Source: an uncultured Erysipelotrichaceae bacterium
GTDB taxonomy: Bacteria; Bacillota_I; Bacilli_A; RF39; UBA660
Assembly (NCBI GenBank): GCA_902798815.1
Contig: CADBYH010000014.1
Location: 1-37,610 of the forward strand
Direction: 5' to 3'
DNA length: 37,610 bases
Under the pieces are notes generated by a model that saw nothing but the letters and a program-made list of their open reading frames with translations, searched no databases and had not been told where the DNA came from. This document shows, in pieces, positions 1-37,610 of this stretch (position 1 is its first letter; every line of letters starts with the position of its first letter). The translations under genes and the position numbers were made by a program.

Positions 1-124
1 AATGTTTGACTATAAGAGTTCAAATGAGTTATTATTAAATATATAAAAACTTACATTTTAGATAATGAAATGTGTGGACACTTAATATTTCCATTTATAA
101 AATTTATACACATATAAAAAAAAC

Positions 125-153
125 TTGTTAAAACATAGATAAAATTATATAAT
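125..153 (+). promoter_or_regulatory. Sigma-A-type promoter of the Ig-like exoprotein gene
   Basis: TTGTTA (125-130) and TATAAT (148-153) are separated by exactly 17 bases. Transcription would start near 160. The ribosome site AGGAG (168-172) lies 8 bases before the ATG at 181. Seen directly in the sequence; activity is inferred. The first 120 bases of the window show no convincing gene. Confidence 0.7.
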
Positions 154-180
154 AAGAATAAGAGAATAGGAGTCTGTGCT

Positions 181-924
181 ATGAAGTTAAGTGATAAAGA
201 GTTAAAAATTCTTTCAATATTTATCGCTACAATGGGTATTTTCTTAATTGGAAGCGGTATAACAATGAGTCAAAGTAAAAAGACAATTACAAAAATTAAT
301 TATAAATTAAGCGTATCTACTCAAAAGATTCCAGAAGTACAAGCAAAAACAAATGAAATAATATTAAAAGACATTGAAATAGAAATCAATAATCCAATTA
401 GTGTTAATGTAGAAGATTATCTAGTAGATGCAGATAAAATTAGTAGTTCAATGCTTAAAGAATTAAGCAAAGGACTTGATACATCTCAAGTAAATATAAC
501 TCAAGCTGGAACTTACAAATATACAATTACTTATAAAAAGAAAAAATATCAAGGAACAGTTAAAGTAAAAGAAAAAGAATTACCAAACGTAACATTTACA
601 TTAAAAGAAAAACGCCTACCAACAACAGGAACAATATCAACAAATGTTAGAGAATATATCAATGAAAATATAAGTGATGAAATAGCAAATAATATTATTT
701 TAGATTTAACAGAAGTAAGACAACATCAAAACATTCCTGGAAAATACAGTTATAAAATAATATATAAAGATACAACATATTATGGAGACTTCTATATTTT
801 AGAACCAGTAACTACAGGAAATAACGAATCAACATGTCCTAGTGATGCAACTAAAGAAAACAACACCTGCGTATGTAACGATACATCCAAAACTTATGAT
901 GAATCATCAAATACTTGTAAATAA
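181..924 (+). CDS. Membrane-anchored exoprotein with two Ig-like repeats and a four-Cys tail
   Basis: Function unknown. A single hydrophobic segment (about residues 9-30) follows a short charged N-terminus, so the remainder is probably extracellular. Two tandem modules of about 70 residues resemble each other: each has an N-V-[E/R]-[D/E]-Y motif and ends in a G-x-Y-x-Y-x-I-x-Y strand pattern followed by a tyrosine-rich strand (about residues 62-132 and 138-210). This is typical of bacterial Ig-like cell-surface repeats of the DUF5011 kind. The last 30 residues are polar and carry four cysteines, two of them as TCVC, which could form disulfides outside the cell. There is no sortase motif and no lipobox. 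The gene stands alone, with its own promoter and a terminator shared with the convergent fhs. The start is supported by AGGAG at 8 bases. It could be an adhesin, an enzyme anchor or a structural wall protein; the sequence does not decide. Confidence 0.7.
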   Translation: MKLSDKELKILSIFIATMGIFLIGSGITMSQSKKTITKINYKLSVSTQKIPEVQAKTNEIILKDIEIEINNPISVNVEDYLVDADKISSSMLKELSKGLDTSQVNITQAGTYKYTITYKKKKYQGTVKVKEKELPNVTFTLKEKRLPTTGTISTNVREYINENISDEIANNIILDLTEVRQHQNIPGKYSYKIIYKDTTYYGDFYILEPVTTGNNESTCPSDATKENNTCVCNDTSKTYDESSNTCK

Positions 925-953
925 AAAGAAATGCTAATTGCATTTCTTTTTTT
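924..953. terminator. Bidirectional terminator between exoprotein gene and fhs
   Basis: The 11-bp stem at 924-934 pairs with 940-950 around a TAATT loop. T-runs follow on both strands. It contains or touches the stop codons of both convergent genes. Confidence 0.85.
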
Positions 954-2562
954 AACTCAAATTAACTATATTTCCATCGATAACATCTATTTCTTCACAA
1001 TTTGGTTTTCTAGATAATCCAGGCATAGTCATTATATTTCCTAAAAGAATAGTAATAAATCCAGCCCCATTATAAAGATTTACATCCCTAACAGTTACTT
1101 CAAAATCCTTTGGAACCCCAACCTTATCCTTATCATCAGATAAAGAATATTGAGTTTTAGCAATACAAATAGGTAATTTATCTAATTTATTATTAACGAT
1201 ATATTTGATTTTCTTTTTTGCTAAATCTGAATAATTAACTTTTTTAGCTCCATAAATTTCATTACAAACTTTATATACTTTATCTTCTATACTAGAATCT
1301 AATTTATATATTGGTTCAAATTTAGATCCTTTTAGTTTAATAACTTTATTTGCCAAATCTACTGCTCCATCTCCTCCATCAACATATGCTGATGAAATAG
1401 TAAATAAGTATCCTTTTTCTACACAATGCTTTTTAAGTAAATCTATTTCATAATCTCTATCTGTTGAAAACTTATTTAAACACACAACAACATTTACACC
1501 ATATTTTTTTAGATTAGAATAATGCTTATCAAGATTCTCAAAGCCTTTTACTAAAGCATCATCATTTTCTTCATATATAAATTCTTTTGAAACACCACCA
1601 TGATATTTAAGAGCTTTTATTGTCGCAACCAAAACAACAGCATGTGGTTTTAAATCTCCTAATCTACATTTTATATCCAAGAATTTTTCCGCACCTAAAT
1701 CAGCACCAAATCCAGCTTCAGTAACAACATAATCAGCATAACTTAATGCCAATTTAGTAGAAATCAAACTACTACATCCATGTGCAATATTTGCAAAAGG
1801 ACCTCCATGAATTAAAGTTGGAGTATTTTCTAATGTTTGAACTATATTAGGTAAAAATGCATCTTTAAGTAATGCCACCAAACTTCCCTCTATATTTAAA
1901 TCTCTAACATAAATATATTCATCTTTACTATTAGTTCCAACAATTATATTTCCTAATTTTTTTCTCAAGTCTTCTAAAGAAGTTGCTAAACAAAATAATG
2001 CCATTATCTCACTAGCAGAAGTAATTGTAAAAGAATCATGTCTAGTACCTAAATCAACATCTCTTAAAGCACGATCATTTACATCTAAACATCTTTTAAA
2101 TAAAACATCTTGAATATCTAACTTATTTCCAAAATATATATGATTATCAATTGCAGCAGAAATTAAATTGTTTGCAGAAGTAATTGCATGAAAATCACCA
2201 GTAAAATGAAGATTAATATCTTCCATTGGTACAACTTGAGAATAACCACCACCAGTTGCTCCTCCTTTCATACCAAATACAGGTCCCATTGATGGTTCTC
2301 TTAAAGCGATAACAACATTCTTACCTATTTTATTTAATGCATCTCCAAGACCTATACTAACAGTTGTTTTTCCTTCACCCATAGGAGTAGGACTAATAGC
2401 CGTAACAAGTATTAACTTACCGCGTTTCTTACCTCTTTTTAATTTTATTTTTGCTTTATAATCACCATATAAAACTAAATCCTCAGAATTAATTCCTATT
2501 TTTTTTGCAACATCAATAATACTTTTTTTCTTACTATTCCTTGATATTTCTATATCCGTCAT
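952..2562 (-). CDS. fhs: Formate-tetrahydrofolate ligase
   Basis: This cytosolic enzyme makes 10-formyl-THF from formate, THF and ATP, feeding one-carbon units to purines and formyl-Met-tRNA. The P-loop TPMGEGKTT lies at residues 59-67. It is followed by the family's EPSMGPVFGMKGGATGGG stretch and, later, GPFANIAHGCSS. At 536 aa it is slightly shorter than the usual ~555. The start is supported by GAGGTGA immediately upstream. It is convergent with the exoprotein gene and divergent from the thioester-domain gene. The pflBA operon in the same window would supply formate, giving a plausible metabolic link. Identification is secure. Confidence 0.97.
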   Translation of the reverse strand: MTDIEISRNSKKKSIIDVAKKIGINSEDLVLYGDYKAKIKLKRGKKRGKLILVTAISPTPMGEGKTTVSIGLGDALNKIGKNVVIALREPSMGPVFGMKGGATGGGYSQVVPMEDINLHFTGDFHAITSANNLISAAIDNHIYFGNKLDIQDVLFKRCLDVNDRALRDVDLGTRHDSFTITSASEIMALFCLATSLEDLRKKLGNIIVGTNSKDEYIYVRDLNIEGSLVALLKDAFLPNIVQTLENTPTLIHGGPFANIAHGCSSLISTKLALSYADYVVTEAGFGADLGAEKFLDIKCRLGDLKPHAVVLVATIKALKYHGGVSKEFIYEENDDALVKGFENLDKHYSNLKKYGVNVVVCLNKFSTDRDYEIDLLKKHCVEKGYLFTISSAYVDGGDGAVDLANKVIKLKGSKFEPIYKLDSSIEDKVYKVCNEIYGAKKVNYSDLAKKKIKYIVNNKLDKLPICIAKTQYSLSDDKDKVGVPKDFEVTVRDVNLYNGAGFITILLGNIMTMPGLSRKPNCEEIDVIDGNIVNLS

Positions 2563-2579
2563 AATATCACCTCAAAAAT

Positions 2580-2588
2580 ATTATATCA
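2580..2588 (-). promoter_or_regulatory. Extended -10 promoter of fhs
   Basis: On the minus strand TGATATAAT (extended -10) lies just upstream of the GAGGTGA ribosome site. No good -35 is visible at 17 bases, which fits an extended -10 promoter. Confidence 0.45.
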
Positions 2589-2687
2589 CATATAAAATAA
2601 TTATTTCATACCAAAAAGATATCCAGATTTAACAAATTTCTATATAAAAATAACAAATTAAATTATATATATAAAGTAATAAGAAAA

Positions 2688-2755
2688 ATCCCTCATTTGT
2701 ATTATAAAAACAATGATGTTAAACTCTAAATCGTTAAGAAAAAAGAAGGAGGGAT
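2688..2755 (+). promoter_or_regulatory. Long-range inverted repeat that could mask the ribosome site of the adhesin gene
   Basis: ATCCCTC (2688-2694) is the exact reverse complement of GAGGGAT (2749-2755). The second copy contains the Shine-Dalgarno GGAGGG (2748-2753) of the downstream gene. If the leader is transcribed from upstream of 2688, the two arms could pair and hide the ribosome site. The promoter was not clearly located, so this is inference. Confidence 0.3.
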
Positions 2756-2759
2756 CGGT

Positions 2760-4172
2760 ATAATTAAAAAAACATTTTTCTTAATATCAGTTTTCTGTAT
2801 ATCACTATTTAAATTACTAAATGTGAATGCTGAAAGCGCAACTTTCTATGAGGCAGAATATATAGATAATATATACATGAGTAAGTATCAATACTCAAAT
2901 CAAACAACATATTATCAAAAAGCAAGGTTTTTTAGAAAAACAGGTACAAATGAATTTGCATATTGTATAGAACCACTTAATTTTTTTAATGAAAACTCTA
3001 CTTATGAATCAACTATATCACCAAGCTACCTAAGTGAATATCAAAAAGAAATGATAAAAAGAATAGCATATTTTGGATATGGATATAAAAATCATACAGA
3101 TGTAAAATGGTATGCAATAACTCAACTTATGATCTGGCAATATGCAGAACCATCAAGAGGTAAGTATTATTTTACAGATACACTTAATGGAAGTATTATT
3201 AATCCATACAATCAAGAAAAAAATGAAATATTATCTCTTGTAAATAATTATGGTACATTACCAAATACAAATAACAACACTTATATAATTAGAGAAAATC
3301 AAACTCTCACAATTGATGGAGGAGAAGTATTAAGCAATTTTTCATCAAATGATCCACACATAACAATAAATGGTAGTGAATTAACAATAAGTAACTTAGA
3401 AGAAGGAGAATATGAATTTGAATTATCAAGAAACGATTATAATTATAATAAACCATTAATTTTCTACCAATCATCAAATAGTCAAGATATGCTAAAAACG
3501 GGTGATCTAGGTACAACAATAAGTAAATTCAATGTTAAAGTTCTAAAAACTGAAATAGAAATAATAAAAAAAGATAAAGATACTGAAGACGTTTTACCAA
3601 AAGGAGAAGGAGAACTTGATGGAGCAACAATATCTTTATACGACAACAATATGGAATTAATAGATGATTTTGTAGTAAAAAGCAATAAAATAAAAATAGA
3701 AAACATAGACTTTGGAAAATACTATTTAAAAGAAAAAGAACCAGGAAAAGGATATACATTAGATGAAACAATATATGAAATAAATATTACAGAAACAAAT
3801 CCTAAACAATCTATTGATATATACAATAAGATAATCGAAAAAAATATAACAATTATCAAAAAATATGGAGATAATATAAACTTAAATGCAGAAAAAAATA
3901 TTGATTTTGAAATATATGATATTAATGATAATCTTATCAGTACCATTTCAACAAATGAAAATGGAGAAGCATCTATTATATTACCATATGGAAAATATAA
4001 ATTTGTACAAGTAAACTCGACACCAGGTTACAAAAAAGTTGAATCATTTATTATTGATATTAGTAATACAGAAGATGAAGTAATAGAATTAAAAGATTAT
4101 AAAATTCCAGTTCCAAACACACATACAAATTATTTAATACTGATACTTCATATATTATTATTAATACTATGA
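2760..4172 (+). CDS. Sortase-anchored adhesin with thioester domain and two Cna-B/SpaA domains; non-AUG start
   Basis: A probable wall-anchored surface protein. The first in-frame GTG (2823) would cut off the secretion signal, yet the reading frame stays open upstream and encodes IKKTFFLISVFCISLFKLL, a good signal peptide. No ATG, GTG or TTG lies in that stretch. GGAGGG at 2748-2753 points to ATA (2760, 6-base spacing) or ATT (2763, 9-base spacing) as start, so I call 2760 with that uncertainty. With this numbering, Cys69 (YCIEP) and Gln122 (TQLMIWQ) match the Cys/Gln pair that forms the internal thioester in TED adhesins. Two prealbumin-like Cna-B modules follow (about 265-350 and 360-440). 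The C-terminus has PVPNTHTN plus a hydrophobic run, an LPXTG-like sorting signal, but no positive tail. Its TGA overlaps the sortase ATG, so the pair is probably co-translated. Confidence 0.8.
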   Translation: MIKKTFFLISVFCISLFKLLNVNAESATFYEAEYIDNIYMSKYQYSNQTTYYQKARFFRKTGTNEFAYCIEPLNFFNENSTYESTISPSYLSEYQKEMIKRIAYFGYGYKNHTDVKWYAITQLMIWQYAEPSRGKYYFTDTLNGSIINPYNQEKNEILSLVNNYGTLPNTNNNTYIIRENQTLTIDGGEVLSNFSSNDPHITINGSELTISNLEEGEYEFELSRNDYNYNKPLIFYQSSNSQDMLKTGDLGTTISKFNVKVLKTEIEIIKKDKDTEDVLPKGEGELDGATISLYDNNMELIDDFVVKSNKIKIENIDFGKYYLKEKEPGKGYTLDETIYEINITETNPKQSIDIYNKIIEKNITIIKKYGDNINLNAEKNIDFEIYDINDNLISTISTNENGEASIILPYGKYKFVQVNSTPGYKKVESFIIDISNTEDEVIELKDYKIPVPNTHTNYLILILHILLLIL

Positions 4173-4699
4173 TTAAAAACATTCTAATTATACTAGCACT
4201 AAATATATTAATATTATTTCCACTAACAATCTTAAAAATAAATAATACTAATATAAATAATTCTATAAATAGATTCAAAATAATAAACAATCATAATAAC
4301 GATAAAATAGGATACATAAAGATTAAATCATTAAACATAAATGAACCACTATATAAAATTGATAGTGAAGAAAACAATGTTGATAAACACATTACAATAT
4401 TAAAAGAATCAATCTTCCCAGATAAAGATAATAGTATTATTTTTATCGCTGCACATTCAGGAGAAGGAAAAATCGCATATTTTAATGAATTAAATAAATT
4501 AAAAATAGATGATGAAGTAATAATAAAAATAAACAACAAAAAATATACATATCTAGTTAAAGAAATGTGGGAAGAAAAAAAGAATGGTTTCATAAATGTC
4601 AATAAAGAACCAGATAATCAATTAATTTTAACAACATGTAGTCCTATTCATAATAATTATCAACTCATAGTTAATTGCATTGAAAAAGAGTCAAATTAA
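4169..4699 (+). CDS. Sortase (class C/D-like) with Gln in place of the catalytic Arg
   Basis: A membrane-anchored transpeptidase (TM about residues 5-23), probably dedicated to the adhesin encoded just upstream, with which it shares an ATGA overlap. The sortase core is recognisable from IKSLNINEPLY onward. Catalytic His96 sits in IAAHSG and catalytic Cys157 in LTTCSP. The usual Arg eight or nine residues after the Cys (R-[L/I]-[L/I]-V) is replaced by Gln165 in YQLIV. At 176 aa it is short but within the range of small class D-like enzymes. It may have altered activity, use another stabilising residue, or be impaired. Family assignment is confident; class and activity are inferred. Confidence 0.85.
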   Translation: MIKNILIILALNILILFPLTILKINNTNINNSINRFKIINNHNNDKIGYIKIKSLNINEPLYKIDSEENNVDKHITILKESIFPDKDNSIIFIAAHSGEGKIAYFNELNKLKIDDEVIIKINNKKYTYLVKEMWEEKKNGFINVNKEPDNQLILTTCSPIHNNYQLIVNCIEKESN

Positions 4700-4710
4700 T
4701 GACTCTTTTT
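4683..4710. terminator. Bidirectional terminator with both stop codons in its loop
   Basis: The 11-bp perfect stem at 4683-4693 pairs with 4700-4710. The six-base loop (4694-4699) carries the sortase TAA (4697-4699) and, on the other strand, the protease TAA (4698-4696). Confidence 0.85.
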
Positions 4711-5952
4711 TAATATACTTAATCCATATTGTATTTGAGTATCTGTATCAAAAGAAGGATTAGAAATATATTCATCATCTAATTCAATCTTGTAATCAGG
4801 TTCTATTCCCTTTCCATTAATATCCTTACCTTTCGAAGAAACCCATCTCTCTATAGTATATTTAACACTAGTACCAGAATTCAAACTTTTACTTCTTTGA
4901 ATAGTTCCCTTACCATAAGTTTTCTCTCCAATAAACGTTGCATTTTTATAATTATCCTTAAAACATGTTATTAATACTTCTGATGCAGAAGCACTTCCTC
5001 CATTAGCAAGTATAACTATTGGATATTTTCTAGATTCCTTAGAAAGTGAATAAACTTTTTTTGCCTTGTTTTTCTTATTCTTTAATTGATATAATACTGT
5101 TTTTTTATCAAAAAACATACTCAATATCTTTTTTGCTTGATATAAATGTCCACCTGGATTATTTCTAACATCTATTATTAAAGAATCAATTTTTTTATCT
5201 TCTAATTTTTCTAAATTTCTTTTAAATTGATCATATGTATTTGCAGAAAAAACACTAATTTCTATATATCCAACCTTGCCACCATCATTTTCTATTATCT
5301 TTGAACTTACACTTTCAATATCAACTTTCTTTCTAACAACAGTAAAAGTCTTTTCTTTTTCATTTCTTCTTACAGTTATTTTAACTTTTGTTCCAGATTT
5401 ACCTCTAATTAACTTAGATAATTCATCACCTGAAACTCCCTTACATGTTTTTGAATTTACCTTTATAATAACATCATCTTTTTTTAGTCCTACCTTATCA
5501 GCAGGCCCTCCCTTATTTACTTTTATGATTTTATTATATTCACCATCATACTGTACAGTTACACCAATTCCTACAAAATTACCACTAATTGATTCATTAA
5601 ATTTAGAAGTAGACGACTCATCTAAAAAATTAGTATTTGGATCATCAAGATAATTAATCATTCCCTTTACTGCAGCATTAACCAATTCATCTTCATCAAT
5701 TTCTTTATAATAATTATTAGTAATACTATTATAAACATCTATTATCTCATTAACACTTGAATCTCCTTTTAAAGTGTTAAATCCAGAACTAGTATATGTA
5801 ATAATATAACCAATTATAATACCAAATGAAACTGATATTAATATTATAATAATTACTTCAATAATAGAAAATCTTGAATCTGTATTTAAATCTTCTCTTA
5901 TATTCTTAAATAAATACTTTTTTCTTTTTTTATTATGTTTTTTCTTTTTCAT
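4696..5952 (-). CDS. S41-family carboxyl-terminal processing protease (CtpA/CtpB-like)
   Basis: A membrane-anchored serine protease acting outside the membrane. Order: a very basic N-terminus, a TM segment (about 29-53), a helical cap, a PDZ domain (about 125-207, with GIGVTV and GGPADKVGLKKDD), then the S41 catalytic core. The Ser/Lys dyad is visible as Ser322 in NGGSASASE and Lys348 in GEKTYGKGT; DVRNNPGG at 261-268 is also characteristic. Length (418 aa) is normal for Gram-positive Ctp enzymes. The ribosome site GAGGG precedes the start. Substrates are unknown; relatives trim secreted or envelope proteins. A terminator from the upstream gene ends only about 12 bases before this gene's start. 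Confidence 0.93.
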   Translation of the reverse strand: MKKKKHNKKRKKYLFKNIREDLNTDSRFSIIEVIIIILISVSFGIIIGYIITYTSSGFNTLKGDSSVNEIIDVYNSITNNYYKEIDEDELVNAAVKGMINYLDDPNTNFLDESSTSKFNESISGNFVGIGVTVQYDGEYNKIIKVNKGGPADKVGLKKDDVIIKVNSKTCKGVSGDELSKLIRGKSGTKVKITVRRNEKEKTFTVVRKKVDIESVSSKIIENDGGKVGYIEISVFSANTYDQFKRNLEKLEDKKIDSLIIDVRNNPGGHLYQAKKILSMFFDKKTVLYQLKNKKNKAKKVYSLSKESRKYPIVILANGGSASASEVLITCFKDNYKNATFIGEKTYGKGTIQRSKSLNSGTSVKYTIERWVSSKGKDINGKGIEPDYKIELDDEYISNPSFDTDTQIQYGLSILKKSH

Positions 5953-5964
5953 ACTACCCTCATA

Positions 5965-5985
5965 AAAAAGACAAAACGTCTTTTT
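5965..5985 (-). terminator. Terminator downstream of the thioredoxin-fold gene
   Basis: The 8-bp stem AAAAAGAC (5965-5972) pairs with GTCTTTTT (5978-5985) around an AAAAC loop, with a T-run on the minus strand. It stands directly upstream of the ctpA ribosome site, so it may act as a partial terminator or attenuator. Confidence 0.7.
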
Positions 5986-6535
5986 ATTTTAAATAATCTT
6001 CTATTGCTTCATAACCTTCTATATAATCTTCTACTACTCCATCATTAAACTTAATTAAAGTAGGCCCATTAATAGCTATCTCACTAGCATTACTTGGATT
6101 AGGATTACTTGTATCCTTAGCATATTTCTTGTTAATACCATTACTCATATCAACAACATATACATTTAAATGATTTTCTTGTCCTTTATATTCACTAATT
6201 AAATTTGTATAATTAGAAGCATTTTCTTCATCGCTTTTATCATAATAAATTACAAGATATTCTCCATTATCAATATTAAAACTTCTTCCTACAATTATAT
6301 CAGTATAGGAAACTGTTTCCTCAGTATTATCTTTATCTTTGCTATTATCAGAATCATCACTATTTTTATTTGTTATGTATACAGTTAATAAATAGAATAA
6401 ACTAAATGTCAAAATTATTATTAAAACAACCATCGCAATATTCAAAATCTTATCATAAAATTCACTATTATTATTATTAATTATTTCTTCTTTCTTCTTT
6501 ATCTTTTTTACATTCTTTTTTTTACTTTTTGCCAT
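5984..6535 (-). CDS. Membrane-anchored thioredoxin-fold protein without CXXC
   Basis: A lysine-rich cytoplasmic N-terminus of about 30 residues is followed by one TM segment (about 34-56), an acidic linker and a domain that reads like thioredoxin. The domain has strand EYLVIYYDKSDE, helix, strand LNVYVVDM, then INGPTLIKF with the cis-Pro position and a closing helix after VEDYIEGYE. The redox CXXC is absent: the position after YYDKS has no cysteines, so a disulfide function is unlikely. The GTG at 6544 is also in frame, but AGGTGA overlaps it and is well spaced for the ATG at 6535, which I use (183 aa). Fold assignment is by pattern only; function unknown. Confidence 0.7.
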   Translation of the reverse strand: MAKSKKKNVKKIKKKEEIINNNNSEFYDKILNIAMVVLIIILTFSLFYLLTVYITNKNSDDSDNSKDKDNTEETVSYTDIIVGRSFNIDNGEYLVIYYDKSDEENASNYTNLISEYKGQENHLNVYVVDMSNGINKKYAKDTSNPNPSNASEIAINGPTLIKFNDGVVEDYIEGYEAIEDYLK

Positions 6536-6553
6536 AATAATCACCTAGAAATT

Positions 6554-6562
6554 ATTATAACA
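6554..6562 (-). promoter_or_regulatory. Extended -10 promoter of the thioredoxin-fold gene
   Basis: TGTTATAAT on the minus strand is an extended -10, upstream of the TAGGTGA ribosome site. The -35 region is poor. Confidence 0.45.
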
Positions 6563-6583
6563 TATCAAAATATATAAAGTCTA

Positions 6584-7567
6584 TTATTTAAGAGAACTAA
6601 CTCCTACAATCGATTGTGCAATCTCAACAAGTTCATCTTTATCCATCACATCACTTACAATATAAAAATCCCTATTACCACTAGTCCATGATAATGAATT
6701 ATCAGTCATTACACCTATAGTATCCATAAGTTGAAAAGGTTCTCCAGAACAAGGAATAACAGTAAAATCACCAAAAACATCAACGGTCTCTTCCACAAGT
6801 AAAAAATTCTTTTCACCATCATAAGTCATAATTACTCTTTCCCCATTATCTTTATTAACTCGTTTTTCTTCAACTAATTTAGTTCCACTAGGAAGAAAAA
6901 CAGGATAAACAACATCATCAATACTCATAGTCTTTTCACTTTTTTTAATATCTACATTATTATCCAATTTAAAATGATTTTTACCAAATCTTGGGGAAAA
7001 CTCAACTTTTTCTACACTTAACTGCATACACACTCTATCATCATTATCATAAACACTTATAAGTTTTAAATTGTCGTTTTTATCAAAAACTATTTTCTGT
7101 TTAGATAATTTACTATTATTAGGATAATTAACTTTTGTATAATAAATATGTTTATTATTTTTATAATCATATTTTTTATTATTATCATTTTTTATGTCAT
7201 TAATAATTGTATCATACAGATATATCTGAGAATTATTATAAGGCCATTTACTATTAAATTTAAAACTCTTATTAAGTGATGGCGTAAAAAGAAATACTCC
7301 ATCTTCATTTTTAATAATCATTTGTTTAAAATCATTTGATTTATTTATAATTGAGATTTTATAATAATCATTTTTCTTATCATATGATACAGTCACATCA
7401 TAATTATAAACTTCATCATTATTATTAATTTCTAATTCTCCATTAAGTTTATATCCTGTGCTTTTATCATATTTTTTATTTATTCTCTTCGTTACATAAG
7501 TTTCTGTGTTTTTTCCACAACCCACTACTAATAAACACATAATTAATAATATTATTATTTTTTTCAT
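6584..7567 (-). CDS. Lipoprotein with LolA-like fold (YdcC-like)
   Basis: The signal peptide ends in the lipobox LVVGC with Cys17 as the lipidation site, so the protein is tethered outside the membrane. The body is a series of amphipathic beta strands rich in Y/K/N (about 25-190), the pattern of the LolA/LppX superfamily and of Bacillus YdcC-type lipoproteins. This is followed by a C-terminal part (about 205-327) with FLPSGTKLVEE and a GNRDFYIVSD segment. A ribosome site (GGAGAAG) sits before the ATG. The gene follows cdaR but is separated by a terminator and has its own candidate promoter. Fold is inferred from pattern; the physiological ligand is unknown. Confidence 0.7.
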   Translation of the reverse strand: MKKIIILLIMCLLVVGCGKNTETYVTKRINKKYDKSTGYKLNGELEINNNDEVYNYDVTVSYDKKNDYYKISIINKSNDFKQMIIKNEDGVFLFTPSLNKSFKFNSKWPYNNSQIYLYDTIINDIKNDNNKKYDYKNNKHIYYTKVNYPNNSKLSKQKIVFDKNDNLKLISVYDNDDRVCMQLSVEKVEFSPRFGKNHFKLDNNVDIKKSEKTMSIDDVVYPVFLPSGTKLVEEKRVNKDNGERVIMTYDGEKNFLLVEETVDVFGDFTVIPCSGEPFQLMDTIGVMTDNSLSWTSGNRDFYIVSDVMDKDELVEIAQSIVGVSSLK

Positions 7568-7590
7568 ATTTCTTCTCCAATCTACTAAAG

Positions 7591-7619
7591 ATTATGATTA
7601 TTTCCAAATAATATTACAA
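7591..7619 (-). promoter_or_regulatory. Lipoprotein-gene promoter with palindrome in its spacer
   Basis: The minus strand shows TTGTAA (7619-7614), a 17-base spacer and CATAAT (7596-7591). The spacer is almost filled by a perfect 7-2-7 inverted repeat, ATTATTT-CC-AAATAAT (7597-7612), a possible operator. Chance palindromes are not rare in such AT-rich DNA. Confidence 0.45.
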
Positions 7620-7648
7620 AAAAAGAGTGAATCAAATTCACTCTTTTA
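7619..7648 (-). terminator. Terminator of the cdaA-cdaR operon
   Basis: A 12-bp perfect stem (7621-7632 with 7636-7647) and CAA loop, followed on the minus strand by a run of T. Confidence 0.85.
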
Positions 7649-7651
7649 TTC

Positions 7652-9007
7652 TTATTTTTTTGTTATTACAACTTTTACTTTTTTAGTTTTAGATGCATAA
7701 GACAATTTCAAATCAGTTCCAGTTACTTTGACCTCTACTTCATGTGTTCCTTCTCCATAATTTTTAAGATCAACATAAGCAGTAATATCACTTTCTTTGA
7801 TATTATTCAAAGACTCCTCGCTACCTTTAACAACAACAGTAACCTGTCTATCTGTTTCACTTGCCGCTTGAACCTTATAACCTGGATCCAAGTTCTTGGT
7901 AGTAATAGATATATTTTCAAACTCTTTACTAGAAGAATTATCTATCGTTACCTTTACCGTCATACTCTTAGAACTTAGTTCAGTTATTCCTTTTGGTTTA
8001 TTTAACGTAACATTAAATTCTTTATCCTTATCAAGACCCTTAACATCTATTTCAACATCTAATTGTTGTATTTCATCAACAACAGATTGTTCACCATACA
8101 CAGTAATTGTTGAAATACTTGGAGTAATTGTCTTTATTGATTTTCCAAATGCTAAATTACCTTTTGGAACTATTCTAATAGGTATCTCTTTACTAGGTGA
8201 TGTAATAGTAACATTTGCAGCAACTGTTTTTGGTACTATTTCAACATCAACAATCTTACCATCATTATCATATGCAACAAGTGGAATATCTTTAACAGTA
8301 ATATCTCCAACTTTTGTATTTGGAATATCATTAACATCTAATAATGCTTTTACAGTAGCAACTTTATCAAGTTTATACTGAGCACCCTTAATAATAACTT
8401 CACTTCTATCAATAGACACATCACTAATGTATAACTTACTATCCAATTTATCTTGATGTAAAATATCATAAGTTAATGGTCTATTTTCACTTACTTTCTC
8501 ATAAATTGTTACATTAACCTGAGAAGGATCTAATTTATAATCTAGAGATTTTAATCTTTGATTATATTTCAATGTGACTTTATGATTACCTGGTTTAAGT
8601 CCAGTTAAATCTACTGAAACTCCCTTAGATGGAGACTGTTTAGCCAAGAATATATGTCTTCTTTGACCAATTAATGTTATATCAACAGTCTTAGGTAATC
8701 CATCAATAACATACAATTCTTCATTATAAACAGCTGTTACAGGTTGATCATATAAAATTTCTGCATACTGATCAATCATAACATTTGATTCATTATCTAT
8801 ATATACAAATACGATGAATGCAAGTAATAAACTTACAACTAACAAAGTTGACTTCTTACCAGAAAGTCTATCTAAATTCTTCGCCCAATTTTTAGAGACT
8901 TCCATTATTTTTAAGATAATTCTTGTAATTGGTGTAATTAAAATCTTATCAAAAAATAACCCTATTCGGCGAAATAATCTTCCAAAAAACTTACTTATCG
9001 CTTTCAT
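7652..9007 (-). CDS. cdaR: YbbR-domain regulator of diadenylate cyclase (CdaR)
   Basis: The membrane-tethered extracytoplasmic partner of CdaA. One TM segment (about 54-72) follows a basic N-terminus. The rest is repeated YbbR modules of about 80-90 residues, recognisable by recurring V-x-[I/V]-x-G-x-x-x-x-[L/V] stretches such as VDITLIGQ, VIIKGAQYKL, ITVYGEQSVV and VTVVVKGSEE. The start at 9007 has GAGGAAGAG before it, and the gene overlaps the end of cdaA by 17 bases, indicating translational coupling. In most Bacillota glmM follows cdaR; here a terminator follows and then a lipoprotein gene. Confidence 0.93.
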   Translation of the reverse strand: MKAISKFFGRLFRRIGLFFDKILITPITRIILKIMEVSKNWAKNLDRLSGKKSTLLVVSLLLAFIVFVYIDNESNVMIDQYAEILYDQPVTAVYNEELYVIDGLPKTVDITLIGQRRHIFLAKQSPSKGVSVDLTGLKPGNHKVTLKYNQRLKSLDYKLDPSQVNVTIYEKVSENRPLTYDILHQDKLDSKLYISDVSIDRSEVIIKGAQYKLDKVATVKALLDVNDIPNTKVGDITVKDIPLVAYDNDGKIVDVEIVPKTVAANVTITSPSKEIPIRIVPKGNLAFGKSIKTITPSISTITVYGEQSVVDEIQQLDVEIDVKGLDKDKEFNVTLNKPKGITELSSKSMTVKVTIDNSSSKEFENISITTKNLDPGYKVQAASETDRQVTVVVKGSEESLNNIKESDITAYVDLKNYGEGTHEVEVKVTGTDLKLSYASKTKKVKVVITKK

Positions 9008-9827
9008 ATATCTCTTCCTCGTTTAAATCTTCATCTTCATCGTATTCTATTTCTTGTTTAGGTTTTAATTCATCTATTAACATCATTCTAACATCATCAA
9101 GAGTTAAATTATACATCATCTCTCCTTTAAGAGCTATTGAAACTCTTCCTGTTTCTTCAGAAACAACTATACAAATAGCATCTGTTTCTTCAGCAAGTCC
9201 TAGTGCAGCTCTATGTCTTGTACCAAGTCTTCTATTTAATTTTGGACTACTACTTGTTGGAAAAACTGCTCCCGCACAAGTAATTCTATTACCTTGAATA
9301 ATAACTCCTCCATCATGCAATGGATTTCCTTCATAAAAAATTGCAATTAATAAATCACTAGTTAAATCAGCATATATTTTTTTAGCTTTATCAATATAAT
9401 TTCCTAAACTAACATCTCTTTCTATTACTATTAATGCTCCTATTCTCTCTTTTCTTAGATAATCAATAGCATTAATCATCTCATAAACTAAACGTTCTCT
9501 CTCATCAACAGTAAGTGTTTTATGTCTTCCAAGTAATTGATTCCTTCCTAACTGCTCAAGAATAGTTCTAATTTCTGGTTGAAAAATAATTATAATAGCA
9601 ACAGGTCCCCATTGAATAATATAATCAAGCAAATATCCGACAGTAATGAATCCAAACCATTCACTAGCTATTTTTAAAATAATAATAAATAACAACCCTT
9701 TAAATATTAATGATAATTTAACATTATTTTTAATGTTTTTAAGTATAAAATAAAATATTAACCATACTAAAGATATATCTACAATTTTTCTAAGTATAGT
9801 TAATACATCAGTCAATGTAATAAACAT
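8991..9827 (-). CDS. cdaA: Membrane diadenylate cyclase CdaA
   Basis: Makes c-di-AMP from two ATP and is essential for osmolyte and wall homeostasis in most Bacillota. Three N-terminal TM segments (about 11-30, 41-55, 62-83) are followed by a DisA_N domain. The catalytic motifs are visible as HDGG at 171-174, where the family norm is DGA, and RHR at 204-206 in LGTRHRAALG. The C-terminal tail is highly acidic (EYDEDEDLNEEE). The start has the strong ribosome site AAGGAGATGA. It is first gene of a cdaA-cdaR operon. The DGG variant preserves the Asp and the first Gly, so activity is expected. Confidence 0.96.
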   Translation of the reverse strand: MFITLTDVLTILRKIVDISLVWLIFYFILKNIKNNVKLSLIFKGLLFIIILKIASEWFGFITVGYLLDYIIQWGPVAIIIIFQPEIRTILEQLGRNQLLGRHKTLTVDERERLVYEMINAIDYLRKERIGALIVIERDVSLGNYIDKAKKIYADLTSDLLIAIFYEGNPLHDGGVIIQGNRITCAGAVFPTSSSPKLNRRLGTRHRAALGLAEETDAICIVVSEETGRVSIALKGEMMYNLTLDDVRMMLIDELKPKQEIEYDEDEDLNEEEIYESDK

Positions 9828-9890
9828 CTCGTCATCTCCTTATGCCAGGTCAAACAATTAATTAAATTATACAACCCTTTTTATACATCT

Positions 9891-9919
9891 ATCATATCAT
9901 TTTATAAACAATTTATCAA
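9891..9919 (-). promoter_or_regulatory. Promoter of cdaA-cdaR
   Basis: On the minus strand TTGATA (9919-9914), 17-base spacer, TATGAT (9896-9891). It begins just downstream of the terminator of the preceding nuclease gene. Confidence 0.65.
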
Positions 9920-9922
9920 CCA

Positions 9923-9954
9923 AAAAGAAGACTACTTTAATCACGTCTTCTTTT
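9923..9954 (-). terminator. Terminator of the first RNase R-type gene
   Basis: A 10-bp stem AAAAGAAGAC (9923-9932) pairs with 9945-9954 around a 12-base loop, with T-run on the minus strand. It contains the gene's stop codon. Confidence 0.75.
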
Positions 9955-12183
9955 AAGCCTATCCGTTTTCGCCTTAATCATAACCTTTTTATTAATTCTC
10001 TCCGAATCATTAATTTTTGTTTGACTAATTTTATTTATAATAGTAAAATCTATTTTCTTTGTCTCTTTTGATGAAGATTTAAGTTTTAATAATAGTCTAT
10101 CTCCAATATAATAATTATCATTACCATCAAGCGATACCAATGAGTAACTATCTGGACTATAAACATAATCACCCGGTAAATCTCTTACTCTAACAGTCCC
10201 TTCAATATTATTATCTAATTGAACAGTTAAACAATCCTGTGAGACACATGTAATAACTGCCTCGAATTCTTCTCCAATATGATCTTCCATATATTTAGCA
10301 CATAACATATGAAGAACATCCCTTTCAGCCCCATCAGATACTCTTTCCATATGAGAAGTTCGTTCAGCTATTTCAGGTAATTTTTTTATCCACTTTGCTC
10401 TATTCTTTGAACTTTTATCTTTATTAAAAACACAATCCCATAATATTCTATGAACAGTTAAATCAGCATATCTTCTAACAGGAGAAGTAAAATGACAATA
10501 ATGATCTTTTGCTAATCCAAAATGTCCTGTATTTTCTTGACTATATCTAGCTCTAGCCATACATTGAATAGCATCTCTAAATAATAAATCAGTTAATTTA
10601 TCACAAGAAGCAATATGATTTACTAATTTTTGATAACATCTGTTACTTGTAGATAATTCATAAGAATTATACTTTTCAAAAGGAACATTAATAGCATCTA
10701 AAAATCTTAAGAATTTTTCCAATTTTTCTGAATCAGGACTTCCATGCACTCTATGAACACAAGGAAGTGAAGATCTACAAAGTTCTTTATCAACTGTTTC
10801 ATTTGCAATTAGCATAAATTCTTGAATTAGATTTTCTGCAACATCCTGATTTCTTAAACTAAAACCAGTAATTTTTCCATCATCAGAATAAACTGCTTTT
10901 AATTCAGAACCCTTAAATTCAATTGCTCCTGCTTTTATTCTTTTTTTTCTAAGTATCAATGATAATTTACTCATCATTTTCAATGTATCAGCAAATTGTT
11001 CATATTCAGAATCATATTCATTATCCTTTAATAACTTATTAACCTTTGTATATGTCATCTTTAACTTTGATTCAATAACTGTAGGAGTTATTCTATAATT
11101 AACAATATCTCCTTCCTTTGTGATCTCCATAATACAAGAAATCGCTTTTCTTTTAACATATGGATTCAATGATCCTATACCATTAGATATCTTATGCGGG
11201 GTCATAGGGAAAACAGAATTACCAAGATAATAACTATTTCCTTTTCTAAAAGCATCAATATCAAGAGGTGAACCTTCAGGAATTATACTCGCAACATCAG
11301 TAATATGAACTCCTAAAACATAATTACCATTTTTATTAAGAGTACAACTAATAGCATCATCCATATCCTTTGTATCTTCACCATCAATTGTAAAAATCAT
11401 CCAATCAGACAAATCTTCTCTGCCGATCATATCATTATCAGACAATTCTGACGGAATAGACTCTAATTGTTTAATAGATTCACCACTAAATTCGTTATCA
11501 ATTCCATACTTAAATGCTTCCCACGAAATATCTTCACCCGGATCATCTCTATGATTAAATGTCTTAACGACCTCTGCATTATAAAAACCATCATTAACAC
11601 AATTTAATAGTCTAACAGCAACCCTTTCTCCTTCAATAGCTTGATCACTTAATGCAATAGTTATAGCCTGTTTCTTTTTATCAATAGGTTTAACAAAGTA
11701 ACTAGACCCAACAGCATACACTTCCCCTAAGATATAATCTAAACTTCTGTCTAATACTTTCTCAACCCTAGGAGAATTTTTCTTGTTTCCTAAATCAATA
11801 AGAACAAAATCTCCATCAATAGCTCCATTTACCTTATCACGTCTGATTTCATATTTTTCTTCTGTTGTTACTAATTTTCCATCTCTATTTGTATACGAAG
11901 TAAAAACTGATACTTTACCAGCACCAGATCTATCTGCATAGAATCTACCTTTTCTAAATGAGGACTTTAAATAATGTATATAATTATCATTTGGAGTCTT
12001 AATAATATCATACTCTCCCACACATTCTTTAATAATATCAAAAATATCATTTTTCTCTTCCTCTGATAAAATATAATCTTTTCCTATCTCATTTGTTTTA
12101 ATAGATTCTATTTTCTTTAATATTTTTTCATAAGAAATTGGTTTTTTTGCTTTTAATAATACTTTTTCTATATAATCTCTCAT
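9937..12183 (-). CDS. RNase R/RNase II-family 3'-5' exoribonuclease (paralogue 1)
   Basis: A processive exoribonuclease of the RNB family. Order: an N-terminal winged-helix-like region (1-70), cold-shock/OB domains (about 75-220), the RNB catalytic domain with the metal-binding acidic cluster DGEDTKDMDDA at 267-277, the conserved HFTSPVRRYADLTVHR stretch, and an S1 domain near the C-terminus (about 640-715). A very basic tail ending KRRRD may bind RNA. At 748 aa it is a full-length RNase R. A second complete paralogue lies at 24814-26925 in the secG-smpB cluster. The present copy is the more divergent by position and sequence and stands alone between cdaA and a DUF378 gene. All catalytic acids are present, so it should be active. 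Confidence 0.93.
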   Translation of the reverse strand: MRDYIEKVLLKAKKPISYEKILKKIESIKTNEIGKDYILSEEEKNDIFDIIKECVGEYDIIKTPNDNYIHYLKSSFRKGRFYADRSGAGKVSVFTSYTNRDGKLVTTEEKYEIRRDKVNGAIDGDFVLIDLGNKKNSPRVEKVLDRSLDYILGEVYAVGSSYFVKPIDKKKQAITIALSDQAIEGERVAVRLLNCVNDGFYNAEVVKTFNHRDDPGEDISWEAFKYGIDNEFSGESIKQLESIPSELSDNDMIGREDLSDWMIFTIDGEDTKDMDDAISCTLNKNGNYVLGVHITDVASIIPEGSPLDIDAFRKGNSYYLGNSVFPMTPHKISNGIGSLNPYVKRKAISCIMEITKEGDIVNYRITPTVIESKLKMTYTKVNKLLKDNEYDSEYEQFADTLKMMSKLSLILRKKRIKAGAIEFKGSELKAVYSDDGKITGFSLRNQDVAENLIQEFMLIANETVDKELCRSSLPCVHRVHGSPDSEKLEKFLRFLDAINVPFEKYNSYELSTSNRCYQKLVNHIASCDKLTDLLFRDAIQCMARARYSQENTGHFGLAKDHYCHFTSPVRRYADLTVHRILWDCVFNKDKSSKNRAKWIKKLPEIAERTSHMERVSDGAERDVLHMLCAKYMEDHIGEEFEAVITCVSQDCLTVQLDNNIEGTVRVRDLPGDYVYSPDSYSLVSLDGNDNYYIGDRLLLKLKSSSKETKKIDFTIINKISQTKINDSERINKKVMIKAKTDRLKRRRD

Positions 12184-12226
12184 AGATATCCCCCTACATT
12201 TTACATTAACATAAATATAAATAAAA

Positions 12227-12248
12227 AAAAAGACCTTTTAGTCTTTTT
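12227..12248 (-). terminator. Terminator of the DUF378 gene
   Basis: AAAAAGAC (12227-12234) pairs with GTCTTTTT (12241-12248) around a six-base loop, followed by a long T-run on the minus strand. Confidence 0.8.
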
Positions 12249-12444
12249 CAAACTCAATATGACTCAATAGAATACCTACATTTACTAAACCCGATATTGC
12301 TACCAATGTATATACTATTCTAGACATAATTGTTTGATTTCCAAAAATTGCAGCAACTACATTTAAATCTAGTAAACCAACCAATCCCCAATTAATTGCC
12401 CCAATAATTGTAACAACTAATAATATTTTTTGTACTGTTTCCAT
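12238..12444 (-). CDS. DUF378 (YuzA-like) small membrane protein
   Basis: A 68-residue protein with two TM helices. The family motif INWGLVGL sits in the first helix (about 14-28) and the second helix covers about 40-62 (VYTLVAISGLVNVGILL). The ATG at 12474 is also in frame, but GGAGGT at 12456-12451 is perfectly placed 6 bases before the ATG at 12444, giving METVQK as N-terminus. Function is unknown throughout the family. It sits alone with its own terminator. Confidence 0.85.
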   Translation of the reverse strand: METVQKILLVVTIIGAINWGLVGLLDLNVVAAIFGNQTIMSRIVYTLVAISGLVNVGILLSHIEFEKD

Positions 12445-12493
12445 CTTATAACCTCCTATATATAGAATGTCCAAGATTTATTCAAATATACAT

Positions 12494-12515
12494 AAAAAGA
12501 GCAATTTCTTGCTCT
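12494..12515 (-). terminator. Terminator of the NlpC/P60 gene
   Basis: On the minus strand AGAGCAA, a GAAA tetraloop and TTGCTCT, then TTTTT. The gene's TAG lies at its 5' edge. Confidence 0.8.
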
Positions 12516-13530
12516 AGTGTACTCTTCTTACTGATATGATTTGTGTTCCTGAACCTCTTAACCAACCCGCAATATTACTAACAATAACTCCTGTAGATGG
12601 ATTTGCTGCATGAATCATTGTTCCATTACCAACATACATTGATGAATGAGTAGCTGCACCTGGTCCATATCCCCATATAATTATATCTCCTGGTTGAGCT
12701 TCTTCATAACTTATTCCAACACCATCATATAATTGAGTTCCTGTACTTCTACTTATACTCTTTCCTACCATAGAATAAACATATTGTACAAAACCACTAC
12801 AATCAAATCCAGCAGGTGAATTACCTCCACCAACATATGGTCTACCAACTAATGAGTAAGCAATTGATACAAGATCTCCACCAAACGAATTTGGATCAAC
12901 ATTATAAAAAACTGGTTGTGTATAAACTGGTGCCTCTTTTACTTCAAGAACAAATTTTTGTGTAGAAACATTTCCAGAATTATCAACAGCATTTATTGTT
13001 ATTTCATGGGTTCCAACAGCATTAATATCATCAGCATAACTAATACTATAATATTTAAGACTCTTCTCCCCAACTTCCTGTAAATACTCTAAATTACCAT
13101 CTATTAAATCATTAACTGACTCAATATTATCTGTTAAACTAAATTCATCACCTTCAGTAACTGTCATTGTTTCATTTTTCAATGTAATAGTAGGTGCAAC
13201 TGAATCTACAATTGATACTTTTATTGGAACCTCTCTAATTATATTATCTTTCTTAACTTCAAGTATCATTTCTTGAGTACCCAAAATATTAGTATCAATA
13301 TCTTGTTTAATAGATATTACTTCGCCATCAACCTCTTTAATTATCTTTTTCAAATCATAATTAGCTGTACCATATTCTACAGTTGCTGATTTATTAACAA
13401 CAACCTTTATACTTTTATAAGTACTATAACTATGAAATGCATAACAACTTATCATCATAATAAATGATAAAACCATCATCCTGATTATTTTTTTTCTTAT
13501 AATCTTCGACGGTCCATCAATTAATTTCAT
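12514..13530 (-). CDS. Secreted NlpC/P60 peptidoglycan hydrolase with Ig-like domains
   Basis: A cell-wall endopeptidase, probably cutting stem-peptide bonds. An N-terminal membrane anchor (about 16-34) is followed by two Ig-like modules: about 40-110, then a DUF5011-type domain at 112-198 with VAPTITL and the closing GTHEITINAVDNSGN. The NlpC/P60 domain covers about 215-338. The catalytic triad is visible as Cys244 in GFDCSGFVQ, His295 in THSSMYVGNG and His307 in MIHAANP. The protein has a strong ribosome site (GGAGGA) and a good promoter. The Ig-like repeats probably position the enzyme in the wall. Family is certain; cleavage specificity is not visible. Confidence 0.94.
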   Translation of the reverse strand: MKLIDGPSKIIRKKIIRMMVLSFIMMISCYAFHSYSTYKSIKVVVNKSATVEYGTANYDLKKIIKEVDGEVISIKQDIDTNILGTQEMILEVKKDNIIREVPIKVSIVDSVAPTITLKNETMTVTEGDEFSLTDNIESVNDLIDGNLEYLQEVGEKSLKYYSISYADDINAVGTHEITINAVDNSGNVSTQKFVLEVKEAPVYTQPVFYNVDPNSFGGDLVSIAYSLVGRPYVGGGNSPAGFDCSGFVQYVYSMVGKSISRSTGTQLYDGVGISYEEAQPGDIIIWGYGPGAATHSSMYVGNGTMIHAANPSTGVIVSNIAGWLRGSGTQIISVRRVH

Positions 13531-13555
13531 AATAAATTCCTCCAGACAAGTTTCT

Positions 13556-13584
13556 ATTCTAGCACATCATAACTTCAAAGTCAA
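13556..13584 (-). promoter_or_regulatory. Promoter of the NlpC/P60 gene
   Basis: TTGACT (13584-13579), 17-base spacer, TAGAAT (13561-13556) preceded by TGC, on the minus strand. Confidence 0.7.
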
Positions 13585-13587
13585 AAA

Positions 13588-13899
13588 CTATTCGCTTAAT
13601 CCAGTATAATCTGAATTTAATAAATTATATTTTTCTTCTAATTTTGTATCAGTTACTGTTTCTAACTGATACCATCCATTTCTAAACATTAATATATATA
13701 GTTTTCTTTGAACTGTAGATAAATCAATTAATATATTTTTATATATTCCATACAACCAATCATTACTTGCCTCAGTCATAGCAATAACATAGTTCTTTTC
13801 CATATCCTTTATCGTTGACAATAAGCACGTACAATAATCCTTATCATTTAACTCAATCCCTTTTGCAACTTCAACAACATCATTTCCGATTTTACTCAT
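13588..13899 (-). CDS. CotF-domain protein (C-terminal half-like)
   Basis: Resembles the coat F family: DYCTCLLSTIKDMEKNYVIAMTEASN, then helix with VQRKLYILMFRNGWYQLE, matching the two-helix hairpin ending in the GWY motif of CotF-like proteins. The in-frame GTG at 13908 overlaps the GGAGGTGA ribosome site; the ATG at 13899 is correctly spaced, so the protein is 103 aa. It overlaps the preceding small gene by 8 bases. Together the two look like a CotF split into two polypeptides. CotF is a spore coat protein in Bacillus, but such domains also occur in non-sporulating bacteria, so this gene alone does not prove sporulation. Confidence 0.75.
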   Translation of the reverse strand: MSKIGNDVVEVAKGIELNDKDYCTCLLSTIKDMEKNYVIAMTEASNDWLYGIYKNILIDLSTVQRKLYILMFRNGWYQLETVTDTKLEEKYNLLNSDYTGLSE

Positions 13900-14125
13900 C
13901 AATTTCACCTCCAGGATTATTAATAATTTCCAAAATTGTATTTAGATTAGTATCAAACAAATCAGAAATCTCACCAAATAATTCCGTTATTTCCTGATTA
14001 TCAATATACTCAATATCATTACACGTCTTCTTAAAAGCACAATAATTCCATTGAAACATATCACATAAATAATCTAAATCTTTACCTGTAATAATATTAT
14101 CAGGTACATTTTCTAATTTACTCAT
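13892..14125 (-). CDS. Small helical protein, probable partner of the CotF-domain protein
   Basis: A 77-residue, mostly helical and acidic protein with two cysteines in the first half. The ribosome site is GGAGGGAT. Its helix pattern (DLDYLCDMFQWNYCAFKKTC, then ITELFGEISDLFDTNLNTILEII) resembles the N-terminal helical half of CotF, and the gene overlaps the CotF-domain gene by 8 bases. I infer that the two products form one complex. Without that context I would not recognise it. Confidence 0.6.
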   Translation of the reverse strand: MSKLENVPDNIITGKDLDYLCDMFQWNYCAFKKTCNDIEYIDNQEITELFGEISDLFDTNLNTILEIINNPGGEIDE

Positions 14126-14172
14126 ATTTATCCCTCCATAACTATTATGAGAAATAACCTAAAAAAATATAC

Positions 14173-14199
14173 AAAAAAAACTGATTATTCATCAGTTTT
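14173..14199 (-). terminator. Terminator of the 431-aa unknown gene
   Basis: On the minus strand AAAACTGAT, five-base loop, ATCAGTTTT and further T residues. The gene's stop is within it. Confidence 0.8.
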
Positions 14200-15480
14200 C
14201 TTTATAGTTTTTTGAAAATGTTTACCTTTTCCTTTATTTACAATATTTTCAAATCTATTATTCATTTCTGAAAAATACAATTCTTTGTTATTTATAACCA
14301 TTTCAGACACATTATCAAAATTATTTCTTATCATTGTCTCAGGAGATAATACAAATAATCCACCATTATCTTTTTCATTCCCTAAAAGTTTATTTTTAAA
14401 CTCATTAATTTGTTCTATAACAAAACTAATAAATTGATCATCAGCAAATGTACTTTGTAATTCAATAATAACATTATCTATTTCAGTTGAAGAAATATAT
14501 CCATCATTTAAACATGGAATATTAATAGTATAAAATTTTACCATTGGATTCTTACAATTAGGAGTTAAATCACTAATTGTATATTTTATATCAAAAGAAT
14601 TAAATCTTTTAAATAACTGAAAATCATGAAATAAATTTACACCATTATTAAAACTATATCCTGAATATAATACTGCAGAAAAAGCCCCATTTATATTATA
14701 AGTTGAAGGTCTAGTTATTTGTTCATTTCCAACTCTAGTAAGCGCTTCTACAATATTTCTTCTATTTACTTCTTCAAAACAAGCTCCATCAATATATTGT
14801 CCTTTATTACTTACTCTTGAACCATATATCATTTTGCCATCTATACTAAACATATAATTATCCACTACTCCAGTATCATATGTAAGATGATTTTTCCCAA
14901 TATAGTCTCTCTTAAAATAATCAATATATTTTTTCTTTTTGTAAACATTTTTATATACACTACAATATAATTCACAATCTCTATTATCTTCATCTTTTCT
15001 TAAATAACTAATTTGATATCTTGAACCATCTTGATTAAATAATCCATTATAACTATCTGAAACAACTTTATTTAGAACTATTTTATAATCTCCATACTTA
15101 ACAGACAGTTTCTCAATTTGAGGAATATCAGAACCAACTGTATAAATTTTTATAATTTCAGAATCACCATTATTAACAATAACTCTTAAATATTCTGGAT
15201 AATCATCATAAGAATGAACACCAAACACTTTACTTTGACTCAAACAAGATGCACTATATCTAGTACCTGTCTTATTATCCTTAATATCTATAGATAAATT
15301 ATCTAAATCTATTCTTTCAATTAAATAATCTGATAATCTAGAATTATCTAATTCAATATTAAAACAACTAGCCACATCACATATTGTTAAAGATTTATCA
15401 TCTTTATTACTTAAATTACTTTTATACGCTTCATATACACTTTTCAAATTACTTTTAAAAAAATCTATTCTTTTTTTCAT
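14185..15480 (-). CDS. Protein of unknown function, 431 aa
   Basis: I do not recognise a family. There is no signal peptide, TM segment or lipobox, so it is probably cytosolic. The N-terminus is basic and helical. The middle (about 60-330) is rich in beta strand with many Tyr, Asn and Asp residues, and six or more scattered cysteines (for example DCELYC around 170). The C-terminal 100 residues are helical (FISFVIEQINEFKNKLLG) and end in a very basic tail. It has its own promoter and terminator and lies between coaB and the CotF-like pair. The GGGAGAGG ribosome site supports the start. A structural or spore/surface-related role near CotF-like genes is only a guess. Confidence 0.75.
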   Translation of the reverse strand: MKKRIDFFKSNLKSVYEAYKSNLSNKDDKSLTICDVASCFNIELDNSRLSDYLIERIDLDNLSIDIKDNKTGTRYSASCLSQSKVFGVHSYDDYPEYLRVIVNNGDSEIIKIYTVGSDIPQIEKLSVKYGDYKIVLNKVVSDSYNGLFNQDGSRYQISYLRKDEDNRDCELYCSVYKNVYKKKKYIDYFKRDYIGKNHLTYDTGVVDNYMFSIDGKMIYGSRVSNKGQYIDGACFEEVNRRNIVEALTRVGNEQITRPSTYNINGAFSAVLYSGYSFNNGVNLFHDFQLFKRFNSFDIKYTISDLTPNCKNPMVKFYTINIPCLNDGYISSTEIDNVIIELQSTFADDQFISFVIEQINEFKNKLLGNEKDNGGLFVLSPETMIRNNFDNVSEMVINNKELYFSEMNNRFENIVNKGKGKHFQKTIKKTDE

Positions 15481-15504
15481 AATACCTCTCCCTGATAAGG
15501 ACGT

Positions 15505-15534
15505 ATTATATCATATTTAAATTGCAAAAAACAA
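15505..15534 (-). promoter_or_regulatory. Promoter of the 431-aa gene
   Basis: TTGTTT (15534-15529), 18-base spacer, TATAAT (15510-15505) with an upstream TG, on the minus strand. Confidence 0.6.
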
Positions 15535-15541
15535 TTCTAAA

Positions 15542-16249
15542 TCAATTATTAATTATTTTTTTTACTAATCTCTTAGCAATATCATCCTTTCCTTTAGCAG
15601 TTTCAATTTCACCTGATTCATCTAAAATATAAGCTATATGACATCCATTCCTAATATTACTTAAATCATTAGCAACAACAATATCACAGTTATTCTTCTT
15701 CATTAAATCACCCGCAACAGATATTAATTTATCTTTAGAAACACCATCAAGTAATTTAAAACCAACTAAAAACGTTCTTGGACTAATGTTCTTAACAATT
15801 GAAATTACTTTAATTGTCTTCTTTAAAAAAATTACTAAATGCTCTTCATTAGAAGATATTTTATTATCATTATTTTTTTCAACATTAGTCGAAAAATCAT
15901 CATAATCCAAACAATCACATTTTCCAATATTATTAAAAGTTGTAGTAAAATCTACAGTATAATCTGAAACTGCCATAGAATGAATAAAAACATCAATATC
16001 TTCATTTCTTAATAAGAATTGTACCTTATTTTTTAAATCATCTACACTTTCAACCTCTATAATATTCGCTTTACTATTAGGTCTCAACGCATCCTTAGAA
16101 CATATATAATATAGTTTTAAATCCCTAATAGTATTAATAAGATGTTCTGCAATTAATTTTCCTAATTTTCCTGTTGAGGAATTTGTTATTTTTCGTACAT
16201 TATCAATTTTTTCACTTGTTCCACCAGCAGTAATAATAATTTTTCGCAT
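15542..16249 (-). CDS. coaB: Phosphopantothenate-cysteine ligase, stand-alone type
   Basis: Joins cysteine to 4'-phosphopantothenate in CoA synthesis. The protein starts with IIITAGGTSEKID and NSSTGKLG, the nucleotide-binding end of CoaB, and later has SMAVSDY, FLVGFKL and VANDLS, all typical of the family. In most bacteria CoaB is fused behind CoaC (Dfp). Here, as in streptococci and enterococci, the two are separate neighbouring genes with only one base between them, so translation is coupled. At 235 aa it matches the length of the stand-alone form. Confidence 0.92.
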   Translation of the reverse strand: MRKIIITAGGTSEKIDNVRKITNSSTGKLGKLIAEHLINTIRDLKLYYICSKDALRPNSKANIIEVESVDDLKNKVQFLLRNEDIDVFIHSMAVSDYTVDFTTTFNNIGKCDCLDYDDFSTNVEKNNDNKISSNEEHLVIFLKKTIKVISIVKNISPRTFLVGFKLLDGVSKDKLISVAGDLMKKNNCDIVVANDLSNIRNGCHIAYILDESGEIETAKGKDDIAKRLVKKIINN

Positions 16250-16250
16250 T

Positions 16251-16802
16251 TTATTTCACCTTCTTTATTAAAACTTTTACATATTCTATAATTTCTTCAT
16301 TACTTGCAAGTTTGCCTCTTGCTTTTTCTCCACATGCAAGATGTCCAATTACAGGATCAATAAATTTATAACCGTGTTTTTTTAATTTACTAATATTATC
16401 CTGAACAATTGGATTATCATACATATTATTATTCATCGCAGGCGCAAAAACAACATTTGCTTTTGTAGCCATAATAGTTGTAGATAACATATCATCTGCA
16501 ATTCCATTAGCAATCTTACCAATAATATTTGCAGTTGCAGGTACTACTAAAAATAAATCTGCTTTCTGTGCCAAAGAAATATGATGAATATCATAAAAAA
16601 AGTCTCTATCAAACATATCTACAGTTACTTTATTTTGAGATAATATTTCTAATGTTAAAGGATTAACAAATTTAGTTGCATTTTCAGTCATTATAACATC
16701 AACATTTGCACCATTTTGAGTTAAATAACTTACTATTCCACACACTTTATATACTGCAATACCTCCAGTAACTCCCAAAACAATATTTAAATTATTAAAC
16801 AT
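16251..16802 (-). CDS. coaC: Phosphopantothenoylcysteine decarboxylase, stand-alone type
   Basis: An FMN-dependent flavoprotein that decarboxylates 4'-phosphopantothenoylcysteine to phosphopantetheine. Visible motifs: the N-terminal GVTGGIAVYK, catalytic His in DIHHISLAQ (about 75), the PAMNNNMYDN substrate clamp, and LACGEKARGKLA with the catalytic Cys. At 183 aa it is the normal single-domain length. It is first in the coaC-coaB pair. It starts 89 bases from the divergent LysR gene, an arrangement in which LysR proteins often control the neighbour. Confidence 0.94.
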   Translation of the reverse strand: MFNNLNIVLGVTGGIAVYKVCGIVSYLTQNGANVDVIMTENATKFVNPLTLEILSQNKVTVDMFDRDFFYDIHHISLAQKADLFLVVPATANIIGKIANGIADDMLSTTIMATKANVVFAPAMNNNMYDNPIVQDNISKLKKHGYKFIDPVIGHLACGEKARGKLASNEEIIEYVKVLIKKVK

Positions 16803-16841
16803 AAAATCACTTCCTTATACATACATTTTATTAAACCATTA

Positions 16842-16871
16842 TTGATAAGTAAAATATATATATGTTATTAT
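16842..16871 (+). promoter_or_regulatory. Promoter of the LysR gene
   Basis: TTGATA (16842-16847), 18-base spacer, TATTAT (16866-16871), followed by the ribosome site AAGGAG (16878-16883). It lies in the 89-base divergent gap with coaC, so regulator autocontrol is possible. Confidence 0.55.
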
Positions 16872-16891
16872 ATTAATAAGGAGTGCTTATA

Positions 16892-17764
16892 ATGAATATA
16901 GATTTAGAATTATATAGAATTTTTTATATAGTAGCAAAAAACAAACATATGACTAGAGCAAGTGAAGAACTTCATATCTCACAACCAGCAATCAGTCAAT
17001 CAATAAAAAAACTTGAATCACAACTTGGAGGAGTACTATTTATTAGAAGCAATAAGGGAATGGAATTAACAAACGAAGGAAAAATGTTTTACGACTATGT
17101 AAAAGGAGCAATAGAATTAATTAATAATGCCGAAAATGAATTCACAACATTTAAAGATCTTTCTAAAGGAGAGATAAAAATAGGAGCATCTACAACATTA
17201 ACAAAAATTGTATTACTAGATGCAATAAAAAAATTTCATATAGATTATCCCAATATAAATATAAATATTACTAATGATCTTACAAGCAATCTAATTATTG
17301 ATCTACAAAAAGGAAAATTAGATTTCATAATATATAATGAAGGTGATATAGAAGAAAAAAATATCAAAACAAATATACTCTGTGAAATAAATCAAGGATT
17401 TATATATAATGAAGAATACTTTAAAGATAATATAAAATCATTCAATGACCTAAATAAATATCCTTTAATTTTTCAAAAAAAAGAATCAAATAGTAGAAAA
17501 TTCATAGATAATTTTTTAATCAAAAAGAATGTTTTATTAACACCAAAAACAGAAGTAGTAAGTCAAGATCTTGTTCTTGAATTTACAAATATAGGTTTTG
17601 GTATTGGTTTTGGAATAATAGAATTAGCAAAAAAGAATTATCCAAATCTAAAAGAATTAAAAATAAACAAAGAATTATCAAAAACAAAAATATATATTGC
17701 AAAAAACAAAAATATAACTCTACCATTTGCAAGCAAAAAACTTGTTGAATATATAAAAAAATGA
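16892..17764 (+). CDS. LysR-family transcriptional regulator
   Basis: Residues 1-60 form the LysR winged helix-turn-helix: ELYRIFYIVAKNKHMTRASEELHISQ followed by PAISQSIKKLESQLGGVLFIR. The substrate-binding domain starts near residue 88 (GEIKIGASTTLTKIVLLDAI). The in-frame GTG at 16883 overlaps the AAGGAG ribosome site, which is spaced 8 bases from the ATG at 16892; that ATG gives 290 aa, the usual LysR length. It is divergent from coaC-coaB and convergent with pnuC. The effector is unknown. The gene ends in TGA, which helps to show the standard genetic code. Confidence 0.93.
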   Translation: MNIDLELYRIFYIVAKNKHMTRASEELHISQPAISQSIKKLESQLGGVLFIRSNKGMELTNEGKMFYDYVKGAIELINNAENEFTTFKDLSKGEIKIGASTTLTKIVLLDAIKKFHIDYPNININITNDLTSNLIIDLQKGKLDFIIYNEGDIEEKNIKTNILCEINQGFIYNEEYFKDNIKSFNDLNKYPLIFQKKESNSRKFIDNFLIKKNVLLTPKTEVVSQDLVLEFTNIGFGIGFGIIELAKKNYPNLKELKINKELSKTKIYIAKNKNITLPFASKKLVEYIKK

Positions 17765-17781
17765 GATAACTCTCATTTTTT
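17756..17781. terminator. Bidirectional terminator between LysR gene and pnuC
   Basis: An 11-bp perfect stem (17756-17766 with 17771-17781) with a TAAC loop, A-run before and T-run after. Confidence 0.88.
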
Positions 17782-18524
17782 TATTCATTATTTTTATTTC
17801 TTTCTTTATTAAGTTTATGCCAATTTATAAATCCAATAATCGCCATTATTAAATATATGCTTTTCTTCGTTAAATACACTAAATCAAAATGTACAATGTA
17901 CATTACAACAGCTATTATATCAGTAATAATCCACCAAAAATATTGTTCTTTAAATCTAAACATTTCAAGTATTACAGCTATTATACCAATACTTAATGTA
18001 AAAGCATCAAGCCATGCCACTTCGCCATTAACTTTAACTAATATATAATGATAAATGATTCCTCCTACAACAATTAATACAGTTGTTATAATATTTTGTA
18101 CAAAAGAAAGTCTTTTCGTTTTTGTTTTTTCAATTAATTTTATATCTCTATGTTTTGACCATAAGTACCATGAAATAAAATTAATTGGTAAATAAAATAA
18201 AACCTCCAAGAAAAATGTGCCAAAAATTCTGTTATATAACAAGAAAATTGCATACACAATAGTATTTACCGTTGCAAAAATAAAATTAGAAATATTTGCT
18301 TTAGCACAAAAGAAAATACAAATAACACCACAAACAGCACTAACAAAATTAATTAATGTTAACCATAACGGAGTTTTACCTGGATTAACAAGTGAATCAT
18401 AAACCGCATAACCAGCAATAGCAATCATAATTATAATCATTATAATTTCATACCACTTCAATTCCTTAAAACTTTTTATAATATTTTTAAATTTCTTTTC
18501 ATTAGATAATCTTATACTATCCAT
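17781..18524 (-). CDS. pnuC: Nicotinamide riboside transporter PnuC
   Basis: An inner-membrane facilitator for nicotinamide riboside. The 247-aa protein has about seven TM helices and the family's paired aromatic motifs, NFISWYLWSKH (about 108-118) and QYFWWIITD in the second half. It overlaps the upstream adenylyltransferase-like gene by 13 bases, so import and metabolism of the NAD precursor are co-expressed. The basic N-terminus starts MDSIRLSNEKK. Confidence 0.92.
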   Translation of the reverse strand: MDSIRLSNEKKFKNIIKSFKELKWYEIIMIIIMIAIAGYAVYDSLVNPGKTPLWLTLINFVSAVCGVICIFFCAKANISNFIFATVNTIVYAIFLLYNRIFGTFFLEVLFYLPINFISWYLWSKHRDIKLIEKTKTKRLSFVQNIITTVLIVVGGIIYHYILVKVNGEVAWLDAFTLSIGIIAVILEMFRFKEQYFWWIITDIIAVVMYIVHFDLVYLTKKSIYLIMAIIGFINWHKLNKERNKNNE

Positions 18525-19006
18525 TTTTCTCTCTCCTTTTCATTTTTTATTTTTCTCAACATAGTTCCACTAACTGGATACTTAACTCTCTTATAATCAA
18601 CCATTCTATGAATTGCTTCAGGATAAGCACGTTTAAAATATGGTTCATATGAAGGTTCAGAACTATATACAGCATCTAACCTATCACCTACATATTTTCT
18701 TACTAAAGGAGTTTCAGCATCCCAGTCTTCTTCACCATTAGATAACCTACACTTAGAAACATCTATAAAAACAGGTATAGCATTTTTATAATAATTACAT
18801 ATATTTATAACTTGTTTTTTTCTTGTATCAAGCAATAAATATAAACTATTATCATTCAATAAAATATGTTCTTCATCAGATCCATTACAAAAAAGAATAA
18901 CGTAAACACAATCACACTCACTACAAGCAACATCTATACAATATTTATGTCCTTTATGCATAGGCATGAATTTACCACCATACATACCTATCTTATATTT
19001 CTTCAT
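18512..19006 (-). CDS. NadR-type nicotinamide-nucleotide adenylyltransferase domain protein
   Basis: A cytidylyltransferase-fold nucleotidyltransferase, most likely converting NMN to NAD. GGKFMPMHKGHKYCID at residues 10-25 carries the HxGH motif of NadR-type NMNATs. The C-terminal KYPVSGTMLRK matches the [I/V]SGT motif. At 164 aa it has neither the helix-turn-helix nor the nicotinamide riboside kinase domain of full NadR, so phosphorylation of imported NR must be done elsewhere. The ribosome site AAAGGAG precedes the ATG. It is first gene of an operon with pnuC. The substrate is inferred from this partnership. Confidence 0.85.
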   Translation of the reverse strand: MKKYKIGMYGGKFMPMHKGHKYCIDVACSECDCVYVILFCNGSDEEHILLNDNSLYLLLDTRKKQVINICNYYKNAIPVFIDVSKCRLSNGEEDWDAETPLVRKYVGDRLDAVYSSEPSYEPYFKRAYPEAIHRMVDYKRVKYPVSGTMLRKIKNEKEREKWIV

Positions 19007-19020
19007 AACAACTCCTTTCT

Positions 19021-19039
19021 TATTAACTATTTGTTAATA
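19021..19039 (-). promoter_or_regulatory. Operator O1 of the NAD-salvage operon
   Basis: Perfect inverted repeat TATTAAC-TATTT-GTTAATA in the 5' untranslated part, just upstream of the ribosome site. The same 7-5-7 motif recurs with one mismatch at 19073-19091. The binding protein is unknown. Confidence 0.6.
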
Positions 19040-19069
19040 TCATATTTTAAAAATAATACAGTGCGCATC

Positions 19070-19094
19070 TGTTATTAACATTATATTAATAACA
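19070..19094 (-). promoter_or_regulatory. Operator O2 overlapping the promoter of the NAD-salvage operon
   Basis: A perfect inverted repeat with 9-base arms (TGTTATTAA at 19070-19078, TTAATAACA at 19086-19094). It covers the -10 box and contains a copy of the O1 motif at 19073-19091. The centres of O1 and O2 are 52 bases apart, about five helical turns. Confidence 0.65.
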
Positions 19095-19108
19095 TTAAAA
19101 TTTGTCAA
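19080..19108 (-). promoter_or_regulatory. Consensus sigma-A promoter of the NAD-salvage operon
   Basis: On the minus strand TTGACA (19108-19103), exactly 17 bases, TATAAT (19085-19080). A full consensus promoter such as this normally needs a repressor, in line with the overlapping O2. Confidence 0.85.
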
Positions 19109-19123
19109 TACCAAAATAAAAAA

Positions 19124-19143
19124 ACATTGATAAAAATCAACAT
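19124..19143 (-). terminator. Weak terminator of the 133-aa gene
   Basis: On the minus strand an 8-bp stem with two G-T wobbles and a four-base loop, followed by TTTTTTT. Weaker than the other hairpins in the window. Confidence 0.45.
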
Positions 19144-19144
19144 T

Positions 19145-19546
19145 TTACAAAGTACTTAATTTTGATAAATTTTTTGATAATGAAATAACCTCCGGTGAGA
19201 TCAATTCTATTCTATTATCTACCGCAACATAATTTTCAACAATTATGTTTTCCAAATTATTCATCATTTTTTTCAATTCATCCTGAATATAATGCATCTG
19301 AATACAATGTGGAGATTTATCAACTGACACAAAAACAATTTTTTTAACTTTCCCAGTTCTTAATATTCCACCAACTTTTGTAATTACCATATTAACATGA
19401 GTCTCTTCAAGACAAACACTATAAATATTTGAAGATATCTTTTCTATTTCAGAAAAAGCTTTAGGTTGCATAAATTTTAAACAACTTCCTGCAACAATTA
19501 AAACCTCATCTACATCATATATATTTGTTTCCATTAATCTTTTCAT
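19145..19546 (-). CDS. Conserved-looking protein of unknown function, 133 aa
   Basis: I do not recognise a named family. The order of strands and helices suggests a small alpha/beta fold: VDEVLIVAGSCLKF, then IYSVCLEETHVNMVITKVGG, then KVKKIVFVSVDKSPHCIQMHYIQDELKKMM, then NIIVENYVAVD. Cysteines at about 22, 45 and 81 together with His84 could bind a metal or form an active site, but the spacing matches no motif I know. There is no signal or TM segment. GGGAG lies 7 bases before the ATG. It sits between tmRNA and the NAD-salvage operon. The dense pattern of motifs suggests a real, conserved enzyme or regulator. Confidence 0.7.
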   Translation of the reverse strand: MKRLMETNIYDVDEVLIVAGSCLKFMQPKAFSEIEKISSNIYSVCLEETHVNMVITKVGGILRTGKVKKIVFVSVDKSPHCIQMHYIQDELKKMMNNLENIIVENYVAVDNRIELISPEVISLSKNLSKLSTL

Positions 19547-19564
19547 AAATAAACTCCCTATATC

Positions 19565-19588
19565 AAAAAAATATTAGAAAAACTAATA
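19565..19588 (-). terminator. Terminator of tmRNA
   Basis: On the minus strand TATTAG-TTTTT-CTAATA followed by a T-run, 17 bases beyond the mature tmRNA 3' end. Confidence 0.8.
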
Positions 19589-19604
19589 CTATTATATATA
19601 AATA

Positions 19605-19988
19605 TGGTGGAGCTGAGGAGAATCGAACTCCTGTCCGAAAAAAGCGATACATAAACATCTACAAGCTTAGTTAACTAATTGTTAATCATATAATTTCCAA
19701 GTAGTTAACGACCAAGAAACTATATTAGTCTAAAAATTCTTTCTATTCCCTAGACAAAGAATAGATATAACCTATAAAAATGAACCTCTGAATAATCTCT
19801 AGGTTAAGATTAAAAAGAAGCGCTAGCCTTATTAATTATATTAGGCAAAAGCAACTGCTTGGCGTCCACCAAACATATTTGCTATAGCATTTTTTAATTT
19901 TGTTGCATTTATTTTTTTTAGCGTTTTACGTGAACAACACGACTTGCAATCTATGCTCAACCAATCCCGTCGAAACCATATCAGCCCC
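19605..19988 (-). ncRNA. ssrA: Transfer-messenger RNA (tmRNA)
   Basis: Rescues stalled ribosomes together with SmpB. The 5' end GGGGCUG (from 19988) pairs with CAGCUCC at the 3' end in a 7-bp acceptor stem with one wobble. The 3' CCA is encoded (19607-19605). The T-arm contains GTTCGATTC and the 5' part the conserved TTTCGACGGGATTGG. The tag frame resumes at GCA (19906-19904) after an AAAAAAAATAAAT stretch that parallels the region before the E. coli resume codon. It ends at TAA (19843-19841). The encoded part is 21 residues, beginning ATKLKN and ending AVAFA; one more Ala comes from the charged tRNA-like domain. At 384 nt the RNA is a normal one-piece form. This RNA and its flanks fill the only gap of over 300 bases without a protein gene. 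Confidence 0.97.
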
Positions 19989-19996
19989 GTAGAAGA

Positions 19997-20005
19997 ATTA
20001 TACCA
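19997..20005 (-). promoter_or_regulatory. Extended -10 promoter of tmRNA
   Basis: TGGTATAAT on the minus strand, with eight bases to the first base of mature tmRNA. The upstream T-rich tract has no clear -35. Confidence 0.7.
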
Positions 20006-20081
20006 TAAAATGTAAAAAAAATAAATATCAAATCAAGCAATACCAACAAAACAAAAAACAGATTAAAACAAAAACGTAAAA

Positions 20082-20097
20082 TGTTGCAAATGCAACA
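20082..20097 (+). promoter_or_regulatory. Palindromic operator candidate upstream of pflB
   Basis: Perfect inverted repeat TGTTGCA-AA-TGCAACA, about 20 bases upstream of candidate -10 boxes (TATGAT 20114-20119 or TACAAT 20119-20124). It may bind a redox or catabolite regulator such as Rex or a CRP/FNR-type protein, but it does not match either textbook site exactly. The rest of 20006-20143 shows no further structure. Confidence 0.5.
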
Positions 20098-20143
20098 AGA
20101 GTTTTATTTTTAATATGATACAATAATGCAGGAGGTAGATAAA

Positions 20144-22384
20144 ATGATAGCAAAAAACGAATGGAATGGTTTCAACGAAGGTGAATGGTGCTATGAAATA
20201 AATGTTAGTAACTTCATCAAAAAGAATTATAAATTATATACAGGTGGAGAAGAATTCTTAGAAGATGCTACTCCAAAAACTAAAAGAATACTAAAAGTAT
20301 ATGAAGATATATGTAAAGAAGAAGTAAAAAAGCATGTAATTGATATTGATGTAGATACACCAGCTGGCATAAATGCTTTTAAACCTGGATACATTTCTAA
20401 AGAAGATGATGTTATCGTTGGTCTACAAACTGATGCATTATGTAAAAGAAGTATTGTACCAAAAGGTGGATTAAAAATGCTTTATCAAGAATTAGATGCA
20501 TATGGTTACAAAATGAACAAAAATCTTGATAAGTTTTTAAATAGTAATTTAGTAAAAACTCATAACGACGGAGTATTTGACGCCTATACAAAAGAAATAA
20601 GAAATGCAAGACACAACAAATTATTAACTGGACTACCAGATGCGTATGGTAGAGGTCGTATTATTGGTGACTATAGAAGAATTGCCCTTTATGGAACTGA
20701 AAAACTAATGGCAGAAAAATATGAAGAATGGGATAAAATGAAAATCAAATCAATGGACGAAGAAACAATTAGACTTCGTGAAGAAATTGCCATGCAATAT
20801 AAAGCATTAGACGAAATTAGACAAATGGCAGAAGGTTATGGATTTGATATATCTAACCCTGCAAAAAACGCAAAAGAAGCAGTTCAATGGACATACTTTG
20901 GTTATCTTGCAGCAATCAAAGAAAATAATGGTGCAGCTATGTCTCTAGGAAGAGTTGATGCCTTCTTTGATATATATTTCCAAAGAGATTTTAAACGTGG
21001 AGAATTAACAGAAAAAGAAGCACAAGAAATAATTGATAATTTTGTTATTAAATTACGTGCTGCAAGACACTTAAGAACACCTGAATATGATGAGTTATTT
21101 TCCGGAGATCCAACCTGGGTAACATGTTCCCTAGGAGGAATGACAACAGAAGGAAAAATAATGGTTACAAAAACATCATTCAGAATTTTACATACACTAG
21201 AAAATCTTGAAAGTGCACCAGAACCAAACATGACAGTTCTATGGGCTCAAAATCTACCAGAAGAATGGAAAAAATATTGTGCAAAAATATCAATAAAAAC
21301 AGATTCAGTTCAATATGAAAATGATGACTTAATGAAAAGAACCATGGGAGATGATTATGCTATTGCTTGCTGTGTCTCATCAATGAGAGTTGGAAAAGAT
21401 ATGCAATTCTTTGGAGCAAGATGTAACTTAGCAAAAGCATTATTATATTCAATTAATGGTGGAATAGATGAAATAAAAAGAAATATAGTTATTAAAGGTT
21501 TTGATAAAAATACAGATGAATACTTAGATTATGAATCTGTTAAAAAGAATTATTGGAAAATGTTAAAAGAAGTTGCCAGAATTTATAGCGACGCAATGAA
21601 TATTATCCATTATATGCATGATAAATATGCATATGAAGCAGGTCAAATGGCATTACATGATACAAATGTTAATAGACTTATGGCATACGGTGTAGCAGGT
21701 TTTTCAGTAGCAGTAGATTCTCTATCAGCAATAAAATACGCCAAAGTAAAACCAATTCGTGATGAAGATGGTATAACAGTTGATTTTGAAATAGAAGGAG
21801 ACTTTCCACGATATGGAAACGATGATGATAGAGTTGATGAAATTGGAAAAGAGTTATTAGAAAAATTTTACAAAGAACTATCTTCACATAAATGTTATAG
21901 AAATGCAAAACCAACATTATCAGTACTAACAATAACATCAAATGTTGTATATGGACATAATACAGGAGCAACTCCAGACGGAAGAAAGTCAGGAGTACCT
22001 TTTGCCCCAGGAGCAAATCCAATGCATGGAAGAGATACATCAGGAGCAATTGCATCATTAAACTCAGTAGCAAAACTAGACTGGGAAAACATTTGTAGAG
22101 ATGGAATATCAAATACATTCTCAATAATTCCAAATACACTTGGAAAATATAGTAAAGAAAGAATTGATAACTTAGTACAATTATTAGATGGATATTTTTC
22201 ACAAGGTGCCCATCATTTAAATGTAAATGTTTTAGATAGAAAAACATTACAAGATGCTATGGAAAACCCAGAAAAATACCCTCTATTAACAATAAGAGTA
22301 TCTGGATATGCTGTAAGATTTAATAAACTTACAAGAGAACAACAAGAAGAAGTTATTATGAGAACATTCCATGAGTCAATCTAA
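20144..22384 (+). CDS. pflB: Pyruvate formate-lyase
   Basis: A glycyl-radical enzyme splitting pyruvate plus CoA into acetyl-CoA and formate under anaerobic conditions. The catalytic Cys pair is Cys409-Cys410 in IACCVSSM. The glycyl radical site is Gly721 in RVSGYAVRF near the C-terminus. The protein is 746 aa, as usual. The in-frame ATG at 20126 lies in front of the AGGAGG ribosome site (20130-20135), so the ATG at 20144 is the start. The gene overlaps pflA by 14 bases. It lies on the opposite strand between tmRNA and smpB, which are neighbours in many Bacillota. Confidence 0.97.
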
Positions 22385-23102
22385 AGCAAAAATTAGTAAA
22401 ATTGAATCATTTAGTACGATTGATGGTCCAGGCATAAGAACAACAATATTTTTTAGTAAATGTAATTTAAGATGCAAATACTGTCATAATCCAGAAACAT
22501 GGTATCAATCAGAAAATGAATACACTGTAGATGATTTATATAATAAAATAATAAGAAATAAACCTTACTTTAAGAATAATGGTGGTGTAACATTCTCAGG
22601 AGGAGAGCCTCTTCTACACAGTGAATATCTAATTGATCTTTGCAAAAAACTTAAAAAAGAAAAAATACATATAGCATTAGACACAGCTGGTATTGGAAAA
22701 GGTGATTATAAAGAAATACTTAAATATGTTGATTTAATACTATTAGACATAAAACATATAACTAGAGAAGGATATATTGACATTACTCAAACAGACAATT
22801 TTAATAAGTTTGAAGTATTTATTAAAGAACTAAATAAGAGTAATAAAGATATATGGATTAGACAAGTAATAATACCTGAAGTAAATGATAATAAAAATTA
22901 TATAAATTCGTTAGTAAAATATTTAAATGAGAATTTTAATAATATTAAAAAGATTGAATTTCTTCCATTCCATACTTTAGGATTTAGCAAATATGAAAAA
23001 TTAAAACTTAATAATCCATATAAAAATAAACAAGCAATGGATGAAGAAAAATGCAATAAATTATATGATTATTTTATTGAAAGATACAAAAAAGAACAAT
23101 AA
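22371..23102 (+). CDS. pflA: Pyruvate formate-lyase activating enzyme
   Basis: A radical SAM enzyme that installs the glycyl radical on PflB. The 4Fe-4S cluster motif CNLRCKYC uses Cys31, Cys35 and Cys38. [14 protein letters not shown] before it and [10 protein letters not shown] after it are classic PflA landmarks. Its start lies within the end of pflB, with no strong ribosome site of its own, so expression depends on translational coupling. It is 243 aa, as normal, and followed by a strong bidirectional terminator. Confidence 0.96.
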
Positions 23103-23115
23103 ATGTTCTTTTTTT
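23088..23115. terminator. Bidirectional terminator between pflA and smpB
   Basis: An 11-bp stem (23088-23098 with 23104-23114) around ATAAA. T-runs occur in both directions; it probably ends the smpB operon as well. Confidence 0.8.
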
Positions 23116-23152
23116 GTTATAAAAAATGTTATATTAATACACAAAACATAAT

Positions 23153-23593
23153 TTATTTGTAATTTTTTATGTTCTTTTTTATTTCTCTATTTAAATCTCT
23201 TTCTTTTATTGTTTCTCTCTTATCGTAAGTTTTCTTTCCTTTGCATACTCCTAATAAAACTTTTAATTTATTATCTTTGAAATACAATTTTAACGGAATC
23301 AAAGTAAGTCCTTCTAAAGTAATCTTTTCAGATATTTTTTTTATTTCTTTTTTATGTAACAACAATTTTCTTGTTCTAGTTTCATTATGATTGAAGATAT
23401 TTCCTTCCTTATATTGATTAACAAACATATTAAGAAGAAAAACTTCTCCATTTTTAACTATTCCATATGAATCTTTAATATTACAATGCCCTTCACGGAT
23501 TGACTTAATTTCAGTTCCGGTCAATACAATTCCTGCTTCGTATTCTTCTTCTATAAAATAATCAAATTTAGCTCTTCTATTAAATATCTCCAT
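23153..23593 (-). CDS. smpB: SsrA-binding protein SmpB
   Basis: Binds the tRNA-like part of tmRNA and places it in the empty ribosomal A site. The 146-aa protein has the OB-fold landmarks NRRAKFDYFIEEEYEAGIVL, GTEIKSIREGHCNIKDSY and LLLHKKEI. The C-terminal tail starting at KGKKTYDKRETIKERD is the part that enters the mRNA channel. It is the last gene of rnr-capA-smpB, with five bases to the upstream gene. Its RNA partner ssrA lies 3.2 kb away on the same strand, beyond pflBA. Confidence 0.97.
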   Translation of the reverse strand: MEIFNRRAKFDYFIEEEYEAGIVLTGTEIKSIREGHCNIKDSYGIVKNGEVFLLNMFVNQYKEGNIFNHNETRTRKLLLHKKEIKKISEKITLEGLTLIPLKLYFKDNKLKVLLGVCKGKKTYDKRETIKERDLNREIKKNIKNYK

Positions 23594-23598
23594 TTAAA

Positions 23599-24810
23599 TC
23601 ACTCCCAAGTAAGTCCCCATGTTAAATTTGGATAATTTTCATTAACAATAGCTTTATATTTTTCATACAGTGCCGCATGATTTCTCAATTGATTATCCTC
23701 TAATTTCGGATAAGGAATAACTCTAAAATTTGTACTATATCCTCTACTTTGATTAGTTACTGTATATAATAGTTCTGCTTTTGGATCAACAACTGTATTT
23801 GTAATACTATCATCAACATCGATATGTTTCTTTAAAGTAACCTCCATAGCAAGCCCGGTATAATTATCTACATCCAACTGATCACTAATAAAATTACCTA
23901 AAGAATATATTACAAAAGTCTTGTTATCATTTATATATTCAACAGTTTGAATAACATGAGGATGTGCACCTATTATTAAATCAACTCCAAGATCAGATAA
24001 ATAAGCAGCTATTTCATCTTGTTTATAATCTTTCTTAAAAGAATATTCTGTTCCCCAATGCATAGCAACAATCACAAAATCAACTTTATCTCTAACCAAT
24101 TCAATATCTGCTTTTGCCTTTTCAGGAGAATAAACATTATTTAAATAATCTTTTCCTATTGGAGTCTCTAAACCGTTTGTCCATATAGTATATGAAATAA
24201 ATGCATACTTAATATTATTAACTTCATATATTTTTGAAACACTTGCTGTTCTTTCTTCTTGACTTGACCATTGTCCTGAAGCAGCAATATCAGAATGAGA
24301 TTTCCAATATTCAACTGATTTCAACACTCCTGCTTCACCTTTATCCATAGTATGATTAGTCGCTAAAGAAACCATATTAAATCCAGCATCAATAAATGCA
24401 TCCCCAACTTCTTGAGGAGAATTAAATCTAGGATAACTTGATACCCCCAATTCTTTACCACCAAGAACAGTTTCTTGATTATAATATGCTAAATCATATT
24501 TTGAAACAATTGGCTTCATATATTCTAATTGTGGTTTAAAATCATAAGATCCATCAGATTGTTTAGCATCATTATAAACTCCCCAATGAATTAATGCATC
24601 TCCAACCATAAATATTTTTGCTTCATAATCAATTGCTTTTTTTTCTTTCTTTTTCTTTTCAACAACCTTCTTATCTTTATTTTTCTTCTCAAAGATTTTT
24701 GATTTATATAAACCAAAAACAGTTCCACCAACAACAATTATTACAAGAAATACAATCAAAATAATTTTAGGCCATTTTTTCATCTTTCGTTTAACTTTTT
24801 TTCTGCTCAT
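23599..24810 (-). CDS. CapA-family (PgsA-like) membrane-anchored metallophosphatase-fold protein
   Basis: Belongs to the family named after poly-gamma-glutamate capsule protein CapA/PgsA. The N-terminus is highly basic with one TM segment (about 15-34) and a Lys-rich linker. The extracellular domain has the metallophosphoesterase-like motifs MVGDALIHWG (68-77), ATNHTMDKG, AMHWGTEYS, GAHPHVIQ and YSLGNF. It sits between rnr and smpB with gaps of 3 and 5 bases, so all three are co-transcribed. No capB or capC is visible, so capsule synthesis is not implied. A wall or polymer hydrolase role is possible. Confidence 0.9.
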   Translation of the reverse strand: MSRKKVKRKMKKWPKIILIVFLVIIVVGGTVFGLYKSKIFEKKNKDKKVVEKKKKEKKAIDYEAKIFMVGDALIHWGVYNDAKQSDGSYDFKPQLEYMKPIVSKYDLAYYNQETVLGGKELGVSSYPRFNSPQEVGDAFIDAGFNMVSLATNHTMDKGEAGVLKSVEYWKSHSDIAASGQWSSQEERTASVSKIYEVNNIKYAFISYTIWTNGLETPIGKDYLNNVYSPEKAKADIELVRDKVDFVIVAMHWGTEYSFKKDYKQDEIAAYLSDLGVDLIIGAHPHVIQTVEYINDNKTFVIYSLGNFISDQLDVDNYTGLAMEVTLKKHIDVDDSITNTVVDPKAELLYTVTNQSRGYSTNFRVIPYPKLEDNQLRNHAALYEKYKAIVNENYPNLTWGLTWE

Positions 24811-24813
24811 AGA

Positions 24814-26925
24814 TTAGTCAACCTTTCTTACAATCTCAAAATCAATTGTTTTATCTGCTTTACTAGCTCTTACAACCTTAACGAGAACTCTTTCACCAAT
24901 AGTATACCTTATTTTGCTCTTTTCTCCAACTAAACATAAATGATCTTCATCAAAATGAAAGAAATCTTTCATATCTCTTATTGGTACAAGACCCTCAACA
25001 AGATTATCTAATTCCACAAACATTCCAAAACTTGTTACAGAAGAAATCATACCTTCATATTCTTCTCCAATATGATTTTCCATATATTCAGCCATTTTCA
25101 TATCTTCAACTTCACGTTCACAATCTACACTAGCCCTTTCTCGCTCTGAAGAATGTTCTGTAACATATACTAATTTTTCTTCCCATTTTTTTATAGTAGC
25201 CATATCTATTTTGCCATCAAACAAATAAGTTCTTAATAATCTATGAACAGTTGTATCAGGATAACGTCTTATAGGAGAAGTAAAATGTGTGTAACAATCA
25301 CTTGCTAAACCATAATGACCTAAATTTTCTGGTTTATAAACAGCTTTTTTCATACATCTCAATAAAAGAGATGACAAAATACTATATTCCTTCTTATCCT
25401 TTAATTGTTCTAAAATATTCTGAATTGAAGTTGGTCTTAAATCCTTTACATCACCTTTAACAGAATATCCTAATCCACTAACATATCCAAGAAAACTTCT
25501 TATTTTTTCCTCCTCTGGATACTCATGAACTCTATAAACAAAAGGTAAGTTCATAAAATAAATATGAGTAGCAACACATTCATTAGCAGCAATCATAAAA
25601 TCCTCGATAAGATTTTCTCCTACGCCTCTTTCTCTTAAAACAATATCAGTTGGAACGCAATTCTCATCAACCAATATCTTAGCTTCTTCTACTCCAAAAT
25701 CAATATACCCTCTTTTTATTTTTGCTTTTCTAAGTATTTTGGCAAGTTCAGCCATAATTCTCAATGACTCCTCATATTCTTCATATCCTTCAGGTATAAC
25801 ATTATTCTCTAAAATACTATTAACTTTCTTATAAGTCATTTGAATTCTTGATTTAATAACACTTGGGAATATTTCATAGTTTAATTGTTTTCCTAGTGAG
25901 TCAAATTCCATTACACAAGAAACAGCTAACCTATCAACATTTGGATTTAAAGAACATATACCATTGGATAATTCATGCGGTAACATAGGAATAACTCTAT
26001 CCACTAAATAAACACTTGTACCTCTATCCATCGCTTCATTATCAAGTGGACTTCCTTCTTTTACATAATAACTTACATCAGCTATATGTACTCCTAATTG
26101 AAAATGTCCATTTGGAAGAAGTTTAATACTAATTGCATCGTCAATATCTTTAGTATCATCACCATCAATAGTAAATATTTCTTCATCACGTAAATCTCTT
26201 CTTCCATGCAAATCATTATCAGTAACCTCCATAGGAATATCTTGTACTTCTCTTTTTACATCCTCTGGAAAATCAACATTAATACTATATTTATAAATAA
26301 TTGAAAGTATATCAACACCAGGATCATTTACATGTCCTATTACTTCAACAACTTTTCCTTCATATCTTCCACTATTATTAAGTTTTTTTCCAAGTTCTAC
26401 AAGAACCTTATGACCATCAACTGAATTCAATCCATTTCCTTTAGGAATTTCAATATTGAGTTTTACTTTACTATCATCCAAAGTAATATGTCCTATTCCT
26501 TTTTCATCATAATTAATGACACCAACAAATCTATCTGTTTTTCTTTTTATAATTCTTAAAACTCGTCCTTCTAATCTATCTAAAGTCATCTTACTCGTAA
26601 TTTCAACAAGAACAAAATCATCATGTATTGCACCATTCATATTATCATGAGAAATATATATATCTTCAGTTAATCCTTCTACTTCTACAAATCCAAACCC
26701 TTTTTTATTAACTCTCATTATACCTTTTTTTAAATGACTATCTTCAAGCATCATATATCTATTTTTATTTGAACAGTATATAACAACATCTTCTTCTAGT
26801 TCCTTTAAAACATCTTCTAATTCTTTAATTTCATCAACAGAAGTAATATTCATTATTTTTTGTATTTCATATATATCAAGAGCCTTATCTGAATTCTTCA
26901 AGATATTTATTAAATCATCCTTCAT
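24814..26925 (-). CDS. rnr: Ribonuclease R
   Basis: A 3'-5' exoribonuclease that degrades structured RNA and, with SmpB-tmRNA, the faulty mRNAs of stalled ribosomes. Order: helix-turn-helix-like N-terminus, cold-shock domains (about 65-200), RNB domain with DGDDTKDIDDA at 254-264 holding the metal-binding Asp residues, and HFTSPIRRYPDTTVHR. A C-terminal S1 domain (about 625-700) starts at GEEYEGMISSVTSFGMFVEL. 703 aa is the usual length. Its place beside secG and smpB marks it as the orthologue of the standard rnr. The ribosome site GAAGGTGG precedes the start. A second family member lies at 9937-12183. Confidence 0.96.
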   Translation of the reverse strand: MKDDLINILKNSDKALDIYEIQKIMNITSVDEIKELEDVLKELEEDVVIYCSNKNRYMMLEDSHLKKGIMRVNKKGFGFVEVEGLTEDIYISHDNMNGAIHDDFVLVEITSKMTLDRLEGRVLRIIKRKTDRFVGVINYDEKGIGHITLDDSKVKLNIEIPKGNGLNSVDGHKVLVELGKKLNNSGRYEGKVVEVIGHVNDPGVDILSIIYKYSINVDFPEDVKREVQDIPMEVTDNDLHGRRDLRDEEIFTIDGDDTKDIDDAISIKLLPNGHFQLGVHIADVSYYVKEGSPLDNEAMDRGTSVYLVDRVIPMLPHELSNGICSLNPNVDRLAVSCVMEFDSLGKQLNYEIFPSVIKSRIQMTYKKVNSILENNVIPEGYEEYEESLRIMAELAKILRKAKIKRGYIDFGVEEAKILVDENCVPTDIVLRERGVGENLIEDFMIAANECVATHIYFMNLPFVYRVHEYPEEEKIRSFLGYVSGLGYSVKGDVKDLRPTSIQNILEQLKDKKEYSILSSLLLRCMKKAVYKPENLGHYGLASDCYTHFTSPIRRYPDTTVHRLLRTYLFDGKIDMATIKKWEEKLVYVTEHSSERERASVDCEREVEDMKMAEYMENHIGEEYEGMISSVTSFGMFVELDNLVEGLVPIRDMKDFFHFDEDHLCLVGEKSKIRYTIGERVLVKVVRASKADKTIDFEIVRKVD

Positions 26926-26979
26926 AGTACCACCTTCTATTATATATTATAATATATAATATATACTTTTTCAAAATAA

Positions 26980-26998
26980 AAAAGGGATTAACCCTTTT
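26980..26998 (-). terminator. Terminator of secG
   Basis: On the minus strand AAAAGGG-TTAAT-CCCTTTT followed by TTTATTTTG. The rnr operon downstream therefore needs its own promoter in the AT-rich stretch 26926-26979, which holds several TATAAT-like boxes. Confidence 0.75.
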
Positions 26999-27003
26999 AA
27001 TAA

Positions 27004-27219
27004 CTATATAAACATTGCTACTAAACAAATTATAAAGAATGATAATCCAAGTACCATTGTAATTCTCGTAATTACAAGTTCTGAACCTCTTTCTTTTCTA
27101 TTAGCAAACAACTCACTTTGACCCCCAGAAATTATTTGAGGACCACCATCAGCCTTACTACTTTGTAACAATACAATAATAATAAGTAAAATTGAAATAA
27201 TTATTAAAGCTATTTTCAT
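27004..27219 (-). CDS. secG: Preprotein translocase subunit SecG
   Basis: A small component of the SecYEG channel. Two TM helices (about 2-20 and 50-70) flank the conserved loop LLQSSKADGGPQIISGGQSELF. An upstream in-frame start at 27252 exists, but TGGAGGA is placed just before the ATG at 27219, giving a normal 71-aa protein. It heads the secG-rnr-capA-smpB block, the arrangement known from Bacillus. Confidence 0.93.
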   Translation of the reverse strand: MKIALIIISILLIIIVLLQSSKADGGPQIISGGQSELFANRKERGSELVITRITMVLGLSFFIICLVAMFI

Positions 27220-27242
27220 ATCGTTCCTCCAACAACAACAAT

Positions 27243-27271
27243 ATATTAACATATTTAGTAAAGTATTGCAA
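27243..27271 (-). promoter_or_regulatory. Promoter of secG
   Basis: TTGCAA (27271-27266), 17-base spacer, TAATAT (27248-27243) with upstream TGT, on the minus strand, directly after the terminator of the type VII operon. Confidence 0.6.
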
Positions 27272-27276
27272 CAAAA

Positions 27277-27302
27277 AAAACCAACTACATAAAGTTGGTT
27301 TT
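27277..27302 (-). terminator. Terminator of the type VII secretion operon
   Basis: A 10-bp perfect stem AAAACCAACT (27277-27286) pairs with 27293-27302, with a T-run on the minus strand. Confidence 0.85.
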
Positions 27303-27324
27303 AAAAGACAATCTATAAACTAAA

Positions 27325-27804
27325 TTATGCTGCTTGTCCGTCTAAAGATCCAGAATCTGAATTTAAATCTCCAGAAAGGTCTGAATCTTGAGTGTTGTAT
27401 GCAGTAGCAACACTGTTAACAATTTCAGATTCTGCAGCTTTTAATCTTGCAGTATAACTTTTTGCAACAGCTTTAACAGAATCAATAAATTTTGTAAGTG
27501 CTGCTTTTACAGCTTCACCTTTAAAAGCAACTTCACTATTTGCATTTTCTAATTGATCTAAATAACCATCAATTTCAGATACATAAGTATCAATTTCATT
27601 TGATACATTTGTTGCAAAAGATGCAGTAACTCCGGCTAAAGTAGCTCCTGATGCTTCAGTATTAAACCATTGCCATGGCGCTAATCCTGGTGCCCATTGT
27701 TGGTTTGCTGTTTCTCCACCAAAACCGCTTGCATCAACTGAAGATGCATTTAATGTATCTCTTTCTCCTGTTTCAATAGTAGCTCCACTCATTGATATTG
27801 ACAT
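27325..27804 (-). CDS. Putative type VII secretion substrate, 159 aa
   Basis: Last gene of the operon, with the best ribosome site of the cluster (AGGAGGT), so probably highly expressed. The first 50 residues are polar with a Trp/Pro patch (QQWAPGLAPWQWF, 36-48). Residues about 55-135 form two long amphipathic, Ala-rich helices joined near 90-97. A YxxxD sequence (YNTQD, 136-140) follows the second helix, as in type VII export signals, then a Ser/Asp/Gly tail. There is no WXG at the helix turn, no signal peptide and no TM. Base composition is less AT-rich than the surrounding genes. I infer an exported structural or effector protein; no toxin domain is visible. Confidence 0.7.
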   Translation of the reverse strand: MSISMSGATIETGERDTLNASSVDASGFGGETANQQWAPGLAPWQWFNTEASGATLAGVTASFATNVSNEIDTYVSEIDGYLDQLENANSEVAFKGEAVKAALTKFIDSVKAVAKSYTARLKAAESEIVNSVATAYNTQDSDLSGDLNSDSGSLDGQAA

Positions 27805-27817
27805 ACTTTCTTACCTC

Positions 27818-28123
27818 CTAATCCGCTTCTATTAGTGCTTCATCCTTATTAGCCATTGCAGCTTGTAAAGAATTTATTTCACTACATAAAATACTATATA
27901 GAGCATCAAATTGCTCTCCTACGTGTTGTGAATCTTTTTGTAAATTTGAAATAAAATTATCTCTTGCTTTACCTTCCCACTCGTTCTCACAACATGTTTG
28001 AATTCCAGAAATATCTTCAACTCTTTCTTTTGCCTTGTCTAAATATTCTGATTTAATATCAGAAAGATATTGTTCAACTCCTGAAGCCTCAAAACCATAC
28101 TCGAAATCTCCAATTGCTGGCAT
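27818..28123 (-). CDS. WXG100-family protein
   Basis: 101-aa helical hairpin protein of the EsxA class. Trp49-Glu50-Gly51 in ENEWEGKARDNF forms the family WXG turn, with helices about 14-45 and 52-90. A Cys pair (44-45) lies right before the turn, unusual for the family. There is no YxxxD in the tail, so it may need a partner that carries the signal, such as the protein from the adjacent gene. A ribosome site of the AAGGAGG type is present. It is the only canonical WXG protein of the operon. Confidence 0.88.
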   Translation of the reverse strand: MPAIGDFEYGFEASGVEQYLSDIKSEYLDKAKERVEDISGIQTCCENEWEGKARDNFISNLQKDSQHVGEQFDALYSILCSEINSLQAAMANKDEALIEAD

Positions 28124-28134
28124 AAAATCCCTCC

Positions 28135-28443
28135 TTAATTGCCAATTTTATCGATATCCCCAATAACCTTAGAAGCTAATTCATCATCTTGGTTCTTATA
28201 TGATTTAACAACACCATCTAAAGCAACGATATAGTTACTAATATTAGTGCGAACTCTAGATAACTGAGAAATAGAAGCATTCAATTTTTTTAAAATAGAT
28301 GCCTTTCCATCACCCTCTAATCCTGAGTTAATTGTATCTCTACAATTAGATAGTCTATTACTCAACGCATTAATATTCTCTTGACAATCAAGTAAATAAA
28401 CTTTCAAAGCATTAATATTATCTTCATTAATTCCAACTGCCAT
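28135..28443 (-). CDS. WXG100-like helical protein without WXG, with YxxxD tail
   Basis: About 102 aa. Two amphipathic helices are separated by GLEGDGKAS, where WXG would be expected but Trp is missing. YKNQD near residue 84 matches YxxxD, so it could be the signal-bearing half of a heterodimer with the WXG100 protein encoded 11 bases downstream. The GTG at 28452 is in frame, but AAGGTG favours the ATG at 28443. There are no TM or signal sequences. Confidence 0.7.
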   Translation of the reverse strand: MAVGINEDNINALKVYLLDCQENINALSNRLSNCRDTINSGLEGDGKASILKKLNASISQLSRVRTNISNYIVALDGVVKSYKNQDDELASKVIGDIDKIGN

Positions 28444-28497
28444 TAACTTCACACCTTATCTAAATATCTTAAACTAAGATTATCATATATTTTTATT

Positions 28498-28516
28498 TAA
28501 CGCAATAGTTGCATTA
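28498..28516 (-). promoter_or_regulatory. Hairpin and candidate internal promoter within the type VII operon
   Basis: The 96-base gap is the largest inside the operon. It holds an 8-bp stem (28498-28505 with 28509-28516, one T-G pair) with a three-base loop and no T-run on the minus strand, hence not a terminator. TTGCGT followed after 17 bases by TAATCT could be an internal promoter for the three last genes. Weak evidence. Confidence 0.3.
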
Positions 28517-28548
28517 TTGATTTACATAATTTTACAAAATCACAACCA

Positions 28549-28851
28549 TTACTTAACTGATAAATTACTTTTTACAACATCATCAACAACTATTTTATTA
28601 ATATCTGCAACACAATTTGCTACCGAATTATTAAATTTATAACAAATTCCATTAATCCAATTTACATATTTAACTGTATCATCAACACAACTATCTATTC
28701 TCTCATAGATATTTCCCCAGTTATAATCATCATATGGAAAATCTGTATATGCGGCATTATTTCTAACATCACATATTTGATTTAAACCCTTTTTTGCCAA
28801 AGGTACTAAATCTCTACTTAAAACCTCAGTATCTATACTTACTTTTGCCAT
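28549..28851 (-). CDS. Type VII operon small protein, 100 aa, unassigned
   Basis: An ESAT-6-sized helical protein that starts MAKVSIDTEVL, like its neighbour's MAKFTMDTTAI. It has YNWGN (43-47) near the middle, so W-G without the normal X spacing, and four cysteines (27, 55, 70, 80) in a pattern that might form disulfides after export. No YxxxD is seen. It lies 8 bases downstream of the 97-aa gene. I cannot assign a family beyond the WXG100-like size and context. Confidence 0.65.
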   Translation of the reverse strand: MAKVSIDTEVLSRDLVPLAKKGLNQICDVRNNAAYTDFPYDDYNWGNIYERIDSCVDDTVKYVNWINGICYKFNNSVANCVADINKIVVDDVVKSNLSVK

Positions 28852-28859
28852 AAAACCTC

Positions 28860-29153
28860 CTAAATTACATCATCTGAACAATTATTTATAGTACTTGCAT
28901 AACGAGAAACATAACTGCTCAAATTACTAATACTTGTAGCTAGAGCCATTGCTGAAACCCTATCACGTGAAACTGATTCAATAAATGTATTTACAGAACC
29001 TGTAACCTTATCACTATCCCAAGTTCCAGCTTTTTGAACGTTTACAAGCTTCTTATACATCTCATCTGCCAAAGAGTAATAATCCTTTGAAATGCTTGAT
29101 AACTCCTCTGCAGCCTTTGTTATAGCTGTAGTATCCATAGTAAATTTAGCCAT
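28860..29153 (-). CDS. WXG100-like protein with degenerate motif
   Basis: 97 aa with two predicted helices (about 10-42 and 52-88) and a turn AGTWDSDKVTG in which Trp45-Asp46-Ser47 stands in for WXG. The N-terminus MAKFTMDTTAITKAAEEL is typical of WXG100 proteins. It overlaps the upstream 108-aa gene by 8 bases. The lack of a C-terminal YxxxD suggests it may pair with another small protein of the operon. Confidence 0.75.
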   Translation of the reverse strand: MAKFTMDTTAITKAAEELSSISKDYYSLADEMYKKLVNVQKAGTWDSDKVTGSVNTFIESVSRDRVSAMALATSISNLSSYVSRYASTINNCSDDVI

Positions 29154-29472
29154 TTTTTTCTTTCTCCCGCCTTTCTATTTCCTCAGCATTTTCAGCATCA
29201 GTAATTGACCAATTTAAGTCATTAATTTTATCAACAGTAGAATTTATTATTGATTCTACATCACTTAATATTGACTCCTCATTTTCAATAAGAAATTGCA
29301 AAAAGTTTGTACCACCACGAACATCATTTACAGAATAGTTAGAATTTTGAATACTTCTAGCAGATTTCATAGTTGAAATTGTTTCTCTTAATGTTCTAGC
29401 AGTATTTCTTGCTCTTCCCAAACAATATTCATATTGTCTTCTGTCATCTTTTAAATCATCAGATCTTGCCAA
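29146..29472 (-). CDS. Type VII operon helical protein, 108 aa, TTG start
   Basis: A highly charged coiled-coil-type protein without membrane segments. GTG at 29481 is in frame but is itself part of the ribosome site GAGGTGA. The TTG at 29472 is properly spaced and gives MARSDDLKDDRR, similar to the MAK starts of its neighbours. Long helices cover about 5-40 and 58-105. It resembles in size and position the small helical partners found in LXG-type loci, but I cannot match it to one. A chaperone or secretion partner is plausible. Confidence 0.65.
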   Translation of the reverse strand: MARSDDLKDDRRQYEYCLGRARNTARTLRETISTMKSARSIQNSNYSVNDVRGGTNFLQFLIENEESILSDVESIINSTVDKINDLNWSITDAENAEEIERREKEKNG

Positions 29473-29482
29473 ATAAATCACC

Positions 29483-29737
29483 TCACATTAATATTATTTT
29501 ACTTCCATTTCTTATATCAGTATTAATAAGTAAAACATCCATAGAATACTTATCTCCTGTATCTCCACTATACAATGAATTAGTTTCATTTGCAACAAAA
29601 TATCCTCCAGATATTTCAGACACAATCTTAGAGACAAGACCAATTATGTTTCCTATCTTTCTATTAACAGGTAAAAACACATCATAACTTTCCTCTAAAA
29701 TTGGAACAACTAATTGTACCAAAACTTTATTCTTCAT
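29483..29737 (-). CDS. YukD/EsaB-like ubiquitin-fold protein
   Basis: Small cytosolic component of type VIIb systems. The 84-aa protein has the pattern of a beta-grasp fold: strand VLVQLVVPILEESYDVFLPVN, helix IGNIIGLVSKIVSEISGG, then strands ending DVLLINTDIRNGSKIILM. ATG at 29737 is preferred over 29755 because the shorter form begins directly with the beta hairpin. It overlaps the end of essC by 11 bases, so translation is coupled. In Bacillus and Staphylococcus such proteins are required for secretion though not secreted themselves. Confidence 0.85.
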   Translation of the reverse strand: MKNKVLVQLVVPILEESYDVFLPVNRKIGNIIGLVSKIVSEISGGYFVANETNSLYSGDTGDKYSMDVLLINTDIRNGSKIILM

Positions 29738-32700
29738 CTTTCTTATCAACTCCATCTACAACATATTTAATAACCATATGATTTCCTTGATAAATTGGAT
29801 AACCAATACATGGGAATACAGTCTTCTTATCTTCCATAGTTAAAGACATAACTCCTAATGATACTTGAGTATCAATACCTTCACCTAACCAAATTCCGAA
29901 AGTATTATTAATATTATCTCTATACCAATCCTCAACTTGAATTAGTTTATATTTATCAGAATCATCAAAATACAAGAAAGTATTATTTTTACACTTAGAA
30001 ACTTGTGAGAATAGAACTTTAAAGTTCTTTTCATACTTAGAAATACTCTTCTTGAAATCAGAAATACCAAGAATAAAGTAAACATGTTTTTCTTTCAAAC
30101 TTGCATCATTACTTGAATTGTTATTTGCCATAATAAATGCTTTTTCTAATTCTTCAGAAGTATATACATCTACTCCCTCTTGAACATTTTTATAAATACT
30201 TAAAGCATCGATAACATGTATTTTTACATTTTCTAGTTTTAACATTTGAGTAATAAGTGCATATACAAAATAAATATGATTCTTTATAGACTTAGCAGCA
30301 ACAAGATTTATCTTTTGTTCTAAGAAGTCATATACATAAACTTCCAAACTGTTTTTTTCAATTCCAATAGGTATACATTCAAGACCTTTTAACTCATGTT
30401 CAACATCTTCAACGTAAACAATTTCTGGTAAAATAGGTATCTTTTTAGCTTTTTTATTTGGATATTTTTCTTGCATTTTTTGTGAGAATTCACGAATAAA
30501 TTGAGTCTTTTCTTCTCTATTACAAATATCTGCTGTTTGGAACTCATAAGCTGTACCACCATCAACAGACACAATACCTCTACCAAAATTATCAACAGGA
30601 ACAAGTCCTTTTGGAGCACCTAATAAATCTCTATAATCGTTTGCATTAGGCATCTTCAAACATATTTTATTTAAGAAGTTTTGAGCAACTCTAGCTCTAA
30701 TAGCATTTTGTTGAGTCGTTGTTACTATGAAAACAATACCATATTTTGCACCATCTCTAAATAATGATGTAAATATATCACCCATTTTTGCATAATTTTC
30801 TTGGAAATTTTCATAATTATTAAGAACTACAACTATAAAAGGATCTTTATTACCTGATAATTTACAGTACTCAGAATAATTTCCACCATATTCTACATAG
30901 TTTTTCTTTCTTGTTTCCAATTCTTTATTAAGCATCTTATACATATTTTCAAGTTTTTGTGCCTCTTCAGTAACAAAAGCGTCTCCAACATGAGGTATTT
31001 TACTCATAATTTTTAATGTCTCTGCACCAAAATCACCAATATAGAAATTGATATCGTCAGGACTAAGTATAGAAGAAAGATAATATATAATTGTTGATGC
31101 TATATTTTCTTTTCCGCAACCAGGAGCACCATATATTAAAACATTTCCATCATTTTTTAAATCAAGTGTTAAAAGTCCTTGTTCCTGTCTTGCAGGAGCA
31201 TCATACTCTCCTATAATTGCCTTTATCTCTATATCTTCTTCCTTTTTTATACTATCCTTATATTTTTCAATAACGTCAGTTAGAAGCATTACTTTAGCAA
31301 GAGAAGGTAACCATAATTTTTGAACAACAAAACCATCATCTTCTGCTATTTTGCTCAAATACTTAACAATATTTGTTAATTGATCACCTAAGTCTTCTTT
31401 TACAACCTCTTGTTTTGGAGTTTCAATTGATTTTTTAGTAACATTACCAAAATTATCAATAAAGGATATAGAATCATCCAACTTTTTAACAATTCTATCA
31501 GTTGGAATATATTTATCTCCTGACCAAGCAGATTGACCAATATCAAAATATTCATCATAACCAACTTGTAAATAGAATCTTCCAGCTTCCTTAATACTTG
31601 CAGCCTCAGGTCGCTTTAACATTTCCATACTATCTGCTTTTGTAGCAACCTTTAAACATACCTTAAATTTAGAGTTTGACCAAATTTGATCATTAACAAC
31701 ACCAGCAGGTTTTTGAGTTGCTAGAATTAAGTGAACTCCAAGAGAACGTCCAATACGAGCCGTAGAAACCAACTCTGCCATAAACTCAGGTTGTTGTGCT
31801 TTTAACTCAGCAAACTCATCGGAAATAATGAATAAATGTGAAACAGGTTCATCAATTAAACCTTCCCTATACAATCTTTGATATTTGTAAATATCCATTG
31901 TACTTTCACCGGTTTGTTCCTTAACCTTATTAAATTGAGCTTGTCTTCTTTTTAACTCACTATTTATTGACACTAAAGTACGATTCATTTCAGCAACATC
32001 AAGGTTTGTTATTGTACCAGCTAAGTGAGGAATTGAAATTCCCATTTCTCTATTTTCAAATGCACCAGTCAATCCTCCACCTTTATAATCGATAAGCACA
32101 AATTGAACTTCTTTAGGATCATAATTAAGTGCCATAGATAAAATATATGTAATAATAAACTCAGATTTACCAGATCCAGTAGAACCTGCTATCAATCCAT
32201 GAGGACCTTCAAATTTTTCATGTAAATCCAAACTAAATATTTCTCCACTAGTATGTACTCCTATAGGAGCAGCAAGTGTGTTCATAGGATCACTTGTTTC
32301 CCAACGATTTCTAATATTTAATTGTTCAATCTTACCAACATTATACATTTGTAGGAATGATAATCCGGATGGTAATTGACTCTCTGCATCTCTTCCTTGT
32401 ACAGGAATATTACCAACAATTCTTCCAACTTGTCTCATATCAAGACCATCAGCATATTCAGCACTAAATTTAACAGTATCTTCTTCTTTTACACGATCAT
32501 TAAACATTCCACTTTCAGCATCATCAATAACTAAGAATTTTTTACATTCATTTGGAATATTACGCATATCATTATCGAATACAAGTAACGAAAACCCTAA
32601 ATTAAATTGATTTTCCAATAAATCCTGAATAAATTTATAATTTCTTATAGATTTAAAATTATCAGTTACAATCAAATAATATGATTCAAACAGTTTATAC

Positions 32701-34373
32701 TCATCTAGTTTTTCCTTATTTGTATCTGCCAATTCCTTAAGTCTTTCATTTCTCGTTTCTTTACGCTCAGTATATTCTGTATCTAAATATTGACTTAATA
32801 ACTTTGTATCTTCAGTAGTAACAGCAAAAAATCTTGTTTGTGAATCATCACTCCAGTTATGTTTTGTATATTTTAAATAATTCCATTTATAACTATTAGC
32901 AAAATCTGTAAAAACAACTATTTTTAAATCAAGTGGACTATGTAAAGATAATAATTGTAACATTACACCATTAATAAATTCATTTTTCTTCTTACTTTGT
33001 AATATCATAGCTGTAACAATTTGGTCTTTCAAACTTACAGATATTGGTACATTATTTAATTTATCATATTTTGAGCCAAGAATAATAACAGCTTCTCTTA
33101 AATTGTCATCATCTAATGTAAATTGCTCCTCAGGAGCTCTAACAACTACTTTAGATGGTTTACTACCTATACCAACTCTTACTTCAACAAAGTCATCATC
33201 TTTTATTGTATGACTCCATAATAATCTAGTTCTTTTTTGGATTATTTGAATACAATTAGCAATATCTAAACTGTTTTCACAAACAATTTGCTCTTGTTTT
33301 TTTATTTTTGCAATTATTTCATCCTCTTTTTTCTTCAAATATTCCCCATATTTAAGTTGTCTATTTTTTTCCCTTGCCTTACTCAATTTCTTTTGCCATT
33401 TTTTTGTCAATTGAGGTATAAGTAAAGCTCCAATCAACATAGTAGTAACCATTACTAATTGTGGTAAAACTGCTACAATCCCCTTCTTTTGAACAGATAG
33501 ACTATTATAAATACTAAACGCTTGGACAAAAGTCATACCAAGCATAGAAAAACTTGAACCAATACTTAACAAAAATGGCATATCATTATCAGAATCTTGT
33601 TTTCCTGGAGGAGCATCTATTCTTATTTCCTCTTCTTCAACAACGCTTCTTATTCTTGGAATATGAGAAAAATACTCATTTTCATTGTATAAAGGAACAT
33701 TACCATCAACTTCAGAAACAGGTGTAAAATCCGTATTCTTTGTTGAATTATCTATTGTATATGATCTAACTCCAGTTACATTATAAATTTGACTATTCAT
33801 AGGTATAATGAATTGTTTTTTCATCCAAACAATTCTAAGTCCGTTCATGAAAATTATATCTCCAGCAAAAATAGGAGATGGAGTAACTACTCTTTGATTG
33901 TTTACATAAACAAACAAATTAGCACCATTTGTTGTAGGATAAATATACCAATGATTATTAACCAATTTTATAACAGCATGTTGATCAGCCATTAAGTTCT
34001 GTTTATAAATAATATGATTGTTATCACTTTTACCAATTGAAAGTGATGTTAAATCTCCTATATCATATATTCTTTCAAAGTTTTCAGTTGAAGGCAAACA
34101 AAAAATAAAGATGTATTTTGCACCACCTGAAATTGAAACAGGTACACACATATAATCTTTTAATTCAATTTCCTCAAGAAAAGAATTACCTCCACCGATT
34201 ATATTTACATTACCATTACTCTTTAATACCCATTTACCATCAACTGCATCAACATTGATTGAATTCTCTAATCCATTTGACTTAGAGATAAATGAAAATA
34301 ACATTGAACCATCAACTTTTGATGGTAAATTAAACTTTAATAAACTGTTATCATCTTGAACATATAAACGCAT
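29727..34373 (-). CDS. essC: Type VII secretion ATPase EssC/YukBA
   Basis: The membrane motor of the type VIIb secretion system, 1548 aa. N-terminal tandem FHA domains (about 1-100 and 103-195) mark the Firmicutes form. Two TM helices follow (about 266-290 and 298-318), then FtsK/SpoIIIE domains. The first ATPase domain is intact: Walker A GSTGSGKS at 730-737 and Walker B LFIISDE with Asp852-Glu853. The second has GAPGCGKE at 1082-1089, lacking the Ser/Thr, and a Walker B-like VVVLNN without acid, so it is probably inactive. The third has no P-loop. This pattern agrees with known EssC proteins where domain 1 drives transport. It is first gene of the operon, with its own promoter. EsaA, EssA and EssB are absent next to it. 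Confidence 0.96.
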   Translation of the reverse strand: MRLYVQDDNSLLKFNLPSKVDGSMLFSFISKSNGLENSINVDAVDGKWVLKSNGNVNIIGGGNSFLEEIELKDYMCVPVSISGGAKYIFIFCLPSTENFERIYDIGDLTSLSIGKSDNNHIIYKQNLMADQHAVIKLVNNHWYIYPTTNGANLFVYVNNQRVVTPSPIFAGDIIFMNGLRIVWMKKQFIIPMNSQIYNVTGVRSYTIDNSTKNTDFTPVSEVDGNVPLYNENEYFSHIPRIRSVVEEEEIRIDAPPGKQDSDNDMPFLLSIGSSFSMLGMTFVQAFSIYNSLSVQKKGIVAVLPQLVMVTTMLIGALLIPQLTKKWQKKLSKAREKNRQLKYGEYLKKKEDEIIAKIKKQEQIVCENSLDIANCIQIIQKRTRLLWSHTIKDDDFVEVRVGIGSKPSKVVVRAPEEQFTLDDDNLREAVIILGSKYDKLNNVPISVSLKDQIVTAMILQSKKKNEFINGVMLQLLSLHSPLDLKIVVFTDFANSYKWNYLKYTKHNWSDDSQTRFFAVTTEDTKLLSQYLDTEYTERKETRNERLKELADTNKEKLDEYKLFESYYLIVTDNFKSIRNYKFIQDLLENQFNLGFSLLVFDNDMRNIPNECKKFLVIDDAESGMFNDRVKEEDTVKFSAEYADGLDMRQVGRIVGNIPVQGRDAESQLPSGLSFLQMYNVGKIEQLNIRNRWETSDPMNTLAAPIGVHTSGEIFSLDLHEKFEGPHGLIAGSTGSGKSEFIITYILSMALNYDPKEVQFVLIDYKGGGLTGAFENREMGISIPHLAGTITNLDVAEMNRTLVSINSELKRRQAQFNKVKEQTGESTMDIYKYQRLYREGLIDEPVSHLFIISDEFAELKAQQPEFMAELVSTARIGRSLGVHLILATQKPAGVVNDQIWSNSKFKVCLKVATKADSMEMLKRPEAASIKEAGRFYLQVGYDEYFDIGQSAWSGDKYIPTDRIVKKLDDSISFIDNFGNVTKKSIETPKQEVVKEDLGDQLTNIVKYLSKIAEDDGFVVQKLWLPSLAKVMLLTDVIEKYKDSIKKEEDIEIKAIIGEYDAPARQEQGLLTLDLKNDGNVLIYGAPGCGKENIASTIIYYLSSILSPDDINFYIGDFGAETLKIMSKIPHVGDAFVTEEAQKLENMYKMLNKELETRKKNYVEYGGNYSEYCKLSGNKDPFIVVVLNNYENFQENYAKMGDIFTSLFRDGAKYGIVFIVTTTQQNAIRARVAQNFLNKICLKMPNANDYRDLLGAPKGLVPVDNFGRGIVSVDGGTAYEFQTADICNREEKTQFIREFSQKMQEKYPNKKAKKIPILPEIVYVEDVEHELKGLECIPIGIEKNSLEVYVYDFLEQKINLVAAKSIKNHIYFVYALITQMLKLENVKIHVIDALSIYKNVQEGVDVYTSEELEKAFIMANNNSSNDASLKEKHVYFILGISDFKKSISKYEKNFKVLFSQVSKCKNNTFLYFDDSDKYKLIQVEDWYRDNINNTFGIWLGEGIDTQVSLGVMSLTMEDKKTVFPCIGYPIYQGNHMVIKYVVDGVDKKDEE

Positions 34374-34422
34374 AATACCACACCCATCTTTATTTTTTGC
34401 TACACTTACCTACTATAAATTG

Positions 34423-34451
34423 ATTATAACATAATTATACAAGAAACAAAA
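34423..34451 (-). promoter_or_regulatory. Promoter of the type VII secretion operon
   Basis: On the minus strand TTTTGT (34451-34446), 17-base spacer, TATAAT (34428-34423) with a TGT extension, about 50 bases before the essC start. Confidence 0.65.
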
Positions 34452-34469
34452 TATCTTAAATAAGAATTT

Positions 34470-35822
34470 TTATTTTTTATCTAATTGATGAACTAAATCT
34501 TTAAATTCCTGTCCTCTAATCTCACATTCTTTATATTGATCCCATGATGCTGAAGCAGGACTCAACAACACAATATCTCCAGACTCAGATACATCCCAAG
34601 CCTTTTTAAATCCATCCTTTAAAAACTCATAACTAAAAGTAGGAATAGAATTTCTATCTCCAAATTCTTGAACACGATTTCTACACTGACCAATTGCAAT
34701 AATAGTCTTGACATTACCTATGTAATCTTTTAACTCATCAAAATCTTGTCCTCTCTCCATACCGCCTAATATAATTATTGTAGGTTTTTTAAACGAAGAT
34801 AAAGCTATTTGAGTGCATTTAATATTAGTAGCCTCTGTATCATTATAAAATTTTCTTTCTTTTACTGTTTCAACATATTCTAATCTATGTTCAACACCTT
34901 TAAATTCTTTAATTGTATTTATAATAACATTAATTGGAACATTAAACTCCTCTGCAACCATAATAGCAGCCATACAATTTTCAATATTGTGTCTTCCAAC
35001 TATAGGAATATCATCACAATCAATAATTTCTTTATCATAATATTTGATTACATTATTACTTATAAAGCAACCATCAATTTCTTTTGTACTTGAAAAAAAC
35101 TTTTTATTAGATTTAATATTTTTAGTCATATTAATAACATCATCATTATCATAATTAAGAATAGAAACATCTTCTTTTGTCTGAGTATTAAACAATTTTG
35201 TTTTTACTCTTTTATAATTATCATAACTCTTCAAGAAATCAATATGAGCGGGACTTAGATTGGTAAATACAGCAATATTTGGTCTAAATTTGCTCATATT
35301 TTCTAATTGCTGACAAGATACCTCCATAACTAAAATACTATCTGAATCTAACTTATCTAACACACTACAAAGAGGATAACCTATATTACCCGCTAATATA
35401 ACTTTATTTCCAAAAGCATTTTTTAATATATTATAAGTCAATGTTGTAGTTGTTGTTTTACCATTTGTTCCAGTTATTGCTACTATTTTAATATCTTTTG
35501 GCAAAAGTTGATATGCCATTTCAACTTCATTAATTACATCAATTCCTAATTCTTTTGCCTTTAAAACATATTTATGATCAATAGGTACTCCAGGATTCTT
35601 TATTAAAAAATCAAAATCTTTATTTAATAAATCATCTGGATGCGAACCAAATACAAATTTTACACCCATATCTCGTAATTCTTTAATCTTATCTTTATCA
35701 AGCACCTTTTCTTCCTTTGAATCATTTAAAACAACATAATTCCCACGTTTTATAAGTACTTTTGCAGCCTCATATCCACTTCTAGCAAAACCTAAAATCA
35801 ATATTTTTTTATTCTTAAACAT
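34470..35822 (-). CDS. murD: UDP-N-acetylmuramoyl-L-alanine-D-glutamate ligase
   Basis: Adds D-glutamate to UDP-MurNAc-L-Ala in the cytoplasm. A Rossmann-like N-terminal domain (ILILGFARSGYEAAK) is followed by the Mur-ligase P-loop GTNGKTT at 118-124, NLSPAHIDFL, and YNDTEATN in the C-terminal part. At 450 aa it is of normal length. It is monocistronic, with a -10 box TATAAT at 35843-35838, and divergent from the FemX-like gene; both act in peptidoglycan synthesis. Confidence 0.96.
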   Translation of the reverse strand: MFKNKKILILGFARSGYEAAKVLIKRGNYVVLNDSKEEKVLDKDKIKELRDMGVKFVFGSHPDDLLNKDFDFLIKNPGVPIDHKYVLKAKELGIDVINEVEMAYQLLPKDIKIVAITGTNGKTTTTTLTYNILKNAFGNKVILAGNIGYPLCSVLDKLDSDSILVMEVSCQQLENMSKFRPNIAVFTNLSPAHIDFLKSYDNYKRVKTKLFNTQTKEDVSILNYDNDDVINMTKNIKSNKKFFSSTKEIDGCFISNNVIKYYDKEIIDCDDIPIVGRHNIENCMAAIMVAEEFNVPINVIINTIKEFKGVEHRLEYVETVKERKFYNDTEATNIKCTQIALSSFKKPTIIILGGMERGQDFDELKDYIGNVKTIIAIGQCRNRVQEFGDRNSIPTFSYEFLKDGFKKAWDVSESGDIVLLSPASASWDQYKECEIRGQEFKDLVHQLDKK

Positions 35823-35885
35823 ATAATCACCATCTTTATTATACTACAAATTGATTACAAAAAGAAAAAATACTTAATTGTAATA

Positions 35886-35915
35886 TTGAAACTATTAATA
35901 ATTGTATGATATAAT
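35886..35915 (+). promoter_or_regulatory. Promoter of the FemX-like gene
   Basis: TTGAAA (35886-35891), 18-base spacer, TATAAT (35910-35915) with upstream TGA. Ribosome site AGAGGG follows at 35932-35937. Confidence 0.7.
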
Positions 35916-35944
35916 CTAAAGTATAATAGAAAGAGGGTCAAAAA

Positions 35945-37183
35945 ATGAAAGTAGTCAAATTAAGTGCTGCACAATTTGATAAATTTGCTTCCAATCATAG
36001 ATATAGAAACTATTTTCAAACATCAATGTACGGAAATGTAATGGCAAAATTTGGCTACAGCATACAGTATCTAGGAATTGTTAACGAAAACAACAAACTA
36101 ATAGGAGCAACGCTACTAATATATAAAGAAATATTTATGAAAAACAAAATGGCTTACGCACCTAGAGGAATACTATTTAATTATGAAGATACAGAAAGAT
36201 TAGAAGAAGCAATAGATGTATTAAAAAGAGTTCTAGCAAAACAAAGTTTTATGCTACTAAGAATAGATCCATATATTCCACTAACAATAAGAAATTCTGA
36301 AGGAAATATAATGAACGTTAACAACAAAGGTAATAATATAATCTCAAGTTTAAAACAAGCAGGTTTTTCATACAAAGGTAAAACATTATATTTTGAAACA
36401 GAAAAACCAAGATGGGAAGCACTAATAACTCTCAGAAGAGATTTAAATGAAATATTTGCACGATTAGATAAAAGAGTTAGAAATAAAATAAGAAAAGCTG
36501 TTAATAGTGGAATAATAGTAAGAAGAGACCCAGATAGAAGTATTAATAAACTATATCAATTTGTAGGAAAAAAAGAAAAAAAACCACTAGCATATTATAA
36601 AGAAATAAAAAATCAATTTGACAGTGATATAGATGTATATTATGCAAGAATAAAAACCGAGACATTCTTAATTAATTCTAGAAGAAATTATGAAAAAGAG
36701 CAAGAATATAACGATAAACTTGCTGAAAGAATACAAGATATGTCTTTAGATCCTAAGGAAAGAAGCACATATCTTAATAAAAAAATGCAGTCAGATCAAC
36801 TAATAACAACATATAAAGCAAATTTATTAAAAGCAACTGAAATACTAAAACAAAATCCTGATGGATTAATTATTGCCGGTGCTATGATAATAAAATATGA
36901 TGATGCAGCATTTATATTTACTGAGGGAATGGATGAGAACTATAGCAACCTTAATGCGTTATATTTATTGAAATGGCAACTAATAAATGATTATTTCCAA
37001 AGAGGATATAAATATATTAATCTTAATGGAATAACTGGACAATTTGATAAAAGAAATAAATACAGTGGATTAAATGAATCTAAATTAGGATTTGATTCAA
37101 CAATAACTGAATATATTGGTGAATTTGATATAATATTAAACAATTTCACATATAACTTATATAAAAAAATGAATAAAAAATAA
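35945..37183 (+). CDS. FemX/FemAB-family peptidyltransferase
   Basis: A tRNA-dependent aminoacyltransferase that builds the side-chain bridge of lipid-linked peptidoglycan precursors. The 412-aa protein has two GNAT-like lobes. Landmarks are FQTSMYGNVMAKFGY near the N-terminus, MAYAPRGI (69-76), LDKRVRNKIRKA (174-185) and the C-terminal YINLNGITGQFD. The helical arm expected for this family covers about 240-303 and is strongly charged. It lies divergently from murD. The amino acid used cannot be read from the sequence. Confidence 0.93.
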   Translation: MKVVKLSAAQFDKFASNHRYRNYFQTSMYGNVMAKFGYSIQYLGIVNENNKLIGATLLIYKEIFMKNKMAYAPRGILFNYEDTERLEEAIDVLKRVLAKQSFMLLRIDPYIPLTIRNSEGNIMNVNNKGNNIISSLKQAGFSYKGKTLYFETEKPRWEALITLRRDLNEIFARLDKRVRNKIRKAVNSGIIVRRDPDRSINKLYQFVGKKEKKPLAYYKEIKNQFDSDIDVYYARIKTETFLINSRRNYEKEQEYNDKLAERIQDMSLDPKERSTYLNKKMQSDQLITTYKANLLKATEILKQNPDGLIIAGAMIIKYDDAAFIFTEGMDENYSNLNALYLLKWQLINDYFQRGYKYINLNGITGQFDKRNKYSGLNESKLGFDSTITEYIGEFDIILNNFTYNLYKKMNKK

Positions 37184-37206
37184 TTTTTATTCTTTTTTTA
37201 TTACAC

Positions 37207-37236
37207 AAAAAAACCAATCAACTGATTGGTTTTTAT
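37207..37236. terminator. Bidirectional terminator between FemX gene and tuf
   Basis: An 11-bp perfect stem (37209-37219 with 37224-37234) with an AACT loop; A-run before and T-run after. Confidence 0.88.
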
Positions 37237-37238
37237 AA

Positions 37239-37610
37239 TTATTCAACGATTTCAGTAACTGAACCAGCACCAACAGTTCTTCCACCTTCACGGATAGAGA
37301 ATTGAGTACCTTGTTCAAGAGCGATTGAATGGATTAATTCAACATCCATATCAACATTATCTCCAGGCATTACCATTTCAGTACCTTCTGGTAAAGTAAT
37401 TACACCAGTAACATCAGTAGTTCTGAAATAGAATTGTGGACGATAGTTGTTGAAGAATGGAGTATGACGTCCACCTTCTTCTTTACTTAGAACGTATACT
37501 GTACATTTAAATTTATGATGTGGAGTAACACTTCCTGGTTTAGCAAGAACTTGTCCTCTTTCAACTTCTTCACGAGCAATACCACGTAATAATACACCAG
37601 CATTATCTCC
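37239..37610 (-). CDS. tuf: Elongation factor Tu, C-terminal 123 residues (partial)
   Basis: Reading the minus strand from the window edge gives [20 protein letters not shown] and, later, [24 protein letters not shown] and VMPGDNVDM, ending [10 protein letters not shown] and TAA. This is the end of domain II and all of domain III of EF-Tu, which carries aminoacyl-tRNA to the ribosome. The 5' part lies outside the window. Codon use is richer in G and C than in neighbouring genes, as expected for a very highly expressed protein. Confidence 0.97.

What the first reader, a model, noticed from the sequence alone, without database searches (positions are those of the whole stretch)
27325..34373. 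Compact type VII secretion operon without EsaA, EssA or EssB
One promoter, one terminator, and eight genes on one strand: EssC with FHA domains, a YukD-like protein and six small, mostly helical proteins. Known type VIIb systems of Staphylococcus and Bacillus also need EsaA, EssA and EssB. Both borders here are ordinary housekeeping genes (murD, secG). Either the missing membrane subunits lie elsewhere, or this lineage runs a reduced machine, perhaps with small proteins taking over. This is the best candidate for an undescribed variant.
Basis: partly seen in the sequence, partly recalled or inferred. Interest (0 to 1): 0.75.

Follow-up and report, generated by a model that had tools for sequence, protein, structure and literature searches.

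The report
Stripped-down type VII secretion operon
This operon of an uncultured, likely gut-dwelling bacterium carries the motor ATPase of a type VII secretion system, a likely ubiquitin-like partner and six small proteins, but none of the three usual membrane partners; EssB, the one that could be searched for most reliably, passed its cut-off in none of 72 genomes of the same family, so the operon likely exports proteins with a stripped-down machine.

Summary
The operon is real: essC, a yukD-like gene and six small genes on the minus strand at 27325-34373, between murD and secG. EssC passes NCBI's cut-off; s5 is a WXG100/EsxA relative; s6 relatives carry a YxxxD/E motif. EssB is over cut-off in 0 of 72 family genomes, 52 of them with EssC. 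EsaA and EssA gave no credible match either, but those two tests are weak in this class. Systems without these subunits are already published (T7SSc-j, PMC11217815). In 139 related operon runs only the YukD-like gene is near-constant (124), and no predicted membrane-protein family recurs in more than 4. These EssCs form one clade (support 100). Its earliest branch keeps a kinase, a DUF6382 protein and an intact FHA site; the other loci searched lack the kinase and the full site. Best reading: a reduced variant, likely derived from a kinase/FHA-bearing T7SS, likely with EssC as its only dedicated membrane protein. Unlinked partners cannot be excluded; subtypes c, d and f-j could not be placed on the tree.

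The parts
29727..34373 (-). essC/tsxC: 1548-aa FtsK/SpoIIIE-type ATPase with one N-terminal FHA domain
   Evidence: TIGR03928 931 bits, cut-off 778.4; PF01580 and PF00498; profile A1 matches YukB 9qks at E 2.3e-180; first Walker A GSGKS invariant in 139 of 139 related EssCs
29483..29737 (-). yukD-like/tsxB candidate: 84 aa, overlaps the essC stop
   Evidence: family member in the operon run of 124 of 139 related loci; hhalign 97.1% to TsxB-position proteins of four loci of another family; PF08817 sub-threshold in 4 of 20 relatives; no PDB sequence match; 0.5% to four T7SSb YukDs, poor alignment
29146..29472 (-). s1: 108-aa helical-looking protein, Lap-like by position (inferred)
   Evidence: 36 hits in 36 loci by iterated profile; start codon chosen by script
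28860..29153 (-). s2: 97-aa WXG100-superfamily protein
   Evidence: iterated profile joins it to WXG100-type proteins, 182 hits in 96 loci; fused to s3 in one contig, fetched as L054 and L114
28549..28851 (-). s3: 100-aa protein, free-standing version of an N-terminal domain of large proteins
   Evidence: same domain at the N-terminus of 5 proteins of 485-1411 aa at other essC loci, by iterated profile
28444..28548 (-). 105-nt gap with promoter-like pattern ahead of s4-s5-s6
28135..28443 (-). s4: 102-aa WXG100-superfamily protein
   Evidence: iterated profile; YxxxD/E in 7 of 16 relatives against 3.8 in shuffles
27818..28123 (-). s5: 101-aa WXG100 protein, EsxA/TsxA candidate
   Evidence: W-x-G invariant in 17 of 17 aligned rows; PF06013 in 15 of 17 at E<=0.1, sub-cut-off (16.4 bits) in the window protein itself; S. 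aureus EsxA 2vrz at E 5e-6 by profile
27325..27804 (-). s6: 159-aa protein with low-confidence N-terminal stretch, predicted hairpin and C-terminal YxxxD/E motif; predicted main cargo
   Evidence: motif in 14 of 18 relatives (12 of 16 distinct) against 4.8 of 18 in shuffles; model helices 61-87 and 97-158, mean pLDDT 63
27277..27302 (-). intrinsic terminator-like hairpin after s6

Best explanation
Window 27325-34373 is a type VII secretion operon with an FHA-bearing EssC ATPase, a protein that is likely YukD-like and six small, predicted helical proteins of which at least one (s5) is a WXG100 protein, and it would export those small proteins through a channel likely built from EssC alone, without EsaA, EssA or EssB. 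Shown by sequence: the gene set, EssC identity, the WXG100 identity of s5, the lack of EssB in the lineage, the near-constant pairing of EssC with the YukD-like gene, and the lack of at least one of three phosphothreonine-site residues of the FHA domain in 138 of 139 related EssCs. Inferred: EssC subunits assemble into the membrane pore, the YukD-like protein docks on its cytoplasmic part, the triads s1-s2-s3 and s4-s5-s6 dock as helical bundles through the YxxxD/E signal of s6 (possibly also s4), and ATP hydrolysis drives export. Also inferred: the system descends from a kinase/FHA/DUF6382-bearing T7SS by loss of the phospho-control parts.
For: EssC 931 bits. Two EssC loci in the same genome, neither with the three subunits in view. 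EssC in 52 of 72 family genomes, 25 of these at 90% completeness or more; EssB over cut-off in 0 of 72 and no match at E<=0.01 in 72 with a class-made profile that gives 516-537 bits in three carriers, all three among its own rows. YukD-like family in the operon run of 124 of 139; no other predicted membrane-protein family in more than 4 of 139 operon runs at three hydropathy thresholds. First Walker A and the DE pair invariant in 139 of 139. s5. YxxxD/E in s6. s2-s3 fusion with a predicted helical bundle, pLDDT 82.6. The two triads keep their inner order in 10 of 10 loci but swap places as blocks, five and five. L090 keeps kinase, DUF6382 and the R, S, H of the FHA site.
Against: Secretion is untested. 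Membrane partners of an unrelated family encoded away from essC cannot be excluded. The own genome is 75.7% complete. The EsaA and EssA tests are weak: known carriers G072 and G094 do not reach the EsaA cut-off, PF10661 does not ring over cut-off in G072, G094 or G109, and the class-made EssA profile finds only two of its own rows. EssB has sub-cut-off hits of 14.5-21.8 bits in 12 family genomes (cut-off 27.4). In the wider neighbourhood (-6 to +12 genes, either strand) four predicted membrane-protein families do recur, in 19-35 loci at the stated thresholds, nearly all beside the other (C12-type) kind of locus. In 32 of 139 loci these profiles found no WXG100-superfamily gene, 17 of them with 14 or more genes in view. 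The YukD identity is weak. Descent from a kinase-bearing ancestor rests on one locus; the tree joins the clade to T7SSb rather than to the T7SSe-type row (support 96, long-branch warnings); 30 of 139 EssCs still keep S and H of the FHA site.
Confidence: 0.57

Rival explanations
1. The machine has further membrane subunits of an unrelated, unrecognised family encoded elsewhere in the genome.
For: Most subtypes in PMC11217815 have extra membrane parts; only loci up to about 25 kb were read, not whole genomes; in C12-type loci four predicted membrane-protein families recur a few genes away from essC.
Against: In operon runs no such family recurs in more than 4 of 139, and none of the four recurring families is in the window neighbourhood. 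In controls G072 and G109 EssB sits next to essC.
Confidence: 0.28
2. It is a T7SSb whose EssB, EssA and EsaA diverged beyond detection.
For: TIGR03928 cut-off is passed, the clade joins T7SSb in the tree, and 12 family genomes have weak EssB hits of 14.5-21.8 bits.
Against: EssC frames of 1500 aa or more score about 836-1082 bits in the family against 1167 and 1329 in the EssB carriers G072 and G109, a modest drop, while EssB falls from 178-285 bits to nothing over cut-off and no match at E<=0.01 with a class-made profile.
Confidence: 0.05
3. It is a degenerate member of a published subtype, most likely T7SSf or T7SSj, that lost the J/D/F parts.
For: L090, the earliest branch, has a kinase, a DUF6382 protein and YukD-like proteins; f and j also have FHA-bearing ATPases (PMC11217815).
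Against: The J, D and F parts are missing at the window locus and DUF6382 in 71 of 72 family genomes.
Confidence: 0.3
4. The locus is a decaying, non-functional remnant.
For: Parts are missing and the FHA site is incomplete.
Against: No stop codon inside any of the listed EssC matches, up to four matches per genome, invariant first Walker A and DE pair in 139 of 139.
Confidence: 0.03

Closest known systems
T7SSb (S. aureus Ess, B. subtilis Yuk)
   Same: EssC with N-terminal FHA region, EsxA-like WXG100 protein, YukD-like protein
   Different: No EssB in the family, no EsaA or EssA found; EssC forms a separate clade
T7SSe/T7SSj (PMC11217815; L203 here is a T7SSe-type locus)
   Same: FHA-bearing TsxC, TsxB, WXG100 proteins; the earliest branch L090 shares kinase and DUF6382
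   Different: Window has no kinase, PP2C phosphatase, DUF6382-FHA protein or Ig-domain protein at the locus, and its FHA site lacks the aligned R and S
T7SSf (PMC11217815)
   Same: FHA-bearing ATPase, TsxA, TsxB, no kinase
   Different: No DUF6382 protein J and no PP2C F; no gene of the size of the AAA+ protein V in the operon
T7SSg (PMC11217815)
   Same: Few parts, dominated by A, B and C
   Different: TsgC lacks FHA domains, the window EssC has one; no large propeller gene in the operon

Membership tests
Type VII secretion (general) | EccC/EssC ATPase | tested here: met
   TIGR03928 931 bits
Type VII secretion (general) | WXG100 protein EsxA/TsxA | tested here: met
   s5:
Type VII secretion (general) | Ubiquitin-like EsaB/YukD | tested here: inconclusive
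   97.1% to TsxB-position proteins, 0.5% to four T7SSb YukDs, PF08817 sub-threshold in 4 of 20, no PDB sequence match; fold not predicted
Type VII secretion (general) | Secretion of the small proteins | not testable with these tools
   needs an experiment
T7SSb | EssB | tested here: not met
   0 of 72 family genomes over cut-off, with sub-cut-off hits of 14.5-21.8 bits in 12; 0 of 72 at E<=0.01 with profile A9
T7SSb | EsaA | tested here: inconclusive
   0 of 72 over cut-off, none in the own genome at E<=0.01; family hits of 54-63 bits in G011, G019 and G047, on contigs without essC, and of 15-21 bits in five more; but G072 and G094, which have EssB, also miss the cut-off, and genomes without EssC reach 76-108 bits
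T7SSb | EssA | tested here: inconclusive
   PF10661: one family hit over cut-off (24.5 against 24.1 bits, G033) inside a 603-aa kinase frame, own genome 21.8 bits in a frame with stops; the model misses the EssB carriers too. Class-made profile: 0 of 72 at E<=0.001, rings only in two of its own rows. No membrane gene in the window operon besides EssC
T7SSe/T7SSj | Kinase TsxD at the locus | tested here: not met
   kinase gene at 1 of 138 loci, L090; the one kinase found in the own genome is on C11, not on an essC contig
T7SSe/T7SSf/T7SSj | TsxJ with DUF6382 | tested here: not met
   1 of 119 genomes, G047 only; no named control genome rang, but the model is over cut-off in L203 and L202
T7SSe/T7SSf/T7SSj | PP2C phosphatase TsxF at the locus | tested here: not met
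   phmmer with the L203 PP2C: one hit besides itself among the fetched loci, L067, on the strand opposite to essC
T7SSc/T7SSg/T7SSh | TsxC without FHA domain | tested here: not met
   PF00498 E 1.3e-6 in the window EssC
T7SSc, d, f, g, h, i, j | TsxC falls in that subtype's clade | not tested
   no reference sequences of these subtypes could be fetched

The most novel reading that the evidence does not exclude
A whole family of uncultured Bacilli runs, often in several parallel copies per cell, a type VII secretion machine whose only dedicated membrane protein is EssC: a three-part A-B-C system that shed its kinase/FHA control and every accessory membrane subunit, with each EssC serving its own swappable triads of hairpin cargo.
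Probability: 0.47. Interest if true: 0.75.

Novelty: new variant of a known kind. Interest (0 to 1): 0.57.

Why it matters
What the accessory membrane subunits of type VII secretion are for is an open question. A large natural lineage that keeps EssC, a YukD-like protein and hairpin proteins but lacks EssB, and probably the other known accessory subunits, would define a minimal translocon and make the idea that EssC alone is the pore directly testable. The kinase-bearing early branch beside incomplete FHA sites is a natural experiment on why EssC carries FHA domains.

Full report
What is there. The minus strand at 27325-34373 encodes essC (1548 aa), a yukD-like gene (84 aa) and six small genes here called s1-s6. 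MurD and SecG flank it. A hairpin followed by T's ends the unit at 27302-27277. Gaps are -11 to 13 nt except 105 nt between s3 and s4; in the four close relatives with a printed gap (L052, L057, L118, L173) it is 76-85 nt. A promoter-like pattern lies before s4 in 8 of 9 loci against 2.6 in shuffles (pattern chosen after seeing the alignment). A single promoter is therefore not supported.

The ATPase. EssC scores 931 bits against TIGR03928, cut-off 778.4, has one Pfam FHA domain and matches solved YukB by profile. The first ATPase domain keeps GSGKS and its DE pair in 139 of 139 related EssCs; the lysine of the second P-loop is kept in 127 of 139.

The missing subunits. The own genome (1.45 Mb, 75.7% complete) has two EssC loci, this one and one on contig C12; none of the three subunits is in view at either. 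In 119 relatives, 72 of them in the same family, EssC at E<=1e-100 occurs in 52 of 72 family genomes (38 of 39 in the genus; 25 of the 52 are 90% complete or more). EssB passes its cut-off in 3 of 119 genomes (G072, G094, G109), none in the family; 12 family genomes have sub-cut-off hits of 14.5-21.8 bits against a cut-off of 27.4. A profile made from EssB of the same class finds those three carriers at 516-537 bits (all three are among its rows), one weak hit outside the family, and nothing in the family.

The other two are tested less well. EsaA passes in 1 of 119 (G109), and the own genome has no match at E<=0.01, but G072 and G094, which have EssB, miss the cut-off too; three family genomes have 54-63 bits, on contigs without essC, and genomes without EssC reach 76-108 bits, so such hits do not track the system. 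EssA (PF10661) has one family hit just over cut-off, inside a kinase frame, and a 21.8-bit hit in the own genome in a frame with stops; the model does not ring over cut-off in the EssB carriers. A class-made EssA profile finds only two of its own rows and nothing in the family. In G072 and G109 EssB lies next to essC.

Neighbours. Of 151 non-redundant EssCs, 139 are counted as family type; 12 were dropped: the T7SSb controls L087 and L088, eight rows of another family, and two short rows (L076, L183). The YukD-like family lies in the operon run of 124 of 139. WXG100-superfamily genes lie within -6 to +12 genes in 107 of 139; of the 32 misses 15 had 11 genes or fewer in view and 17 had 14 or more. 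In operon runs no predicted membrane-protein family other than hydropathy calls on the YukD-like protein itself recurs in more than 4 of 139, at thresholds 1.7, 1.4 and 1.2 (at 1.7 the scan misses the EssC membrane segment in 35 of 139). In the wider neighbourhood four such families do recur, in 19-35 loci, nearly all beside C12-type loci, and none is near the window operon. This looks like genus synteny but is not excluded as function. That the window's own bacterium lives in a gut is inferred from these.

The small proteins. s5 has an invariant W-x-G in 17 of 17 rows, matches PF06013 in 15 of 17 at E<=0.1 and S. aureus EsxA at E 5e-6 by profile. In 119 genomes the 11 strong s5 matches all lie within 5 kb of an essC, but 10 of them are rows of the profile; what the search adds is that no strong copy lies elsewhere. 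s6 relatives carry a C-terminal YxxxD/E in 14 of 18 (12 of 16 distinct) against 4.8 of 18 in shuffles; s4 in 7 of 16 against 3.8; s1 3 of 10 against 1.8; s5, s2 and s3 show no clear excess (motif recalled and looked for after reading s6). s3 is the N-terminal domain of five proteins of 485-1411 aa at other essC loci, by an iterated profile, so in the window it stands alone. s2 and s3 are fused in one contig (fetched twice, L054 and L114); the model of the fusion is a helical bundle (pLDDT 82.6, pTM 0.60), with fold matches no better than background. s6 models as a hairpin at low confidence (mean pLDDT 63). In the 10 of 10 loci with this set, s4-s5-s6 stay contiguous and s1-s2-s3 keep their order (s2-s3 fused in one), but the triads swap places: s1-s2-s3 first in five, last in five.

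Origin. In a tree of 66 EssCs that I picked (56 family-type), the 56 form one clade (SH-aLRT 100), apart from three EssB-bearing rows and seven rows of another family (long-branch warnings). One of the seven, L203, is a T7SSe-type locus with DUF6382-FHA, PP2C, kinase and Ig-repeat proteins. The earliest branch within the clade, L090, still has a kinase, a DUF6382 protein and two YukD-like genes, and is the only one of 139 with R, S and H of the FHA phosphothreonine site together; R is kept in 4 of 139, S and H together in 30. A kinase is in view in 1 of 138 loci. This fits loss of phospho-control after the split of L090, but it rests on one locus, and the tree joins the clade to T7SSb rather than to the T7SSe-type row (support 96).

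Comparison. Garrett, Higginson and Palmer 2024 (PMC11217815) describe eight subtypes without EsaA, EssA and EssB, so absence of these subunits is not new. By gene content the window fits none of the eight: e, f and j have DUF6382 proteins; c, g and h lack FHA on the ATPase; c, d, e and j have a kinase; and no gene other than essC in the window operon is long enough for the larger extra parts of i. By tree position only T7SSb and a T7SSe-type row could be tested. It is therefore filed as a new variant of a known kind, not a new kind.

Mechanism (inferred beyond the sequence facts). EssC alone forms the membrane pore, the YukD-like protein docks on it, and the hairpin triads are recognised through YxxxD/E tails and exported as helical bundles. 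No toxin-like part is seen in the window set, so what the exported proteins do is open.

Noticed in passing
G000 contig C12, L004 14183-19462: Second T7SS in the same genome: essC, yukD-like and two proteins of only about 70 aa, one with a W-N-G motif; the last gene of this layout is near essC in 37 of 139 loci.
   Followed up: partly
C12-type loci, e.g. L078 and L105: Predicted membrane-protein clusters n5, n7 (HtrA-like by eye), n11 and n12 (ZIP-transporter-like by eye) recur a few genes from essC in 24-35 loci; genus synteny or a hidden partner.
   Followed up: partly
L114, L173, L118; L116, L117, L119, L121, L123, L128, L131; L048, L051, L053, L058, L060: HExxH proteins (three clusters, 350-582 aa, putative metalloproteases) near window-type operons in 15 loci; none near the window operon.
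   Followed up: partly
L204 4270-11056 and L207 7029-13598: Another family of the class has an essC flanked by two WXG100 genes and a 664-709 aa putative lipoprotein, with sub-cut-off Ig-like similarity in L207; possibly a further arrangement.
   Followed up: no
L126 9290-9922 and a 33-member cluster: A DUF4176 protein (one member tested) belongs to a 33-member cluster that recurs near essC.
   Followed up: no
window 2823-4699: Putative surface protein with thioester/SpaA-like look followed by a sortase-like gene (judged by eye, recalled motifs).
   Followed up: no
window 9937-12183 and 24814-26925: Two RNase R-like genes in one window (judged by eye).
   Followed up: no
window 19605-19988: tmRNA gene on the minus strand.
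   Followed up: no
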